Below, one piece after another: positions 1-40,716 of a stretch of DNA of 40,716 nt (position 1 is its first letter; each line of letters opens with the position of its first letter). A program made the translations under genes and the position numbers. The notes beneath the pieces are model-generated. The model searched no databases. It saw nothing but the letters and a program-made list of their open reading frames with translations, and was not told the origin of the DNA. Source of the stretch: Rhizobiales bacterium Ga0077524 (GTDB lineage Bacteria > Pseudomonadota > Alphaproteobacteria > Rhizobiales > Hyphomicrobiaceae); assembly GCA_001464755.1 (NCBI GenBank), contig LNDR01000401.1:1-40716 (forward strand), in the 5' to 3' direction.

Positions 1-286
1 CCGCTTCGCTGCCACCGATCATGACGGCCAGAGCGAGCAAGCAGGACAAAATAATCCAATCGTCAATTGTCAGATCGAACACGATTGCCCCCGCAATGAT
101 CCGAATACCCGCCGAAACTACTCCGCGTTCACCTAACAATTCGCCAACTTCGGTGTCGTCCTTGAGCCGATCGACCGACACCGGTGGAACTACGTGCGCG
201 CATTCGCCACTCCTGTTGGCTGCCCGGAAGACTTTGGCCCTTTGTTGACACCCCCAAACCCCGTCACTATGGTCCGCGGCGCTCAT
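1..286 (-). CDS. Possible partial hypothetical membrane protein (open at left edge)
   Basis: The minus strand is open from an ATG at 286 to the window edge, about 95 codons with no stop. The distal part (from about 'VSAGIRIIAGAIVFDL' onward) has two hydrophobic stretches, including one around 'WIILSCLLALAVMIGG', so an N-terminal fragment of a small membrane protein is possible. I do not recognise the family. The reading frame runs antisense through the atp promoter (245-273), so the ATG at 286 is doubtful; a GTG at 181 would begin a more protein-like stretch. Codon use is less GC-rich at third positions than in the neighbouring atp genes. It could be a chance ORF. Confidence 0.33.
   Translation of the reverse strand, partial: MSAADHSDGVWGCQQRAKVFRAANRSGECAHVVPPVSVDRLKDDTEVGELLGERGVVSAGIRIIAGAIVFDLTIDDWIILSCLLALAVMIGGSEA
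245..273 (+). promoter_or_regulatory. Sigma70-like promoter of the F0 ATP-synthase operon
   Basis: TTGACA at 245-250 is a perfect -35 box, followed by a 17-nt spacer and TATGGT at 268-273 (4 of 6 matches to TATAAT). Transcription would begin near 280 and leave a leader of roughly 65 nt before atpI. This is a match by eye; no mapped start is available. Confidence 0.5.
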
Positions 287-346
287 GATACCGCCGCGCA
301 AGGGGCTATCCTGGCCTCGGCGATCGTTTCACCGGCGAGAAATCCC

Positions 347-739
347 ATGCCTGTCGACGGCAAGCCCGATCAGGGGCCTCGTGGCGAGTTGACGCCCGAG
401 GAGCGGGCCGTGCTGGAGCGGCGCTCCGGAGAGCTTGGACGTAAGCTCGAAGAGGCGCGGCAGCCGGCGGCGGGGCGATCATCGGCTGGTCACGGCAAGG
501 GCCGTGGCGAGGCGATGGGTCAAGCGATGCGCCTCTCGACCGAACTCGTCGGTGGGGTTATCGTCGGCGGTGGTATGGGTTGGTTGCTGGACAGCTGGCT
601 TGGCACTAAGCCATGGCTGTTCTTGTTGTTTTTTCTTCTCGGCACGGCTTCCGGAATGATCCGTATCATCCGAGTCGCCATGCAGCAGAAGACGCCGCCC
701 CTGCCGTCCGTCGAGGATGAGCGGGATGGGAAAAGTTGA
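347..739 (+). CDS. atpI: F0F1 ATP synthase assembly protein I (AtpI)
   Basis: This is a small membrane protein of about 130 residues encoded first in F0 operons; AtpI/AtpZ proteins help assemble the c-ring. The sequence shows a charged, alanine-rich N-terminal half (about residues 1-60) and two hydrophobic helices, around 'LVGGVIVGGGMGWLLDSWL' and 'PWLFLLFFLLGTASG', the typical AtpI hairpin with glycines in the first helix. The frame is open upstream to 194, but the ATG at 347 gives the usual family length and lies after the promoter. It precedes atpB by 25 nt in the same operon. The charged N-terminal extension is common in alphaproteobacterial AtpI. Confidence 0.85.
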   Translation: MPVDGKPDQGPRGELTPEERAVLERRSGELGRKLEEARQPAAGRSSAGHGKGRGEAMGQAMRLSTELVGGVIVGGGMGWLLDSWLGTKPWLFLLFFLLGTASGMIRIIRVAMQQKTPPLPSVEDERDGKS

Positions 740-764
740 GGCTGGAAGCCGGGGATAGCGCGAC

Positions 765-1508
765 GTGGCTGGTCCAATCGAGCAATTCAACGTCAAGACG
801 CTGATGCCGCTGGATTTTGCCGGCATCGACGCCTCGTTCACGAACGCTTCGGCGTTCATGGTCGCGGCCGTCGCGCTGGCTTCCGGATTTATGTACTTCG
901 CCATGCGCCACCGGGCCCTGGTGCCCGGCCGGCTGCAGTCGATGGCCGAAGTGACCTACGAGTTCGTAGCCTCGACCGTGCGAGACAACATAGGCGAGGA
1001 GGGGATGAAGTTCTTCCCGCTCGTCTTCTCGCTGTTCATGTTCGTTCTGCTCTGCAACCTCCTCGGTATGGTACCAGGTGGGTACACGGTTACGAGCCAG
1101 CTGGTCGTCACGGCGGCGCTTGCTCTGCTCGTAATCGGGATCGTGATCGTCTATGGCGTGATGCAGCACGGCGCGGGGTTCCTGAAGCTGTTCGTGCCTG
1201 ATGTGCCGCCCATCCTGCTTCCGCTCATGATACCGATCGAGGTCATCTCGTTTCTGGCGAGGCCGCTTACTCTCTCGGTGCGCCTGTTCGCGAACATGCT
1301 GGCCGGCCATATCGCGCTCAAGATCTTTGCCGGTTTCGTCGCATCGCTGCTAGCGGCGGGTGCATGGGGTATCATCTCGCCTCTGCCGCTGCTGCTGACG
1401 ACTGCATTGACCGCTCTCGAAGTGCTTGTGGCCGTACTGCAAGCCTACGTGTTCGCGGTTCTCACCTCCGTCTACTTGAACGACGCCGTGCACGGTGCCC
1501 ATCACTAG
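765..1508 (+). CDS. atpB: F0F1 ATP synthase subunit a (AtpB)
   Basis: Subunit a (247 aa) forms the two proton half-channels beside the c-ring in the inner membrane. It is strongly hydrophobic with five to six membrane helices. The signature '[16 protein letters not shown]' near residues 165-180 contains the essential arginine that faces the c-ring carboxylate, and '[17 protein letters not shown]' near the C-terminus is also family-typical. Translation starts at a GTG (765). Length and motif order match alphaproteobacterial AtpB. It lies between atpI and atpE. Confidence 0.95.
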
Positions 1509-1561
1509 CACTTGTGAACGCCTTCGCCCTTCACGATCAATCCAAAAAACGGGAGAGTTCC

Positions 1562-1789
1562 ATGGATCCTATCATCGGCAAAGCTCTGGGCGCCGGTCTC
1601 GCCTGCCTCGGCATGGCTGGCACGGCCCTCGGCCTCGGCAACCTGTTCGGCCAGTTCCTGGCTGGCGCTCTGCGCAATCCGTCGGCAGCCGACAGCCAGC
1701 GTGGCACGCTTCTCCTCGGCTTCGCCCTGACGGAAGCCCTCGGCATCTTCTCGCTTCTTGTGGCGCTGCTGATCCTGTTCGTTCTCTGA
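1562..1789 (+). CDS. atpE: F0F1 ATP synthase subunit c (AtpE)
   Basis: The proteolipid of the rotor ring (75 aa) is a hairpin of two hydrophobic helices. The first is glycine/alanine-rich, the polar loop contains 'RNPSAADSQ', and the second carries the proton-binding glutamate in 'FALTEALGIF' (E59). The ATG at 1562 is preceded by a purine-rich GGGAGAG ribosome site; the frame stays open upstream to 1364, but that stretch overlaps atpB and is not family-like. A 169-nt gap follows before atpF', with a small inverted repeat (CGTCGA 1833-1838 / TCGACG 1848-1853). Such spacing would fit the excess of c subunits needed, but that is inference. Confidence 0.95.
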   Translation: MDPIIGKALGAGLACLGMAGTALGLGNLFGQFLAGALRNPSAADSQRGTLLLGFALTEALGIFSLLVALLILFVL

Positions 1790-1958
1790 TCGACACGGGA
1801 GCGGACTGGCGACGGGCGCAACCGCGCACTGACGTCGAACCGCCTTTTCGACGCAAATGGCTCTTGTCGCCGCCGCGCGGACTCGCGCGTGTGGCGGCAT
1901 TGCCCTTTATGAATTCGTCACTCGACCGCCACGCAGACCAGAGATTGAGCGAGGAGCC

Positions 1959-2546
1959 ATGGCATCCCCTGGATCAGGGCCGACGGCAGACGTTCTGTCC
2001 GGCACCAGCACCGTTGTCCTGACGGCTGCCGAGGGCAAGGCGGGTTCGAATTTTCCGCCGTTCGACGCCAGCACGTTCGCGCCTCAACTCGTCTGGCTGG
2101 CGATTACGTTCGGTCTGCTCTACCTGGTCATGTCGCGCGTCGCGTTGCCCCGGGTGGCATCCGTGCTTGCTGAGCGGCGCGAGCGCATCCAGCGCGATCT
2201 CGCGGAGGCCGAGCGCCTGAAGGCCGAGACCGACGCGGCGCTCGCTGCGTACGAGAAGGCGCTCTCGGACGCGCGCGGCAAAGCGCAAGGCTTGGCCAAG
2301 GGCATGCGCGACAAGGTTGCATCCGAGACGGATCGCGAGCGGCGGCGTGTCGACGAGGCGAACGCTGTGAGGCTCGCCGAGACTGAGGCTCGGATCGCCG
2401 ATACCAAGTCCAAGGCGCTGGCCAACGTCGACCAGCTGGCCACGGATACGGCGAGCGCCATCGTCGAACGGCTCATCGGACATCAGGTGAGCTCGGACGA
2501 TGTCCGCCACGCCGTGTCCGGTCCGCGTCCGCTCACACCAGCCTAA
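1959..2546 (+). CDS. atpF': F0F1 ATP synthase subunit b' (peripheral stalk)
   Basis: One of two b-type stalk subunits (195 aa); duplicated b and b' genes are normal in alphaproteobacteria and photosynthetic bacteria. It has an N-terminal tail of about 45 residues, one membrane helix around 'QLVWLAITFGLLYLVMS', and a long charged coiled coil rich in Glu, Arg and Ala to about residue 165. The chosen ATG at 1959 has GAGGAG at 1951-1956; the frame is open back to 1857 without a ribosome site. The b subunit starts 17 nt after its stop. The long N-terminal tail is typical of b'. Confidence 0.9.
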   Translation: MASPGSGPTADVLSGTSTVVLTAAEGKAGSNFPPFDASTFAPQLVWLAITFGLLYLVMSRVALPRVASVLAERRERIQRDLAEAERLKAETDAALAAYEKALSDARGKAQGLAKGMRDKVASETDRERRRVDEANAVRLAETEARIADTKSKALANVDQLATDTASAIVERLIGHQVSSDDVRHAVSGPRPLTPA

Positions 2547-2563
2547 CGGAGAAGGGTTCCGTC

Positions 2564-3043
2564 ATGAGCGCCGAATTCTGGGTTGCGGTCGCCTTCTTCA
2601 TGTTCGTTGGCATCCTGCTCTACATGAAGGTGCCTGGTATGATCACGGAAAGCCTCGACCAGCGGGCCGAGGCGATCCGCAAGGAACTCGATCAGGCACG
2701 CCGTTTGCGCGAAGAGGCCCAGGATCTGCTTGCGGATTACCAGCAAAAGCAGCGCCGCGCCGACGATGAGGCCAAGGCGATCATCGAGAACGCTGAGCGC
2801 GAGGCGATGGCCATCAAGGAGCAGTCAGAGAAGGCTCTGAAAGAGTCGATCGAGCGCCGCTCCCGGATGGCCGAGGAAAAGATCGCGCGCGCCGAGGCCC
2901 AGGCGCTGAGCGAGGTTCGAGGCGCCGTGATCGAGGCCGCCACGACAGCTGCGGAGCGGGTGCTCGCTGCCCGCGTGCAGGGGAGTGTCGCCGGCGGACT
3001 GGTCGAGCAGTCGATTCGGGAGCTGAAGGGCAAGCTGAACTAG
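2564..3043 (+). CDS. atpF: F0F1 ATP synthase subunit b (AtpF)
   Basis: Second stalk subunit (159 aa). One N-terminal membrane helix ('FWVAVAFFMFVGILLYM', residues about 4-20) is followed by a continuous charged helix that dimerises with b' and holds the F1 head. The start has GGAGAAGGG upstream. It is the last gene of this operon: a strong terminator follows and the next gene is unrelated, so the F1 genes must lie elsewhere in the genome, as is usual in this class. Confidence 0.93.
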   Translation: MSAEFWVAVAFFMFVGILLYMKVPGMITESLDQRAEAIRKELDQARRLREEAQDLLADYQQKQRRADDEAKAIIENAEREAMAIKEQSEKALKESIERRSRMAEEKIARAEAQALSEVRGAVIEAATTAAERVLAARVQGSVAGGLVEQSIRELKGKLN

Positions 3044-3073
3044 GGCGCCACGTACTCGTTTGGTAATTGCGCT

Positions 3074-3106
3074 ACGCCGGGCCATTTCGCCCGGCGTTTT
3101 GCTTTC
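3074..3106 (+). terminator. Rho-independent terminator of the F0 operon
   Basis: A perfect 9-bp stem (ACGCCGGGC 3074-3082 with GCCCGGCGT 3089-3097) with a 6-nt loop is followed by TTTTGCTTT. It lies 31 nt after the atpF stop. Confidence 0.85.
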
Positions 3107-3155
3107 GGTCATGCGCTTGGGATCGCGATAGCTGAGCCTCGAGTGGGAGATGCTG

Positions 3156-4034
3156 ATGGGCCGGATCGAGATCGGTGTGATCGCATTCCTCTGCTGGGGC
3201 ATGATTTTCGCGAGCCCGGCAGATTTGGCCGCTCAACCCGTCCCTGCCGGATTTGAGAGCGTTGACATCCCGGTGACAGGGGAGAGAGCGGCCACGATCA
3301 AGGCCTACTTGCGCAAACCGGCTTCCAATCAGGCCGTGCCAGCGGTCGTGGCACTGCACGGATGCGGCGGTCTGTTCCGAAGAGATGGGCGTCTTGCGGC
3401 GAGGGATGCCGATTGGGCTGAGCGCCTCGCCGAACTCGGGTATGCAGTGATGTTTCCGGACAGCTTCAATCCGCGCGGTTTCAGAGAGATTTGCACCAGC
3501 ACGGGGGACGTCCGGCCGATCCGCCCTCGGCATCGCGTGGCCGATGCGATCGCTGCCACCTCCTGGCTCGCGCGGCAGCCGTTCATCGACGGTAATCGAA
3601 TTGCACTGATCGGCTGGTCCAATGGAGGCACGACCGTTCTCATGGCGGCCGACAAGCCGCAACTCGCAAAGTCAGCAGTTGGGTTGCGAGCGGCGATAGC
3701 CTTCTATCCAGGGTGCCGTCTGCCGGCCGAGCGCGCCGACTATTCCGTCGGACTGCCGTTGACGATCTTGATCGGGAGCGACGACGACTGGACGCCTCCG
3801 GAGCCATGTCGCGAGTTGGCCAAGCGCCCAGGCATCAAGCTGATCGAGTATCCGGGGGCCGCGCATGGTTTCGACGCGCCCAACTCGCCGCGCCGCACCA
3901 GACGTGGTGTCGGACTCTCCGCACGCGGCGACGGTGAGGTTCAGATCGGGACCGACCCGGCGGCGCGGGCCTCAGCCATCGAAACGGTGCTGGGCATCCT
4001 GACCGATGCCTTCGCGAAGGCACCGCCTCGGTAA
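3156..4034 (+). CDS. Exported dienelactone-hydrolase-family alpha/beta hydrolase
   Basis: About 292 aa. An N-terminal signal peptide ('VIAFLCWGMIFASPADLAAQ', residues about 8-27) is followed by an alpha/beta-hydrolase domain of the DLH type: oxyanion segment 'HGCGG' (68-72), nucleophile elbow G-W-S-N-G-G (S155), an acid in 'DDDW' (209-212) and a histidine in 'AAHGFD' (H238). Classical dienelactone hydrolases use Cys as nucleophile; this one has Ser, so an esterase role on an unknown ester or lactone in the periplasm is more likely. Two ATGs compete: 3150 overlaps the GGGAG site, whereas 3156 sits about 7 nt after it and is preferred. It is separated from atpF by the terminator and converges on the lactonase gene 13 nt away. 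Confidence 0.8.
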   Translation: MGRIEIGVIAFLCWGMIFASPADLAAQPVPAGFESVDIPVTGERAATIKAYLRKPASNQAVPAVVALHGCGGLFRRDGRLAARDADWAERLAELGYAVMFPDSFNPRGFREICTSTGDVRPIRPRHRVADAIAATSWLARQPFIDGNRIALIGWSNGGTTVLMAADKPQLAKSAVGLRAAIAFYPGCRLPAERADYSVGLPLTILIGSDDDWTPPEPCRELAKRPGIKLIEYPGAAHGFDAPNSPRRTRRGVGLSARGDGEVQIGTDPAARASAIETVLGILTDAFAKAPPR

Positions 4035-4047
4035 ACCACTCCGCCGA

Positions 4048-4875
4048 TCAGTGGCTTTCGGGGAAGTCAGGGGCGGGCCCGGTCGGTGCCACGTCGAGGC
4101 GGACGACGGCGCCAGCCAGCGAAGGCTTCGGCGGCTCGTATTCCTTCATGACGTGCGGGTCGTGCCCCGGAATGATGTGGCGGGCGGATGGCGCCAGCTT
4201 GCGCACGACCTTATAGCTGTCGAGCATCTCGCCAATATGAAAGGCCGTCATGAAGAGACGATCCTTCATGATGTGCTCGTAGTAGTGCGTCGCGTCCGAA
4301 GCGAGCACGACCCAGCCACGCTTGGTATGGACGCGCGCCACCTGCAGGCCGTCGGCGTGGCCCGGCGCCGGGTGCAAGGTGATGCCGGGCGCGATCTCGA
4401 CCATGCCCTCGTGCATCTCGACGCGGCCCTTGAAATTGAGCCGCACCATGTCGACCACGTCCTCGACGTGATAGCTATGGCCGGGCTTCGAATAGCGCAT
4501 GTACTTCCCTGTGGCGTAGGCCATCTCGCGCGCCTGGATGTGGAAGCGCGCCTTCGGAAATGCGCCGAGATTTCCAGCGTGGTCGTAGTGCATATGGCTG
4601 ACGATCACATCGTTAACGTCGCGGGCATCGACGCCGACGAGCTTCAGGCTCTCGATGGGGCAGCGGAGGAAGATGCGTTTGCGCTCCTTCGCCATTTCGG
4701 CGGTGAAGCCGAGGTCCATAACGATAGCGCCGGCCGGGCCTGTGATGACCCAGACGAAATAGTCCATCGGCATCGGGCTCTCGTGCGGATCGCCGCCGAT
4801 GAAGTGCTCGCGGCGGATCGCATCGCGCGTGGCGTAGCGGATGGCGTGGATCTCGTACTCGGGGAGCTTGGTCAT
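4048..4875 (-). CDS. Metallo-beta-lactamase-fold hydrolase, N-acyl-homoserine-lactonase-like
   Basis: A 275-aa dinuclear-zinc hydrolase. All metal ligands are visible: H94-x-H96-x-D98-H99 in 'SHMHYDHAGN', H173 in 'PGHADG', D194 in 'ASDATHYY' and H238 in 'IPGHDP'. This layout and the length match the AttM/AiiB lactonase group, which opens homoserine-lactone or gamma-butyrolactone rings. There is no signal peptide, so it is cytoplasmic. The ATG at 4875 has GGAGGA about 10 nt upstream; the frame is open to 5037 but that extension is low-complexity and unlike the family. It shares strand with the racemase-fold gene but is separated by 245 nt. Substrate is unknown; quorum quenching cannot be assumed. 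Confidence 0.78.
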   Translation of the reverse strand: MTKLPEYEIHAIRYATRDAIRREHFIGGDPHESPMPMDYFVWVITGPAGAIVMDLGFTAEMAKERKRIFLRCPIESLKLVGVDARDVNDVIVSHMHYDHAGNLGAFPKARFHIQAREMAYATGKYMRYSKPGHSYHVEDVVDMVRLNFKGRVEMHEGMVEIAPGITLHPAPGHADGLQVARVHTKRGWVVLASDATHYYEHIMKDRLFMTAFHIGEMLDSYKVVRKLAPSARHIIPGHDPHVMKEYEPPKPSLAGAVVRLDVAPTGPAPDFPESH

Positions 4876-5120
4876 GGGGCGGAGTCCTCCGGGGCGGCAT
4901 CGCTGGCGGAATTGTCGCCGCCAAGACCGCGCCGCGCAACCGGCGCCAGGTGGGAGCAAGAGTTCGGCTCGCGGCGCGCGCAATTTATCGTCAACGCCGC
5001 CGCCGCCCGCTAAGCGCGCCTTGCCGGCCGCCCTCATGTCTCTCGTTCACGACTGTTTTGAACCAGCGCAAATTTCCGCGGCCGGGTCTGTCCGGTATCA
5101 GGCCTCCCAAACATCACGCT

Positions 5121-5918
5121 TCAGCGTTCGAAAAGGCTGCCGTAGCCATCGATGCGCACGTGCACGCCCGACAATCTCAGGCCATGCCAGAGGCTCACCT
5201 GGTTGGCGGTCAGGACAGGGCGCTTCAGGTCCTGCTCGAGCGTGTCGATGATGCCGACGCAGCGCAAGCCGGTTCCAGCGATGTAGATGCCGTCGGCGTC
5301 GGCCGGGCAGGCGGCACGGATCTGGGCGTAGAGCGGCTCGGTCTCCTGCTCGAAGCCCATGCCTTGGGGGTAGAGTTCGGCGAACGGCACATCGCGCCAT
5401 TTGCGGCCGGGGTCATAGCGCAAATGGCCAGCGGGTGCGAAGCTTCGCGCAGTGTAGTAGGCAATGCCGGCCGCGACGGTGGCGTCATTGAACCATGCTG
5501 GAAAGACGACGAAGGGGCGCTTGATGCCCAAGGCTTTGAGCGCGGCGAGGCTGTCGAGGCCGTTGGTGGTGGCTTTCGTGCCGTGTGCGAGGAGCGGGGT
5601 CATGGCGGCCACGACGGCTTCATCCCAGCCTTCGCCACCGAGGATGCTCGACGAGCTGTGGCCGATCACGGCGACCGAGAGGCGCATGGCGGCGAACTGG
5701 CGGCAGCCGCGCGCCAAGTCGTCCTCGAGATCGACGGCGCTGCGATCGTCGCGCCATTTGGCCCAGGGAGCGCGGGCCGTCACCCGCGCAGCGTGGACTG
5801 AGATGCCGGAGCGCGGCGGCACGAGCGCCCACCATTCAGCCTCGGGCACGACCTCGTTGCCGACGATGAACATGCCGATGCGGGCACGCCAGCCCCAATT
5901 GTCGGTCTGGTGAGACAT
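5121..5918 (-). CDS. Asp/Glu racemase-fold protein (maleate isomerase / arylmalonate decarboxylase-like)
   Basis: A 265-aa protein of the two-domain Asp/Glu racemase superfamily, judged from 'RIGMFIVGNEVVPEAEWW' at the N-terminus, 'VIGHSSSSILGG' (84-95) and 'ADGIYIAGTGLRCVGIIDTLE' (208-228). By eye the canonical cysteine of the first site (usual Y-x-C-T-S) is replaced by a His/Ser stretch, and the Ser-Cys-Thr-Asn of the second site reads Ala-Gly-Thr-Gly with a Cys five residues on (C220). Family members isomerise maleate, racemise amino acids or decarboxylate arylmalonates; the reaction here cannot be assigned. ATG 5918 has AAGGAG 8 nt upstream and is preferred to the ATG at 5939. Confidence 0.7.
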   Translation of the reverse strand: MSHQTDNWGWRARIGMFIVGNEVVPEAEWWALVPPRSGISVHAARVTARAPWAKWRDDRSAVDLEDDLARGCRQFAAMRLSVAVIGHSSSSILGGEGWDEAVVAAMTPLLAHGTKATTNGLDSLAALKALGIKRPFVVFPAWFNDATVAAGIAYYTARSFAPAGHLRYDPGRKWRDVPFAELYPQGMGFEQETEPLYAQIRAACPADADGIYIAGTGLRCVGIIDTLEQDLKRPVLTANQVSLWHGLRLSGVHVRIDGYGSLFER

Positions 5919-6015
5919 CGGCCATCGCTCCTTGTGCAACCGAGATGCTCTTCGTCAAGGGCAGCGCCACACCCGAAATGGGTTCAGCAGGCGCACAACC
6001 AACACGGCAAAGTCC

Positions 6016-6030
6016 CACACGTCGCGTGTG
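6016..6030. other. Short inverted repeat upstream of the racemase-fold gene
   Basis: CACACG, a 3-nt loop and CGTGTG lie between the tRNA 3' end and the racemase-fold start. It has no T-tract and may be an operator half-site pair or chance. I see nothing else in the 208-nt gap 5919-6126. Confidence 0.2.
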
Positions 6031-6126
6031 ACGGGAGACCGAGGTCGGCGCGGTGGCCGCGTTCCGCACTACTCGCGCTAGCACATTTCGAGCGCTTAAG
6101 AGTACGACTTAATTCTTTGGATTGAT

Positions 6127-6203
6127 TGGCGCGCCGGGAAGGATTCGAACCCACGACCTCCTGATCCGTAGTCAGGCGCTCTATCCAACTGAGCTACCGG
6201 CGC
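6127..6203 (-). tRNA. tRNA-Arg (anticodon ACG)
   Basis: A 77-nt cloverleaf read on the minus strand with encoded CCA. The acceptor stem GCGCCGG pairs with CCGGCGC, the D-arm is GCTC...GAGC, the anticodon arm is CCTGA-CTACGGA-TCAGG with ACG at positions 34-36, and the T-loop is TTCGAAT. A34 would be deaminated to inosine by TadA and read CGU, CGC and CGA. The T-stem GTGGG/CCTTC has one U-U mismatch and one G-U pair, slightly weaker than usual. Confidence 0.95.
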
Positions 6204-6207
6204 GCAC

Positions 6208-6224
6208 CCGGAGCGCAGCTCCGG
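6208..6224. other. 7-bp hairpin just 5' of the tRNA
   Basis: CCGGAGC-GCA-GCTCCGG lies four bases from the tRNA 5' end, in the 207-nt gap between the enolase-superfamily gene and the tRNA. No T-tract follows on either strand. It could be part of a tRNA precursor or a weak transcript end. Confidence 0.3.
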
Positions 6225-6410
6225 ACTTCCAGCGGAAGCCCCTACGAAAAGGGACCTCGGCAAGGAGGTTTCTCATAGTCGGTCGATTGGTCGTTTGCAA
6301 GGCGAAATGATGAAGACCGCATTGATGTGGCTTCGGCTTCACGATGCTCGACCGTCCCTCGGTCACGAACACTGAGGGGTTGAGGACGGCTGTCGGCCGA
6401 CGCTGCCCGT

Positions 6411-7520
6411 TCAGGCTGTCCTGTACCGGCGGATCATGTCGGCGTCCAGCTCCAGGCCGAAGCCGGGGCCACTCGTCACCGGCATTATGCCGCCCTTTGG
6501 AGAAGGCCGGTTGGCCCACATCCGCTGCCAAATCGGGTCGCGCTCGGGATCGGCAAAGCACTCGATGTACGTACCGTGCGGTACGGCCGACAGCAGGTGC
6601 TGCGCGATCTGGGATTCCTCGTGATGTGCGAGCTTAACTCCCGACGCCCAACAAAGTGCCGCCGAGCGTCGCCAGTCGGTGACGCCGCCGCACTCCGACA
6701 CGTCGACATTGACGAGATCCACGGCTTGCGCATCGAGCAGGCGCCGAACGCCATGGCTGGTGATCTCAGACTGCCCGGCGTTAACGGGCAAGCGGATCGC
6801 CTGACGGACGCGTGCCATTTGCGCGGCGTCGTCCGACCAATGGCAGGGCTCCTCGAACCAGGCGATGTCGAGCGGCTCGACCAGCCGGGCGAAACGGATC
6901 GCGTTCTCGGCGGACCAGCCGCGATTGGCATCGACAGCCAGGACGAAATCCGACCCGGCTGCCTTGCGGGCAGCCTCGACGCGCCTGGCGTCCTCCTCTG
7001 GCGCGAGCCCCCCGACCTTGAATTTGCAGCCTGCCATTCCGGCCGCGCGATACATCTCCATCTCGCGCCCGATGTCCCCGAGGGTTTTGCCCTCCATGTA
7101 GTAGCCGCCGATCGAGATGATGGGATTGTCGCGTCGATAGCCCCCAAGCAGCTCGCCGACGGTGCGTCCGACCGCTTTACCCATGACGTCCCAAACCGCG
7201 CAGTCGACGCAGGCGATCGCCTCGAGCAGCACCTTGCGATCGCCGTTCGCCGTGGTGAAGGCGAACATGGTCTCCCAGATGCGCTCGACCGCAAAAATGT
7301 CGAGTCCCTTCACTGCGGGCGCCAATACCTCGTGGATCAAGCGGCAGATCTCCGGACCGTCGGCCCGGTTGTCGCCGTTGTAGATCTCACTGACGAGGCC
7401 ACCCTCCGTCCGCAGTCGCGTCACCACCGTAGAGCGCTTCAACACGGAGTACGTGGCTCCGCCGAAATTGCGCGTGAGCGGGATGTCGACGGCGATCGCC
7501 TCTATCGAATGGATGCGCAT
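6411..7520 (-). CDS. Mandelate racemase / muconate lactonizing enzyme family protein (enolase superfamily)
   Basis: A 369-aa Mg-dependent enzyme that abstracts the proton alpha to a carboxylate. It has the capping domain (1-125) and a barrel with K166-x-K168 in 'CKFKVGG', metal ligands D197 ('VDANRGW') and E223/E224 ('WFEEP'), an 'AGQSE' segment (248-252) where many relatives have Gly-Glu, D273 in 'NVDVSE' and His in 'LAHHEE' (299-300). The KxK base plus His/Asp dyad is the mandelate-racemase subgroup layout, so acid-sugar dehydratase or hydroxy-acid racemase activity is likely; the substrate is not evident. It is the last gene of the Liv-type transporter operon, 62 nt after the binding protein, which suggests it acts on the imported solute. 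Confidence 0.85.
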   Translation of the reverse strand: MRIHSIEAIAVDIPLTRNFGGATYSVLKRSTVVTRLRTEGGLVSEIYNGDNRADGPEICRLIHEVLAPAVKGLDIFAVERIWETMFAFTTANGDRKVLLEAIACVDCAVWDVMGKAVGRTVGELLGGYRRDNPIISIGGYYMEGKTLGDIGREMEMYRAAGMAGCKFKVGGLAPEEDARRVEAARKAAGSDFVLAVDANRGWSAENAIRFARLVEPLDIAWFEEPCHWSDDAAQMARVRQAIRLPVNAGQSEITSHGVRRLLDAQAVDLVNVDVSECGGVTDWRRSAALCWASGVKLAHHEESQIAQHLLSAVPHGTYIECFADPERDPIWQRMWANRPSPKGGIMPVTSGPGFGLELDADMIRRYRTA

Positions 7521-7582
7521 GACGGTTCCTCACACGAGCGCATTTCTCCCCACGCCCGCATTTGAGCATGGGGAGACATGGC

Positions 7583-8839
7583 TCACTTCTTGACCCAGAT
7601 CGGCTTCTTGACCGCAGCCGCCTCGGGGAAAACCGTGACCGGCACGCCGCCTTGCCATTGTACGAAGACGATCTCGGCACCGACGCGACGGCCCTTCTCG
7701 TCGAACTTCATGCCCCCGTTGCCACCGGGAAAGAACCTGCCCGAGCCGCCTTTCGTGTCGAGCTTGCGCATCGCATCGCCGACAGCCTTACGGTCTGCTT
7801 TGCCCGCGAGCTCGATCGCCTCGCGCATGACCATGATGTGGCCGTAGCTGCACAGCGGATCTTGAGACAGCCAAGGCTCGCCGGTCTCCTTCTTGAACTC
7901 CTCCTCGAGCATCTCCTGCCCCTTGCCCGGCCAATTGGCTATCGAGAAGATGAGCCCTTCCAGCAGGTCCTTTCCGAGCAGATTCAGGATCTCGGGGGTG
8001 CCTAGCGGCGCGCCGTTCGAGACGACAGGCAGGCGGCCCTTGCTGAGCCCGAACTCGTTCATTTTCTCGAGCAGCAATTTGTAGTCGCTGAGCGCCGTCG
8101 GCAACATGAGCAACAGCTCGGGACGCGCCGACCTCAGCTTCTGCACGAGCGGCGTGGCGTCAGCGAGCGGTGGCGTGAAGACGTCGTCCGAGACGACCTT
8201 CAAACCCATCTTCTCGAGGCCACCCGCCCGCAGGTCCTTGGTGAAGGCAACCGGCGAGGCCGTATTGTCGTTGATGACCGAGATGGTCTTGGGCCTCTTG
8301 CCCGTCTCTTTCTCGGCGAGGTTGAGAGCCGTCGTCATCGTCTCACCGGCCATGAAGCTCGCAGGCAGAGAGGTCTGGAAGACGTTCTTGAACCCCCGCA
8401 GCGTCAGCTGATCGGAGTAGGAAAGCGTCAGCCAGGGAAGTTCGGCACGCTCCGTCACCTCGGTGATCGCGAGCGAGAACGACGAGAGCCACGAGCCGAC
8501 ACCGGCAACGACGTCCGGCTCGGATGAGACGAGCCGTTGTGCGGCATTCTTGGCTTTCTCAGCGCTGTCGCCGGCGTCCATCACGACGAGCTTCAGTTTC
8601 GCGCCGCCGAGGGATTTGATGCCGCCTTCCGCATTGATGTGCTTGATTGCGAGATCAGCGCCCATTTTCTTCAAGGCACCCTGGCGGGCCCACGGCCCTG
8701 ACAACGGGGCGATGAGTGCGACCTTCACCTCTTGGACTTGAGCGAGCGCCAAGCGCGAGGGCCCGAAAGCAATGGCAGCTGACCCGGCCAGGCCTGTCTG
8801 CAGTACGGTCCGACGCGAGGGCTTCAGAAGTCGGGTCAT
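7583..8839 (-). CDS. Branched-chain amino-acid-type ABC transporter substrate-binding protein
   Basis: A 418-aa periplasmic binding protein of the Leu/Ile/Val (type I) family. The N-terminus has a twin-arginine-like signal ('SRRTVLQTG' and a hydrophobic stretch ending about 'LALAQ', residues 8-34), followed by the family opening 'VKVALIAPLSGPWARQG' and later 'VVAGVGSWLSSF' and 'VISVINDN' strands. ATG 8839 has GGAGGA upstream; the longer frame to 8884 has no support. It sits in the same-strand series livH, livMG, livF, binding protein, enolase-family enzyme. Liv-type binding proteins take amino acids, aromatic acids, urea or amides, so the ligand cannot be stated; the enolase-family neighbour favours a carboxylic acid. 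Confidence 0.88.
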   Translation of the reverse strand: MTRLLKPSRRTVLQTGLAGSAAIAFGPSRLALAQVQEVKVALIAPLSGPWARQGALKKMGADLAIKHINAEGGIKSLGGAKLKLVVMDAGDSAEKAKNAAQRLVSSEPDVVAGVGSWLSSFSLAITEVTERAELPWLTLSYSDQLTLRGFKNVFQTSLPASFMAGETMTTALNLAEKETGKRPKTISVINDNTASPVAFTKDLRAGGLEKMGLKVVSDDVFTPPLADATPLVQKLRSARPELLLMLPTALSDYKLLLEKMNEFGLSKGRLPVVSNGAPLGTPEILNLLGKDLLEGLIFSIANWPGKGQEMLEEEFKKETGEPWLSQDPLCSYGHIMVMREAIELAGKADRKAVGDAMRKLDTKGGSGRFFPGGNGGMKFDEKGRRVGAEIVFVQWQGGVPVTVFPEAAAVKKPIWVKK

Positions 8840-8899
8840 GGTTGGTCCTCCCAAGGTTTCGGCATCATGTCCGTGCCGCTTCAATTTATGGTCCTCGGC

Positions 8900-9607
8900 T
8901 CAGATGCCGAGATAGGCTTTGCGCACGCGGTCGTCGGAGAGGAGCTCTTCATGGCCCCCCTCGAGCACGACGCGCCCCGTCTCGAGCACGTAGCCGCGAT
9001 CGCAGGACTGCAGAGCCTCGACGGCCCGCTGCTCGACCAGCAGGACCGTCAGCTTCTTGTCCCGCCGGATCTCGACGATGCGCTCGAAAATGCTGTCGAC
9101 GATCGTCGGCGCGAGCCCCATCGACGGCTCGTCCAGCATGAGGAGACGGGGCGAGGACGCGAGCCCGCGGCCGATCGCCACCATCTGCTGCTCGCCGCCC
9201 GAGAGTGTGCCTGCGAGCTGGTCTCGGCGCGAGGCGAGGACTGGAAACAGGCCCAGGATGTACTCGAGATTGTCTGTCCAATCGCGACGCCCGGCGTATG
9301 TCCACGCGCCCATCTCGAGGTTTTCGAGCACCGAGAGATTTGGAAACACCTGGCGCCCTTCCGGCACGTGAGCAATCCCGAGATGCGGCCGGTCGGCGGC
9401 GGGGACCTTCGTCAGATCCTGCCCGTCGAAGCGGATGGTGCCCTGTACTGGCGCGACGATCCCCGAGATGCACTTGAACAAGGTGGTCTTGCCCGCGCCA
9501 TTCGGACCGATGATCGAGACGAAATCGCCGGCACCGACCTTGACCGATACCCCCGCGAGCGCCTTGAGCCCGCCGTAGGCCACATGCACGTCATCAAGCT
9601 CGAGCAT
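8900..9607 (-). CDS. livF: Liv-type ABC transporter ATP-binding protein LivF
   Basis: A 235-aa ATPase with Walker A G-P-N-G-A-G-K-T-T (34-42), the signature 'LSGGEQQM', Walker B 'LLMLDEPSMGLAP' and a His switch region replaced by 'LLVEQ', as is usual in LivF. The C-terminal 'RKAYLG' end is characteristic. The ATG at 9607 overlaps the livMG stop by 14 nt, which indicates translational coupling. It pairs with the LivG half of the fused protein to power import. Confidence 0.93.
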   Translation of the reverse strand: MLELDDVHVAYGGLKALAGVSVKVGAGDFVSIIGPNGAGKTTLFKCISGIVAPVQGTIRFDGQDLTKVPAADRPHLGIAHVPEGRQVFPNLSVLENLEMGAWTYAGRRDWTDNLEYILGLFPVLASRRDQLAGTLSGGEQQMVAIGRGLASSPRLLMLDEPSMGLAPTIVDSIFERIVEIRRDKKLTVLLVEQRAVEALQSCDRGYVLETGRVVLEGGHEELLSDDRVRKAYLGI

Positions 9608-11429
9608 GCGCGCTCCACTTCTTCCCGAGGTACGCCTCGATGACACCCGGATCACGCGTGACGGCCTCGGGCGCGCCTTCTGCCAGAACCGTGCCGTGAT
9701 CGAGCACGACGAAGCGATCCGCAAGTCTAACCATCGCGTGCATCGTGTGCTCGATGATGACGATTGTCGTGCCGTCGGCGGCTACCCGCCGGATCACGCC
9801 CAGCATGTCCTCGACGGCGTCCGAGCCGAGACCCGCCAGTGTCTCGTCGAGCAAAAGCAGTTTGGGATCGCCTGCCAGAGCCCGCGCAAGCTCGAGCAGA
9901 CGCAACTGCTTTGTCGTAAGGCCACCGGCAAGCAGATCCGCGTCGCCTTCCATGCCGACGCGCACGAGCGCCTTGCGCGCCTGGACATAGGCCTCGTCGT
10001 CGGACCTGGTCGCAACGAACGCGCCAATCACCACATTCTCGAGCACGGTCAAGCGCGGGAACGGTCTCACGACCTGGAAGGTGCGCCCAATCCCGAGCCG
10101 GCAGATCGAATTCGCAGAGAGCCCGAAGATGTCCTGACCTGCAAACCGCACCTTGCCGACGTCGGCCCTCGTGATGCCGTTGAGCAAGTTGAACAGTGTC
10201 GTCTTGCCGGCGCCATTGGGTCCGATGATGCCGAGAATCTCGCCTTCTCTGACCACGAAGCTGACGTTCTGGACCGCCTTGAGACCACCGTAGCTTTTGG
10301 AAAGCCCTTGCACCTCCAGCATTACCGGCGCGTCGGCTCGTGGTCCGGCCCGTGCCGGGACAGCCGAGGTCCCGACATCCGGTGGCGCAAGTCGAGGCCC
10401 TGCACTGGTGGTGCGGTCATCGGTGCCCCGTCGCCGGCGCAGCATGTCTCGCACTTTCCAGAGAATGCCCTCTGGCGCAAACAGGATGATCAGGATGATG
10501 GAGACGCCGAGCACCACGCCCTGGATGCCCGGCAGCTTGTCGCCAAGCTCTGCATGGAGGATCTCGGTCAGCGGGATCAGCACGGCCGCTCCGATCACCG
10601 GCCCCCATGCGGCGCCGACACCGCCGAACAAGGCCATGATCAGGGCCTGAGCCGATGTCAGCATGCCGAACACGCTCGGCGGTGTGACGACGAGCAGCAC
10701 AACGGCATAGAAGCCGCCGATTGCGCCAGCGATCATCCCCGAAACGACAATGGCTTTGAGCTTCCAGCTGAAGGTGTCGATACCCGCCGCTTCTGCGGCG
10801 ATCTCGTTCTGCTTGATGGCGAGCAGCGACATGCCGAACCTGGAGCGCTCGATCCGCAGCGAAACGAGCAGTGCCGCGATCATCATGGCGAGCGCGATCA
10901 GCGTATAGACCCGATTGTCGCTGAATTGCATGTAGGCTGCGGGCGCATCGCGCCGCATCGGCAGCGATACTTCCTGGTAGCCGAGCCACTCGAACACGTA
11001 GAGAAGCGCCAGAGGATAGGCGAGCATCGAGAGCGCAAAATAGTGGCCGCGAAGCCGGAACGTGGGGTAGCCGATGACGAGCCCCGCGAGCGCGCCGACC
11101 GCGCCCGCACCGAAAATGCCGATCCACGGAGTGATTCCGAAGCTCACGAACAGGATCGTCAGGGTATAGGCACCGAGCCCGAAGAATGCCGCATGGCCGA
11201 AGGACACTAGGCCGGAATAGCCCGAAAGGATGTTCCACGAGATGCCGAGCGTCGCCCAGACGGGCACCAGCGTCAGCATCAACTGATAGTACTGGTTGCG
11301 CACCACGGCGACGAGGGCGAGATAGCCGATCGTGAAGCCGATCAACGGCCAGAGCCACGCCTTGGCGGGCTTTCCTTGGTTCGTGTGCTCGGGGCTTGCA
11401 CCCGGAATATCGGCCGATTGCCTTTGCAT
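9594..11429 (-). CDS. Fused Liv-type permease-ATPase (LivM-LivG)
   Basis: A 611-aa fusion. Residues about 25-335 are a LivM-type inner-membrane permease with roughly nine helices and the motif 'SGYSGLVSFGHAAFFGLGAY'. A Pro/Ala/Arg linker (about 335-368) leads to a LivG ATPase with Walker A at 403-411, Walker B 'LLLLDETLAGLG' and 'IIEHTM'. The ABC signature reads L-T-T-K-Q (504-508) instead of LSGGQ; variants occur in LivG proteins, and the partner LivF keeps a good signature. The linker is not membrane-spanning, so the ATPase half is cytoplasmic. The start ATG is 1 nt from the livH stop. Fusion of livM and livG is known but less common than separate genes. Confidence 0.92.
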   Translation of the reverse strand: MQRQSADIPGASPEHTNQGKPAKAWLWPLIGFTIGYLALVAVVRNQYYQLMLTLVPVWATLGISWNILSGYSGLVSFGHAAFFGLGAYTLTILFVSFGITPWIGIFGAGAVGALAGLVIGYPTFRLRGHYFALSMLAYPLALLYVFEWLGYQEVSLPMRRDAPAAYMQFSDNRVYTLIALAMMIAALLVSLRIERSRFGMSLLAIKQNEIAAEAAGIDTFSWKLKAIVVSGMIAGAIGGFYAVVLLVVTPPSVFGMLTSAQALIMALFGGVGAAWGPVIGAAVLIPLTEILHAELGDKLPGIQGVVLGVSIILIILFAPEGILWKVRDMLRRRRGTDDRTTSAGPRLAPPDVGTSAVPARAGPRADAPVMLEVQGLSKSYGGLKAVQNVSFVVREGEILGIIGPNGAGKTTLFNLLNGITRADVGKVRFAGQDIFGLSANSICRLGIGRTFQVVRPFPRLTVLENVVIGAFVATRSDDEAYVQARKALVRVGMEGDADLLAGGLTTKQLRLLELARALAGDPKLLLLDETLAGLGSDAVEDMLGVIRRVAADGTTIVIIEHTMHAMVRLADRFVVLDHGTVLAEGAPEAVTRDPGVIEAYLGKKWSAHARA

Positions 11430-11430
11430 G

Positions 11431-12411
11431 TCAGGCCCTCGTCACGTTGACGCCGAACAGGCCCTGCGGCCTCAGAAAGACGACCAGCAGGAACACCACG
11501 AAGACAGCCGTGTTCTGCAGCTGCGTCGGCAGAACGAGCGTGGCGAGCTGCTGGACGAGGCCGATGATCATGCCGCCCCAGAACGCACCAATGATCGAGC
11601 CGAGCCCTCCCAGCACAACACCGGCATACATCACGATCACGAATTCGAGCCCGACGTACGGCTGGAAAGGGTAGTAGGACGCCACCAGTCCCCCTGCGAC
11701 GGCGGTAACTGCCGTGCCGATGCCGAACGCCATGCGATGCGCCTTGTCGACGTCGATCCCCATGTAGATCGCAGCTTCTGGATTGTCGGCCGCTGCCCTC
11801 AGCGACTTGCCAAGTCGCGACCGCGTGATGAAGAAATAGAGCGCTGCCGCTACCGCGAGCGACACGACGAGCGCGATGCCGCGTGCCTTGTTGACGAAGA
11901 TGCTGACGAACTCCCCCACGAACGGCCCGACTTCCCAGGCACTCGAGGAGAGCGAGGATTTGATTGACACCGGTGTCGAGCCGAACAGCAGAAGGCCGCC
12001 GTTGGCGAGGATCAGAGCCATTCCGAGAGTCAGGATGAGCTGGGCGTAGTGCCCCTCACCCTCGAGGCCTGCCACCCGCACGCCCGTAACCCGGCTGACC
12101 AGGAACCGGTGCAACAAAAGCCCGAATACGTACATGATCGGCCCGGTGAGCAGCGCCGCCACGATGGCCCCCACCTCGGCGCCGAGAAAATTGCCGATGC
12201 CGAGCGTCGTGAACAGATAGAATGCGCAGTACATGCCCACCATCATCAGGTCGCCCTGACCGAAGTTGATGACGCGCATGACGCCGAAGATGATGCCGAG
12301 TCCGACGCACATCAGCCCGTAGATGCCCCCGAGTAGCAGCCCGGCAGACAAAGCCTGCAGGACATTCTCGAGATTGATCAGAAAGTCGTTCACTGGACGT
12401 CTCGCCCCCAT
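11431..12411 (-). CDS. livH: Liv-type ABC transporter permease LivH
   Basis: A 326-aa inner-membrane permease with about eight hydrophobic helices and family motifs 'LLLGGIYGLMCVGLGIIFGVMRVINFGQGD' (split over residues about 24-53) and 'GVVLGGLGSIIGAFWGG' near the C-terminus. It is the first gene of the transporter operon. An in-frame GTG at 12393 follows a GGGGGCGAG sequence and gives the more usual N-terminus, so the true start may be 18 nt shorter. Confidence 0.93.
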   Translation of the reverse strand: MGARRPVNDFLINLENVLQALSAGLLLGGIYGLMCVGLGIIFGVMRVINFGQGDLMMVGMYCAFYLFTTLGIGNFLGAEVGAIVAALLTGPIMYVFGLLLHRFLVSRVTGVRVAGLEGEGHYAQLILTLGMALILANGGLLLFGSTPVSIKSSLSSSAWEVGPFVGEFVSIFVNKARGIALVVSLAVAAALYFFITRSRLGKSLRAAADNPEAAIYMGIDVDKAHRMAFGIGTAVTAVAGGLVASYYPFQPYVGLEFVIVMYAGVVLGGLGSIIGAFWGGMIIGLVQQLATLVLPTQLQNTAVFVVFLLVVFLRPQGLFGVNVTRA

Positions 12412-12452
12412 GCGGCAATGGCGGTCTCTGCTGGGCCGCTTTGCTCGGCAAG

Positions 12453-12481
12453 ACTGTCCGGCCTGGGTAGACTGGTGTCAA
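12453..12481 (-). promoter_or_regulatory. Possible promoter of the Liv transporter operon
   Basis: A perfect TTGACA is read on the minus strand at 12481-12476. The -10 region about 17 nt on is poor (GACAGT), so activation by a regulator would be needed. Confidence 0.27.
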
Positions 12482-12498
12482 CTCGGGAACGGCCGACC

Positions 12499-12527
12499 TT
12501 GACCGCAAGTGGCGAAGTCCCTCTAAA
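12499..12527 (+). promoter_or_regulatory. Possible promoter of the CaiB-type CoA transferase gene
   Basis: TTGACC at 12499-12504, 17-nt spacer, TCTAAA at 12522-12527. It is divergent from the TTGACA of the liv operon about 20 nt away, so the 216-nt gap 12412-12627 looks like a shared control region. Confidence 0.4.
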
Positions 12528-12627
12528 CTCGGCACTTGGATAATGCGGACGCGATAGAGGGATCCGACATGACGGGTGGTGGAGTGCGAAGCGTTGTTGC
12601 GGGCCGAGCCGTTCAAGCGAGGCGCCC

Positions 12628-13854
12628 GTGAGCGCCACGACGGGGGAGCTGCCCCTGCCACTCGCCGGCGTTACGGTCCTCGATCTGTCACGCGTGCTCG
12701 CCGGACCCTATTGCGGCCTGATGCTGGCCGACATGGGCGCCGACGTCATCAAGATCGAGCATCCAGAGGGCGGTGACGATACACGCTCGTTCCTTCATCC
12801 CAATCTCGAGGGCATATCGACCTATTTCCTGACCATCAATCGCAACAAACGATCGGTCGCGCTGGATCTCAAAGCTCCCGCTGGAAAGGCGGCGTTCCTG
12901 AGACTTGTCGCCAACGCCGATGTCGTTGTCGAAAACTACCGGACCGGCGTCATGGAGCGGCTCGGGCTCGGGTATGAGATCTTGAAAGCCATCCGCCCCT
13001 CGCTGATCTATTGCGCCATCTCGGGTTACGGGCGATCAGGCCCGAACATCGACGTTCCCGGCTACGATCCGATTGCCCAGGCCGAAGGTGGCCTCATGTC
13101 CATGATTGGGGAGCCTGACGGACGTCCGATGCGCGTCGGCCCGTCAGTTGTCGATCTGGTGACCGGCCTCTATGCGGCTCAGGCGGTTGCGGCATCCCTG
13201 CGCCACGTCGCGCTCGGGGGCGAAGGGCGGCTGATCGAGCTGGCCTTGCATGAGACGGCGATGAACATGCTCGCCAATCATGGTGGTGGCTATCTGATGA
13301 CCGGCCGCAACCCAACTCGGACGGGCAACGCCAACCAAGTCGCGCAGCCCGCCGATGTCTATGAGGCCAACGACGGCCCCTTCGTCATGGCGTGCATCAC
13401 GCAGGCTCAGTTCGTCGCACTCTGCAATGACGTCGTCGGTCGCCCCGAGCTGCTAACCGATGAGCGCTTTGCGAAAGGCGCCGGAAGATTGACGAACGTC
13501 GCGGATCTCGGTCGCATTCTCTCCGAGCTCTTCGCTAACGAGCCGCGCGACCACTGGATCTCCGCGTTGCGGGCCGCGGGGGTGCCGGCAGGGGCGGTGG
13601 CCACCGTCGCCGAAGCCCTATCGAGCGAGCTGGTTGCAGCGCGCGGCACCCTCAGAGAGGTCGTGCACCGCTCTGCTGGGCCCTATCGTGCGCTGATGAC
13701 GCCCGCGCGCCTGCACGAGACCCGGCCGCTTCCGCCGCAGGGCGCACCCGAGCTTGGCGAGCACACGCGCGATGTTTTGACGACTTTGGGCGGAATGACC
13801 GAGCCCGAAATCGACGAACTCACACGTGCCGGCGCTGCTCGTCAGGCGCCATGA
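12628..13854 (+). CDS. CaiB/BaiF-family (class III) CoA transferase
   Basis: A 408-aa family III CoA transferase that moves CoA between carboxylic acids through an aspartyl-anhydride intermediate. The N-terminus 'VTVLDLSRVLAGPYCG' (16-30), 'GADVIKIEHP' (38-47), 'NRNKRSVALDLK' (71-82) and the catalytic Asp in 'GYDPIAQ' (D147) are all typical. Translation starts at GTG 12628 with GCGAGG upstream. It is divergent from the Liv operon and could activate the acid that the operon imports. Its 3' end overlaps glpD on the other strand by 35 nt. Confidence 0.9.
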   Translation: MSATTGELPLPLAGVTVLDLSRVLAGPYCGLMLADMGADVIKIEHPEGGDDTRSFLHPNLEGISTYFLTINRNKRSVALDLKAPAGKAAFLRLVANADVVVENYRTGVMERLGLGYEILKAIRPSLIYCAISGYGRSGPNIDVPGYDPIAQAEGGLMSMIGEPDGRPMRVGPSVVDLVTGLYAAQAVAASLRHVALGGEGRLIELALHETAMNMLANHGGGYLMTGRNPTRTGNANQVAQPADVYEANDGPFVMACITQAQFVALCNDVVGRPELLTDERFAKGAGRLTNVADLGRILSELFANEPRDHWISALRAAGVPAGAVATVAEALSSELVAARGTLREVVHRSAGPYRALMTPARLHETRPLPPQGAPELGEHTRDVLTTLGGMTEPEIDELTRAGAARQAP

Positions 13855-15337
13855 CGCCTCGATCCGCCATCCACTGGGCGAGCGCAGTGCACTCGGCCGC
13901 CGAGAACCGCAAACCGAGCTTGCCGCGCCGCCACAGAACATCGTCGGCGGTGCGCGCCCACTCCTCGTCCATCAGCCAAGCGACCTCTCGCTCATAGAGG
14001 TCGGCACCGAGGTGGCGGCCCAGATCCTCGAGCGACTTACTGCCAAGCAGGATCTCGCGCGTTCGCGTCCCATATGCCCGCGCCAACCGGCGAATTGTCA
14101 GTTGCGGTAGAAAACCGAACTCACGGCTCAGCGCGCCGACGAGAGTCTCGAAGCCTGTCACCGTGAAGTCGCCACCGGGCAGGACGGCTCCCTTGGTCCA
14201 GGCTGGACCTGCGCCGCCTAGCCACGGTTCGAGCTTGCCCATGGCCGCCTCGGCTAATCGTCGATAGGTGGTGATCTTACCGCCGAATACGCTGAGGACC
14301 GGTGCTGCGCCCGTCGGCGCGTCAAGCTCCAGCACAAAGTCTCGGGTCACGCTTTGTGCCGCCTCTCCGTCGTCGTAGAGCGGCCGGACGCCGGAGTAGC
14401 TCCACACGACCTGGTCGGGTGTCACAGGCTTGGCGAAATAGGTGCTGACGGCATCGCAGAGATACGCGACCTCGGCCGCATCGATTTTCGCGACTGACGC
14501 ATCCCCGGCGTACTCGACATCCGTTGTGCCGATCAGCGTGAAGTCGTCCTCGTAAGGTATGGCGAAGACGATGCGGCCGTCGCTGTTCTGAAAAATGTAT
14601 GCGCGATCATGCGCAAAGAGCCTGGCGACGACGATATGACTGCCTTTGACCAGTCGCACACGTGCCCGAGCATTGCTGCCGAGGCGTGCCGCCAGCACGT
14701 CCTCGACCCAGGGACCGGCCGCGTTGACGAGAATGCGGGCGCTCTCGGCTCGCTCTTCTCCCGTTGCCAGGCTACGCAGACTGACCGTCCAGCTCCCGCC
14801 TTCGCGGCGCGCCCCGACCATTTCCGTGCCCACCCGAACGACCGCGCCCCGCCTCGCCGCATCGACTGCGTTCAGGACGACGAGGCGCGCATCCTGCACC
14901 CAGCAATCCGAATACTCGAAGCCGCGGATGAAATCGCGCTTCAGGGGCGCACCCGCCGGATCGCGCCCGAGATCGAGGCCGCGGCTTGGCGCCAGTAATC
15001 GCCTCCCGCCGATTCGATCGTAGAGGGCAAGGCCGAGCCGGATCATCCAGGCCGGCCGCAGTCCCCGATGATGCGGGAGCACAAATCGGAGCGGCCACAC
15101 GATGTGCGGCGCCATCTGCCAAAGCACCTCGCGCTCGGCTAATGCCTCCGCGACCAACCGCAGCTCGTAGTGCTCGAGGTAGCGCAACCCGCCGTGAATG
15201 AGCTTGGTCGAAGCCGAGGAGGTGCCGCTCGCCAGATCTCCCTTCTCGACAAGGAGAACGGCCATGCCGCGACCGGCCGCATCGCGAGCGATGCCGCAGC
15301 CGTTGACCCCTCCGCCGATGATCGCGATGTCGAACAT
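13820..15337 (-). CDS. glpD: Glycerol-3-phosphate dehydrogenase GlpD
   Basis: A 505-aa FAD-linked aerobic dehydrogenase that oxidises sn-glycerol 3-phosphate to dihydroxyacetone phosphate at the inner membrane and reduces quinone. Visible features are the dinucleotide motif G-G-G-V-N-G-C-G at residues 8-15, 'ASGTSSASTKLIHGGLRYLE' (36-55), 'VNAAGPW', 'GTTDVEY' and 'SVFGGKITTYR', and the C-terminal DAO cap. No glpK or glpR is present nearby. It converges on and overlaps the CoA-transferase gene. Confidence 0.95.
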   Translation of the reverse strand: MFDIAIIGGGVNGCGIARDAAGRGMAVLLVEKGDLASGTSSASTKLIHGGLRYLEHYELRLVAEALAEREVLWQMAPHIVWPLRFVLPHHRGLRPAWMIRLGLALYDRIGGRRLLAPSRGLDLGRDPAGAPLKRDFIRGFEYSDCWVQDARLVVLNAVDAARRGAVVRVGTEMVGARREGGSWTVSLRSLATGEERAESARILVNAAGPWVEDVLAARLGSNARARVRLVKGSHIVVARLFAHDRAYIFQNSDGRIVFAIPYEDDFTLIGTTDVEYAGDASVAKIDAAEVAYLCDAVSTYFAKPVTPDQVVWSYSGVRPLYDDGEAAQSVTRDFVLELDAPTGAAPVLSVFGGKITTYRRLAEAAMGKLEPWLGGAGPAWTKGAVLPGGDFTVTGFETLVGALSREFGFLPQLTIRRLARAYGTRTREILLGSKSLEDLGRHLGADLYEREVAWLMDEEWARTADDVLWRRGKLGLRFSAAECTALAQWMADRGVMAPDEQRRHV

Positions 15338-15667
15338 AAGCGGACTCTAACTTGAATCGCGGTCACCAGCATGACTTGCCTTCTGCTGACCTACGCGCTG
15401 CTGCCGCATTCGAACGGCGCAGCTGCGAACCATCGTGCCGCGAGTTGTACAATCTCTAGTTAAATCAATCAAATAGGGGCATATCTGCTGACGCCACACG
15501 TTCTTCCTGTCGCGATCGCGAGCACCGTATGAATGCGGATGTAGATCTCAGCAACATTTAACTCTAACTCGCTACGCCTAGCGCATCATTTCGTTAGTCT
15601 ATTGCAATGCGATCCGAAGCGTAGTGGTATATTAACGCTTGCACGACGAAGATCGGGGTTCGTCTTG
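15338..15667. other. AT-richer intergenic region between glpD and the glycosyltransferase
   Basis: This 330-nt stretch is divergent upstream DNA for glpD and the WecG-like gene. It contains an AT-rich patch (about 15455-15480) and ATTTAACTCTAACT near 15558. A possible plus-strand promoter has TATATT at 15628-15633 and a TTGCAA 20 nt upstream, a longer spacing than ideal. I find no gene or RNA in it. Confidence 0.45.
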
Positions 15668-16444
15668 ATGTTGGTGCGTAAACTGGATATCCGTCGCGAC
15701 CGTTTTCTCGGCGCGCCGGTGGATTTCGTTTCATGGAATGACGCGGTCGACCTGGCTACGCGCGCCATGGCGGAACGGTTTCGTCTGCAGATGGGCGACG
15801 TCAACGTCTCGAAAGTCATTGACGCCCAAAGCGATCCGGAATTTCGGAGGTGGCTCGAGGAAAGCGACGTCGTCTGCGCCGACGGCATGGGCGTTATCTG
15901 GGGATGCCATTTGCTAGGTGTCCCCGTAGCGGAGCGCGTGACCGGCATCGACTTGATGACGCAAATGATCAGTGTTTGCGAGCAACGCGGTTTCCGCCCC
16001 TATCTCCTAGGAGCAACCGAGTCCGTCATCAAGGACCTCGTTAACCAACTGCAGAGGCGCCACCCCAATCTCAAGATTGCCGGATGGCGTAACGGCTACT
16101 TCCGTCCAGAGGACGAGCCGGCGATCGTCGCCGATATCAAGGCCAGCGGCGCCGACTGCTTGTTCGTCGGGATTTCGAGTCCGATCAAAGAACGCTTCCT
16201 CAATCGCTACCGCGATGAGTTTGACGTGCCGTTGCAGATGGGCGTCGGAGGGTCGTTCGACGTGCTCTCTGGCAACGTCAAGCGAGCGCCACGGCTGATG
16301 CAGCGGTTGGGCATGGAATGGCTGTTCCGCATCGCGCAGGAGCCTCGCCGGCTGGCTCACAGATACTATGTTTCCAACTCCAGATTCCTGCTTTTGCTGC
16401 TGCGTCGTATAGTACCGCGTGTCCGCGAGCGGCTAGGCTTCTGA
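15668..16444 (+). CDS. WecG/TagA/CpsF-family glycosyltransferase (GT26)
   Basis: About 258 aa. These enzymes add an N-acetyl-aminosugar to undecaprenyl-linked intermediates in surface-polysaccharide synthesis. Diagnostic blocks are 'CADGMGVIWG' (D72 probably the catalytic base), 'ERVTGIDL' (89-96), 'YLLGATESV', 'GVGGSFDVLSG' and 'GMEWLFRIAQEPRR'. The tail after that is basic and hydrophobic ('RFLLLLLRR') and may attach to the membrane. ATG 15668 gives a normal family length; the frame extends to a TTG at 15602 without support. No flippase, polymerase or further transferase is nearby; the following same-strand toroid gene 120 nt on is the only likely partner. Confidence 0.88.
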   Translation: MLVRKLDIRRDRFLGAPVDFVSWNDAVDLATRAMAERFRLQMGDVNVSKVIDAQSDPEFRRWLEESDVVCADGMGVIWGCHLLGVPVAERVTGIDLMTQMISVCEQRGFRPYLLGATESVIKDLVNQLQRRHPNLKIAGWRNGYFRPEDEPAIVADIKASGADCLFVGISSPIKERFLNRYRDEFDVPLQMGVGGSFDVLSGNVKRAPRLMQRLGMEWLFRIAQEPRRLAHRYYVSNSRFLLLLLRRIVPRVRERLGF

Positions 16445-16564
16445 CGAGCCCCTCAGATTCGGTTCGAGGCGCCCACCCGACGCGATCGGGACTGTCGGCG
16501 TGAGAACGCCGGACAATGGCTTTTTCCAGACAAGCCGGCATAGGTTGCGAGGATCGACGCAAGG

Positions 16565-17737
16565 ATGTTGACCCATTTCATCAAGCGAGCGGTTGGAGAC
16601 AGCGTGCAGGCTCGCGTCTCCGGCGCGTCGGGACATGTTCCTGGCCGGATCGCAGATGCTCACCTTGACGCGGCTGTCGACTGGCTTGTGCGCTCTATCG
16701 AGGCCTGCGACGGCAAGGCGTCCTCGAAGGGCTACCGCTTCATGAAGGGCTGGATGCCGCCCTATCCTGAGACCACCGGCTACATAATCCCGACGCTGAT
16801 CACCCTGGCCCGCGAGCGCCAAACCCCCGAGCTCGTTGCGACGGCCGAGACGATGGGCAGTTGGCTCGCCGGCATCCAGCGTCCAGACGGCGGTTATGCG
16901 GGCCGCGAGTACGGAGTCCAGAGCGAACCGGACGTCTTCGATACCGGGATGATCCTGCTCGGCTTCAACACCCTGATCCATCAAGGGCTCGGCGCGACGT
17001 TTTCCATGCCCGCACGACGGGCGGCCGAGTTTCTCGTCACATCCATGGACGAGAGCGGTTGCTTCGTTCGAAACATGAGCCACCAGATAGTGCACGCCTA
17101 CAACGTCCGTTCGGCCTGGGCCCTCATGGCCGCCGGCGAACTCCTCGGAGAGGCGGATTTCGTCGATCGCGCAGCGGACTGCGCACGCTGGACCATAGCG
17201 CAGCAGAACGAGCACGGCTTCTATCTCTCGAACAACTTCAAACCCGGCGGAAACGCCAATACGCACGGAACCGCCTACGTGATGCGAGGGCTGTTGCAGA
17301 TCCACTACCTGAGCGGCGACGAAGCGTGTCTCGCCTCCGTGCGACGCGCAGCCGACGAGGTCTGCCGGCTCGCCGAGCGTCACGGTCGCATTGCGGCCGA
17401 ACTCGGACCCCAGTGGCAGTACCTCTCGTCGCACATCTGTTTGACCGGCTATGCCCAGCTGGCCATCGTCCTCTATCGGCTGTTCGCGATCGGCGGCGAG
17501 ACCCGTTATCGCGCGACGGCAGACAGGCTGCTGAGCGAGGTGGCGCGTTACCAGGCTCTCGAAGAGGGCGCGCCCTGGCACGGTGGGATCTCCGGCTCAT
17601 TTCCCATCTACGGGCGGTATGCTCCGCTGCAGTACCCGAATTGGGCCACCAAATTCTTTATCGACGCCATTCTCGCCCAGCGCCACATCGAAGCCGGCCA
17701 TGCAACGTGGCCGGAACAGGATCGATACGGCGGGTAA
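16565..17737 (+). CDS. Alpha/alpha-toroid protein of unknown function (squalene-cyclase/prenyltransferase-like repeats)
   Basis: A 390-aa protein with no signal peptide or membrane helix. Repeats of about 50 residues can be seen, each an amphipathic helix pair ending in a Gln/Gly turn: 'SWLAGIQRPDGGYAG' (99-113), 'EFLVTSMDESGCFVRN' (155-170), 'ARWTIAQQNEHGFYLSN' (207-223), 'ADEVCRLAERHG' (263-274). This is the alpha/alpha toroid of terpene cyclases, prenyltransferases and several glycosidases. The cyclase DxDD motif is not seen. Next to a glycosyltransferase, a glycan-acting enzyme (lyase, hydrolase or epimerase) is plausible but unproven. The start has CAAGG just upstream of the ATG. It converges on the aldo/keto reductase. 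Confidence 0.75.
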   Translation: MLTHFIKRAVGDSVQARVSGASGHVPGRIADAHLDAAVDWLVRSIEACDGKASSKGYRFMKGWMPPYPETTGYIIPTLITLARERQTPELVATAETMGSWLAGIQRPDGGYAGREYGVQSEPDVFDTGMILLGFNTLIHQGLGATFSMPARRAAEFLVTSMDESGCFVRNMSHQIVHAYNVRSAWALMAAGELLGEADFVDRAADCARWTIAQQNEHGFYLSNNFKPGGNANTHGTAYVMRGLLQIHYLSGDEACLASVRRAADEVCRLAERHGRIAAELGPQWQYLSSHICLTGYAQLAIVLYRLFAIGGETRYRATADRLLSEVARYQALEEGAPWHGGISGSFPIYGRYAPLQYPNWATKFFIDAILAQRHIEAGHATWPEQDRYGG

Positions 17738-17776
17738 GGCCAGCTTGCCGACGCAGCACCCCGCGGTCCACGACAA

Positions 17777-18805
17777 TCACGCCGGAACAGGCGCTGACGG
17801 GTCGAGAAGGCCTTCGGCCTTGAGATCGCTCCACAAGGACGCCGGAACCTTGGCTGTCATGGCCGCAACGTTCCGGCGCACCTCCTCGGGCTGGACCGCT
17901 CCGAGCGCGAGCGAAGACACTGCGGGATGCCCGAGCGGGAAATGCATCGCCGCCGTCGCCAGCGGCACCCCATGGCTCTCGCAGACGCGCTCGATTTTCT
18001 GCACCTTGGCGATGATCTCGGGCGGGGCAGGCGTGTAGTTGTAGCGGGCGCCCGCCACCGGTCCCGTTGCCAGAATGCCCGAGTTGAAAACACCACCGAG
18101 CATCACCCCAATGTTCTTCTGCTCCGCGATTGGCAGCACCTCCTCGAGCGCCGGCTGCTCGAGCAGCGAGTAGCGGCCTGCCATAAGAATGCAATCGAAG
18201 TCGCCGTCGCGCAGATATCGCGCCATGTAGGCGGGGTCGTTGAGTCCGAGCCCGATTCCCTTGATGACTCCCTCGCTCCTGAGCTTCTCGAGCGCGCGAT
18301 AGGCGCCCTCCATGGCCTCGCGATAGCGCTTCGGCCCTTCCTCCTGGCCATGCGTCCAGGCATCCGCGTCGTGGATGAGCACCACGTCGACCGCGGGAAG
18401 CCCGAGCCGATGCAAGGACTGCTCGTGCGAGCGCATCGCCGCGTCGTAGCTGTAGTCGTTGGTCACGTTGAACTCGAGGCCGCCGACGAAACGGCTCGTC
18501 TTGACCCGCCCCTTGGGCGCCGGCGTCAGCAGTCGCCCGACCTTCGTCGAGACGACGTAGCTTCCCTTGGGCCGACGCCTGAGCGCCGTCCCGATCCGGT
18601 GCTCAGCGCTCCCTTGACCATAGAATGGCGCCGTGTCGAACAGCGACACACCCGCGGCGGCCGCGGTCTCCACGGTCTCGATTGCCACACGATCATCGAG
18701 CACCTCGTAGATGTCGCCAAGCGGCGCGCTGCCGAAGCCGAGCGCAGTCACCTCGAGCCCGGTCCGGCCGAGCTTGCGTTTGGGAAGACCCTTTGGACTG
18801 GTCAC
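17777..18805 (-). CDS. Aldo/keto reductase (D-threo-aldose 1-dehydrogenase / pyridoxal dehydrogenase-like)
   Basis: A 342-aa NAD(P)H-dependent TIM-barrel oxidoreductase. The catalytic tetrad is visible: Asp and Tyr in 'FDTAPFYGQGSAEHRIG' (about 56-72), Lys in 'VSTKVGR' and His in 'DVVLIHDAD'. The long insertion and 'GLEFNVTNDYSYDAAMRS' resemble the AKR group that oxidises L-fucose, D-threo-aldoses or pyridoxal. It starts at GTG 18805 with CTGGAGAG upstream. It stands alone, divergent from the patatin gene; a 10-bp palindrome CATGATCATG lies in the 114-nt gap between them. Confidence 0.88.
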   Translation of the reverse strand: MTSPKGLPKRKLGRTGLEVTALGFGSAPLGDIYEVLDDRVAIETVETAAAAGVSLFDTAPFYGQGSAEHRIGTALRRRPKGSYVVSTKVGRLLTPAPKGRVKTSRFVGGLEFNVTNDYSYDAAMRSHEQSLHRLGLPAVDVVLIHDADAWTHGQEEGPKRYREAMEGAYRALEKLRSEGVIKGIGLGLNDPAYMARYLRDGDFDCILMAGRYSLLEQPALEEVLPIAEQKNIGVMLGGVFNSGILATGPVAGARYNYTPAPPEIIAKVQKIERVCESHGVPLATAAMHFPLGHPAVSSLALGAVQPEEVRRNVAAMTAKVPASLWSDLKAEGLLDPSAPVPA

Positions 18806-18919
18806 GGATGCTCTCCAGGCATGATCATGATCGAGACGTTTTTACGAGGGTAGAATGCGGTGCGGGGCGTGCGCAACGGCGCATCCTTGTCACGCTGACG
18901 ATGTTTGGGGGAGGGATGC

Positions 18920-20191
18920 ATGACCGGAGCCGTCGACTACAACAGCCGCGACTGGCACCTCGACGCGAGGGCAGGCGAGGGCAAGCGCATCCTGTCGCTC
19001 GATGGCGGCGGAGTCCGTGGCCTGATCACCCTCGGCATCCTCCAGCGCATCGAGGAGACACTGGCGCCGCGCTACCCAGGCAAGCCGGAAGAGTTCCGGC
19101 TCTGCCACTACTTCGACCTGATCGCGGGGACGTCCACGGGGGCCATCATCGCCAGTGCGCTGGCATTGGGAATGTCAGTGGCGGAGGTCACGACGATCTA
19201 TACCTCGATGAGCTCGGAGATTTTCCGGCAGACGACGGAGGCCTGGTGGCGACGGATGGCCGGAATTCCCGGCGGCGTGTATGGCGAGGTCTATGATTCG
19301 GGAGTTCTGGCAAGCAAGCTCAAGAGCTACCTGGGCGACACGACACTCGGGTCTCCGAAACTGCGAACAGGCCTGTTGATCTGCTCGAAACGCATCGACA
19401 CCGCGTCTCCCTGGGTACTCACCAATTGCCCTCGCTCGCTCTACTGGGAAAGCCCGAAGCGGGAATGGCGGCCCAACAAGGACTACGAGCTGTGGCGCCT
19501 CATTCGCGCTTCATCGGCGGCACCGATGTACTTCGAGCCAGTCGAGGTCGTCATCGCGGAAAGGGACGATCTCTACGGCGAAGAGCTGGGAATATTCGTG
19601 GACGGCGCTGTAGCAGGCCTCAACAATCCGGGACTGCAGGCGTACCTGACTGCGACCCTGCCGCCGTATGGCCTTTGCTGGCCGTCGGGGAGGGACTATC
19701 TGTTCGAGGTGTCGGTTGGCACGGGCTGGTGGCGCAATCGCCAGGACCCAAAGCCCTTCATGAAGTCGGAGGCGTGGCGCAAAGCCATGACTTCGATGCT
19801 GGGGATGATTCAAGACACATCGCAGAACACCATCATGATGCTGCAGGCCATGAGCGAGCCGCGCAAGCCCTGGATGATCAACGGCGAGGTGACGAATCTG
19901 CGCGGTCACCTCAGTCACGGCGAGGAGTTGCTGTCGTTTCAACGCTATGACGCAAGCCTGGAGCGCGAGCACATCGAGCGACTTTTCGGCGCCGTACACG
20001 CCAGCCCCGAAACAATGACCAAACTTCGCGATATCGGAAGCAGCGACCCCGACATCCTGAAGCGGCTCTATGCGATCGGCTATGCCTCTGGTCGCACGAC
20101 GATCCCGGCGAATGACGGCATCGAGGCGGCGGATTTTCCCGCGATTTTCGACCCGCTAGGCTTCAATGGAGCGCGGTCCACCCACCGGTAA
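18920..20191 (+). CDS. Patatin-like phospholipase (soluble, CapV-like layout)
   Basis: A 423-aa cytosolic patatin with a Ser-Asp dyad: oxyanion loop D-G-G-G-V-R-G (28-34), nucleophile elbow G-T-S-T-G (S72) and D-G-A (D228). The N-terminus 'KRILSLDGGGVRGLITLGILQRIE' (over residues 22-45) is like the long-form patatins that include plant patatin and the CBASS effector CapV. No cyclic-oligonucleotide synthase, E1/E2 or JAB gene is adjacent, so a defence role has no support from context. No signal peptide is present. ATG 18920 follows GGGGGAGGG; an upstream in-frame TTG at 18905 is less likely. An imperfect terminator-like hairpin overlaps its stop. Confidence 0.87.
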   Translation: MTGAVDYNSRDWHLDARAGEGKRILSLDGGGVRGLITLGILQRIEETLAPRYPGKPEEFRLCHYFDLIAGTSTGAIIASALALGMSVAEVTTIYTSMSSEIFRQTTEAWWRRMAGIPGGVYGEVYDSGVLASKLKSYLGDTTLGSPKLRTGLLICSKRIDTASPWVLTNCPRSLYWESPKREWRPNKDYELWRLIRASSAAPMYFEPVEVVIAERDDLYGEELGIFVDGAVAGLNNPGLQAYLTATLPPYGLCWPSGRDYLFEVSVGTGWWRNRQDPKPFMKSEAWRKAMTSMLGMIQDTSQNTIMMLQAMSEPRKPWMINGEVTNLRGHLSHGEELLSFQRYDASLEREHIERLFGAVHASPETMTKLRDIGSSDPDILKRLYAIGYASGRTTIPANDGIEAADFPAIFDPLGFNGARSTHR

Positions 20192-20205
20192 ATGGAAGTG
20201 GGTGG
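20178..20205. terminator. Possible bidirectional hairpin between the patatin and msrA
   Basis: CCACCCAC (20178-20185) pairs with GTGGGTGG (20198-20205) across the patatin stop codon, in the short convergent gap. No T-tract follows on either strand, so termination is uncertain. Confidence 0.3.
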
Positions 20206-20230
20206 AATTCGGAGCGGGCCGGATGTCCCG

Positions 20231-20899
20231 TCAATGGCCTGCCTTCTTGCCCCAAAGCGCTTCGAGCTTCTGGTCCCGTCCGCAGCCGTAGCGATAAAAT
20301 TTATAGCGAACCGGGTTCGTCACATGGAAGTTCTGGTGGGAGTCCTCGGCAGCCGTAAAGGTGCCCGCGTCTCTGATCGTCGTTGCGACCGGCTGCTTCA
20401 GTGGGCCCGACTTCTCGACCTCCGCCTTGGAGGCTTCAGCGATTTTCTTCTGTTCGGTTGAATGCGCGAAGATGGCCGTCGTGTAGCTTTCGCCACGGTC
20501 GCAGAATTGCCCGCCGGCATCGTAAGGGTCGATCGTCTTCCAGAAATGGTCGACCAGACTCTTGTACGTTACCTTGGTCGGATCGAACGTGATGCTAACA
20601 ACCTCGATGTGCCCGGTCCCGCCAGATGTCACTTGCTTGTAGGTCGGGTTGGGCGTCGAGCCGCCCATGAAGCCGGACACGGTGGAGACGACACCCTCCA
20701 CCTTGTCGAAATCGAATTCGACACACCAGAAGCAGCCGCCAGCAAACGTAGCCACCTCGGTCTTGGCGGGACGTTGAGCCGGAGCTTTACCGCTGTCCTC
20801 GCGGGCTGGTGCTTGCGCATGCACGGCCCCACGGCCGGCAATAAGCACCATTGCAATCGCAGCGATCAATCCGATCGCCACGGGTATAGAGCGGTTCAT
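20231..20899 (-). CDS. msrA: Exported peptide-methionine (S)-S-oxide reductase MsrA
   Basis: A 222-aa MsrA that reduces the S-epimer of methionine sulfoxide. The catalytic motif G-C-F-W-C is at 55-59 (C56 nucleophile), followed by 'GFMGGSTPNPTYKQV' and 'HIEVVSITFDP', and a C-terminal 'YKFYRYGCGRD' that supplies a resolving Cys. The first 28 residues form a signal peptide or anchor (hydrophobic 'IPVAIGLIAAIAMVLIAG'), so it should act in the periplasm, unlike most cytosolic MsrA. ATG 20899 has GGAGG. It is the second gene after msrB, 26 nt downstream. Confidence 0.92.
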   Translation of the reverse strand: MNRSIPVAIGLIAAIAMVLIAGRGAVHAQAPAREDSGKAPAQRPAKTEVATFAGGCFWCVEFDFDKVEGVVSTVSGFMGGSTPNPTYKQVTSGGTGHIEVVSITFDPTKVTYKSLVDHFWKTIDPYDAGGQFCDRGESYTTAIFAHSTEQKKIAEASKAEVEKSGPLKQPVATTIRDAGTFTAAEDSHQNFHVTNPVRYKFYRYGCGRDQKLEALWGKKAGH

Positions 20900-20925
20900 G
20901 GCAAGGCCTCCAGGCAAGGTTCAGC

Positions 20926-21456
20926 TCAGGACTTGCTGTCGCTCTTGTCCGGCGCCGCCGAAGGGCCGCCCGTCTTCGACACGAACGTCATGGCGACACC
21001 GTTCATGCAGTAGCGCTGCCCGGTCGGCGGCGGCCCGTCCGGGAAGACATGCCCAAGATGCCCGCCGCAGGTCGCACAATGCACCTCGGTGCGCGTCATG
21101 AAGAAGCTGCGGTCGGTTGTCGTACCGACGGCCTTCTCGACCGGCTTGAAGAAGCTCGGCCAGCCGGTCCGGCTATCGAACTTCGTGTCGGAGGTGAAGA
21201 GCAGGCTGTTGCAGCCGGCGCAGTGGTACTCGCCTTCTGCGTACGTCTTGTCGAGCGGGCTGGTGAAGGCACGTTCCGTGCCGTGCTGGCGCAGAACGTA
21301 GTACTGCTCCTTGGTGAGGGAGCTCTTCCATTCCTCGTCGGACTTCTGCACTGGGAACACTCCTTTCGGCGCATCACTCGCCGCAACCCGCTGCGGAAGC
21401 AGGGCGGCAGCGACAGTTGTCACGGTAGCAACGCTGAAGGTGCGTCTCGACACCAT
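20926..21456 (-). CDS. msrB: Tat-exported peptide-methionine (R)-S-oxide reductase MsrB
   Basis: A 176-aa MsrB that reduces the R-epimer. Two zinc Cys pairs (C79-x-x-C82 and C127-x-x-C130), 'RTGWPSFF' (96-103), 'GHLGHVFPDGPPPTG' and the catalytic Cys in 'RYCMNG' (C150) are present. The N-terminus 'SRRTFSVAT' plus a hydrophobic segment is a twin-arginine signal, consistent with export after zinc loading. ATG 21456 has GAGGAG about 10 nt upstream; the in-frame ATG at 21483 would put nine residues before the signal. With msrA it makes a periplasmic repair pair that covers both epimers. Confidence 0.92.
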   Translation of the reverse strand: MVSRRTFSVATVTTVAAALLPQRVAASDAPKGVFPVQKSDEEWKSSLTKEQYYVLRQHGTERAFTSPLDKTYAEGEYHCAGCNSLLFTSDTKFDSRTGWPSFFKPVEKAVGTTTDRSFFMTRTEVHCATCGGHLGHVFPDGPPPTGQRYCMNGVAMTFVSKTGGPSAAPDKSDSKS

Positions 21457-21602
21457 GTCCGGCTCGCTCCTCGAGTATGGCATTTAGTCCCGCCGGGTGA
21501 CTTGAAGCAAGATTGGCCGGGGGGATTCAGTTTTCAGACGGATGCTCCGAGATACTGCACGGCGGGCGTTCCGCCTAATCACGTCCGCTCACGAGTGCTC
21601 GA

Positions 21603-23483
21603 TCATCGTCGCGCGGGCACGATCGCGGCACTCGCCTGGAACCGGGTCAGGGCTGAATGCCCGTCCTCGCGCAAGCGATCGACCTCGGTGAGCCCCCAAC
21701 TGTGGGCACGAGTCATCAACTCGCCGTGCCGTCCCCAATCGAGAATGCTCATGCCGGCAGGCAGCGGCGGCACCATCAACAGATCGCTGGGTTGCAGGTG
21801 GCGCTCGAACTCGTTGCGGTTAGCAAGCAGGCTGCGCATGAGAACGGCACCGAGGCTCGGCGCATCAGGCAGGGGTCGGCTCGAGAACGGAAAAAGCATC
21901 CGCCGCGCCAGTGCGCCGCGTGAGGGCAGTGAGCGATAGTCGACGGCAAACCGCTCGAGCTGAGGGACCTCGAAGGCGACCACAATGTTCGGCCCGGCCT
22001 TGATCTCGCGCATCGAGCGCACCGGCACATTGTCGACCAAGGCGCCGTCGACGAGCATCTCTCCCTCTCGGGTGTAGAAAGGCGGCAGCAGCGCCGGGAT
22101 CGACCCTGAGGCGCGCACCGCCTCCCAGAGACTGCCCCGGCGATGACAGGTGAGGCCGTGGCGCGACAGGTTGGTCGAGATTGCAAAGAACGGCAGCCAG
22201 AGATCCTCGATCTCGACGCCGCCGTAACACTCCTCGAGCAACCGGTCGAACCGCGTGTGATCGAGGATAGAATACCGCGGCCAAGTATAGCGCCGGAGCG
22301 CACGCTGCCTGACGAATATGTCGTCGATTACGCGGTCGATCTCGTCGGGCGTCTGGCCCATCGCGAAGCCTGCCGCCATCGCGCTGCCACCGCTTGTCCC
22401 GCCCATGATGTCGAAAGAAACCCCCTTCTCGACGAGCGCCTTGTATAGGCCGACGTGGGCTGCACAGAAGGCACCACCCCCACACGTTACAAGTCCGAGT
22501 GCGCGTCCCGTGACGAAGCGGGCGACCCTATCGACGTCCGCCCGCTCGCCCAGCGCCGCATGGTGATGCATTCCGACGTTGCGCCCAGCCAGCCAGTGTC
22601 GCGTCCCTTGCGGCCCGCGCCGCCGCGGATGCAGAAGCACCAGCCGCTGCGCGCCCGGAGCCACGAGCTTGCTTGCAAACTGCTCGAGGACGTTCTCGGC
22701 GACAAGCGACGCCGCGTCCCGGCTGACCAGCCCGACCCGCAGAACCAGGTCTGCCTGGCGCATCGCCTTCTCGGACCATGCGGTCAGCAGCGGATCGGCA
22801 ACGTAGATGACCGTGTCGTGGGCGCCTTCCAGCGCGTTCAAGGCCTCCGTTGCCCCCCCGCTGGCGAGGTCCCGCTCCCCGGTCACATCGCGGACGTTGG
22901 AGCTATCGACCAACCTCGTCCTTCCGAGGCGGCCGAATGCGGCAACCAGATCGGTGACGAAAGCCGCTGGCACCGGCTCGACTCCGGCCCGGACCACGGC
23001 AATTGTCCGTGGCACGCTGTCGATCTGCTGCGCACGCCCCGCCGTCTGGTCAGCCAGCCGCCGGGCCAGCGCGGCGGTGAGCGCGCCCCAGATGCGCGGA
23101 ATCCTGGCACACAGACGATCGAAGTGGCTCCGCTCGAGACGGACGACCAAGCTATCCCGAACCGCCGTAACCGTGGCCGTCCGCAAGCCTCCCGCCAGAA
23201 ACGCGATCTCACCGACAGGCGAGCCCGGCCCAATCTCGGCAACCGGCTCCGACCGGCCGGCAATGCGCACGTCGAAACGCCCGGAAACCACGATGTAGAG
23301 TGCATCGGCCTCCTCGCCCTGCCGGACGAGGATGTCGCCACGCATCAGCGGCATCGGCTCGAGCTCGGCCTCCAAGGCAGCCCGCTCCTCGTCCGTGAGG
23401 TCGGCGAGGAGGCCGATGCGGGCAAATCCGGTTGACAGCACGCGTTGCGACATCGGCGATCCGAAGAGCCTCGTTTCCGCCAT
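21603..23483 (-). CDS. Cyclic-nucleotide-binding domain fused to patatin-like phospholipase
   Basis: A 626-aa protein with the architecture of eukaryotic neuropathy target esterase but without membrane helices. Residues about 20-140 are a cNMP-binding domain with the phosphate cassette 'GEIAFLAGGLRTATV' (G91, E92, R101 kept). A Rossmann-like middle region (about 155-320) is followed by the patatin domain: oxyanion 'CGGGAFCAAH', nucleophile G-T-S-G-G-S (S364) and D-G-A (D479). It is likely a cytoplasmic or peripheral lysophospholipase possibly gated by cAMP. The start ATG 23483 lacks a clear ribosome site; 23453 is an alternative. It is separate from msrBA by 146 nt, same strand. Confidence 0.88.
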   Translation of the reverse strand: MAETRLFGSPMSQRVLSTGFARIGLLADLTDEERAALEAELEPMPLMRGDILVRQGEEADALYIVVSGRFDVRIAGRSEPVAEIGPGSPVGEIAFLAGGLRTATVTAVRDSLVVRLERSHFDRLCARIPRIWGALTAALARRLADQTAGRAQQIDSVPRTIAVVRAGVEPVPAAFVTDLVAAFGRLGRTRLVDSSNVRDVTGERDLASGGATEALNALEGAHDTVIYVADPLLTAWSEKAMRQADLVLRVGLVSRDAASLVAENVLEQFASKLVAPGAQRLVLLHPRRRGPQGTRHWLAGRNVGMHHHAALGERADVDRVARFVTGRALGLVTCGGGAFCAAHVGLYKALVEKGVSFDIMGGTSGGSAMAAGFAMGQTPDEIDRVIDDIFVRQRALRRYTWPRYSILDHTRFDRLLEECYGGVEIEDLWLPFFAISTNLSRHGLTCHRRGSLWEAVRASGSIPALLPPFYTREGEMLVDGALVDNVPVRSMREIKAGPNIVVAFEVPQLERFAVDYRSLPSRGALARRMLFPFSSRPLPDAPSLGAVLMRSLLANRNEFERHLQPSDLLMVPPLPAGMSILDWGRHGELMTRAHSWGLTEVDRLREDGHSALTRFQASAAIVPARR

Positions 23484-23727
23484 GCCCAAAGGAGGACAGA
23501 GCCACTACCGCATAGAAGCAGCGACCGCGATCGCGCGCGAGACCATTCGCGATCTGTTGTTAGTGAGCGTCGGACCTCCGCGAGCGACGGTCGGAGCCAC
23601 GATGCTGTTAATCCTCCGGCGGATCAACTTCGAAGGCTTGAGCCAGAGCCCCGCGAGCGGCGCGTTTTGAGTTGCACGCGAGCGCAACAGAGCACTGGGG
23701 GTATCTCAGAACTCGGCAGAGCAACCT

Positions 23728-24705
23728 TCACCAACTGCTGCGGTTACGTGCAATCCTGGAATTGATGTACTCGGCCAGACGCACGCCATCGACGTCACCG
23801 CGCTCGACAGCAGATCGAACGGCGCAATCCGGCTCGGTCCTGTGCTGGCAGTTACTGAACCGGCATTGCAATGCCAATTGTTCGATGTCATCGAAACCAT
23901 TCACGTCGGCCTCGGCCGCATTCCAAAGCTCGAGCCCTCGAAGCCCTGGCGTGTCGACAACGGCGCCCCCTTGCGTTCGGACGAGCAATTGCCGATGAGT
24001 CGTCGTGTGGCGACCGCGGCCATCATAGCCACGAACCTCCTGAGTTGCTTGCGCGTTGCGGCCGAGCAACTGGTTCGTCAACGTCGATTTGCCGACGCCG
24101 GAGGAGCCAAGAAGGGCGACCGTGCGGTTTCCTGTCAAATATTGCTCGAGAACGTCGATGGTTTCCCGAGCACGTGCGCTGATCACATGAACGGGTACGT
24201 CAGACGCAATTCCTTCGATCTGACCAGTCGCGCCGACGACATCATTCTTCAGATCCGATTTGTTGACCACGATCACGGGCGTGGCGCCACTTTGCTGAAC
24301 CAAGGCAAGATATCGCTTCATGCGCTGCAGATTGAAGTCGCCGCCTAGCGCGGTGACGATGAGCACGACATCAATATTCGCCGCCAGGAGCTGAGGGTCG
24401 GACGTCCCTGATGCTTTGCGAATCAATGCGCTCGTTCGCGGCAAGACGACTTCGATCGTCGACGGGCTGTCACCCTGGGACAGGTTCAACGCCACGAAGT
24501 CTCCGACACCCGGCAAGTCCGATCGCAGCGCTACCGTGTTGCGCAGGCGCCCGGTCGTGCCTGCCGAAACCTCTGCGGCTTCGGTTGCCACCCGATAATG
24601 GCTCCGGTGCTCACCGACAACGCGCGCAGGCACGAGACCATTGGCGGCGACCAATTCAAACTTCGCTTGCCATTGACCATTCCAGCCTAACGCCTCGAGA
24701 GACAT
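23728..24705 (-). CDS. rsgA: Ribosome small-subunit-dependent GTPase RsgA, short at the C-terminus
   Basis: A 325-aa circularly permuted GTPase that checks late 30S maturation. An N-terminal OB-like domain (to about 100) precedes G4 'NKSD' (148-151), G1 'GSSGVGKST' (200-208) and G3 'DTPG' (251-254), then the zinc knuckle C281-x4-C286-x-H288-x5-C294. After 'RLAEYI' the usual helical, basic tail of this sub-group is replaced by a short unrelated end and a stop. The next codons in that frame show no family likeness, so it is probably a 3' truncation that keeps all catalytic parts. Codon use looks less GC-biased than that of the neighbours, which may suggest acquisition. Monocistronic. Confidence 0.85.
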   Translation of the reverse strand: MSLEALGWNGQWQAKFELVAANGLVPARVVGEHRSHYRVATEAAEVSAGTTGRLRNTVALRSDLPGVGDFVALNLSQGDSPSTIEVVLPRTSALIRKASGTSDPQLLAANIDVVLIVTALGGDFNLQRMKRYLALVQQSGATPVIVVNKSDLKNDVVGATGQIEGIASDVPVHVISARARETIDVLEQYLTGNRTVALLGSSGVGKSTLTNQLLGRNAQATQEVRGYDGRGRHTTTHRQLLVRTQGGAVVDTPGLRGLELWNAAEADVNGFDDIEQLALQCRFSNCQHRTEPDCAVRSAVERGDVDGVRLAEYINSRIARNRSSW

Positions 24706-24901
24706 CCTGACCTACTCCACACAGGGCGCGACCGGACTGCTCGGGACCACAATGCGCAATGCCTCGTCGCAGATCCCTCACCTACCGAGGGACATTGTCC
24801 GGCAACCAAGTACGTCTGCCGCTCAGGATCGAGCACAACGGTTGGAATCGTTCCGTGCTTGATCGCACAAACCGCGCGTAGGCTCCCGCCTCGGACACTT
24901 G

Positions 24902-24915
24902 CCAATCATGATTGG
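24902..24915. promoter_or_regulatory. 14-bp perfect palindrome CCAATCATGATTGG
   Basis: The sequence is its own reverse complement and lies about 200 nt upstream of rsgA and just beyond the cold-shock terminator. It could be a binding site for a dimeric regulator; no bound factor can be named. Confidence 0.35.
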
Positions 24916-24960
24916 TTCCAGCCCAGCATACTTGGCCTAGGATCCGAGATGAAGCTGCGC

Positions 24961-24993
24961 AAATGAAAATGGCCGCCTTTCGAGGGCGGCCAT
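24961..24993 (-). terminator. Rho-independent terminator of the cold-shock gene
   Basis: A perfect 9-bp stem (24969-24977 with 24985-24993, ATGGCCGCC/GGCGGCCAT) with a 7-nt loop is followed on the minus strand by TTTTCATTT. It lies 33 nt after the csp stop. Confidence 0.85.
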
Positions 24994-25026
24994 CGTCAAA
25001 GCGCCAATTTTTCAGCGCGAATTTGT

Positions 25027-25236
25027 TCAGGCGCTCTCGATCGTTCCGACTGCCAGCTTACCGGAGCGGCGATCCTCTTGAACGTCGAACGACACCTTCT
25101 GGCCTTCGGTCAGGGCACGCATTCCGGCGCGCTCGAGAGCGCTCGCATGGACGAATACGTCCTTGCTGCCGTCGTCCGGCTGAATGAATCCGTAGCCTTT
25201 TTGGTCGTTGTAGAACTTAACGGTTCCGATTTGCAT
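25027..25236 (-). CDS. Cold-shock-domain protein (CspA family)
   Basis: A 69-aa single cold-shock domain that binds single-stranded RNA/DNA and melts RNA secondary structure. RNP1 'KGYGFIQ' (13-19) and RNP2 'DVFVHASAL' (26-34) are intact, and the C-terminal 'EGQKVSFDVQEDRRSGKLAV' is typical of alphaproteobacterial members. ATG has GAGG upstream. The 227-nt region upstream has no other gene and could contain a structured leader; a small hairpin CACGC-GCAA-GCGTG lies at 25271-25284. It is transcribed alone. Confidence 0.95.
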   Translation of the reverse strand: MQIGTVKFYNDQKGYGFIQPDDGSKDVFVHASALERAGMRALTEGQKVSFDVQEDRRSGKLAVGTIESA

Positions 25237-25463
25237 AGTGATAACCTCGATAGATGAGCATGCTCGAACGCACGCGCAAGCGTGAGTCGAAGCGGTTTGT
25301 CGATTTCAGGAGATGATTTGAGCGAGCACCCGGCTTTGCCGAGGCAAACGACCGAAGCGTCTAGCCAAAAGCGATCATTGTGTTTACCAGAATGCTCGCC
25401 GAGGGGCAAGAACTTCTCTCCCATCGACGCCAGAACCTGTCGTGCCGCTGGGTGCCCGCCGCG

Positions 25464-26690
25464 TCAGCGTAGGCCAAGCGCCTGGCTCGGCTCCGGCAGA
25501 TCACCCCGCCAGGCCGCCCCGCGCCGCCCAAGGCTGCGTCCGACCTCGAACAGCGCCCTCTGATAGACTGGATCGAAGGCCTGCTTGGACTTCCCGTCGA
25601 AGTCGGGCGGGATCGACGCAAGGCTGAACCTCGCACCGCTTTCGGCTGCCTGCTGGCGAATACGGTAGAGATCGCCACGATCATGCGATTTGATCAGAGT
25701 CGAGATCGCCCGCGCTCCGATCGCTACCGCGGTCGGCTTCACCGGCTCGAACTCCGGTGTCATCTTGGCGTTCATGATGATGTAGATGTGCCTCTGCGGC
25801 TTCGCCCTGTACAAGCGGTCGAGCTTCGAGAGGTTGAGGTGTGCGGGTGCGACGAAGACGTCCCGCGTCGTGCCGCCGTCGACGTGCATCTCCTCGACAA
25901 GGCGCCCCTCGCTCTCGACCTCGATCGAAACAGGCGGAAAGGCCCCCGGGATCGCAGCCGAGGCGAGAATGATCTTGCGGAACAACTCCAGCTTGCCCGG
26001 ATGACGGCTAGCCGCAACCTCACCCATGTTCCAGTAGACCGGGCGCTCGGCGTCCAGATTGGTGGTCCCGATCAACAGCATCCGGCCCCGCGCGTGTTCT
26101 GCCGCGATGCTCCTCAGAAAACGGTGGTCCACGAACCGCTCGATGAGCTTGGCGAGCGGCCCGGTGTCTGCCAGGGCCGGACCGCCGAGGATAGCAGGCA
26201 CGATCTGCGCCACAATCAGCTCCGACGTCTCGTACTGCGTCCAGATTTCCTCGAGCTGACGATCATAGGCAGAGCCGAGAAAAGCGAACGGTGCGATGAT
26301 GGCGCCGGCCGACACTCCCGTCACGAGATCGAAGCGTGGCCGCGTGCCTAGCTCAGACCAGCCTGTGAGCAGCCCTGCTCCAAACGCCCCTTTCGAGCCA
26401 CCGCCCGACAGCGCAAGAATGTAGACGTGCGGACGTCCGTCGACCATACGCGCCGCATTCGCGAGGCGCTTCACGCTCGGCATGTGGGTGTCGATAGCTG
26501 CCACGAGGTGTGGTGGCGCCTCATCCCCCCAGATACGGGCATGGGGGATACCCGGCACAACGGCTTGACTGGCTGCTAGCCCACTCGAGGGAACGTTGCG
26601 CGGCGCAATAGATGCGCAACCCGCGGCAAGCAGCGCGAGGCCAACCGCCAGAAGCGCACTGATCGGACGCGCAAACGCCGAGACAACCAC
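25464..26690 (-). CDS. Patatin-like phospholipase lipoprotein
   Basis: A 408-aa predicted lipoprotein. A signal peptide ending in lipobox L-A-A-G-C (C25) is followed by the patatin domain: glycine-rich loop 'SGGGSKGAFGAG' (95-106), nucleophile G-V-S-A-G (S127) and D-G-G (D271, where most have D-G-A/G). It should be anchored in the inner or outer membrane facing the periplasm. The frame is open far upstream to 27245, but that part is antisense to sodB; the GTG at 26690, with TGGGGGAA just before it, starts exactly at the signal peptide. No operon partner is visible. Confidence 0.88.
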   Translation of the reverse strand: MVVSAFARPISALLAVGLALLAAGCASIAPRNVPSSGLAASQAVVPGIPHARIWGDEAPPHLVAAIDTHMPSVKRLANAARMVDGRPHVYILALSGGGSKGAFGAGLLTGWSELGTRPRFDLVTGVSAGAIIAPFAFLGSAYDRQLEEIWTQYETSELIVAQIVPAILGGPALADTGPLAKLIERFVDHRFLRSIAAEHARGRMLLIGTTNLDAERPVYWNMGEVAASRHPGKLELFRKIILASAAIPGAFPPVSIEVESEGRLVEEMHVDGGTTRDVFVAPAHLNLSKLDRLYRAKPQRHIYIIMNAKMTPEFEPVKPTAVAIGARAISTLIKSHDRGDLYRIRQQAAESGARFSLASIPPDFDGKSKQAFDPVYQRALFEVGRSLGRRGAAWRGDLPEPSQALGLR

Positions 26691-26838
26691 GCATTCCCCC
26701 ACACCGCTACCCACATACGCAGACCAATTTCGGCGATCACCGTCCCCCGGCAATCGCATCTGACGTGCCAAGACCCTATCAGCTCGCAACAAAAATGAAA
26801 AACAACCGCCGCGTGTGCATCGCGCCGCCGAAATGCGA

Positions 26839-26863
26839 ACGGGGACCCACAAGGGATCCCCGT
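26839..26863. terminator. Hairpin after sodB
   Basis: ACGGGGACCC (26839-26848) pairs with GGGATCCCCGT (26853-26863) with one bulged base and an ACAA loop. It lies 30 nt after the sodB stop. The T-tract on the minus strand is weak (TTCGCATTT). Confidence 0.5.
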
Positions 26864-26893
26864 CGCAAAACATCTGCGGCTCGAACGGGCGTC

Positions 26894-27496
26894 TTACTTC
26901 GCCTTCGACGCCATTTCCTCGACGTAGTCCCAGTTGACCAGGCTGTCGACAAACGCCTCGAGGTACTTGGGGCGCATATTGCGATAGTCGATGTAGTAGC
27001 TGTGCTCCCACACGTCGCAGCCGAGGATCGGCGAGGCGCCGTGCATCAACGGGTTCTCGCCGTTCGGCGTCTTCATCACCTCGAGCTTGCCGCCCTTGAT
27101 GGCGAGCCACGCCCAGCCGGAGCCGAACTGCGTCACGCCGGCCTGAATGAAGTCGGCCTTCATCTTGTCGTAGCCGCCGTAATCCTTGACCAGCGCCTCG
27201 ACCTTGCCCGGAAGCTTCGTGCCGCCGCCGCCCTTCTTCATCCAATTCCAGAAGTGCGTGTGATTGTAGTGCTGGCCGATCTGGTTGACAGCAGGCTGGT
27301 CCTTGCCGTCGAAGGCCATCTTGCAGATCTCTTCGAGGCTCTTGCCGGCATACTTGGTGCCGTCCGCAACCATCGGGTTGCCAGCCGTGACGTAGGCATT
27401 GTGGTGCTTGTCGTGGTGGAACTCGAGCGTCTCCTTCGACATGTAGGGCTGGAGCGCATCGTACGCGTAGGGGAGGGGGGGAAGCGTGAGGGCCAC
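26894..27496 (-). CDS. sodB: Superoxide dismutase, Fe/Mn family
   Basis: A 200-aa cytosolic enzyme that dismutes superoxide to oxygen and peroxide. Metal ligands by position are H27 ('EFHHDKHH'), H79 ('YNHTHFWN'), D161 and H165 ('CDVWEHSYY'). 'FGSGWAWL' and the Gln-containing 'AGVTQFGSG' segment favour the iron or cambialistic type, though metal choice cannot be read with certainty. Translation starts at a GTG (27496) with GAAGGAG 9 nt upstream. It is divergent from the esterase-like-phytase gene with 259 nt between them. Confidence 0.96.
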   Translation of the reverse strand: MALTLPPLPYAYDALQPYMSKETLEFHHDKHHNAYVTAGNPMVADGTKYAGKSLEEICKMAFDGKDQPAVNQIGQHYNHTHFWNWMKKGGGGTKLPGKVEALVKDYGGYDKMKADFIQAGVTQFGSGWAWLAIKGGKLEVMKTPNGENPLMHGASPILGCDVWEHSYYIDYRNMRPKYLEAFVDSLVNWDYVEEMASKAK

Positions 27497-27628
27497 CGGA
27501 TTACTCCTTCGATTGCAGTTTGACCGAGATCAACGGAATTGCGTGTCCGGAACCTAGCGGGTGGGCACACGCACGACAAGCGCGGATGGGACGATCAGAG
27601 TTCCATCGCAGCCGAATAGGCAGCTGCT

Positions 27629-27659
27629 CGTCGTCACCAGAGGGCTTCCTCTGACGACG
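27629..27659. promoter_or_regulatory. Strong hairpin in the sodB-esterase divergent gap
   Basis: CGTCGTCA (27629-27636) is complementary to TGACGACG (27652-27659); an alternative inner stem CAGAGG-GCTT-CCTCTG (27638-27653) also forms. No T-tract follows. The two alternative foldings could mark an operator or a leader structure of sodB. Confidence 0.35.
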
Positions 27660-27755
27660 CTGCCCCCAAAAACTCCGGTCACAAGCCCGTCGTCTCCTTG
27701 CAACATCGCACTGATAGCTGCGGCCGGTCGAACATCGATCACAAGGGAAATGATC

Positions 27756-29129
27756 ATGAGAAAGACGATCGCCGCCATCGCGATGGCATTGGCGACCACA
27801 CCTGCAATCGCGCAAGAGCCCACTAAGCGCTTTCCGGCAGCTCTGGCGGGACACGCGCTGATCCGCGCCGACGCCAGTGTGACCTCGCCGGCCGACGCGC
27901 CCGCCGACCTTGCTGTCTCGGGCAAATTCACTGGCCCCGGCAACACACGGAACCATGCGATCGGGACGATCGAAGGCACTTCGTTTCTGTCCGACAAGGC
28001 AGCGCCACGCAAGACCGGCTACACGATGCCCCTCAAAGGCCAATCGCTGCAGGGCTTCTCCGGCATCAAGACGGTGGGCGACGGCACCTATTGGGTTCTC
28101 ACGGACAACGGCTTCGGCTCCAAGGCCAACTCGCCGGACTCGATGCTCATGTTCCACAAGGTCAAGCCCGACTGGGCGACCGGCAAGGTCGAGGTCGTCT
28201 CGACGACGTTCCTTTCGGATCCCGATAAAAAGGTGCCCTTCCGGATCGCCAACGAGGCGACCGAGAAGCGCTATCTGACCGGCGCCGACTTCGACCTCGA
28301 GTCGATTCAACCGATCGGCAACGAGATCTGGATCGGCGAGGAGTTCGGCCCCTACCTGATCAAAACCGATCTCTCGGGCAAGGTTCTGGCCGTCGTCGAG
28401 ACCTCGGTGGATGGCAAGCCGGCGCGGTCACCGGACCACTATGCCGTCCAGACACCCGCCCTGCCGGCCAGCACCGGAGCGTTCAACGTACGCCGCTCAC
28501 GTGGCTACGAGGGCATGGCCGCCTCCAAGGACGGCAAGATGCTCTACCCCATGCTGGAAGGCCCGATCTGGGACGCGGAAAAGAAGGACTGGGAGAAAAT
28601 CGACGGCAAGGAGGTCCTGCGCGTGCTCGAGTTCTCTGTCGTAGACAACACGTGGACTGGCCGCCATTGGAAATACCCAGTCGAGATCGCCGGAAACAAC
28701 ATCGGCGACATCAACATGATCGACGCCACGACCGCGCTCGTCATCGAGCGTGACAATGGTGAAGGCAGCGTCGAAAAGGCCTGCCCTGAAGGCAAGCCAG
28801 CGCCCGATTGCTTCAACGTCCCCGCCAAGTTGAAGCGCATCTACAAGATCGAGATGACAGACGCCAACGCAGGCGGACTGGTGCGCAAGATCGGTTACAT
28901 CGATTTGATGGACATCGCCGATCCGAAGGGCCTCGCTAGGCAGGGCGGCAAGGACGGCAAGCTGACGTTCCCGTTCGTCACCATCGAGGATGTCGATGTT
29001 GTCGGGACGACCCAGGTCATCGTCGCCAACGACAACAACTTCCCTTATTCCGCCGGCCGCGAACCACAAAAGCAGGACGATAACGAGTTCATCCTGCTCG
29101 ATGTCGCCGAGTTGCTGACTGCGAAATAG
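27756..29129 (+). CDS. Exported esterase-like-activity-of-phytase family protein
   Basis: A 457-aa periplasmic protein. The signal peptide 'RKTIAAIAMALATTPAIAQ' (2-20) is followed by a beta-propeller-like domain typical of the 'esterase-like activity of phytase' family: 'GFSGIKTVGDGTYWVLTDNGFGSKANS', 'DLESIQPIGNEIWIGEEFGPYLIK', 'GYEGMAASKDGKMLYPMLEG' and 'NNFPYS' near the end (each a known block of the family). Members are linked to phosphoester or ester hydrolysis, but few are characterised, so the substrate is open. ATG 27756 has AAGGGA 7 nt upstream. It ends at a strong hairpin shared with the convergent binding-protein gene. Confidence 0.85.
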   Translation: MRKTIAAIAMALATTPAIAQEPTKRFPAALAGHALIRADASVTSPADAPADLAVSGKFTGPGNTRNHAIGTIEGTSFLSDKAAPRKTGYTMPLKGQSLQGFSGIKTVGDGTYWVLTDNGFGSKANSPDSMLMFHKVKPDWATGKVEVVSTTFLSDPDKKVPFRIANEATEKRYLTGADFDLESIQPIGNEIWIGEEFGPYLIKTDLSGKVLAVVETSVDGKPARSPDHYAVQTPALPASTGAFNVRRSRGYEGMAASKDGKMLYPMLEGPIWDAEKKDWEKIDGKEVLRVLEFSVVDNTWTGRHWKYPVEIAGNNIGDINMIDATTALVIERDNGEGSVEKACPEGKPAPDCFNVPAKLKRIYKIEMTDANAGGLVRKIGYIDLMDIADPKGLARQGGKDGKLTFPFVTIEDVDVVGTTQVIVANDNNFPYSAGREPQKQDDNEFILLDVAELLTAK

Positions 29130-29150
29130 AGCCGCGCATCAAAGAAGATT

Positions 29151-29179
29151 GGCCGCGGGCATGGTCCCCGCCCGCGGCC
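29151..29179. terminator. Strong hairpin between convergent genes (terminator)
   Basis: GGCCGCGGGC (29151-29160) pairs perfectly with GCCCGCGGCC (29170-29179) over a 9-nt loop. On the minus strand it is followed by AATCTTCTTTG, so it best serves the binding-protein gene and may act both ways. Confidence 0.65.
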
Positions 29180-29204
29180 GGATCTCGTCAACTAGATCAT
29201 GGCT

Positions 29205-30803
29205 TTACTTGTCAAGCCACACATTCTCCAATCGCCAGCTGTTGTAGAGTGAGTTATTGTGGCTGGTGACGCCCTTGACGTGCGGCTGCCAGCAGGTGGC
29301 GGCGCGGTTGTGCAGGATGATGGGTCGCGCCACCTCCTCGGCGATCAGCCGCTCCGCTTGCCAAAGAAGCTCCTTGCGCTTGGCCGGATCGGTCTCGCGA
29401 GACTGTGCGAAGATCAGCCGGTCGACCTCCTCGTTGCAGTACCCGGTGTAGTTGCGATCCGATTTGCAGGTGTAATTCTCGACAAGGTTCACGTCGGGGT
29501 CGTCCACACCGATACCTGTCGTGTTGAGGCCGATGGCGTAGTCCTTGCGCTGCACCTTGGCGTGCCAAATGGTCGTGTCGACCGGATCCAGCTCGCTGTC
29601 GATGTGGATCTTCTTCATCTGGTCGATGAAGATCACCGCGGGATCGCGGTAGAGGGGAATGTCGCGCGTGGCGACCTTCACCTTGAGCGGCTTCTCGGCG
29701 GAATAGCCGAGTTCCTCCATGATCTTCTTCGCCTCGGCCAGATTCTTGGCCGTGTCTGCGCCATAGCCGGTGATCTTCTGCAGCTCGGCGTCCGGCATCG
29801 CCCACTTGCCTTCGGGTCCCGGCAGCATCACGACGCCGATCGACGACTTGCCTTCCGCCAGAATCGTATTGAAGGCCGCGCGGTCGAGCGCCAAAGCCAT
29901 GGCTCTGCGGATCTTCGGGTTATCGAACGGCGGCGCGCTGGAGTTGACGATCATGTTGATCGTGTTGTTCGACGGCACAAACTGGCAAACCGCCTGGGGC
30001 ACCTTTGACTGGATGTCCTTGAGGCCGGCCACCGTCACGTCCGAGACGAACGTCATGTCGAGTTCGCCCGCCATGAACGCAAGAACGCGCGTCGATCGGC
30101 TGTTGATGATGCGGTAGTCGATGCCGTCGAGATGCGGCAGACCCTTCTTCCAGTAGTCGGAGTTCTTCGCGAGGCGCACGATCTCGCCGCGCTTCAACTC
30201 GACGAACTTGTAGGGCCCCGTGCCGATCGGCTTGACGCGCATGTCTTTCAACGCAACGTGGCATGGGTAGACGGGCGAATAGCCCGACGCCAGCAGCGCG
30301 AGGAACGATGGCTGCGGCGCCTTGAGGTGGAAGCTCACCTCGGCCGGGCCCGACGCCGTGATCTCCTTGACGTTGTGATACCAGACGCGCCGCGGATTCT
30401 TTCGGAAGTCCGCAGCGGTTCGAAGCCCGGCGACCAGCTCGAACGTGCACTTCACGTCCTCTGCCGAGAACGGCTTGCCGTCATGCCAGGTGACGCCCTC
30501 TTGAAGCTTGAAGGTCAGTTTAGTCCGGCTATCGTCCCAACTCCAGCTTTTGGCGAGGTCCGGCACGATGGTGTCGAGCGTTGCCTCGGCCTTTGTCTGG
30601 TCAAACAACACGAGGTTATTGAACACCGGCATGAACGGGAACACGGTCGAGATCGTCGCTTCCTCGTGAATGGAAGCGCTCGGCGGGTTGTCCCAGATAT
30701 AGGACTTCAGAACGCCACCCGGTTTTTGCGCGGCGGCAGGTGCTATGCTGAGCGCGACGAGCGCGCCGGCAAGCGCGATTGCGCGCGGTCTCTTAATTGA
30801 CAT
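29205..30803 (-). CDS. Peptide/nickel-type ABC transporter substrate-binding protein (family 5), orphan
   Basis: A 532-aa periplasmic binding protein of the DppA/OppA type. The signal peptide ends near 'SIAPAAAQ' (residue about 26), then 'KLTFKLQEGVTWHDGKPFSAEDVKCTFELV' (family signature split over about 105-135), 'PIGTGPYKFVE' and 'IRRAMALALDRAAFN' are diagnostic. Ligands in this family include peptides, nickel, opines and sugars; here unknown. ATG 30803 has a GGGAG site just upstream. No permease or ATPase gene is adjacent, so it must share a transporter encoded elsewhere. It lies 79 nt downstream of rsmB on the same strand. Confidence 0.9.
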   Translation of the reverse strand: MSIKRPRAIALAGALVALSIAPAAAQKPGGVLKSYIWDNPPSASIHEEATISTVFPFMPVFNNLVLFDQTKAEATLDTIVPDLAKSWSWDDSRTKLTFKLQEGVTWHDGKPFSAEDVKCTFELVAGLRTAADFRKNPRRVWYHNVKEITASGPAEVSFHLKAPQPSFLALLASGYSPVYPCHVALKDMRVKPIGTGPYKFVELKRGEIVRLAKNSDYWKKGLPHLDGIDYRIINSRSTRVLAFMAGELDMTFVSDVTVAGLKDIQSKVPQAVCQFVPSNNTINMIVNSSAPPFDNPKIRRAMALALDRAAFNTILAEGKSSIGVVMLPGPEGKWAMPDAELQKITGYGADTAKNLAEAKKIMEELGYSAEKPLKVKVATRDIPLYRDPAVIFIDQMKKIHIDSELDPVDTTIWHAKVQRKDYAIGLNTTGIGVDDPDVNLVENYTCKSDRNYTGYCNEEVDRLIFAQSRETDPAKRKELLWQAERLIAEEVARPIILHNRAATCWQPHVKGVTSHNNSLYNSWRLENVWLDK

Positions 30804-30849
30804 GAATGCTCCCAAAGGATTGAACGCGTGGACTATGGCACGCCATCCT

Positions 30850-30867
30850 CGGGCATGCGAATGCCCG
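30850..30867. other. 7-bp hairpin between rsmB and the binding-protein gene
   Basis: CGGGCAT-GCGA-ATGCCCG is a perfect stem with a 4-nt loop, 15 nt after the rsmB stop. There is no T-tract; it may be a transcript end or processing site. Confidence 0.4.
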
Positions 30868-30882
30868 TCTTCGGCGACGTGC

Positions 30883-32334
30883 CTACGCGGCCTTGACGAG
30901 CCGCGCCGCATAGAATCCGTCCATACCGGCCTGACCGGATGACGGCTCGTGGAACGGCAGCGTTCTCAGATCCCCCTTTCGCGTCACCCAATCGATCGAG
31001 CCCTTGAGTTCGGCTGCCATGATCGCCCGCCGCTGGAACTCGGGCGATCTCGCGAGGAAAGCGTCGACCACCCCCTCGCCCTCCTCCGGCTCCAGCGAGC
31101 ACACGCAATAGATCAACCGGCCGCCAGGTTTCACCAGCCGCCCCGCGCGCTCGAGCAGCGTGGTCTGGAGCGCGACGATACGCTCCAGGTCACTTGGCCG
31201 CTTGAGGTGAAGGAGATCGGGATGGCGGCGGATCGTGCCGGTCGAAAGGCAGGGGACGTCGAGCAGCACCGCGTCGAACTGTCGGTCGGGGTCCCAGGTC
31301 GCGATATCGGCCGCGATTGTCGTGACCCGGTCAATAAGCCCGAGCCGCGCAACATTGTCGGCGAGCCGCTCGAGGCGCTCCGAGGACAGGTCGACAGCAG
31401 TGACACGCGCACCGCCAACCGCGAGAGCAGCCGTCTTGCCGCCGGGTGCCGCACACAGATCCGCGACCTCCAGACCGGAAACGTCACCAAGGAGGCGTGA
31501 CGGTAACGCCGCCGCCGCATCCTGCACCCACCACGCGCCATCCTTGAAGCCCGCGAGTTCCTCGATCCGACCGGCCTCGGTCAATCGCACAGAGCCCGTA
31601 GCGAGAACGACGCCACCAAGGCGCTCGGCCCATTTGGCCGCATCCTCCTTCACCGACAAGTCGAGTTCCGCCTCGGCGAGACTGGCCGACGCGATCCGCC
31701 GCGCGGTTGGCTCTCCGTACGATGCGACCCACCGCTTCCAGAGCCAGTCCGGAATATCGATCCGTGGCGTATCAAGCCCCGCCAGGATGGCTGGTCCTTC
31801 CGACGATACCCGCCGCAGCACGGCATTCGCGAGCTTGTCGAAGCGGTCCGCCTTGGGGTCGCGCCGGCACTGCTCGACGGCAAGATTGATCGCCGCATGC
31901 GCCGGCGTACCGAGCATCAAGATTTGCGCTGCCGCCGCGAGCAGGATCGAACGCGGCCGCGGCTGGTTGATCGGCAAGGGCCGCTCGAGAAATCGCGACA
32001 GTACCGCATCGAGCGACCCTTGCCGCCTGAGCACGGTCGCCGCGATAAGCCGGGCGAAGCCACGATCGCGCGCCTCGAGACCGGCCACAGCCGGATCCCG
32101 ATCCGCCGTCTCCAGTGCATCGTCGAGCGCGCGCGAGGACACCAGTACTGCCTCGATGAGTTGCACAGCCAGTCGCCGCGCCCCGAGACCTGCCGGCTCG
32201 GCAGCCCCGCCGCGCGCGCCAGCCTTGCCGCCCTTGGCGCCGCTGTCCATGTCAGCGCGCCATGCCCTGAGCCCGCCGCTTGGCTTTACGGCCCTCGGCC
32301 GCCCGCCGCGCGGAGCTTTTTTGTCGTCTTTCAC
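30883..32334 (-). CDS. rsmB: 16S rRNA (cytosine-5) methyltransferase, RsmB-like
   Basis: About 483 aa. An N-terminal NusB-like helical domain (about residues 60-190) precedes a SAM-dependent methyltransferase with motif I 'ADLCAAPGGKTAAL', the Pro-Cys motif 'LLDVPCLSTGTIRRHPD' and the second active-site Cys in 'YCVCSLEPEEGE'. RsmB methylates C967 of 16S rRNA. The start is uncertain: GTG 32334 lies 7 nt after the htpX stop and begins a Lys/Arg-rich tail; the ATG at 32250 would skip it. Frame upstream of 32334 overlaps htpX and is not family-like. It is probably co-transcribed with htpX. Confidence 0.9.
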   Translation of the reverse strand: MKDDKKAPRGGRPRAVKPSGGLRAWRADMDSGAKGGKAGARGGAAEPAGLGARRLAVQLIEAVLVSSRALDDALETADRDPAVAGLEARDRGFARLIAATVLRRQGSLDAVLSRFLERPLPINQPRPRSILLAAAAQILMLGTPAHAAINLAVEQCRRDPKADRFDKLANAVLRRVSSEGPAILAGLDTPRIDIPDWLWKRWVASYGEPTARRIASASLAEAELDLSVKEDAAKWAERLGGVVLATGSVRLTEAGRIEELAGFKDGAWWVQDAAAALPSRLLGDVSGLEVADLCAAPGGKTAALAVGGARVTAVDLSSERLERLADNVARLGLIDRVTTIAADIATWDPDRQFDAVLLDVPCLSTGTIRRHPDLLHLKRPSDLERIVALQTTLLERAGRLVKPGGRLIYCVCSLEPEEGEGVVDAFLARSPEFQRRAIMAAELKGSIDWVTRKGDLRTLPFHEPSSGQAGMDGFYAARLVKAA

Positions 32335-32341
32335 GTCTCGA

Positions 32342-33316
32342 TCATCCCCATGGACCACGCGGCTCGCTCCATGGGCCAGCTGGTCGATTGCTTCGATGCG
32401 CGTCGTAGGCCACCCCGCGTCCATAGTCATGCGTCGCTTGCGGCAGCGTACCCGCCGCGGCCATCTCCTGGGCAAGCTTCTGCAGCTCCAGGATCCGGTT
32501 TTCCGTATTCGGGTGTGTCGAGAAAAAGTTATCGAAGCCCCGGCCCGACAAAGGGTTGATGATAAACAGGTGCGCGGTCGCCGGCACCGCCTCGGCCGTC
32601 TCGTTCGGCACGCGCCGGACAATCGACTGGATCTTGCCCAGCGCCGATGCCAGCCAAAGGGGATTGCCGCAGATCATCGCCCCCAGACGGTCGGCCTGAT
32701 ACTCGCGCGAGCGGCTGATGGCCATCTGCACCAGCATCGCCGCCACCGGCGCGACCAGCATCGCGATCAGCGACATCAGCCAGTTACCGCCGCCGTTGCG
32801 CCTGTTCCCGCCGAACAGAACCGAGAATTGCATCCATTGCGCCAGCATCGAGATGGCGCCGCCGATCGTGGCTGCAACCGTCATTGTCAGCGTGTCACGG
32901 TTTCGGATATGCGCCAGCTCGTGGGCCATGACCCCCGCCACCTCCTCCGGCGTCAGCGCATCGAGCAGCCCGGTCGAGGCACAAACGGTGGCCTTGGACG
33001 GGCTGCGCCCGGCCGCGAAGGCATTGGGTTGCGGCTGATTCATGATGCAGACGCGCGGCATGGGCAGGCCGGCCCGCTGCGCCAGCTCCTGCACCATGCC
33101 GTAGTACTGTGGTGCATCGGCTGGACCGACCTCCTGCGCGCCGTGAAGCGACAAAACGAGCGTGTCCGAGCGCCAGAGTGCGAACGCGTTCATGCCGAGC
33201 GCGATCACGAAGGCGAGCACCATCCCCTCCTGCCCGCCGATCGCCGATCCCATTCCGACGAAGATCAAGGTCAGGGCGGCAAGCAGCAGTGCGGTCTTGG
33301 CAAAATTGGTCGGCAT
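32342..33316 (-). CDS. htpX: HtpX-like membrane zinc metalloprotease (M48)
   Basis: A 324-aa inner-membrane protease that degrades misfolded membrane proteins. Two N-terminal helices (about 8-25 and 30-47), the zinc motif H132-E-L-A-H136, the downstream Glu in '[11 protein letters not shown]' and two further helices in between match HtpX. ATG 33316 has TGGAGAC upstream; a 5-residue longer start is possible. The C-terminal tail is long and polar ('[11 protein letters not shown]...'). Shares the transcript with rsmB and is divergent from the DUF1674 gene. Confidence 0.94.
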
Positions 33317-33518
33317 CACGCGTCTCCACAACGCTGCCCGGGTGATCCGATCCGGGAGCCAGCGCTTATGGTATATGGTGTAAGCCTACGCAACGCAGCA
33401 GGGCATTGTTCCGTCCTGGGTGGTACCCCGTCGACGGATAAGGCGACCCGGGCGGGTTGCAGACACCACCGAAACGAACGCAGCACTCGGCCGCATGACG
33501 GCCAGGAGGGAATGAGCC

Positions 33519-33761
33519 GTGACCGCCAGTGTGCCGACCGAGCCGACCCCTGCCACGCAAGCCGCGCCAGAGCCCGCACCGCGTCCGCTAAGCCCCGAGG
33601 CCCAGCGCGCCTTGGCCGAGGCCGAGGAGCGGCGCCGCGTCCGCGATGCGGAGACCACGACCGCTGCCGCCCAGCGAGCCAAGGAGCGCGGCGGCCGCGC
33701 CGGACCCGATCCCGTCCGCTACGGGGACTGGGAGAACGGTGGCATCGCATCTGATTTCTGA
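33519..33761 (+). CDS. DUF1674 (SDHAF4-like) small protein
   Basis: An 80-aa protein with a disordered Pro/Ala-rich N-terminus and the conserved C-terminal block 'GPDPVRYGDWENGGIASDF', the mark of DUF1674, related to the mitochondrial succinate-dehydrogenase assembly factor SDHAF4. By analogy it may help mature the flavoprotein of succinate dehydrogenase; in bacteria this is little tested. GTG start at 33519 has a perfect AGGAGGG site at 33504-33510. It is divergent from htpX across 202 nt. Confidence 0.88.
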   Translation: MTASVPTEPTPATQAAPEPAPRPLSPEAQRALAEAEERRRVRDAETTTAAAQRAKERGGRAGPDPVRYGDWENGGIASDF

Positions 33762-34115
33762 GCGCAAGAAGCCCGCCGCTTGGCGCGCTCCGGCACACCA
33801 CCCAGATCGAAGTTCCCGTCCCGACCGTCCCAGAACCGGACATAGGCGAACCTTGGCGTTCGCCCCGGCGGGAGCATCCTGCAGGGTGCCGCTCCGTGTT
33901 CCACGCCTTAAAGTTGCAGACAGCTACCCAACATCTCCGCAAGGTGGCGCTGGAGCAGCGATTTCGGTCCAGGCCGGACCAACCGTCAACGATTGATTAA
34001 CACTCGCTGAAGAGCCGGCACGACTGTTCGCCCCCTCGCTCGTCGGTTCCTCCTTCCGGCATTCGCCTTGCAACTGCCCTGGCACGACCGCGCAAGCGTC
34101 TCAGGGAGTGCATCG
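33762..34115. other. Intergenic region upstream of the TadG-like gene
   Basis: This 354-nt stretch has no gene I can support. A minus-strand frame (33719-33904, GTG start, about 61 codons) has a protein-like middle 'YVRFWDGRDGNFDLGG' but overlaps the DUF1674 gene and has no ribosome site. AT-rich 'GATTGATTAACACT' near 33990 could belong to a promoter of the next gene. Confidence 0.45.
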
Positions 34116-35387
34116 ATGTTTGCCAGCATGCCGAAATCCGCAAAGTCCATAGCCAGCGACTTCGCTGCCGACGCGAGGGGCGCCATCGCAATCATTTTCG
34201 GCCTGAGCATCTTCGTCCTCATGTTGGTGACCGGCCTCGCGATCGACATCGGCCGCGTCATGCACGCCGAGCGGTCTCTGGCCGCGGCCATCGACGCGGC
34301 TGCGCTGGCCGCCGCCAAGGGGTTGCGCGTTTCGAACCTTTCAGATGCCGAGGTTCAGGCCCTGGCCCAGCGCTACTTCGACGCGAACATGCAAGGCACT
34401 GGTGCCAGCTACGCCAACGTCCAGAGCTTCTCGGTCAGCGTCAACCGCGCGAACAACTCGGTTTCGATCGACGTTGCGAGCGAGGTTCCCATGATCTTCG
34501 CCAATGTCGGTGGCATATCGAGCATCGCGGTTCCCAAAGCTTCCGTCGCCATCTTCGACACCAAGGACATCGAGATCGGCCTGCAGCTCGACGTCACCGG
34601 CTCCATGTGCATGCCCTGCACCAAGATTGACGCACTCAAGGACGCCGTGGCCGGCGCCGATGGTCTTCTCGACATCCTGATGCCCGATAGCGGCACCACC
34701 AACTCGGTGCGCATCGGCCTTGCGCCCTTCGCCGCTGGCGTCAACGCCGGCACCTACACCGCGGCCGTTACAGGCGGTCGCACTCCGGCCGACGGTTGCG
34801 TCTACGAGCGGTTGAACATCGCTCTGCAGCCGACCGAGGCGTCCCCCGCCGGCGCTGGCCGCTTCAAGGTCCGCTCCGAGGTTCCCGGCGCAACCCCGTG
34901 CCCACGCCCGGAGAACAGGGTCGTGGCCATGACCGACAGCAAGAGCGACCTCCGTTCCGCCGTCAACGGGCTCTCAACCGATGGCGCCACCGCTGGGCAC
35001 CTCGGCGCGGCTTGGGCCTGGGGCCTCGTCTCTCCGGAATGGTCCAGCATCTGGGGCGGCACGGCGCCTGCACCCTACAATGATGGCCGCACCGAGAAGT
35101 ACGTGATCCTCATGACTGACGGCGACTACAACACCGTGGGCGGCGTCATGAGCAATGCGAACCAAGCGGTCTCGAACCAGCACGCCGCGAACACCTGCAC
35201 AGCGATCAAGAACAACGGTGTGGTCGTCTTCACCATCGGCTTTCAGGTCTCGAACGCGGCGAAAAACCGGCTTCGCACCTGTGCCAGCGGCAACAACCGC
35301 TTCTATGACGCCAGCAATGCTCAAACATTGCGTGACGCCTTCCGCGCCATCGCCGATGAGATCAACAGCCTTCGTCTGTCGAGCTGA
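34116..35387 (+). CDS. TadG-like pilus-assembly protein with von Willebrand A domain
   Basis: A 423-aa secreted or membrane-anchored protein. The N-terminal charged segment and helix (about 22-45, 'GAIAIIFGLSIFVLMLVTGLAIDIGR') is the TadE/TadG type-IVb-pilus-like signal. The vWA domain starts near residue 150 with a metal site 'DVTGSM' (159-164) immediately followed by C165-M-P-C168, then 'HLGAAWAWGLVSPEWSSIW' and 'KYVILMTDGDYN'. Other cysteines lie in 'DGCVYE', 'TPCPRP', 'NTCTAI' and 'RTCASG', so disulfides are likely outside the cytoplasm. ATG 34116 has CAGGGAG. No other tad genes are in the window. Two hairpins close the gene. Confidence 0.88.
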   Translation: MFASMPKSAKSIASDFAADARGAIAIIFGLSIFVLMLVTGLAIDIGRVMHAERSLAAAIDAAALAAAKGLRVSNLSDAEVQALAQRYFDANMQGTGASYANVQSFSVSVNRANNSVSIDVASEVPMIFANVGGISSIAVPKASVAIFDTKDIEIGLQLDVTGSMCMPCTKIDALKDAVAGADGLLDILMPDSGTTNSVRIGLAPFAAGVNAGTYTAAVTGGRTPADGCVYERLNIALQPTEASPAGAGRFKVRSEVPGATPCPRPENRVVAMTDSKSDLRSAVNGLSTDGATAGHLGAAWAWGLVSPEWSSIWGGTAPAPYNDGRTEKYVILMTDGDYNTVGGVMSNANQAVSNQHAANTCTAIKNNGVVVFTIGFQVSNAAKNRLRTCASGNNRFYDASNAQTLRDAFRAIADEINSLRLSS

Positions 35388-35398
35388 TCGGATCGGTC

Positions 35399-35435
35399 TC
35401 TCGCCGGGGCCTCACCCCCCTGAGACCCGGCGAGA
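35399..35435 (+). terminator. Terminator-like hairpin 1 after the TadG-like gene
   Basis: TCTCGCCGGG (35399-35408) pairs with CCCGGCGAGA (35426-35435), with an inner CTCA/TGAG extension. It begins 12 nt after the stop codon. Confidence 0.6.
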
Positions 35436-35438
35436 ATG

Positions 35439-35469
35439 CGAGGGTGCGCCTCCCCCCGGCGCACCCTCG
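35439..35469 (+). terminator. Terminator-like hairpin 2 after the TadG-like gene
   Basis: CGAGGGTGCGCC (35439-35450) pairs perfectly with GGCGCACCCTCG (35458-35469) over a 7-nt loop. It follows hairpin 1 by 3 nt and probably insulates the paa operon; no T-tract is present. Confidence 0.6.
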
Positions 35470-35492
35470 CTGCATTTCAGGGCCAATTCGCT

Positions 35493-35512
35493 CTGACTCT
35501 ATGTTCAGTCAG
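35493..35512 (+). promoter_or_regulatory. Inverted repeat over a possible -10 box upstream of paaA
   Basis: CTGAC (35493-35497) and GTCAG (35508-35512) flank TATGTT (35500-35505), which resembles a -10 element. A dimeric regulator bound here would block transcription of paaABCDE. The match is short and no regulator gene is in the window. Confidence 0.33.
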
Positions 35513-35569
35513 AACCTCCGTGATAGATTGCTCACCAATCGAGCTTGAGCGACTGTGGAGGTGCACGGA

Positions 35570-36574
35570 ATGTACACCCAGGCCCTGAACAGCAAGGACA
35601 CGGACGCGGTCGCGCGCCCCGAGGACGTCGCGCGCGTGGCCGTCTTCCAGTCGACCATCGACGCCGAGGACAAGATCGAGCCAAACGACTGGATGCCGGA
35701 CGGCTACCGGCGCACGCTCGTCCGCCAGATCTCGCAGCATGCCCATTCCGAGGTGATCGGCATGCAGCCTGAAGGCAACTGGATCACCCGCGCGCCCTCC
35801 TTGCGCCGCAAGGCGGCCCTTCTCGCCAAAATCCAGGATGAGGCCGGCCATGGCCTCTATCTCTATGCCGCCGCCGAGACGCTGGGAGTGTCCCGCGAGA
35901 CGTTTTATGAGCAGCTGCTCTCCGGCAAGGCCAAATACTCCTCGATCTTCAACTACCCGACCGAGACCTGGGCTGACATCGGCATCATCGGATGGCTGGT
36001 CGACGGCGCCGCCATCATGAACCAAATCCCGCTCTGCCGCTGCAGCTACGGCCCCTACGCTCGCGCCATGATCCGGGTGTGCAAGGAGGAGAGCTTCCAC
36101 CAGCGCCAGGGCTACGAGATCATGCTCACGCTCTGTCGCGGAACAGCCGCACAGAAGGCGATGGCGCAAGACGCCTTGAATCGCTGGTGGTGGCCGGCGC
36201 TGATGATGTTCGGCCCGTCCGACAAGGACAGCATGCATTCGGCCGATTCGACACGTTGGAAGATCAAGCGCTTCTCCAACGACGATCTCCGCCAGAAGTT
36301 CGTCGACGCGACAGTGCCCCAAGGCCATTTCCTCGGCCTCACGTTCCCGAACCCGAGCCTTAGTTATGACGAGGCATCCGGTCATTGGAATTACGGCGAG
36401 ATCGACTGGTCCGAGTTCAAGCGCGTCGTCGCTGGCGACGGCCCGATGAACAAGCAGCGCATCGCTCGCCGGCGGCAGACCGAGGCGGACGGCGCCTGGG
36501 TCCGCGAAGCCGCCATGGTCTATGCCGAGAAGCGCCGGCAACGTGCAGCGGCTGCCAAGGTCGCAGCGGAGTGA
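35570..36574 (+). CDS. paaA: Phenylacetyl-CoA 1,2-epoxidase catalytic subunit PaaA
   Basis: A 334-aa di-iron oxygenase subunit that epoxidises the ring of phenylacetyl-CoA. Ferritin-like iron-binding Glu-x-x-His motifs are seen in '[13 protein letters not shown]' (about residues 86-98) and '[12 protein letters not shown]' (about 172-183). The ATG at 35570 has GGAGG 8 nt upstream; an in-frame GTG at 35555 overlaps that site and is unlikely. First gene of paaABCDE, 5 nt before paaB. Length and motifs are those of active PaaA. Confidence 0.96.
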
Positions 36575-36579
36575 GGATC

Positions 36580-36870
36580 ATGACCGACAAAACGCCCATG
36601 CCCATCTGGGAGGTTTTCATCCGGGCCCGCTCGGGCCTGCCGCACAGGCATTGCGGCTCGGTGCATGCCCCGGACGCCACGATGGCCGTGCAGGCTGCCC
36701 GCGACGTTTATACCCGCCGTGGCGAGAGTGTTTCGATCTGGGTGGTGCCGTCCGCGGCGATCGTCGCATCCGATCCCAACGACAGGGACCAGTTGTTCGA
36801 GCCGACGTCGACCAAGGCCTACCGGCACCCGACGTTCTATGACATCCCCGACGAGGTTGGACACATGTAA
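36580..36870 (+). CDS. paaB: Phenylacetyl-CoA 1,2-epoxidase subunit PaaB
   Basis: A 96-aa small subunit thought to bridge the PaaA/PaaC core to the reductase. 'IWEVFIRARSGLPHRHCGSVHA' (over residues 9-30), 'AARDVYTRRGE' and 'IWVVPSAAI' are the conserved PaaB blocks. ATG 36580 is preceded by GTGAGGATC. It lies 5 nt after paaA. Confidence 0.95.
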   Translation: MTDKTPMPIWEVFIRARSGLPHRHCGSVHAPDATMAVQAARDVYTRRGESVSIWVVPSAAIVASDPNDRDQLFEPTSTKAYRHPTFYDIPDEVGHM

Positions 36871-36987
36871 CGCCGTGCAACCGGGAGTGCAGGAGCAAGG
36901 GAGTACGTGAACCCGAGTGGGCGACGCACTCGCGCGCTTCTGAATGTGCACACTCACGAGTTCACCCAACTCCAACGAGGCCCCCCA

Positions 36988-37740
36988 ATGTCCGCCGAGT
37001 TGACCGCGTACTCGATCTCACTCGCCGACGACGCCCTCGTGCTCGGACATCGGCTTTCGCAGTGGTCGAGCCTGGCGCCGACGCTGGAGGAGGACATTGC
37101 GCTTTCCAATCTGGCGCTCGATCTGATCGGTCAGGCGCGGCTATTCTATACGCTTGCCGGCGAGATCGAAGGCAAAGGGCGCAGCGAGGACGATCTCGGC
37201 TATTTCCGCGATGCTGGCGCGTTTCGAAACGTGCTGCTGGTCGAGTTGCCGAATGGCGATTTCGCCCACGCCATGGTGCGCCAGCTGATCTACGCGGCTT
37301 TCGCCCACCCCTATCTAGATGCGCTATCGCGCTCCGCCCATGCCGGGCTGGCCGAGATCGCCGCCAAGGCCGTGAAGGAGATGGCCTATCATGTGCGCCA
37401 TTCGGCCGAATGGGTGATCCGCCTCGGCGATGGGACAGACGAGAGCCGACGGCGGGCCATCGCGGCACTCGATGCCCTGTGGCCCTACGTCGATGAGCTG
37501 TTCGAGATGGACGGTGCCGAGAAGCAGCTAGTCGCAGCCGGCATCGCACCCGACCGCGCCGCGATCCGCCCGAGCTGGGATCGAACGATCGACCACGTCC
37601 TTCGCGAGGCGACGCTCGAGCGGCCTTCCATCGGCGCCAGCGCGACCGGCGGGAGGTCCGGCAATCACACTCCAGATCTCGCCGCAATGCTCGCCGACAT
37701 GCAAGTGCTGGCGCGCGCGCACCCGGGAGCGACATGGTGA
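36988..37740 (+). CDS. paaC: Phenylacetyl-CoA 1,2-epoxidase structural subunit PaaC
   Basis: A 250-aa ferritin-like subunit without the iron ligands that scaffolds PaaA. 'DDALVLGHRLSQW' (about 13-25), 'DIALSNLALDLIGQARLFY' and 'KEMAYHVRHSAEWVIRLGDGT' are diagnostic. The chosen ATG at 36988 gives the standard N-terminus. A GTG at 36907 with an AAGGGAG site would add 27 unusual residues; the 117-nt gap after paaB is wider than elsewhere in the operon. Its last codons overlap paaD. Confidence 0.95.
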   Translation: MSAELTAYSISLADDALVLGHRLSQWSSLAPTLEEDIALSNLALDLIGQARLFYTLAGEIEGKGRSEDDLGYFRDAGAFRNVLLVELPNGDFAHAMVRQLIYAAFAHPYLDALSRSAHAGLAEIAAKAVKEMAYHVRHSAEWVIRLGDGTDESRRRAIAALDALWPYVDELFEMDGAEKQLVAAGIAPDRAAIRPSWDRTIDHVLREATLERPSIGASATGGRSGNHTPDLAAMLADMQVLARAHPGATW

Positions 37741-38264
37741 TGGCAACGACGGCCACGAGCGCTTCAGGCAACCATCCTGACCCCGAGCTCGCACGCGCCC
37801 ACGCCGCTGCCGCCGCTGTGCCCGACCCCGAGATCCCTGTCGTGACCATCGACGACCTTGGCATGCTCCGCGGTGTCGAGCGCCGCGGCGACGGGACCAT
37901 CCTCGTGCGCCTGTCTCCGACCTACACCGGCTGCCCGGCAACGCTTCCAATCCGGCTCGACATAGAGACGGCACTGCTCGCCGCCGGTATCTCCGACGCT
38001 CGCGTCGAGATCGTACTCTCGCCCCCCTGGACCACCGACGACATCACCGAGGCCGGCCGGCGCAAGCTGCGCGACTACGGCATCGCACCGCCGCCGCCAC
38101 GTTCGTCGAAGGGGAGCCTGCTGTTCGGCAGCGATCCTGTCGCCTGTCCCCGATGCGAGTCTGTCGAGACGACGCGCATCTCGGAGTTCGGCTCCACGCC
38201 TTGCAAGGCGCTCTGGCGGTGCGAGCGCTGCCGCGAGCCGTTCGATGTCTTCAAGTGCCTTTGA
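37734..38264 (+). CDS. paaD: PaaD (Fe-S/di-iron maturation factor of the epoxidase)
   Basis: A 176-aa protein. An N-terminal MIP18/DUF59 domain ('DPEIPVVTIDDLGML', then 'TYTGCPAT') precedes a C-terminal zinc ribbon with C-P-R-C, 'STPCKALWRCERC' and 'FKC'. PaaD is needed for epoxidase maturation, probably cofactor loading. The ATG overlaps the paaC stop by 7 nt; a second ATG at 37740 is equally possible. Confidence 0.94.
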   Translation: MVMATTATSASGNHPDPELARAHAAAAAVPDPEIPVVTIDDLGMLRGVERRGDGTILVRLSPTYTGCPATLPIRLDIETALLAAGISDARVEIVLSPPWTTDDITEAGRRKLRDYGIAPPPPRSSKGSLLFGSDPVACPRCESVETTRISEFGSTPCKALWRCERCREPFDVFKCL

Positions 38265-38275
38265 GGGGATAGCCG

Positions 38276-39394
38276 ATGCACGACTTTCGTCCCCTCATCA
38301 TCGCGAGCACGCACCGTGAGACGGCCGAGGCACTCTCCGTCACGCTCGTCGTTCCCGAGGCCCTTCGCGCGGCGTTCCGGTTCCGGCCCGGTCAGCACCT
38401 GGCCTTCAGGGCCGTCCTCAACGGGGAGGAGCTTCGACGGACGTACTCGATCTGCTCAGGACCCGACGACCAACACCTCACCGTCACCATCAAGCGCGTT
38501 CCGGGAGGCCGCTTCTCAAGTTGGGCCGCCGAGACGCTGCATCCCGGCATGACCATCGATGCCATGCCGCCAGCTGGCCGTTTCGTCCTGGCCGAGACGC
38601 CGAGCGAGAAAACGCACATCCTCGCCTTCGCAGCCGGTGCTGGCATCACGCCGATCATGGCGATGGCCGAGCATGCGATGCGGCGCCAGCCCAGCAGTCG
38701 CTTCACGCTGATCTACGGCAACCGCGACGTGGACAGCATCATCTTTCGCGAGCGGCTCGAGAACCTGAAGGACAGCCACCTGGATCGCTTTGCGCTGTTG
38801 CACGTTCTCTCCCGCAACGAGGAGACCGACACGCCACTGCTCGAGGGTCGCATCACGGCTGACAAGGTGAGCGCCTTCGCGGGCCACATCTTCGATGTTC
38901 GCGATATCGACCAAGCCTTCCTCTGTGGCCCCGGGACCATGATCCGCGAGGTGCGCAACGCCCTCATCGCGCTCGGCATGCCGCGTGAGAGGGTTCACCA
39001 CGAGTTCTTCGCCCCAGCCGCAGGGACACAGGCTCGCACCGGTACCGCCGAGACTGCGAGACCCGGCGGCACGCTCGCGGCACCGTCACCCGGCAACACT
39101 CCCACGGCTGGCCAACAGACGGACATTGTCGCCATCGTCGACGGCAAGCGCCATCGCTTCACTGCACGTCCCGGCGAGGTCGTCGTCGATGCAGCTCTGC
39201 GAGCGGGCGTCCGCGCTCCCTACGCCTGCAAGGGCGGCATGTGCTCGACATGCCGCGCGCGTGTGGTCGAAGGGCGCGTCACGATGCGGGTCAACTACAG
39301 CCTGGAGCCCTGGGAGATCGAGAAAGGCTTCGTGCTCACCTGTCAGGCCCTCGCCGAGACCGATCGCCTCGTCGTCGATTACGATCAGATGTGA
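38276..39394 (+). CDS. paaE: Phenylacetyl-CoA 1,2-epoxidase reductase subunit PaaE
   Basis: A 372-aa electron-transfer subunit. The FAD domain has 'RRTYSICSG' (about 54-62), the NAD(P)H domain has 'FAAGAGITPIMAMAEHAM' (about 118-135) and the C-terminal plant-type ferredoxin has C-x4-C-x2-C ('CKGGMCSTC', about 317-325) plus the last Cys in 'VLTCQALA'. A Thr/Pro/Gly-rich linker (about 244-283) joins reductase and ferredoxin. Starts 11 nt after paaD and ends the epoxidase operon; the later paa genes (isomerase, hydrolase, ligase) are not in the window. The next gene is convergent. Confidence 0.95.
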   Translation: MHDFRPLIIASTHRETAEALSVTLVVPEALRAAFRFRPGQHLAFRAVLNGEELRRTYSICSGPDDQHLTVTIKRVPGGRFSSWAAETLHPGMTIDAMPPAGRFVLAETPSEKTHILAFAAGAGITPIMAMAEHAMRRQPSSRFTLIYGNRDVDSIIFRERLENLKDSHLDRFALLHVLSRNEETDTPLLEGRITADKVSAFAGHIFDVRDIDQAFLCGPGTMIREVRNALIALGMPRERVHHEFFAPAAGTQARTGTAETARPGGTLAAPSPGNTPTAGQQTDIVAIVDGKRHRFTARPGEVVVDAALRAGVRAPYACKGGMCSTCRARVVEGRVTMRVNYSLEPWEIEKGFVLTCQALAETDRLVVDYDQM

Positions 39395-39484
39395 CGACGG
39401 CGGCGCCTCGTCGAGGAACACCAGCGTGCGCGCAAGCGAAGTTGCCGGTGCGTGGGCGTCAGCCCCAGTTGGTGGTTTGTTTGG

Positions 39485-40702
39485 TCATCGGGCTCGCGTC
39501 TCCGTCCGGGCGCCGGCGCCCTTCGCCTCGACCACGCCGTCGGCCACGAGCCGGTCGATCTCGGTGGCGGACATGCCGAGTTCGGCCAGCACCGCGCGGG
39601 AGTGCTCGCCAACGAGCGGGCTGTGACTGAGGCGATGGCCCGTGGCGGGTGCCGGCTGGCCGGCGACGGACGCCATGGGCACGCGACCCAGCGTCGGATC
39701 GTCGACCCAGGTGAGCGCGCCAACGGCCTTCACCTGCGGGTTCTCGAAGAGGTCCTGATGGGTGTGGATAGCGCCGTGCAGCACGTCGATGCTCGCGAAC
39801 GCGCGGCACCACTCGGCGGTGGTGCGCGTTTCGATGATCGGGCGGATCAGGGCCATCAGCGCTTCGCCGTTGGCGACGCGCAGACGCGGGTCGGCAAAGC
39901 GTGGATCGGCGATCCACTCCTCGTGGCCGAGGAGGCGCGCGAAGCGCTCGAACTGTGGCTGGCGACGAGCATTGATCGACATGTAGCCGTCGCTGGTCGT
40001 GAAGGCGCCGACGGGCATGCCGATCGGCTCCACGGCGCCCTTCTGGAGGTGCGACTCGATGATTGCCGCCTCCTGCAGCACCAACGCCGATTCAAGCAGG
40101 CTCGTCTTGATGTAGGCGCCCTTGCCCTTCATGGCCTTGCGATAGAGCGCGGCCGAGACCGCCTGGAAGGCGTAGAGCCCCGTCGAGAAGTCGAGCGCCA
40201 GCATGTTGACGCGCTGGGGCATGCCGTCCTTGTCGCGATTGATGGACATGAAGCCGGTGAAGGCCTGCATGACGCTGTCGGTCGCGGGCAGCTCGGCATT
40301 GGGGCCCTCGGTGCCGAAGCCCGTGACCCAGGCGTAGACGACGGCGGGATTGGTCTTGCTGAGCGTGGGGTAGTCGAGGCCGAACGGGTCGATCTTGCCG
40401 ATGCGGTAGTTGTGAATGACGACGTCGGCCTGGTCGGCGAGGCGGCGCGCGATGGCCACGCCCGCCGGCTTCTTGAGGTCGAGCGCAAGGCTGCGCTTGC
40501 CGCGATGCACGACGAGCGAGTGCGCGGTGTGATCGCCGACCGACTTGCCGAGCTGACGGCTCCAGCAGCCGGCGCCCATCGGCTCGAGCTTGACGACGTC
40601 GGCGCCGTTGCGCGCGAGATGCATGGCGCAGTAGGGGCCGGCAACGCCCTGGCTCAGGTCCAGCACCCGCACACCCTCGAACGGCAGGTCGTCAGTGGTC
40701 AT
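39485..40702 (-). CDS. CaiB/BaiF-family (class III) CoA transferase
   Basis: A 405-aa family III CoA transferase. 'VRVLDLSQGVAGPYCAMHLA' opening (11-30), 'GADVVKLEPMGAG' (33-45), 'HRGKRSLALDLKKP' (66-79) and the catalytic Asp in 'ATDSVMQAFTG' (D142) are typical. It is only distantly like the one at 12628. The ATG at 40702 follows GGAACCCACCC read on the minus strand, a weak ribosome site, and the window ends 14 nt beyond. Convergent with paaE; the partner acid is unknown. Confidence 0.9.
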   Translation of the reverse strand: MTTDDLPFEGVRVLDLSQGVAGPYCAMHLARNGADVVKLEPMGAGCWSRQLGKSVGDHTAHSLVVHRGKRSLALDLKKPAGVAIARRLADQADVVIHNYRIGKIDPFGLDYPTLSKTNPAVVYAWVTGFGTEGPNAELPATDSVMQAFTGFMSINRDKDGMPQRVNMLALDFSTGLYAFQAVSAALYRKAMKGKGAYIKTSLLESALVLQEAAIIESHLQKGAVEPIGMPVGAFTTSDGYMSINARRQPQFERFARLLGHEEWIADPRFADPRLRVANGEALMALIRPIIETRTTAEWCRAFASIDVLHGAIHTHQDLFENPQVKAVGALTWVDDPTLGRVPMASVAGQPAPATGHRLSHSPLVGEHSRAVLAELGMSATEIDRLVADGVVEAKGAGARTETRAR

Positions 40703-40716
40703 GGGTGGGTTCCGGG

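Follow-up and report, generated by a model that had tools for sequence, protein, structure and literature searches.

The gene at 5121-5918 on the minus strand of the 40,716-nucleotide stretch of Rhizobiales bacterium Ga0077524 DNA analysed here (the window) encodes a protein with the Asp/Glu racemase fold, in which the slots of the two canonical catalytic cysteines are taken, by profile alignment, by a histidine (His87) and a glycine (Gly215). The protein belongs to a clade in which this pair is invariant. Judging from sequence conservation, a predicted structure and the analogy with arylmalonate decarboxylase (AMDase), we consider it close to an even chance that these proteins are single acid/base enzymes, in which His87 would transfer a proton from the face opposite to that of AMDase Cys188. 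A somewhat more tentative reading goes further. The clade may be a natural mirror of AMDase, with a Cys-free active site and one invariant His tuned by Glu22 for cofactor-free, stereospecific proton transfer, and thiol chemistry would then not be essential to the fold.

The reading frame starts with the ATG at 5918 (residue 1 = 5916-5918) and ends with the stop at 5121, giving a protein of 265 aa. On the plus strand, the same interval in this register contains an internal stop. Cys72, Cys204 and Cys220 are the only cysteines of the protein. The Pfam Amdase model (PF17645) matched with 30.4 bits, which passed the gathering cut-off of 25.9, over the C-terminal residues 204-263 only. The best NCBIfam match, EutA (ectoine_eutA), reached 54 bits, far below its cut-off of 318, and the NCBIfam model for AMDase (arylmal_decarb) reached 32.8 bits, far below its cut-off of 225.

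The fold was predicted with AlphaFold2 from 57 aligned sequences (the window and 56 of the best 80 of 146 related loci), and the model had a mean pLDDT of 92.2 and a pTM of 0.90. In a VIA-align comparison, the maleate isomerases ranked at the top (2xed, Z 29.5, rmsd 1.9 over 231; 4fq5, Z 29.3), followed by AMDase (3ixl, Z 26.7, rmsd 2.0 over 224), 4ix1 (Z 25.9) and 2dgd (23.4), after which the score dropped to 16.3 for the allantoin racemases. Ordered by E-value, the Foldseek matches were led by 4ix1, and AMDase and maleate isomerase came shortly after. The initial annotation had proposed an Asp/Glu-racemase fold; the model bears this out, with its two-domain pseudo-symmetric architecture and Z values of 25.9-29.5 to the maleate isomerases, AMDase and 4ix1, and on this model the protein is a member of the maleate isomerase/AMDase branch of the Asp/Glu racemase superfamily.

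The two motifs on which the initial annotation had rested, I85-G-H-S-S-S-S91 (site 1, 5646..5666, minus strand) and A214-G-T-G-L-R-C220 (site 2, 5259..5279, minus strand), were confirmed letter for letter by translation. A profile built from 57 clade members only was aligned with the chain of the AMDase mutant G74C/C188S (3ixl), and it matched His87 (5658-5660) to Cys74, Gly215 (5274-5276) to Ser188 and Cys220 (5259-5261) to Thr193. On known chains the same profile found Gly/Cys in wild-type AMDase, Cys/Cys in the maleate isomerase 4fq7 and Gly/Gly in 4ix1. In the maleate isomerase 2xec the first Cys fell in slot 1, and the slot 2 region had two adjacent Cys, of which one took the slot and its neighbour a one-residue insertion; this doubt of one residue is harmless, since neither 214 nor 216 is a Cys in the target. 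A wider profile of the clade and 13 outside relatives gave the same slots for His87 and Gly215. The phmmer pairwise alignment with wild-type AMDase dissents in placing His87 opposite a one-residue gap, and was given less weight. In the model, His87 and Gly215 each lie two residues past a strand end (strands 82-85 and 210-213), consistent with the profile alignments. The claim that neither canonical Cys is present therefore held, and a search by profile alignment for Cys72, Cys204 or Cys220 in a canonical position, which would speak against the claim, placed all three outside the slots.

With His87 and Gly215 in the slots, the two catalytic Cys of maleate isomerase are both missing. The AMDase arrangement, with Cys188 as donor and Gly74 opposite, is also absent, as Gly215 stands at 188 and His87 at 74. 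An acid/base residue at both slots, as in the two-base racemases of glutamate, aspartate, hydantoin and allantoin, was not found either, because Gly215 was present in 93/93 homologues.

Further positions of the predicted pocket were compared by profile alignment. The AMDase dioxyanion-hole positions T75 and S76 correspond to Ser88 and Ser89 of the target, which were Ser or Thr in 93/93 homologues. For the other two dioxyanion-hole positions, Y126 and G189, Trp142/Phe143 were found near Tyr126 and Thr216 at G189. Trp142 (5493..5495, minus strand; 93/93) lies in a two-residue insertion beside the Tyr slot, and either residue 142 or residue 143 may replace the Tyr. Glu22 (5853..5855, minus strand; Glu in 93/93) falls in the slot of Asn14 of the Nocardia farcinica maleate isomerase, an Asn numbered here by counting from Cys76; Glu22 is a candidate partner of His87. 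An equation of Glu22 with what we take to be Asp10 of glutamate racemase was dropped, as the spacing from the Gly of the first strand does not fit. Gln191 (5346..5348, minus strand; 93/93) is near what is presumably the second Asn slot of maleate isomerase, in a gappy part of the alignment. An insertion at about residues 165-185 (RYDPGRKW..., 5364..5426, minus strand) was not seen in the 13 outside relatives; its P170 and W174 are invariant in the clade, and it is possibly a lid.

To describe the clade, we name each protein by its residues at site 1 and site 2, H/G standing for His and Gly. In the order of the target, a match of at least 55% identity was found in 12/397 genomes. Sequences from the order, from the family and from 80 genome-contig loci, 98 in all, were aligned; 93 were distinct and 73 remained at less than 90% mutual identity. 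The 80 loci had been found with the peptides VPEAEWW and G[VI]S[VI]HAARV and were the best 80 of 146 matching stretches, a choice that favours near relatives. Going by their titles, 77 of these best 80 came from Alphaproteobacteria, one from a Gammaproteobacterium and two from Proteobacteria only; many were metagenome bins, and the alphaproteobacterial hosts included Reyranella, Nisaea, Thalassobaculum, Enhydrobacter aerosaccus and Hyphomicrobium.

Fifty positions were invariant in the 93 distinct homologues, both motif loops included, and some of the fifty lie inside the search peptides. Among them were E22, H87, S90, W98, D99, N119, W142, W174, Q191, C204, G215, T216, G217, R219, C220, N239 and Q240. 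Since two peptides were used for the search, the selection itself accounts for part of the invariance at residues 24-30 and 38-46; E22, H87, S90, W142, Q191, G215, T216, G217 and R219 all lie outside these stretches and were also kept in 73/73 of the sequences at less than 90% mutual identity. Cys72 was kept in 40/93 homologues only, as against 93/93 for H87, G215 and C220, and the His87/Gly215 pattern is therefore more than chance. Ser88 and Ser89 alternated with Thr across the 93 homologues, and Ser90 was invariant. Rough NG86 estimates of dN/dS for the target were 0.114 and 0.103 against the homologues L034 and L035 and 0.189 and 0.24 against L049 and L060, with dS above 1 throughout and near saturation. 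By these sequence comparisons the protein is under constraint.

The occupancy of the two slots was surveyed in 163 distinct rows (173 less 10 duplicates); as the searches were seeded with the H/G family, this is not a fair sample. The pairs were C/C in 92 rows, H/G in 30, G/C in 21, I/G in 5, M/G in 5, L/G in 3 and Q/G in 2, with F/G, C/G, C/D, R/C and G/G in one row each. Nine of the 30 H/G rows were representatives chosen from the 80 loci. All 30 were at least 55% identical to the target; the best non-H/G row reached 36%, and His at site 1 was found in no non-H/G row of the 163. The Trp142 column was a gap in 21/21 G/C rows and 92/92 C/C rows.

Trees were built with both motif stretches excluded, and the root was not inferred. 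Long rows were also left out, namely L033, 4ix1 and 2dgd in the careful tree that held the F/G sequences, and these together with L027 in the other. Eighteen H/G rows formed one clade, with a support of 99 in the quick tree and 100/100 in the careful trees, so that the HSSSS/GTGLRC pattern does mark a clade of its own, a point that the initial annotation had put forward for checking. H/G grouped with F/G (L027 and four added sequences) as its sister (97/88). Next to these two came 11 G/C rows as a clade, the three together having a support of 98/80; AMDase proper lay outside this group. The F/G proteins, whose hosts include Streptomyces globosus and whose members also come from Microvirga and Vibrio plasmids, share with H/G the lack of Cys, the Gly at site 2, Trp-Phe at 142-143 and an acid at position 22 (Asp in 5/5), but have Phe instead of His at site 1 and Ala or Ser instead of Cys220. 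The simplest reading, which we offer as a proposal, is that the site 2 Cys disappeared in a common ancestor of H/G and F/G, after this had split from a G/C line, and that site 1 turned into His or Phe.

The H/G clade is not alone in being Cys-less in these alignments. A second Cys-less group has Ile, Met or Leu with Gly and motifs such as GISAESFWDG and VQVGTNL, and its 12 rows formed one branch elsewhere in the tree. A third has Gln or Leu with Gly and the motif IPGGNMPC, with 3 rows in yet another part of the tree. Both Cys were thus probably lost more than once in this fold. The genome of the target holds two more Cys-less paralogues, both of the Ile/Gly type (L004 and L233, on contigs C337 and C254), one of which directly adjoins a C/C paralogue (L002); one genome therefore carries several active-site designs of this fold.

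Two gene rows of related proteins were also recorded. On a Streptomyces globosus plasmid (NZ_CP030864.1, L237:2776-7786), the F/G protein is titled 'maleate cis-trans isomerase' and has as neighbours genes for an AMP-binding protein, an acyl carrier protein, ectoine synthase, an acyl-CoA dehydrogenase and a transglutaminase-family protein, a row that looks like a small biosynthetic cluster. On a Shinella sumterensis plasmid (CP132317.1, L235:7045-10542), a 79% relative of the G/C sister-clade row L019 sits in a TRAP transporter gene row, between the binding protein and permease genes.

In the mechanism that we propose, S88 and S89, in the 87-91 loop that follows strand 82-85, would bind the substrate carboxylate much as the dioxyanion hole of AMDase does. 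The sole general acid/base would be His87, with Glu22 perhaps tuning it, on the face opposite to that of AMDase Cys188; with Gly215 the other face would stay open. Such a one-sided arrangement with a single base would suit decarboxylation-protonation, a suprafacial proton shift or addition/elimination, and would be ill suited to two-base racemisation or thiolate-driven cis-trans isomerisation. Two-base racemisation is disfavoured in any case by the Gly at site 2 in 93/93 homologues. The initial annotation had offered either a Ser/His-based reaction or a shifted chemistry of Cys220. Its His option has become the better supported of the two, as the first Cys slot holds an invariant His. Less speaks for the Ser part: Thr can replace S88 and S89, whose counterparts in AMDase, T75 and S76, belong to the dioxyanion hole, which suggests binding rather than attack; S90 is invariant. 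Several points count against proton transfer by His87. The F/G sister clade has Phe at site 1, so the shared ancestor may have functioned without the His; an invariant His can serve substrate binding instead of acid/base chemistry; C220 and C204 are just as invariant; and the engineered AMDase that serves as the precedent has Cys at site 1 and started out 20,000-fold below the wild type in activity.

Among the alternatives, the one that survives best, unlikely though we hold it to be, is that catalysis falls to Glu22 as the base, with His87 confined to binding or orienting the substrate. An acid at position 22 and a Gly at site 2 are common to the two Cys-less sister clades, which differ at site 1 (His against Phe); Glu22 was found in 93/93 H/G sequences and Asp in 5/5 of F/G, the sister clade in the tree (97/88). 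His87 is equally invariant in the H/G clade, however, and an acid at position 22 is common in C/C proteins too (Asp in 42 and Glu in 6, together 48/92 rows), and it is therefore no special mark of His chemistry either.

We rate as improbable a shifted single-Cys chemistry, in which Cys220 would be the nucleophile or acid and would be reached through a change of the loop 214-219. Cys220 was kept in 93/93 homologues and lies five residues past the canonical slot. However, it aligned with Thr193 of AMDase and not with a catalytic Cys, and in the model it is the first residue of helix 220-231. At that position C/C rows most often had S, T or A, G/C rows T, G or S, and the I/G and M/G rows Met. The equally conserved Cys204 (5307..5309, minus strand; 93/93) lies in the model after helix 194-203 and ahead of strand 210-213, away from the strand ends that bear both sites. 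A disulfide between Cys204 and Cys220 was judged unlikely because of the strand between the two residues.

It is slightly less probable still that the protein is a non-catalytic binding, sensing or scaffolding protein in which the fold has been retained. Both known catalytic residues are gone, and the gene neighbours are not conserved; against this stand the 50 invariant positions, both motif loops among them, the low dN/dS, and the many homologue genes that adjoin hydrolases and importers.

The surroundings of the gene were of limited use. Downstream, at 4048..4875 on the minus strand (start uncertain), lies a gene for a lactonase-like hydrolase of the metallo-beta-lactamase fold (Lactamase_B, 71.7 bits), whose best NCBIfam match was the AttM lactonase with 66.7 bits, against a cut-off of 390. 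This gene also adjoins the target homologue in L035 (86% identical; same genome as L005), but not in L034, the nearest relative. Upstream on the minus strand are genes for a periplasmic binding protein, for an MR_MLE protein of the enolase superfamily and, by resemblance in the list of open reading frames, for a presumed branched-chain-type ABC importer. A tRNA-Arg(acg) gene lies between the target and the MR_MLE gene (6127..6203, minus strand; ARAGORN; Rfam tRNA, 65.3 bits at 6130-6203), and for this reason the idea that the target shares an operon with the genes for the importer, the binding protein and the MR_MLE protein was dropped. No tRNA gene was found beside the homologue in ten related loci scanned, and when 3900-7600 was scanned for promoters and terminators, nothing exceeded the level of shuffled sequence. 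Farther along the window, at 35555-40702, are genes that we take to be phenylacetyl-CoA epoxidase subunits (paa-type), then a presumed CaiB-type CoA transferase on the other strand.

When the window neighbours were compared with the open reading frames of the best 80 of 146 related loci, no pathway followed, and gene context was rejected as a guide to the substrate. Apart from the hydrolase gene, the matches were weak and general (in some loci ABC transporter parts, at 26-40% identity, and CoA transferases, at about 35%; in L101 an MR_MLE protein, at 26%), and the largest neighbour clusters of any kind covered 13 loci. No same-strand neighbour within 150 bases was found in 30/93 entries, a count in which the window and five other genomes appear twice, some loci end near the gene, and six loci were dropped where the gene caller had missed the target. 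A family tally was made for 59 of 117 operon-like neighbours longer than 120 aa, most of those from already annotated clusters being excluded, and 25 of its 45 families were listed. Among these were M20 peptidase (6), M20 dimerisation domain (4), peptidase C26, GATase, class V aminotransferase and M28 (3 each), and, with two each, hydantoinase B, hydantoinase A, dihydroxy-acid dehydratase, TctC, ring dioxygenase, CoA transferase, ABC ATPase and M42. Neighbours in other genomes included a luciferase-like monooxygenase, an alpha/beta hydrolase, amidohydrolase-2, an AtzE-like amidase, M20 amidohydrolases, a gamma-glutamyl hydrolase-like protein, BhcA-like aminotransferases, hydantoinase A/B, a dioxygenase, a dehydratase and several importer types. 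Housekeeping-looking genes were seen too, such as a dihydroorotase in L101 (438 bits, over its cut-off). These neighbours are consistent with the breakdown of diverse organic acids, often N-containing ones, but point no further; for the proposed His87 enzyme, the best guess at a substrate would be an organic acid from a catabolic pathway, perhaps one with nitrogen.

The least probable reading is a water-activating hydrolase, in which a Glu22-His87 pair would activate water against a lactone, imide or amide over a backbone oxyanion hole: amidases, M20 amidohydrolases, hydantoinase A/B and amidohydrolases occur among the neighbours, and a lactonase-like protein in the window, but these neighbours vary and may act on other bonds, and none of the 50 structures listed in the fold comparison is named a hydrolase.

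No close homologue with known activity was found in the PDB search, in NCBIfam or in the papers searched, nor did these papers, a set outside which most subscription journals lie, describe the H/G clade. The fold, the superfamily and Cys-less membership in it are already known; a His/Gly site in an invariant clade was not met in the papers searched. The superfamily is known for proton transfer by thiol or thiolate, and AMDase has been engineered for the making of chiral acids. If the proposed proton transfer by His87 is correct, these natural proteins, with their one His on the opposite face unchanged in 93 sequences, would offer a ready-made scaffold whose pKa, and perhaps stereochemistry, differs, and the fold would tolerate a swap of its catalytic residues. 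The labels 'Asp/Glu racemase' and 'maleate cis-trans isomerase' on such Cys-less proteins should not be trusted.

Compared with known systems, EutA of ectoine utilisation is the best NCBIfam match of the target and also of two tested proteins of the G/C sister clade (143 bits each, cut-off 318). Both of the latter stayed under the cut-off, and membership of that clade in EutA is not claimed; the cut-off was passed by one protein in 289 genomes, L244 (in the same place as survey row L208), which is C/C. The top phmmer match in the PDB was 4ix1 (OPAG_01669, Rhodococcus opacus), a solved structure of this fold titled only 'hypothetical protein', with no function given. Like the target it lacks both Cys, but it has Gly at both slots and no His, and in the quick tree it did not fall within H/G but sat on a long branch whose position is unsure. 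The maleate isomerases of Nocardia farcinica (2xec/2xed) and Pseudomonas putida (Iso, 4fq5/4fq7) gave the highest Z of the fold comparison. Relative to them, the target has lost both catalytic Cys, carries Glu22 in the Asn14 slot and has two insertions, the two-residue one that puts Trp142 beside the Tyr slot and the one at about 165-185.

AMDase of Bordetella bronchiseptica (3ixl, 3dtv, 2vlb) shares with the target the fold and a single candidate acid/base residue in the two slots. During AMDase turnover one carboxylate leaves the substrate, the enediolate is held in the dioxyanion hole and Cys188 protonates it (PMC12576825; motifs and residue roles, PMC4996985). AMDase has Gly74 and Cys188 (PMC4996985) where the target has His87 and Gly215, which would put the group on the other face and make it something other than a thiol. 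Moving the Cys to position 74 in the mutant G74C/C188S gave the opposite enantiomer with an activity initially 20,000-fold below that of the wild type, four more mutations raised the activity about 9,500-fold, and G74C/C188G and G74C/C188A were simulated (PMC12576825). The H/G clade has the mirror geometry of this engineered G74C/C188S enzyme, but with His at site 1 where the mutant has Cys.
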